NCBI RefSeq assembly: GCF_030272895.1
Contig: NZ_JALRNF010000069.1
Coordinates: 1 to 14,529 of the forward strand
Direction: 5' to 3'
DNA length: 14,529 bases
Origin: Pseudomonas sp. BGr12
Lineage (GTDB): Bacteria > Pseudomonadota > Gammaproteobacteria > Pseudomonadales > Pseudomonadaceae
The notes under the pieces are model-generated. The model was not told where the DNA came from. It was given only the letters and a program-made list of their open reading frames with translations, and searched no databases. This document shows, piece by piece, positions 1-14,529 of the stretch. The number at the start of each line of letters is the position of its first letter. The first letter of the stretch is position 1. The position numbers were made by a program, and so were the translations under genes.

Positions 1-97
1 GTGTCATTTTGTTTTTTTTTTTGGTGGGGTTTTCCCCCTCTTTTTTTTTGGTTGTGTAAGAGCTGTGGGGGGCCCCCCCCCGCTCCTACAGGCCATA
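1..97. other. Homopolymer-rich low-complexity end, possible assembly artefact
   Basis: This stretch is mostly runs of a single base: 11 T at 12-22, 9 T at 41-49, 6 G at 67-72 directly followed by 9 C at 73-81. It contrasts sharply with the GC-rich, complex sequence that begins near 82. The string CTGTGGGGGG before the C run and GCTCCTACAG after it resemble the two arms of a Pseudomonas REP hairpin (CTGTAGGAGC type) with the middle collapsed into homopolymers. I infer a low-quality contig end or misassembled REP hairpin rather than a gene. No credible coding sequence is present. Confidence 0.55.
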
Positions 98-147
98 TGT
101 GGGCGCCGGCGAAGCCTGCGATCGGCCGTCAGGCCCACCAACCGATC
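98..147. repeat. REP-like element, copy 1
   Basis: Bases 98-122 match the element at 14383-14407 in 23 of 25 positions (TGTGGG-x-GC-x-GGCGAAGCCTGCGAT). GATCGG at 120-125 can pair with CCGATC at 142-147. The sequence lies just past the stop codon of the LysR gene, in the extragenic position usual for Pseudomonas REP sequences. On the minus strand it would form structure at the 3' end of the regulator mRNA. REP family membership is from memory of the Pseudomonas consensus and was not searched. Confidence 0.6.
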
Positions 148-150
148 AGT

Positions 151-1089
151 TCAAGGGTGTTCCGCGCCCCCCAGCAATGCATCCGTCACATCCTGCTGCC
201 TGCGCCCCTGCTCGATCAGCCAGCGCTGGAAGGTACGGCACTGGCTGCGGTGGACGCTGGTGGGGTTCCAGGTCAGGTAGTAGGCCGCCGGCATCGGCAG
301 GGCGAGGGCGCAGGGGATGACCAGCAGGCCCTGCTCGATGTCGCGGCTGATCATCGAATACTGCGCGAGCACAATGCCCTGGCCCTCGATGGCCGCCTGG
401 ATGGCCATGGAGGAGAGCGAGTAGATCCGGGTGTTGCTGACCGCAACCTCGCCCACACCCGCCTCGGCGAACCACTGCTCCCACGACGGCGGCGAGTCGA
501 ACTTCGGTCGCCAGTCGATGGTGATCAGCGGCTGTTCCAGCAACGCCTGCGGGGTCTGCTCACCCGCCAGCAACCCCGGGCTGCACGCCGGCACCACGCA
601 GTCGCGAAACAGCTCGATGGTGTGCTGGTCGTCGTGCATGCCCTCGCCGTAGCTCAGGCGAAAATCGACGCCGTTGGCCTGGGCCTCCGACGGCTCGGTG
701 TGGGTGCCGTCCAGGTAGACGCTCAACGCCGGATAGCCCGTCTGCCAGTCGGCCACCCGCGGCGCCAGCCACTTCGACAGCAGCGAGGGCAGGGCGCTGA
801 TGTACAGGTTGTTGGCGTTCTTCGAGCGTTCCAGTTCGGCATAGGCCGCGCGCAGGCGCTCGAAGGCCTGGCTGCAGCCTTCATGAAAGTGCTGGCCGGC
901 AGCGTTCAGGCGCAGGCGCTGGCCTTCCTTGACCGTCAGGCTCAGGCCGACGGCTTCTTCCAGCAGCTTCATCTGCTGGCTGACCGCGCCTGCGGAAATG
1001 CCCAGGCGCCGGGCCGCCTGGCTGATGCCGCCACACAGGCCCACGGCCTCGAAGACTTCCAGTGCACGCAAGGGGGGAAGGTGACTCAT
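151..1089 (-). CDS. LysR-family transcriptional regulator (GcvA-like)
   Basis: A 312-residue LysR-type regulator, normal length for the family. The N-terminal winged helix-turn-helix covers residues 7-66: LRALEVFEAV, then SQAARRLGISAGAVSQQMK as the HTH, and the wing ending RLRLNAAG. The remainder, from about residue 90, is the periplasmic-binding-protein-like effector domain, opening with NLYISALPSLLSKWLAPR as in GcvA-type members. The gene is divergent from the oxygenase-transporter-lyase operon, with 156 bases between the start codons. That is the classic arrangement for a LysR protein that controls its neighbour and itself. I infer that it activates the operon in response to the transported compound or a pathway intermediate. 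The effector cannot be read from the sequence. The family call is firm; the target is inferred from position. Confidence 0.93.
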   Translation of the reverse strand: MSHLPPLRALEVFEAVGLCGGISQAARRLGISAGAVSQQMKLLEEAVGLSLTVKEGQRLRLNAAGQHFHEGCSQAFERLRAAYAELERSKNANNLYISALPSLLSKWLAPRVADWQTGYPALSVYLDGTHTEPSEAQANGVDFRLSYGEGMHDDQHTIELFRDCVVPACSPGLLAGEQTPQALLEQPLITIDWRPKFDSPPSWEQWFAEAGVGEVAVSNTRIYSLSSMAIQAAIEGQGIVLAQYSMISRDIEQGLLVIPCALALPMPAAYYLTWNPTSVHRSQCRTFQRWLIEQGRRQQDVTDALLGGAEHP

Positions 1090-1245
1090 GACAGGGCTCG
1101 CAGCGGCGGATGGAGTGCCTATTTGTAGTTTAGAAATACTTAACTAATCAACAGAAAAGCCCATCTATTCTTTTGTTCGACCCCGGCATAGGCTCTTCCT
1201 CAACAAGCCACACGCTTGGCATAACAACAAGAGGAGCTACACGCC
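1090..1245. promoter_or_regulatory. Divergent promoter region between LysR gene and catabolic operon
   Basis: This 156-base non-coding gap separates two divergent start codons and must hold both promoters. It is AT-rich at 1120-1180 against GC-rich flanks. It contains the LysR-box palindrome at 1127-1145 and, for the plus-strand operon, a Shine-Dalgarno GAGGAG at 1231-1236, nine bases before the oxygenase ATG. A weak sigma-70 candidate is TTAACT (1140-1145) with TCTATT (1164-1169) at 18-base spacing, matching the -10 consensus in only 4 of 6 positions. I do not regard that promoter as established. Confidence 0.6.
1127..1145. promoter_or_regulatory. Candidate LysR-box operator (T-N11-A palindrome)
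   Basis: AGTTTAG - AAATA - CTTAACT is an inverted repeat in which 6 of 7 arm positions pair. It is centred on base 1136. The T at 1130 and the A at 1142 form the T-N11-A motif on the same centre, as expected for a LysR-type recognition site. It lies 38 bases upstream of the regulator start codon and about 100 bases upstream of the oxygenase start codon. Use as a binding site is inferred from symmetry and position. Confidence 0.5.
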
Positions 1246-2313
1246 ATGTTCTTGAGAAACGCCTGGTACGCCGCCGCCTGGGACACCGAAGTGAAGCAGG
1301 CCCTGCATGCGACCACCCTGCTTGGCGAAGCCATCGTTCTCTACCGCAAGGCCGATGGCGTCGTCGTTGCCCTGGAAGATGCCTGCCCGCACCGCAAGCT
1401 GCCGCTGTCCATGGGCCGCTTGCATGGCGATGTGGTCGAGTGCGGTTACCACGGCCTGACCTTCGATGGCAGTGGCGCCTGCGTAAAGGCCGCGTGTGTG
1501 TCGCGTATCCCGCAAGCGGCGAAGGTGCGCAGCTACCCGGTGGCGGAACGCTATGGCCTGGTCTGGCTGTGGATGGGTGATGCGGCCCTGGCCGACCCGG
1601 CCAGGCTCCTCGACATTCCCGAGTGGAACGATCCGGCTTGGGGGGTGAACCGTGGCGACTCGATGACCATCGACTGCAACTACCTGTACATGACCGACAA
1701 CCTGCTCGACCCGTCCCACGTCGCCTGGGTCCACCAGAGCAGCTTCGGCACCACGGCCTGTGAGTCCGAGCCGTTGCAGACCCTGGTCAACGACGATGGC
1801 GTGGTGGTCTCGCGCTGGCTGTACGACATCGAGGTAGCGCCGTTCTACCAGCAGTACCTGAAGTTCGCCGGCCGCGCTGATCGCCTGCAGTACTACGAGG
1901 TGCGCTACCCGGCCCACGCGATCATCAAGGGCATCCATTCCCCGGCGGGCACCGGCGGTGAAGGCGCCGCGGCGCATGAGCAGGCCTTCGTCATGGACTC
2001 CTACAACTTCATGACCCCGGTCGACGAGAACCGCACCCGTTACTACTGGTTCCAGCTGCGCAACTTCGACCCGGCCGACGAAGAAGTGTCGCGCCGCTTC
2101 GCCGTCGATGTGCGCCGGGCCTTCGAGGAAGACCGGGTGGTGCTCGCCGCCGTGCACGCCGGCATGAAGCACCGCCAGAGCGCCAACATTGATCTTGCCA
2201 TCGACTCGGGACCGCTGCGCTTTCGCCGGGGCATGGAGCGCCTGATCCGCGAAGAACAGGACGCCGCCACCGCCCGCGCACTCAATACCATCGAGGTCAA
2301 GGCTCATGCTTGA
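1246..2313 (+). CDS. VanA-like Rieske [2Fe-2S] non-heme iron oxygenase, catalytic subunit
   Basis: A 355-residue oxygenase of the length and domain plan of the vanillate O-demethylase VanA group. The N-terminal Rieske domain (about residues 3-110) has C47-P-H49 and C66-G-Y-H69 as cluster ligands. The C-terminal catalytic domain carries D155-x2-H158-x4-H163, giving the bridging Asp and two of the three mononuclear iron ligands. D296 in FEEDRVVL is the likely third. Enzymes of this group use O2 and electrons from a partner reductase to demethylate O-methyl or N-methyl groups or to hydroxylate; the substrate here cannot be read. The start is supported by GAGGAG nine bases upstream. The reductase gene overlaps the last 8 bases, so translation is probably coupled. 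Being first in an operon with an amino-acid importer and a lyase argues against vanillate as substrate. Confidence 0.92.
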   Translation: MFLRNAWYAAAWDTEVKQALHATTLLGEAIVLYRKADGVVVALEDACPHRKLPLSMGRLHGDVVECGYHGLTFDGSGACVKAACVSRIPQAAKVRSYPVAERYGLVWLWMGDAALADPARLLDIPEWNDPAWGVNRGDSMTIDCNYLYMTDNLLDPSHVAWVHQSSFGTTACESEPLQTLVNDDGVVVSRWLYDIEVAPFYQQYLKFAGRADRLQYYEVRYPAHAIIKGIHSPAGTGGEGAAAHEQAFVMDSYNFMTPVDENRTRYYWFQLRNFDPADEEVSRRFAVDVRRAFEEDRVVLAAVHAGMKHRQSANIDLAIDSGPLRFRRGMERLIREEQDAATARALNTIEVKAHA

Positions 2314-3418
2314 CGCCATTCCCGCCAGCAAGGGCTTCGCGCGCTTCCAGGTGACCGGCAAGGTGCGCGAAAGCGCCTCGATCACCTCGCTGGTGCTGGA
2401 GCCTGCCGCCCACACCGGACATGTCGAGTTCCGCCCGGGGCAGTTCATCGTCGTGCGCATCCCCCAGGCCGAAGGTGCCCAGGTGTTAAGGGCCTACAGC
2501 CTGTCCAGCGACCCGGATGACCATGCCCGATTGCGCATCTCGGTAAAGCACGAGCTGCCGCCAGCGCACTTGCCTGACCTGCCGGCCGGGCTGGGTTCGA
2601 GCTTTTTGCACGAGCGCGTGGAGGTAGGCGGGCAGTTGGAGGTCGCCGGTCCTTCCGGCACCTTCGTCCTGGATGAAAGCAGCGAACGGCCGGTGCTGTT
2701 GTTCAGCGGCGGCGTGGGCCTGACGCCGATGGTCAGCATGCTGCATCGCCTGGCGACCCGCTCGACGCGCCCGGTGTACTTCATCCATGCCTGCGAGAAC
2801 GGCGCTGTGCATGCCTTGCGCGACGAGGTGCTGGCGCTGGCGGCCCGGCGTGCGGGGATCCATGTGCATTTCTGCTACCGCACGCCAACCCGGGATGACC
2901 TGGACAACGGCCACCACCACAGCAGCGGCCTGGTCAACCGGCAAACCCTGCAGGCGCTGCTGCCACTGGACGACTACGACGCCTACCTGTGCGGGCCACG
3001 GCCGTTCATGCAGGCCAACTGGCGCCTGCTGCGCAGCCTTGGCATCGACAAGGAGCGGATCCGCTACGAGTTTTTCGGTCCGGCCACGCTGCTGGACGAA
3101 GACAAGGACGAGGCACCCGCCGCACCAGCGCTACCGGCTCCCCAGGCCGACGCCGCGCTGACCGTGTGTTTCGAACCGGGCGGTCAGACCCTGGCCTGGG
3201 ATGACGCCTGCCCCTCGCTGCTCGACTGCGCCGAACGCGCAGGCCTGACGCCGCCGTTCAGCTGCCGGGCCGGGCTGTGCAACGCCTGCCTGTCACCGCT
3301 GCTCAGCGGCACGGTGGAGTACCGCGAGCCGCCGCTGATGATGCCTGAGCCTGGCCAGGTGCTGTTGTGCTGCGCACGGCCGACCTCTGCGGTGGTCGTG
3401 GCGCTGGAAAACTCATAG
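2306..3418 (+). CDS. Rieske oxygenase reductase: FAD/NAD(P)H domain plus C-terminal [2Fe-2S] ferredoxin
   Basis: A 370-residue electron-transfer partner that passes electrons from NAD(P)H to the oxygenase encoded just upstream. The ferredoxin-reductase FAD domain (about 13-120) shows RAYS at 62-65. The NAD-binding domain (about 128-260) has GGVGLTPM at 135-142 and CGP at 229-231. After an Ala/Pro-rich linker (about 264-284) comes a plant-type ferredoxin with C320-x4-C325-x2-C328 and a final ligand at C355 or C356. The domain order matches VanB and GbcB-type reductases; the length and the YEFFGP segment are closer to the GbcB/flavohaemoglobin-reductase-like forms than to the roughly 317-residue VanB. 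The start codon lies within the oxygenase stop region (8-base overlap), which indicates a dedicated pair. The exact electron donor (NADH or NADPH) is not resolved. Confidence 0.92.
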   Translation: MLDAIPASKGFARFQVTGKVRESASITSLVLEPAAHTGHVEFRPGQFIVVRIPQAEGAQVLRAYSLSSDPDDHARLRISVKHELPPAHLPDLPAGLGSSFLHERVEVGGQLEVAGPSGTFVLDESSERPVLLFSGGVGLTPMVSMLHRLATRSTRPVYFIHACENGAVHALRDEVLALAARRAGIHVHFCYRTPTRDDLDNGHHHSSGLVNRQTLQALLPLDDYDAYLCGPRPFMQANWRLLRSLGIDKERIRYEFFGPATLLDEDKDEAPAAPALPAPQADAALTVCFEPGGQTLAWDDACPSLLDCAERAGLTPPFSCRAGLCNACLSPLLSGTVEYREPPLMMPEPGQVLLCCARPTSAVVVALENS

Positions 3419-3493
3419 TGGAGCACTGCCTATCGATGTGATGCCCTGACCTGATTTGCCTCGCGTGCCCTTTACGACATCGGAGAATAAAAC

Positions 3494-4345
3494 ATGAAGA
3501 ACAAGAAAATCGCATTCGCCGCCTGCTCGCTACTGATGACCCTCGCCAGTGTTTCGCTGACCACCCAGGCCAAGGAGTGGCACAGCATCCAGATCGCCAC
3601 CGAAGGCGTCTACGAACCCTGGAACCGCACACTGCCGGATGGCTCCTTCGACGGCTTCGAGCCGCAGATGGCCAAGGTGCTCTGCGAGCGCATGAAAATC
3701 GAGTGCAAACTCGTCGCCCAGGACTGGGACGGCCTGATTCCGGGCCTCAAGGCCGGCAAGTTCGATGTCATCATGGATGCCCTGGCGATCAGCGCCGAGC
3801 GGCGCAAGGTCATCGATTTCTCCCGCCCCTATACCGACGCCCCGGCCACCTTCATTGCCCAACAGTCCAGCGGCATCGACCTGGGCACAGGCAGCCTGGT
3901 GTTGCGCGGCGACCCGGCCCAGGACACCCCGGTCGTTGAAGACTTGCGCAACCGCCTCAAGGGCAAGTTGATCGGCATCGTCTCCGGCACTGTGTACAGC
4001 GGCTTCATCCGCGAGCAGTTCGGCCAGGTGGCGACCATTCGCGAATACAAGACCCCGCCGGAGCCGTTGATGGACCTGAAGAACGGCCGCGTCGACGTGG
4101 TGTTCGAAGACTACGGCTTTCTCGCCGGCGAACTGCAGCGCGCCGGCAGTAACGGCCTGGTGCTGGTGGGGCCGGCGATCAGCGGGCCGATCTGGGGTGA
4201 GGGCCAGGGCTTCGGCATCCGCCAGGGTGAGCCGGAGCTCAAGGCCAAACTGGACGCCGCGATCGCGTCGATGATCGCTGACGGCACCATCAGCGAACTG
4301 AGCCACAAATGGTTCCGGCACGACTTCACGCCGCCCAACCAATAA
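3494..4345 (+). CDS. ABC importer periplasmic binding protein, histidine/opine family (family 3)
   Basis: A 283-residue solute-binding protein. A Sec signal peptide is visible: KNKK, a hydrophobic stretch, then TQA at 24-26 before the likely cleavage. The mature part begins like HisJ/OccT/NocT proteins, with IATEGVYEPWN and PDGSFDGFE followed by LVAQDWDGLIPGLKAGKFD and the ISAERRKVIDFSRPY segment. This is the bacterial extracellular solute-binding family 3, which binds polar or basic amino acids and opines. It would capture the substrate of this operon in the periplasm for the two permeases encoded next. GGAGA at 3482-3486 lies 7 bases before the ATG. The 75-base gap after the reductase shows nothing else clear. 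The HisJ/opine similarity supports a substrate with an amino-acid head group, perhaps imidazole-bearing, but does not fix it. Confidence 0.93.
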   Translation: MKNKKIAFAACSLLMTLASVSLTTQAKEWHSIQIATEGVYEPWNRTLPDGSFDGFEPQMAKVLCERMKIECKLVAQDWDGLIPGLKAGKFDVIMDALAISAERRKVIDFSRPYTDAPATFIAQQSSGIDLGTGSLVLRGDPAQDTPVVEDLRNRLKGKLIGIVSGTVYSGFIREQFGQVATIREYKTPPEPLMDLKNGRVDVVFEDYGFLAGELQRAGSNGLVLVGPAISGPIWGEGQGFGIRQGEPELKAKLDAAIASMIADGTISELSHKWFRHDFTPPNQ

Positions 4346-4358
4346 CCGGCAGGACAGT

Positions 4359-4410
4359 CCGGCGTCATCGCTGACGCCGGGTGCTGACGCGACGGCCCGC
4401 TGCGGGCCGT
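4359..4410 (+). promoter_or_regulatory. Two tandem hairpins between binding protein and permease genes
   Basis: Two strong stem-loops sit in the 98-base gap after the binding-protein stop codon. The first is a perfect 9-bp stem, CCGGCGTCA (4359-4367) and TGACGCCGG (4372-4380), with loop TCGC. The second is an 8-bp stem, ACGGCCCG (4392-4399) and CGGGCCGT (4403-4410), with loop CTG. Neither is followed by a T tract, so they are not intrinsic terminators. In Salmonella and E. coli a hairpin in the hisJ-hisQ gap keeps binding-protein mRNA in excess over permease mRNA. I infer the same role here. Confidence 0.65.
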
Positions 4411-4443
4411 GCGCTCACTGACATGTTTAGGGTGGGACACGAC

Positions 4444-5148
4444 GTGATCGATCTGATTGGTTTTGGCGCCAACGGCTGGGGCAGTGTGCTGCTCATGGCG
4501 GCGCTGATGACAGTGCTGGTGACCGTGGCGGCGATGCTGGTAGGCGCCGTGCTCGGGGCCCTGGTGGCCGCGGCCAGGCTGCACCACAACGGGCTGCTGC
4601 GGATGATCGGCGAGACCTATACCACGGTGTTTCGTGGCATACCGGAACTGCTGGTGATCTACCTCTTCTATTACGGCGGCTCGGCGCTGGTGAGCAGTGT
4701 CGGCAAGCTGTTCGGAGCCGACGGTTTTATCAGCCTGCCGGCGTTCCTGGTCGGCGCCCTGGCGGTGGGGGTGGTGTCCGGCGCCTACCAGGCCGAGGTG
4801 TTCCGAGGGGCATTCCAGTCGGTGGCCCGTAGCGAGCTGGAGGCGGCCAGGGCCATCGGCATGCCGCTGATGCTGCGCTTTCGCAGGATCATCGCCCCGC
4901 AGATCCTGCGCTTCGCCTTGCCCGGCATGGGCGGCGTCTGGCAGATCAGCCTGAAGGACTCGGCGCTGATCTCGGTCACAGGGCTGGTCGAACTGATGCG
5001 CGCCAGCCGCGTGGCGGCCTCGTCCACCGGCCAGTTCGTGCTGTTCTTCGTCACCGGCTGCACGCTGTACCTGGTGCTGACGGGCTTCTCCAACCTGGTC
5101 TTCTCCCGCGCCGAACTGCGCGTGGGCCGAACCTTGCGCCGTAGCTGA
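4444..5148 (+). CDS. ABC importer permease, HisQ/OccQ type
   Basis: A 234-residue inner-membrane permease of the polar amino acid family (HisQ/OccQ). Several hydrophobic segments are visible, for example LLMAALMTVLVTVAAMLVGA near the N terminus, LLVIYLFYYGG, and a C-terminal FVLFFVTGCTLYLVLTG. The cytoplasmic EAA loop that docks to the ATPase reads SELEAARAIGMPLMLRFRR. I chose the GTG at 4444 because GGTGGGA lies just upstream and the protein then starts IDLIGFGANGWG, like other family members. An in-frame ATG at 4423 and a GTG at 4381 would add 7 or 21 residues; the first lacks a ribosome site and the second sits at the end of the first hairpin. It would pair with the next permease to form the channel. 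Confidence 0.91.
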   Translation: MIDLIGFGANGWGSVLLMAALMTVLVTVAAMLVGAVLGALVAAARLHHNGLLRMIGETYTTVFRGIPELLVIYLFYYGGSALVSSVGKLFGADGFISLPAFLVGALAVGVVSGAYQAEVFRGAFQSVARSELEAARAIGMPLMLRFRRIIAPQILRFALPGMGGVWQISLKDSALISVTGLVELMRASRVAASSTGQFVLFFVTGCTLYLVLTGFSNLVFSRAELRVGRTLRRS

Positions 5149-5162
5149 ACAGGGGACTGAGC

Positions 5163-5900
5163 ATGACGATAGATACTGCATTTTTGTTCGACACCTTGCT
5201 GCAACTGCTGCGCGCCTTGCCGACGACCCTGCTGCTGTTCGCTGCCTCGGTCGCCCTCGGCACGCTGCTGGCACTGCTGATCGTGTGGCTGCGCACCTGC
5301 CAGGTGGCCGTGCTGCGGCACCTGGCGCGGGGCTACATCTTCTTGTTCCGCGGCTCGCCGCTGCTGATCCAGATGTTCCTGCTCTATTACGGGCTGAGCC
5401 AGTTCCCCGAGGTGCGCCAGAGCCCGTTCTGGCCGGTGCTGCGCGAGCCGCTCAGCTGTGCGGTGATCGCCTTGGCACTGTGCACCGCCGGCTACATGGC
5501 CGAGATCTTCCGCGGCGGCCTGCAGGCGGTGCCGGCGCAGCAGATCGAGGCCGCCAGGGCCGCGGGCATGTCCGGCGGGCTGCTGGCGCGGCGGATCATC
5601 ATCCCCATCGCACTACGCAGCTGCCTGCCGGCCTATTCGACGGAAATCATCCTGATGATGAAGGCCACCTCGCTGGCGAGCCTGGTCACGGTCTATGAGG
5701 TGTCCGGCGTGGCCCAGCGGATCATCGCCGAGACCTACCGCACGCTTGAGGTGTTCCTCTGCGCCGCCCTGGTCTACCTGGTGCTGAACTTCCTGATCGT
5801 CCGCACGCTGACGCTGGTCGAGCGCAGGCTGTCGCCAAGGCAACCCGCCACCGCGAGTCCGACAACAAAAAAGTACGCATTGAGCGCACCAAGAGGGTAG
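5163..5900 (+). CDS. ABC importer permease, HisM/OccM type
   Basis: A 245-residue second permease of the polar amino acid ABC importer. Transmembrane segments include [20 protein letters not shown] near the N terminus and [17 protein letters not shown] near the C terminus. The family-typical [20 protein letters not shown] is present, and the EAA loop reads [19 protein letters not shown]. The [15 protein letters not shown] segment is characteristic of HisM and GlnP relatives. AGGGG lies about 8 bases before the ATG, 14 bases after the previous stop. The hydrophilic tail past residue 225 ([13 protein letters not shown]) is somewhat long and may be cytoplasmic. With the preceding permease it would form a heterodimeric channel served by the ATPase that follows four bases later. 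Confidence 0.92.
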
Positions 5901-5904
5901 TGGC

Positions 5905-6681
5905 ATGGCTACAGGCAATGATCCGGTCCTGCAGGTAAAGCACCTGCGCAAGTCATTCGGCAACCTGGAGGTGCTCAAGGGCATCTCGCTGGAGGCCCAC
6001 GAAGGGGATGTGGTGTCGATCCTCGGCGCCAGTGGCTCGGGCAAGAGTACCTTCCTGCGCTGCATCAACCTGCTGGAAACCCCCGATGCCGGCGAAATCC
6101 ACGTCGCCGGCGAACAGCTGGCGCTCAAGCGCGGCGGCCAGCAAGGCCTGGTGGCGGCCGACCGGCGCCAGCTCGATCGCCTGCGCCCGCAGCTGGGCAT
6201 GGTGTTCCAGAGCTTCGGCCTGTGGTCGCACATGACGGTGCTGCAGAACGTCATCGAAGGCCCGCTGCACGTGCAAAAGCGCCCCCGTACCGAGTGTATC
6301 GACGAGGCCGAGGCGCTGCTGGAGCGGGTCGGCATGGCCGACAAGCGCAATCACTACCCGGCCTTTCTCTCCGGTGGCCAGCAACAACGGGTGGCCATCG
6401 CCCGCACCCTGGCCATGCGCCCGCGGGTGATCCTGTTCGACGAGCCCACCTCGGCCCTCGACCCGGAGCTGGTCGGCGAAGTGCTCAAAGTCATGCGCTC
6501 GCTGGCCGAGGAGGGCCGCACCATGCTGGTGGTCACCCATGAAATGGGCTTTGCCCGCAATGTCTCGAACCGCGTGGTGTTCATGCACCAGGGCCTGATC
6601 GAGTCCCAGGGCACGCCGCAGGAAATGTTCGGCGAGCAGCATTGCGAGCGCTTCAGCCGGTTCATCCTCAGCCACGCCTGA
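5905..6681 (+). CDS. ABC importer ATP-binding subunit, HisP/OccP type
   Basis: A 258-residue ATPase that powers the importer from the cytoplasmic face. All nucleotide-binding motifs are intact: Walker [11 protein letters not shown]-loop [12 protein letters not shown], signature LSGGQQQR, Walker [13 protein letters not shown], and the switch His in VVTHEMGFA. Length and motif wording match HisP/OccP/GlnQ ATPases of polar amino acid importers. The start lies four bases after the second permease stop, with GAGG inside the end of that gene acting as ribosome site, so the two are tightly coupled. No regulatory extension is present at the C terminus. The set of binding protein, two permeases and ATPase is therefore complete. 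Confidence 0.94.
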
Positions 6682-6699
6682 GCACACCACCGACAACAC

Positions 6700-6731
6700 T
6701 TTTTTTCGCCTGTTCTTCAACGGGACAGGCG
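6700..6731 (+). promoter_or_regulatory. Hairpin in the leader of the lyase gene
   Basis: CGCCTGT (6707-6713) pairs perfectly with ACAGGCG (6725-6731). T-G, C-G and T-G pairs can extend the stem inward, leaving loop TCAAC. Seven T bases (6700-6706) come before the stem, not after it, so it is not a plus-strand terminator. It lies within the 92-base gap between the ATPase and lyase genes. It could tune the relative level of lyase mRNA, but no function is shown. Confidence 0.4.
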
Positions 6732-6773
6732 ATCTACGCCCTGAAAAACGTCAATAAGAGAGAGAGCACCGCA

Positions 6774-8321
6774 ATGCCCATTCATCCGCAAGACATTCGC
6801 TCTGTTGTCCTGGACGACGCCAAGCCGTCCATCGAAGCCTTTATCGCGGTGGCCCGCTATGGCGCGAAGGTGAGTTTTTCCGACGCCTACCGCGCCCGGG
6901 TCGGCCGCTCGCGCCGGCTGGTCGAGCGCTTTCTCGACGAGAACCGCCTGGTCTACGGCGTGACCACCGGTTTTGGCGACAACGTCCGCCATGTCATCTC
7001 GCCCGAAGACGCCCAGACCCTGCAGGTCAACATCGTCCGTTCCCACGCCGTGTCGGTGGGCGAGCCGCTGAACCGCGAGCAGGTCCGCGCCGTGCAGTTG
7101 ATGATCCTGGTCAGCCTGGGCAAGGGCTTCTCCGGGGTGCGCATGGAACTGCTCGAACAGATCGCCGGCCTGCTCAACAACGACGTGGTGCCGTTCGCTC
7201 CCGGCGAGGGCTCGGTGGGCTACCTGGGCCCTGAAGGCCACCTGGCGCTGGTGCTGATCGGCGAGGGCAAGGCCAGCGTCGCTGGCGGCGAGTGGATCGA
7301 TGGCGCCAGTGCACTGCGCCAGGTCGGCATGCAGCCGATCACCCTGCAGTGCAAGGAAGGCCTGGCCATGCTCAACGGCACCACCTCGGTCACCGCCATC
7401 GCCACCCTGGCCCAGTACAACGCCAACCAGGCGGCCCGGGTCGCGGACGTTGCCGCGGCCCTGTCGCTGGAAGTGCTCAAGGGCACCATCCGCGCCTTCG
7501 ATGCCCGCTACCACTCGGTCAAGGCCCATGCCGAGCAGGCGCAGACCGCGCGTACCATCAAGCGTCTGCTGAACGACAGTCAATTGATCGAAGACAACAT
7601 CGACTACCGTCTGCAGGACACTTACAGCCTGCGCGCCATCCCACAGGTACACGGCGCCTCGAAGCAGTTCATTGCCTACGCCCAGGCCTGCATCGACAAC
7701 GAGATCGGCTCGTCCGGCGACAACCCGGTGATCTACCCACTGAGCGACGAGGACGGCATCGCCATCTCCGGTGCCAACTTCGACGGCTCGTACATCGGCA
7801 TGGCCGCCGACACCCTGTGCAACGCCATGACCAACCTGGCGAAGATCTCCGAGCGGCGCACCGATCGCATGGTCAACTCGCACTTCAGCGAAATGCCGGC
7901 GTTCCTGGTGCGCAACCCCGGGCTGAACAACGGCTACATGATCATCCAGTACACCGCAGCCGGCCTGCTCGGCGAGATGAAGGTGCTGTCCCATCCTTCG
8001 ACCATCGACAGCGTGTCCACTTGCGGCAACCAGGAAGACCCGGTGAGCTTTGCCTTCAACGCGGCCATGAAGGCCTACCAGGTCTCGCGCAAGCTGGAGT
8101 CGGTGCTGGCCATCGAGCTGCTGGTCGGCTGCCAGGCCCTGGACTTCCACGAGGTGGACAAGGCCTCCAGTGCCACCCGCGCGCTGTACCAACTGGTGCG
8201 CAGCCGCGTGCCGGTGGCCGATGAAGACCGTGCCTTCTATCCCGACATCATCGCGGTCACCGAGCAACTGCGCTCGGGCCAGGTGCTGGCCACCGTCGAC
8301 CAGGTGCTGGCCAATCAGTGA
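6774..8321 (+). CDS. Histidine ammonia-lyase-fold enzyme lacking the MIO triad, ergothionase-like
   Basis: A 515-residue member of the HAL/PAL superfamily, normal length. Conserved framework: Y61 in YGVTTGFG, SH at 90-91 (the Ser-His pair typical of histidine lyases), EGLAMLNGT near 195-203, QDTYSLR at 281-287, SGDNP, SGANFDGS, SERR, and NQED at 419-422. The diagnostic GSVGASGDLAPLAH is missing. Residues 146-156 read GSVGYLGPEGH, so Ala-Ser-Gly, which cyclises into the MIO electrophile, cannot form, and about three residues are deleted. Ergothionase, a MIO-independent HAL relative that removes trimethylamine, is the closest precedent I know. I infer elimination from a betaine-type aromatic amino acid, possibly hercynine or ergothioneine. 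A catalytically dead homologue is the alternative, but the retained active-site residues argue against it. The ATG at 6774 follows a GAGAGAG run; upstream in-frame codons lack family similarity. Confidence 0.85.
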   Translation: MPIHPQDIRSVVLDDAKPSIEAFIAVARYGAKVSFSDAYRARVGRSRRLVERFLDENRLVYGVTTGFGDNVRHVISPEDAQTLQVNIVRSHAVSVGEPLNREQVRAVQLMILVSLGKGFSGVRMELLEQIAGLLNNDVVPFAPGEGSVGYLGPEGHLALVLIGEGKASVAGGEWIDGASALRQVGMQPITLQCKEGLAMLNGTTSVTAIATLAQYNANQAARVADVAAALSLEVLKGTIRAFDARYHSVKAHAEQAQTARTIKRLLNDSQLIEDNIDYRLQDTYSLRAIPQVHGASKQFIAYAQACIDNEIGSSGDNPVIYPLSDEDGIAISGANFDGSYIGMAADTLCNAMTNLAKISERRTDRMVNSHFSEMPAFLVRNPGLNNGYMIIQYTAAGLLGEMKVLSHPSTIDSVSTCGNQEDPVSFAFNAAMKAYQVSRKLESVLAIELLVGCQALDFHEVDKASSATRALYQLVRSRVPVADEDRAFYPDIIAVTEQLRSGQVLATVDQVLANQ

Positions 8322-8329
8322 ATGTGTCG

Positions 8330-10033
8330 TCAGGGGGAGGTGAGGGCTTGCGGCAGGTCAAGCTCAAGGCGCCAGGCCAGCGCTTCGCCATCCCCGCTGG
8401 CGACCGTCTGTGCGCTGGCCTGCAGCAGCAGTAACAGCCGCTGCAGGCTGGCATGGGCCCATTGCGCCGACGCATCGGCGAGGTCCGGCTCATGCCAGGG
8501 TGACAGTTCAAGGCACAGGCGCAGCAAGCCGCGTGGCTGCAGGTTGGTGGTCAACCGCAGGCTGATCCGGGGTGGCAGCGTGCCCAGGCGCAGGTAGCCG
8601 AACAGGCTCTCGAGCAACTGACGATAGTGGCGGGCATCGATCCAGGCGCTTTTCAGCGTGTGCAGGGCGGGCCCCAGGTCCAGCTGGCAGCCCTTGGCCT
8701 CCAGGTGCTGGCGCAAGGGGACAAGAATCCTTTCGGTCAGGGTACCGAGGTGGTGCGCCTCGGTAATGGTCTCTTGCCGGTGGGCATCCAGTGCCCACAA
8801 CTCGTCGACCCTGACCAGGCATTGGCGCATGCTGTCGATCTGCCCTACCAACTGCTGCGCGCCCGCGCCATCGAGGCTTTGTTGCATGACCGCCAGCAGT
8901 GCCTGCAGCTCCTGGCTGATGGCGGCCAGGGTCGAGCTTTTCAGATGACTTTCGAAGCGTGCCTCGGCGCCTTCGTGACGCAATCTGGCCAGCATGCTGT
9001 CGCGCTCGGTGAGGTCACGCATGCCGCCGAGCATGGCCACCAGTTGCCCGGCCTCGTCGCGAAAGGGCGTACACCAGCCATACATGGCAGTCGGCACCCC
9101 CAGGTACTCGACGACCGCTTCGAAAATCACGGGTTCTTCCTGGCGCACTGATTGCTTGAAGCGCATCTGCGAGCGTACACGCACGTGTGGCGGCAACCAC
9201 TTGGCTTGCTCCAGCGTGGTGCCACGAATGACTTCGAAGCTTTCGCCGACCAATGCCAGGTAGCGGCGGTTGCACATCAACAGCCGGCCTTCCAGGTCGC
9301 GTACGAACATCGGGTAGGGCGCCGCATCGAGCAGCCCGCGCAGCAGGCCGTATTCACGCAGCAATTGGGGATCGGTGGGCGCCCCCAACGTGCGGGCACC
9401 ATCCTCGCCGGCCACCAGGCCGTGGCTGCGGGCTACTTCCAGCAACTGGAAGTCGTTGCCGACATTGAGCTTCTGGTGCAGGCGGGCCTTGTAGGTGCTG
9501 ACAGTCTTGTAGCTCAGGCTCAACTGCTCGGCGATGTCCTTGTTGTTCAGGCCCTGGCTCAGCATCTGCAACACCGTGAGCTCGCGCCCGGACAGCTGGG
9601 CCAGCTCGCTGTCGACTTCGCTGCGCGGGCCCTGGGCCTCCTGGCGGGTGGCTTCGCGGGGGAAGTAGCTGCGCCCGTGGCTGACCGCCTGCACGGCTCG
9701 CTCGAGTTCGGCGACCGCATCGGTCTTGCAGACATAGGCGTCGGCGCCGGCCTGCAGCGAGCGGGCGGCGTACAGGCCGGCTTCCTGGACGCTGTAGACC
9801 AGCAACTTGAGCCCTGCATGGCTGGCCCGCAGCCGACGCAGCAGGTCCAGGCCGCCCAGGCGCGGCACCAGCAGTTCGAGGATCACCAGTTCCGGGTGCA
9901 GCTGGCGGCATTGCAGCAAGGCGTCCTGGCCATTGTCGACCTCGGCCAGGACCTGATGGCCCGCACGTTCGAGCACGGCGCGCAGGCCGTCGCGAACGAT
10001 AGGCAGCTGATCCACGACCAGCACGGTGCTCAT
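8330..10033 (-). CDS. Atypical regulator: degenerate receiver - LuxR HTH - PAS - pseudo-histidine-kinase
   Basis: A 567-residue regulator. Residues 1-118 are a CheY-like receiver (VLVVDQLPIVRDG, S81, K103), but the phospho-acceptor position reads VILELLVP, giving E53 instead of Asp, and the second acidic residue of the pair is Q9. Residues 143-206 are a LuxR/GerE HTH (LSGRELTVLQML, NKDIAEQLSLSYKTVSTYKARL). Residues 228-345 form a PAS domain. Residues 360-567 resemble a histidine kinase core in which the H-box reads AISQELQALL with Q374 for the phospho-His. No N-box, DxGxG or GxGLG motif is recognisable. The ATG at 10033 has GGGAC upstream; an in-frame ATG at 10129 would add 32 residues unlike a receiver. 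It is divergent from the autotransporter gene and probably controls it. It converges on the lyase gene with 8 bases between stop codons. Confidence 0.87.
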   Translation of the reverse strand: MSTVLVVDQLPIVRDGLRAVLERAGHQVLAEVDNGQDALLQCRQLHPELVILELLVPRLGGLDLLRRLRASHAGLKLLVYSVQEAGLYAARSLQAGADAYVCKTDAVAELERAVQAVSHGRSYFPREATRQEAQGPRSEVDSELAQLSGRELTVLQMLSQGLNNKDIAEQLSLSYKTVSTYKARLHQKLNVGNDFQLLEVARSHGLVAGEDGARTLGAPTDPQLLREYGLLRGLLDAAPYPMFVRDLEGRLLMCNRRYLALVGESFEVIRGTTLEQAKWLPPHVRVRSQMRFKQSVRQEEPVIFEAVVEYLGVPTAMYGWCTPFRDEAGQLVAMLGGMRDLTERDSMLARLRHEGAEARFESHLKSSTLAAISQELQALLAVMQQSLDGAGAQQLVGQIDSMRQCLVRVDELWALDAHRQETITEAHHLGTLTERILVPLRQHLEAKGCQLDLGPALHTLKSAWIDARHYRQLLESLFGYLRLGTLPPRISLRLTTNLQPRGLLRLCLELSPWHEPDLADASAQWAHASLQRLLLLLQASAQTVASGDGEALAWRLELDLPQALTSP

Positions 10034-10191
10034 GGGCGTGTCCCGTTGCGTCCCTTTCCGTCCCCAAGCATAGACCAGGGGCCCGGGACGGGAATCACTC
10101 CTACAAGCGGGTGCAAGTTGCTCCGACATTCACGGTAAGCCCCCGCGCGCAGACTGCAGGCACTCCACTTCCAGTGCCTGCGAGGCCCTCC
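10034..10191. promoter_or_regulatory. Divergent promoter region between pseudo-kinase regulator and autotransporter
   Basis: This 158-base gap between two divergent start codons must contain both promoters. Visible elements are the odd palindrome GCAAGTTGC at 10113-10121, a possible site for a LuxR-type HTH protein, and the 9-bp hairpin at 10156-10181 next to the autotransporter ribosome site. No convincing sigma-70 -35/-10 pair stands out. Control of both genes by the LuxR-type regulator is inferred from arrangement. Confidence 0.5.
10156..10185 (+). promoter_or_regulatory. Hairpin abutting the autotransporter Shine-Dalgarno
   Basis: GCAGGCACT (10156-10164) and AGTGCCTGC (10173-10181) form a perfect 9-bp stem with loop CCACTTCC. 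The right arm ends exactly at GAGG (10182-10185), the ribosome site six bases before the ATG at 10192. Such a stem could limit ribosome access or serve as a protein or small-RNA target. It could instead be a DNA operator. The symmetry is seen directly; the role is inferred. Confidence 0.55.
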
Positions 10192-13100
10192 ATGAACAGT
10201 TTCAAACGCATTCCCGCCCCTCATCCGAAGTTCCAGCGCACCTGCCTGGGCCGCACCATCGGCCTGCTGCTGGCCGGGGTGTTCAGCCTCAATGCCCTGG
10301 AGGCCGAGGCTGAGAACAACGCGGTCGACCCACCCGCTGAAGATTTCGACCCGCCCTCGACAGCGGCGGCCATCGTTGCGCCGTCTTACCTGGACGTCGC
10401 CCTGCAGGCCAGCACAGACGCCCCACGGGTGTTCGCCAGCCGCCTGCTGGGGGCGCCGGCGCCGATCATCGTCAATAGCGCCGACGGCATCGGCATTGCC
10501 AGCGCCGGCGCCCATGTCGACGCCAGCGTCAACCTGGGTGCGGCCCGCACCATCGGCGTGCTGGCCCAGGCGGGCAGCAGCGTGGGCTTCGAGCGCGGCA
10601 GCGTCAGCTCCAGCGCCTTGACCGCCACCAACGCCAGTGGCCAGACCGGCCTGCTGGCACGTGACAACAGTCAACTGAGCGGCACCGGGGTGAGCGTCAG
10701 CCTGGTGCCCAAGGCCAGCAACGGCACCGCCGTGACCGCCAGCAACCTGATCGGTGTTGCGGCCAGGACCGGCGGCCAGGTCAGCCTGCACGACAGCACA
10801 GTCACCCTGGGCGGTGGCGTCAACGGCCTGAGCAACCATGGCCTGGTGGCCAGTGGCGCCGGCAGCAGCATCGACTTTGCCGGTGGCAGCGTCAGTACTC
10901 TGTCCAAGGGCTCGATCGGCGCACTGGCCGAGGCCGGTGGCCATATCAGCCTGAGCCAGGGCAGTGCCATCAGCGTGACCGGCGCCAGCAGTTCCACCAC
11001 CGCCAGTCATGGCCTTAAGGCCACAGGCAGTGGCAGCCGGATCGATGCCAGCGATATCAGCGTGGCCAGCAGCGGCGTTGCGGCCAGCGGTGCGCGGGCC
11101 GAGGATAGCGCGCACATCCAGCTCGATCGCAGCACCTTCACCAGCACCGGCGCCGCCACCAGTACCAGCAGCACCGCGGTGCTGCATGCCCAGGGCGGTG
11201 CCAGCATTGCCGCCGACGCGGTGCAGGCCGGCGCCACTGGCAACTACGTGGGCGGCGTACGTGCCGAAGGCAGCGACAGCCGGATCAGTTTCAGTAATGG
11301 CAGCCTGGAGGTGAAAGGCGCCGGCAGCGCCACCGACTACGCCTCGGCCGCGCGGGCCATGAACGGCGGGGCGATCAGCATCGAGGGCAGTGAGTTGTCG
11401 TCCCAGGGCACCTACAGCCACGGTGTTTCCGTCGAGGGCAGCGGCTCCCGGGCCGATGTCGACAGCAGCCGCATCGATGTCACCGGCAACCGTGCCCATG
11501 GCGTCTACGTCACCGCAGGTGCCAGCGCCGGGGTCAGCGACAGCCATATCAGCCTCGGTGCCGTCGCCGGTGCCGCCGGTCCCTGGGGCGTCGGTGCGCT
11601 GGTGGAGGGCAGTGGCTCGCACCTGCAACTGGACGACAGCGAAGTGCGCACCACCCAGAAAACCAGCTTTGGCGTACGGGCCCTTGCTGGCGCCCAGCTG
11701 ACGATCAACAACGGCCTGATCGACACCCAGGGCAACTATTCGACGGGCCTGAGCGCCGGCAGCGCCACGGTGCTGGCGCGCAACCTGACGGTGCACACCT
11801 CGGGCAACGACAACGCCATGGGCGTGCTGGCCGACGCCGGTTCCACCATCGACCTGTTCGGCGGTTCGGTCACCACCACCGGCAATGGCTCGCCGGTGCC
11901 GTCCAACCTGACCTTTCCCCATGCCCTGGCGTCGCGCAATGCCGGCGCCCAGCTCAACGTTCACGGCACCAGTGTGCTGACCACCGGCAGCCAGGCCTAC
12001 GGCGCGGCAGTGGACGACGGCGGCAGCATGCTGCTGGACGGTGTGTCGCTCCAGACCCAAGGGCAATACGCCATTGGCCTGTACGCCGGCATCGGCACCC
12101 TCAAGCCCGGCCAGGTGAGCCTGGTCGCCCGTAACGTCAGTGTCGAGACCTTGGGCGACCAGGCCGCCGGCGCCCTGGTCAGCCGCCGCTACCAGGCACC
12201 TGAAGCAACCCTGGAGCTGATCGACTCGACACTGACCACCCACGGCCAACTGTCCCACGGCCTGCAGGCGGAATCCGGCGCACGACTGAGTGCCAGCAAC
12301 AGCGCGGTCAACACCCTGGGCACCGCCGCCCTGGGCGCCCTGGCCAACAACCGTGCCAGCGTCCTGCTCGACGGCGTCGGGGTGAACACCGCCGGCGACC
12401 TGGCCCATGCCGCCGTGGCCAAGAACGGCGGCGAGCTGCAGGCTGGTTCCAGCGTCATCAACGCCAGCGGCGGCCAGGCTTCGGCCCTGTACGTACAAGG
12501 CACCGAGGCCCTGGTGGGCAAGGCGCTCGTCGACAACAGCGTACTGCGCAACCGTGATGGCGCCACCATCGCCAGCGCCGGCGTGGCGGACATTAGCCTG
12601 GTCGACACCATCGTCGGTGGCAGCGGCCAGTGGCTGAACGTGGACAGCGCGGTGGCCAGCGATGGCAGCAGCATCCCCGATATGGGCACCGGCCAGTGGC
12701 AAGGGGTCGGCAACTCGCTGGCCGCCACCGGCCGGGCCACCCTCGACGTTTCCGGCTCGGTGCTCAGTGGCTCGGCACACACCGCCGAGGGCAGCAGCTC
12801 CACGGTGAGCCTGCATGACGCCAGCCTGTGGAACCTGACCGGCGAATCGAACCTTGGCAGTCTGAGCAACGACGCCAGCCTGATCGACTTCAGTGCGCCC
12901 CTGGGTGGCAACTTCAAGCACCTCACGGTCAACGACTACCATGGCGCCAACGGCACCCTGGCCCTGAACACCTACCTGTACAGCGACGGCTCGCCGTCGG
13001 ACAAACTGGTGGTGGACGGTGGCAAGGCCGACGGCAGCAGCAACCTGTTGATCCGCAACGCCGGCGGCCCCGGCGCCCTGACCCAGGGCAACGGCATCCT

Positions 13101-14373
13101 GGTGGTCGATGCGCAACATGGCGCCACCACCGATCCCGAGGCTTTCCGCCTGCTCAACCGGGTCAAGGCCGGCCCTTACGAATACAACCTGTACCGCGCA
13201 AGCCTCGATGGCAGCAACGGCGAAGCCTGGTACCTGCGCTCGACCGTCGATGCGGCACCGGTTGACCCCGTCGATCCGGTTGATCCGGTAATCCCGGTCA
13301 ATCCAGTCGATCCGCAAGATCCTGTCGCCCCGCTGGTTCCCGTGGTCGAGCAAGCGGTTGCCCCGGCTCGTCCGCAGGTGCCCAACTACCGTCCGGAAAC
13401 CTCCCTGTACCGTGCCTTGCCATCGATGCTGCTGAACTACAGCCGGGCCATGGTCGATACCCTGCACGAGCGCGTCGGCGAAGAACGCCGGCTGGCCACT
13501 GACCCGCTGCCTGACCAGGCGCTGGAACAATACGGCCCGTCCCTGGGCTGGGGTCGCCTGATCCTGCGCAAGGGCGAGGACGAACTGGGCGAGGGCGCCC
13601 GCTACGACTACCGCCTGCAGGCCTTCCAGGTCGGTGCCGACCTCTATCGCAACGAAGACACCGACGGCAGCACCGACCAGGCCGGCCTGTCACTGAACGT
13701 TGGGCGCATTGCCGGCAGCGTCGACCACACCAACGGCAGCAGTGCCGGCGATGATCTGGTCCGCGCCTATGGCATCGGCGGCTACTGGACCCACTTCGGC
13801 CCCGAAGGCTGGTACCTCGATGGTGTGCTGCAGTTCAATCGCTTCGACATCAAGGCCAGCCCCAACGACATGGACGCGCTCAAGACCCGTGGCCGTGGGG
13901 TGACGGCTTCGCTGGAAGGCGGCTACCCGATGCACCTGAACAAGGACAAGACCCTGCACATCGAGCCGCAGGCCCAGGTGATCGTCACCAGGGTCAAGGT
14001 CGACGACAGCCATGATGACGCATCGGACGTGCGTTTCGAAGACGTCGACTCGCTCACCGGCCGCCTGGGTGTACGCATAGACAAGGACTGGTTCCGCGAA
14101 GACGCCAAGGGCAAGGTGCACCGCACCAATGTCTGGGTTCGCCCAAGCGTCTGGCATGAGTTCAAGGGCCAGGCCAAGACCGAGTTCTCCTCGGCCAATG
14201 GCTACATCCCCTTTGGCACGGACATGAGCGGCACCTGGGGCGAACTGAACCTGGGCGTCGACTACCAGGTCGATGAGCGCACCACGGTGACGGGCTCGCT
14301 CGGTTACCAGAAGGCATTCAACAAGGACAGCCGCAGCTATGAAGGCATGATCGGTATCAAGGTCAAGTTCTGA
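10192..14373 (+). CDS. Type Va autotransporter, pertactin-like adhesin with beta-helix passenger
   Basis: A 1393-residue secreted surface protein. Residues 1-40 form a long basic, then hydrophobic signal peptide (RTIGLLLAGVFSLNALEAEA). The passenger, to about residue 885, is a run of roughly two dozen degenerate repeats such as GVYVTAGASAGVSDSHISL and GVLADAGSTIDLFGGSVTT, as in a right-handed beta-helix. No Cys is seen after the signal. An autochaperone-like segment (about 887-1020, including LIDFSAPLGGNFKHLTVNDY) precedes a Val-Asp-Pro linker (1023-1063). The C-terminal barrel (about 1117-1393) opens SLGWGRLILRKGEDELGEGA and ends IGIKVKF, with the terminal Phe used for outer-membrane assembly. 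No protease triad or other enzyme domain is recognisable, so adhesion or biofilm is the likely role. GAGG six bases upstream supports the ATG; the GTG at 10111 would spoil the signal peptide. Confidence 0.92.
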   Translation: MNSFKRIPAPHPKFQRTCLGRTIGLLLAGVFSLNALEAEAENNAVDPPAEDFDPPSTAAAIVAPSYLDVALQASTDAPRVFASRLLGAPAPIIVNSADGIGIASAGAHVDASVNLGAARTIGVLAQAGSSVGFERGSVSSSALTATNASGQTGLLARDNSQLSGTGVSVSLVPKASNGTAVTASNLIGVAARTGGQVSLHDSTVTLGGGVNGLSNHGLVASGAGSSIDFAGGSVSTLSKGSIGALAEAGGHISLSQGSAISVTGASSSTTASHGLKATGSGSRIDASDISVASSGVAASGARAEDSAHIQLDRSTFTSTGAATSTSSTAVLHAQGGASIAADAVQAGATGNYVGGVRAEGSDSRISFSNGSLEVKGAGSATDYASAARAMNGGAISIEGSELSSQGTYSHGVSVEGSGSRADVDSSRIDVTGNRAHGVYVTAGASAGVSDSHISLGAVAGAAGPWGVGALVEGSGSHLQLDDSEVRTTQKTSFGVRALAGAQLTINNGLIDTQGNYSTGLSAGSATVLARNLTVHTSGNDNAMGVLADAGSTIDLFGGSVTTTGNGSPVPSNLTFPHALASRNAGAQLNVHGTSVLTTGSQAYGAAVDDGGSMLLDGVSLQTQGQYAIGLYAGIGTLKPGQVSLVARNVSVETLGDQAAGALVSRRYQAPEATLELIDSTLTTHGQLSHGLQAESGARLSASNSAVNTLGTAALGALANNRASVLLDGVGVNTAGDLAHAAVAKNGGELQAGSSVINASGGQASALYVQGTEALVGKALVDNSVLRNRDGATIASAGVADISLVDTIVGGSGQWLNVDSAVASDGSSIPDMGTGQWQGVGNSLAATGRATLDVSGSVLSGSAHTAEGSSSTVSLHDASLWNLTGESNLGSLSNDASLIDFSAPLGGNFKHLTVNDYHGANGTLALNTYLYSDGSPSDKLVVDGGKADGSSNLLIRNAGGPGALTQGNGILVVDAQHGATTDPEAFRLLNRVKAGPYEYNLYRASLDGSNGEAWYLRSTVDAAPVDPVDPVDPVIPVNPVDPQDPVAPLVPVVEQAVAPARPQVPNYRPETSLYRALPSMLLNYSRAMVDTLHERVGEERRLATDPLPDQALEQYGPSLGWGRLILRKGEDELGEGARYDYRLQAFQVGADLYRNEDTDGSTDQAGLSLNVGRIAGSVDHTNGSSAGDDLVRAYGIGGYWTHFGPEGWYLDGVLQFNRFDIKASPNDMDALKTRGRGVTASLEGGYPMHLNKDKTLHIEPQAQVIVTRVKVDDSHDDASDVRFEDVDSLTGRLGVRIDKDWFREDAKGKVHRTNVWVRPSVWHEFKGQAKTEFSSANGYIPFGTDMSGTWGELNLGVDYQVDERTTVTGSLGYQKAFNKDSRSYEGMIGIKVKF
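13255..13350 (+). repeat. Val-Asp-Pro repeat linker within autotransporter
   Basis: Short direct repeats of GATCCGGT/GATCCGCA type encode VDPVDPVDPVIPVNPVDP and then more Pro/Val-rich sequence. The segment joins the autochaperone-like end of the passenger to the beta-barrel. Proline-rich spacers at this position are common in pertactin-type autotransporters. Short tandem units like these can change copy number by slippage, so the length may vary between strains. Confidence 0.7.
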
Positions 14374-14382
14374 ACGCAGGCC

Positions 14383-14424
14383 TGTGGGAGCTGGCGAAGC
14401 CTGCGATGGCCCGCACCGCGGGCC
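14383..14424. repeat. REP-like element, copy 2
   Basis: TGTGGGAGCTGGCGAAGC and the following CTGCGAT match the copy at 98-122 in 23 of 25 positions. The 3' part forms a perfect 7-bp stem, GGCCCGC (14408-14414) with GCGGGCC (14418-14424) and loop ACC. It begins 10 bases after the autotransporter stop codon and ends just before the terminator. Assignment to the Pseudomonas REP family is from memory. Confidence 0.65.
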
Positions 14425-14428
14425 CAAT

Positions 14429-14458
14429 AAAAAACCCCGCCGATTGGCGGGGTTTTTT
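14429..14458. terminator. Bidirectional intrinsic terminator
   Basis: Six A, CCCCGCC (14435-14441), loop GATT, GGCGGGG (14446-14452), then six T form a perfect 13-bp inverted repeat. The T tract on either strand follows the stem, so it can stop transcription of the autotransporter from the left and of the minus-strand gene entering from the right. Confidence 0.93.
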
Positions 14459-14472
14459 ACCCAGGGTTCAGC

Positions 14473-14529
14473 TTACGCTTGAACGACCGGGATGTTGGCG
14501 CTCGCCGCCGCTTCGCGGAACTCGGCGAT
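14473..14529 (-). CDS. C-terminal end of an unidentified protein (partial)
   Basis: The last 18 codons of a minus-strand gene that continues beyond the window: IAEFREAAASANIPVVQA, then TAA at 14475-14473. The stop lies 15 bases from the bidirectional terminator, as expected for a real gene end, and the codons are GC-ending like the neighbours. The Ala-rich tail carries no motif I recognise, so no product is assigned. Confidence 0.6.
   Translation of the reverse strand: MAEFREAAASANIPVVQA

Follow-up and report, generated by a model that had tools for sequence, protein, structure and literature searches.

We predict, with a probability of about 0.5, that the gene at 6774 to 8321 of the window (the whole stretch of Pseudomonas sp. 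BGr12 DNA analysed here, 14,529 nucleotides) encodes a betaine lyase that works independently of the MIO cofactor, most likely converting hercynine to urocanate and trimethylamine and feeding the hut pathway. The substrate and the product are both predicted. Somewhat more tentatively, the gene may represent a widespread and misannotated branch of HutH in which MIO has been replaced by Tyr and whose members are now hercynine trimethylamine-lyases feeding the hut pathway, providing a bacterial sink for this betaine. The features of the lyase gene are:

6774 to 8321, + strand: MIO-less HAL/PAL-family lyase, 515 aa (PF00221, NCBIfam)
7209 to 7241, + strand: GSVGYLGPEGH loop replacing the MIO loop (codons 146-156)
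7221 to 7223, + strand: codon of Tyr150
7233 to 7235, + strand: codon of Glu154
7782 to 7784, + strand: codon of Asp337 (HutH His330 column)

The reading frame starts with ATG at 6774, its stop codon ends at 8321, and the 515 aa product belongs to PF00221 over profile positions 2-465 of 466 (542.5 bits, cut-off 27.3). It passes the cut-off of the NCBIfam PRK09367 subfamily (536.2 bits, cut-off 524) and scores 529.1 bits with the hutH equivalog, under the cut-off of 539.15. The list of matching solved chains is topped by proteins named histidine ammonia-lyase or probable histidine ammonia-lyase (304-357 bits). All of the superfamily signatures named in the original prediction (YGVTTGFG, SH, LNGT, QDTYSLR, SGDNP, SERR and NQED) are present, and the HutH pocket residues Tyr61, His91, Gln281, Arg287, Phe336 and Glu421 are kept.

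The GSVGYLGPEGH loop, which had been placed at 7207-7242 (right to within one codon), stands opposite GSVGASGDLAPLAH in HutH. In this alignment Tyr150 occupies the position of the triad Ala and is followed by a three-residue gap where Ser-Gly-Asp is absent; thus, no cyclisable Ala/Ser/Thr/Cys-Ser-Gly is found at the MIO site. With the Ala-Ser-Gly triad gone, MIO cannot form. The alignment bears out the earlier claim of a lost triad, with Tyr for Ala and three residues deleted, and we agree that ordinary HutH chemistry is not expected of an enzyme from which the triad is absent. Without MIO, a quaternary ammonium is a sensible leaving group, and the predicted chemistry is most reasonably read as elimination of a group that leaves more easily than ammonia, such as trimethylamine.

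The source genome encodes four PF00221 proteins: HutH (with ASG), an adjoining MIO-less HutH2, the window lyase and one further protein with ASG. An identity as ordinary HutH was rejected for the window lyase, given the missing triad and the separate, triad-bearing HutH. A histidine ammonia-lyase that manages without MIO would fit the greater similarity of the window lyase to HutH than to other families and its passing of the PRK09367 cut-off, but the same two observations, no triad and a triad-bearing HutH in the same genome, make this explanation very improbable.

The protein searches list the best 120 matches each, and the counts that follow describe near relatives, not the whole superfamily. 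In the first relative set (the query and the best 120 of 7772 matches, 121 proteins), GSV[GA]Y[LI] occurs at the loop in 120 proteins, with one lacking a match to the pattern. Among the 139 aligned rows from the best-120 listings, Tyr150 fills the MIO-Ala column in 138, residue 151 is Leu or Ile in all 139, and Glu154 is present in 138, the remaining row having Asp. Asp337 is found in 139 of the 139 window-type rows among the matches listed, and His in 14 HutH rows. Asn201 and Tyr284 are kept together in 97 of the 139 relatives among the matches listed, and ergothionase-like Ser and Leu stand at these sites in 22. Comparison of the window lyase with six Pseudomonas relatives gave dN/dS of 0.094-0.215. 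The near-invariance of Tyr150, Glu154 and Asp337 and the low dN/dS indicate a conserved, selected state.

A frameshift, already discounted in the original prediction, or a sequencing error was rejected on the loop pattern common to the relatives, on Tyr150 in 138 of 139 and on the low dN/dS. Loss of the cofactor-forming residues could also mark a catalytically dead protein, whether a relic or a regulatory paralogue. However, the remaining active-site residues are constrained in the 139 relatives among the matches listed, dN/dS is low, and the lyase gene is the last in a catabolic operon; we give this explanation hardly any weight.

Named sources among the matches listed include Pseudomonas, Rhizobium, Ensifer, Burkholderia, Paraburkholderia, Streptomyces and Bacilli. 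The lyase gene is an accessory one. At E 1e-150 it was found in 4 of 198 genomes sampled from the family, and one genome among the 198 that is marked as the same species is without a window-type lyase at this threshold. With a Burkholderia relative as query, only the window's own genome was matched among 369 genomes of the class (E 1e-130). Burkholderia HutC, used as a marker in a search without a positive control, had no match among the 369 class genomes. Plasmid records held no relative of the window lyase above 50.9% identity.

Upstream of the lyase gene, the window encodes the following features:

151 to 1089, - strand: divergent LysR-family regulator (PF03466, PF00126), present in 20 of 20 loci
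1127 to 1140, no strand assigned: conserved box AGTTTAGAAATACT between the LysR and Rieske genes, a possible regulator site
1246 to 2313, + strand: Rieske monooxygenase of VanA type, likely a demethylase (PF19112, PF00355)
2306 to 3418, + strand: Rieske reductase with FAD, NAD and 2Fe-2S domains (PF00970, PF00175, PF00111)
3494 to 4345, + strand: ABC substrate-binding protein, polar amino acid type (PF00497)
4381 to 5148, + strand: HisQ-like ABC permease (PF00528)
5163 to 5900, + strand: ArtM/HisM-like ABC permease (PF00528)
5905 to 6681, + strand: HisP-like ABC ATP-binding protein (PF00005)

The NCBIfam models nearest to the substrate-binding protein are for lysine/arginine/ornithine, all under cut-off, and the ATP-binding protein scores 330 bits with the HisP model, under its cut-off of 466. 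Among solved chains, 7qwt and dicamba O-demethylase (3gb4) score best with the Rieske oxygenase, and methylxanthine N-demethylases come lower in the list. We infer that the Rieske pair demethylates either a methylated compound resembling histidine or the released amine, setting free formaldehyde. Rieske relatives of 66-69% identity occur without the lyase in the five plasmid loci viewed, each with a LysR gene. Three of the five (L104, L106 and L107) carry histidine-type transporter genes; DUF2817 is annotated in L104 and L106, and L107 adds a HisC homologue and a class III formaldehyde dehydrogenase, both over cut-off. These lyase-less clusters of Rieske, reductase, LysR and transporter genes perhaps serve methylhistidine catabolism. 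They also lend some credence to the idea that the lyase acts together with the Rieske demethylase on another N-substituted or ring-methylated histidine, and not on plain hercynine. This is unlikely, however, as 16 of the 20 lyase loci are without the Rieske pair. Counting against hercynine, in turn, is that the lyase reaction alone does not account for the Rieske pair in the window operon.

In the window and most relatives, the interval between LysR and the first operon gene contains a box AGTTTAGAAAT(A/T)CT; in most of the Rieske-less loci, where the lyase gene comes first, a similar box lies between LysR and the lyase gene. When the box was scored as a palindrome in single loci with two mismatches, 13-24 of 200 shuffles did as well; thus, it is the shared sequence that is notable, not any one site. 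Neither a sigma-70-like promoter nor a terminator was found in 1060-1300, and no Rfam families were found in the window. Convergent with the lyase gene is a gene for a response regulator with LuxR-type DNA-binding and PAS domains (8330-10129, - strand), and an autotransporter of 1420 aa with AC_1 and beta-barrel domains is encoded at 10111-14373 (+ strand). The first bases of the autotransporter gene overlap the neighbouring ORF as called, so its start is probably further in.

We compared twenty Pseudomonas loci with a window-type lyase. The LysR gene is upstream on the opposite strand in all twenty, and transporter genes are present in those loci that extend far enough. The gene order of the window, with Rieske and reductase genes, is seen in four (L001, L002, L003 and L020). 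HutU adjoins the lyase in five (L005, L006, L007, L012 and L016, the last cut by a contig end), and a HutH2-type gene adjoins it in L004 and L011. Among the 16 Rieske-less loci, six have neither HutU nor HutH2 beside the lyase (L008, L009, L010, L015, L018 and L019) and three have neighbour content that is not judgeable (L013, L014 and L017). Both genes are absent from the window operon, and HutU is absent from its Rieske-bearing relatives (4 of 20 loci). Within the stretch examined, HutH2 was not found in the hut regions (L094 and L095) of the L004 and L011 genomes.

In four genomes, the HutU beside the lyase and the HutU of the same genome's hut operon have DNA identities of 99.5, 99.0, 97.7 and 84.2%, and HutU copies from different genomes have 84.8-94.2%. 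Three of the pairs (L012/L090, L007/L091 and L005/L092) are 97.7-99.5% alike within the genome, far above the between-genome values, a pattern such as gene conversion or repeated recent duplication would leave. The lyase-side HutU of L005 scores 1016 bits with the hutU model and 690 and 706 bits with the thiourocanate models, both under cut-off. The models for thiourocanate hydratase and S-methyl-thiourocanate hydratase exceed cut-off in none of the 23 genome entries with a window-type lyase (probably 22 genomes; G141 and G930 agree in their coordinates and probably represent one assembly). Four of the 23 entries are also without HutU at the threshold, and absence there therefore says little.

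Given a HutU that stands beside the lyase in five of the twenty loci and is near-identical to the hut copy in three of the four genomes compared, and no thiourocanate hydratase over cut-off in the 23 entries, the product of the window lyase is probably urocanate. Urocanate as the product, together with a quaternary ammonium leaving group, points to hercynine and not to ergothioneine as the substrate. An ergothionase, which would release trimethylamine from ergothioneine or its sulfonate while the Rieske pair handles the sulfur group, is rather unlikely in the light of the canonical HutU genes that adjoin the lyase in relatives and of the lack of any thiourocanate hydratase over cut-off in the 23 entries. 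Two further observations support hercynine: a histidine-type transporter is encoded in the window operon, and the clusters with thiourocanate hydratase carry another type of lyase (4 of 5 loci). Counting against it, any urocanate made by the window operon would have to reach the hut operon on another contig, and one of the four HutU pairs is divergent (84.2%).

Hercynine (histidine betaine) is made by fungi and cyanobacteria. In the route that we propose, L-hercynine (N-alpha-trimethyl-L-histidine) would be imported by the histidine-type ABC transporter of the operon, the lyase would eliminate trimethylamine from it to yield urocanate, and the urocanate would be broken down by canonical HutU and the remaining hut enzymes. 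His91 would bind the imidazole and Arg287 the carboxylate, roles that we presume to hold as in the HutH literature for this pocket. A general base would take the beta proton, and trimethylammonium would depart without an electrophile; MIO would be dispensable because trimethylammonium is a good leaving group in its own right. Where MIO would stand, Tyr150 may contribute to an aromatic cradle around the quaternary ammonium, and Asp337 and Glu154 may provide charge stabilisation or acid/base catalysis.

The GSxGY[LI] lesion is shared by the HutH2 of Pseudomonas hut operons, by a Sinorhizobium meliloti hutH that neighbours HutXWV-like genes and by an Agrobacterium lyase adjoining CoA genes. Plasmid genes of Burkholderia, Erwinia and Priestia with the annotation hutH carry it as well. 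The HutH2 of the window's own genome (C75; L038:11366-12895, - strand) lies beside the normal HutH, has the loop GSVGYLTHMAH and scores 537 bits with the hutH model (cut-off 539). The S. meliloti gene, on pSymB (L089:2730-9377), is accompanied by HutXWV-like betaine transporter genes, hutC and hutF. A third MIO-less type, with the loop GSVGYISHMAH, is encoded at L002:15119-21147 downstream of an enolase-superfamily gene and adjoining a ferredoxin-type reductase; the same genome holds a window-type operon. On an Agrobacterium tumefaciens plasmid (L035:7965-12430), a MIO-less lyase with the loop GSVGYLIATSH is followed by genes for a CoA-transferase, a 3-hydroxyacyl-CoA dehydrogenase and an enoyl-CoA hydratase, perhaps another betaine catabolic route. 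Given these CoA-gene neighbours, the wider group need not make urocanate. This distant relative could suggest that the window lyase itself acts on a different aromatic betaine (e.g., tryptophan or tyrosine betaine), but the HutH pocket, including His91, is kept and related loci contain HutU and HutH2 genes, so we consider such a substrate quite improbable.

Window-type genes are labelled histidine ammonia-lyase although they are without MIO-forming residues. Thus, for this branch both the automatic names and the predicted pathways are probably wrong. PA5093 is presumably annotated as an ammonia-lyase-like gene. It is named hutG in the passages of PMC12772324 on the hut genes of P. aeruginosa, and because this label differs from the annotation it may deserve a check.

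No description of a hercynine lyase was found in the open-access papers searched. Histidine betaine vanished from biocrust soil water, yet was taken up by none of the isolates, according to the passages of PMC4595634 that deal with it. Ergothionase and its use are covered in parts of PMC13405746 and PMC11089744, and ergothioneine biology in parts of PMC7653990; the passages of PMC9002059 on the evolution of MIO enzymes make no mention of ergothionase. If hercynine is indeed the substrate, the window type would be a distinct enzyme, with a lesion unlike that of the solved ergothionase, and a sink for a betaine common in fungi and cyanobacteria. It would then offer a route for the disappearance of histidine betaine, another bacterial source of trimethylamine, and a comparison of two different ways to lose the same protein-derived cofactor.

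The ergothionase of Burkholderia sp. HME13 (BAM63550) is described in passages of PMC13405746 and PMC11089744 as a trimethylamine lyase resembling HAL/PAL/TAL. Ergothioneine as the substrate of the window lyase is favoured by ergothionase being the known MIO-less precedent, and by its report from Burkholderia together with the Burkholderia members of the window clade. It is also favoured by the Ser and Leu at the HutH Asn195/Tyr280 sites in 22 of 139 relatives among the matches listed, and by Glu at the Asp337 column in 118 of 120 rows of the ergothionase clade (best 120 listed). In the four lyases from thiourocanate clusters, however, this column has Leu, so not every MIO-less lyase has an acid here. 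Among the 120 ergothionase-type matches listed, 118 have the loop Glu, 112 Ser195 and 118 Leu278. The Treponema denticola ergothionase, its sequence (6s7j) taken from alignments, scores 155.8 bits to the window lyase.

The NCBIfam thiourocanate hydratase model is over cut-off in 5 of 378 Pseudomonadota genomes. Four of these five loci (L118-L121) have a HAL-like lyase within 20 kb, with the loop GS[IM]GC-ADI, and the fifth (L122) has no lyase within 20 kb. The neighbours of the L118 lyase include thiohydantoin desulfurase, ErtD and ErtE, which all exceed the cut-off of curated ergothioneine-pathway models. These lyases, from Pseudomonadota outside the window's class, are probably the true ergothionases there. 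They form one clade with the Treponema type (support 100/100, the overlong L121 ORF having been trimmed at its N-terminus), and the window type falls outside it. The window lyase has neither the GE-GD or GC-AD loop of this clade nor its Ser195 and Leu278, and the solved-type ergothionase family was rejected for it. "Ergothionase" as a name appears among none of the matches listed, most of which bear no source name. Ergothionase, invoked in the original prediction as the known precedent, thus stands as an analogue, but not as the family of the window lyase, given a different lesion, residues and clade.

The main tree had 61 hand-chosen rows: 20 of the 121 window-type proteins and L034, 13 of the 120 ergothionase-type matches listed, 12 other MIO-less proteins, 14 HutH and one further ASG row. 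With the loop columns included, a single branch separates the GSxGY[LI] rows from all others (97/89); with these columns excluded it is still present at lower support (44/78). In a 65-row tree without the loop columns no branch separates them. A single clade of GSxGY[LI] and Treponema-type rows was not rejected (p-AU 0.118), and for a single clade of GSxGY[LI] rows and the thiourocanate-cluster lyases p-AU was 0.057. The different loop lesions suggest that MIO may have been lost independently in the window type and the ergothionase type.

The window lyase resembles HutH (1b8f and variants, 6v6h, 7tqr; TIGR01225, PRK09367) in fold family and in the imidazole and carboxylate pocket residues, but differs from it in having Tyr and a three-residue deletion for Ala-Ser-Gly, Asp at the His330 column and a hutH equivalog score under cut-off. 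With Pseudomonas HutH2 and the rhizobial hutH beside HutXWV it has the GSVGY[LI] lesion in common; however, these are about 36-38% identical to it and have Tyr280 changed to Leu and Phe329 to Pro or Ala. The T. denticola ergothionase (6s7j, 6s7q) is likewise of the HAL family, lacks the MIO triad and has an acidic residue beside the Phe329 column. Unlike the window lyase, its loop is SSIGE-GDITTLSH (ASG to E-G), one residue shorter than in HutH where that of the window lyase is three shorter, and it has Ser/Leu at the Asn195/Tyr280 columns where the window lyase keeps Asn/Tyr. The L118-L121 lyases are also of the HAL family without the triad, but are set apart by the GS[IM]GC-ADI loop, the Treponema-type clade and, for L118, ergothioneine-pathway neighbours. 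The HME13 enzyme is known here by its description, and it is from the Treponema type that the window lyase is distinguished by sequence. MIO-free lyases of the HAL family are already known from ergothionase, and the window-type clade differs from that precedent in its lesion, in its active-site residues and in its urocanate context.
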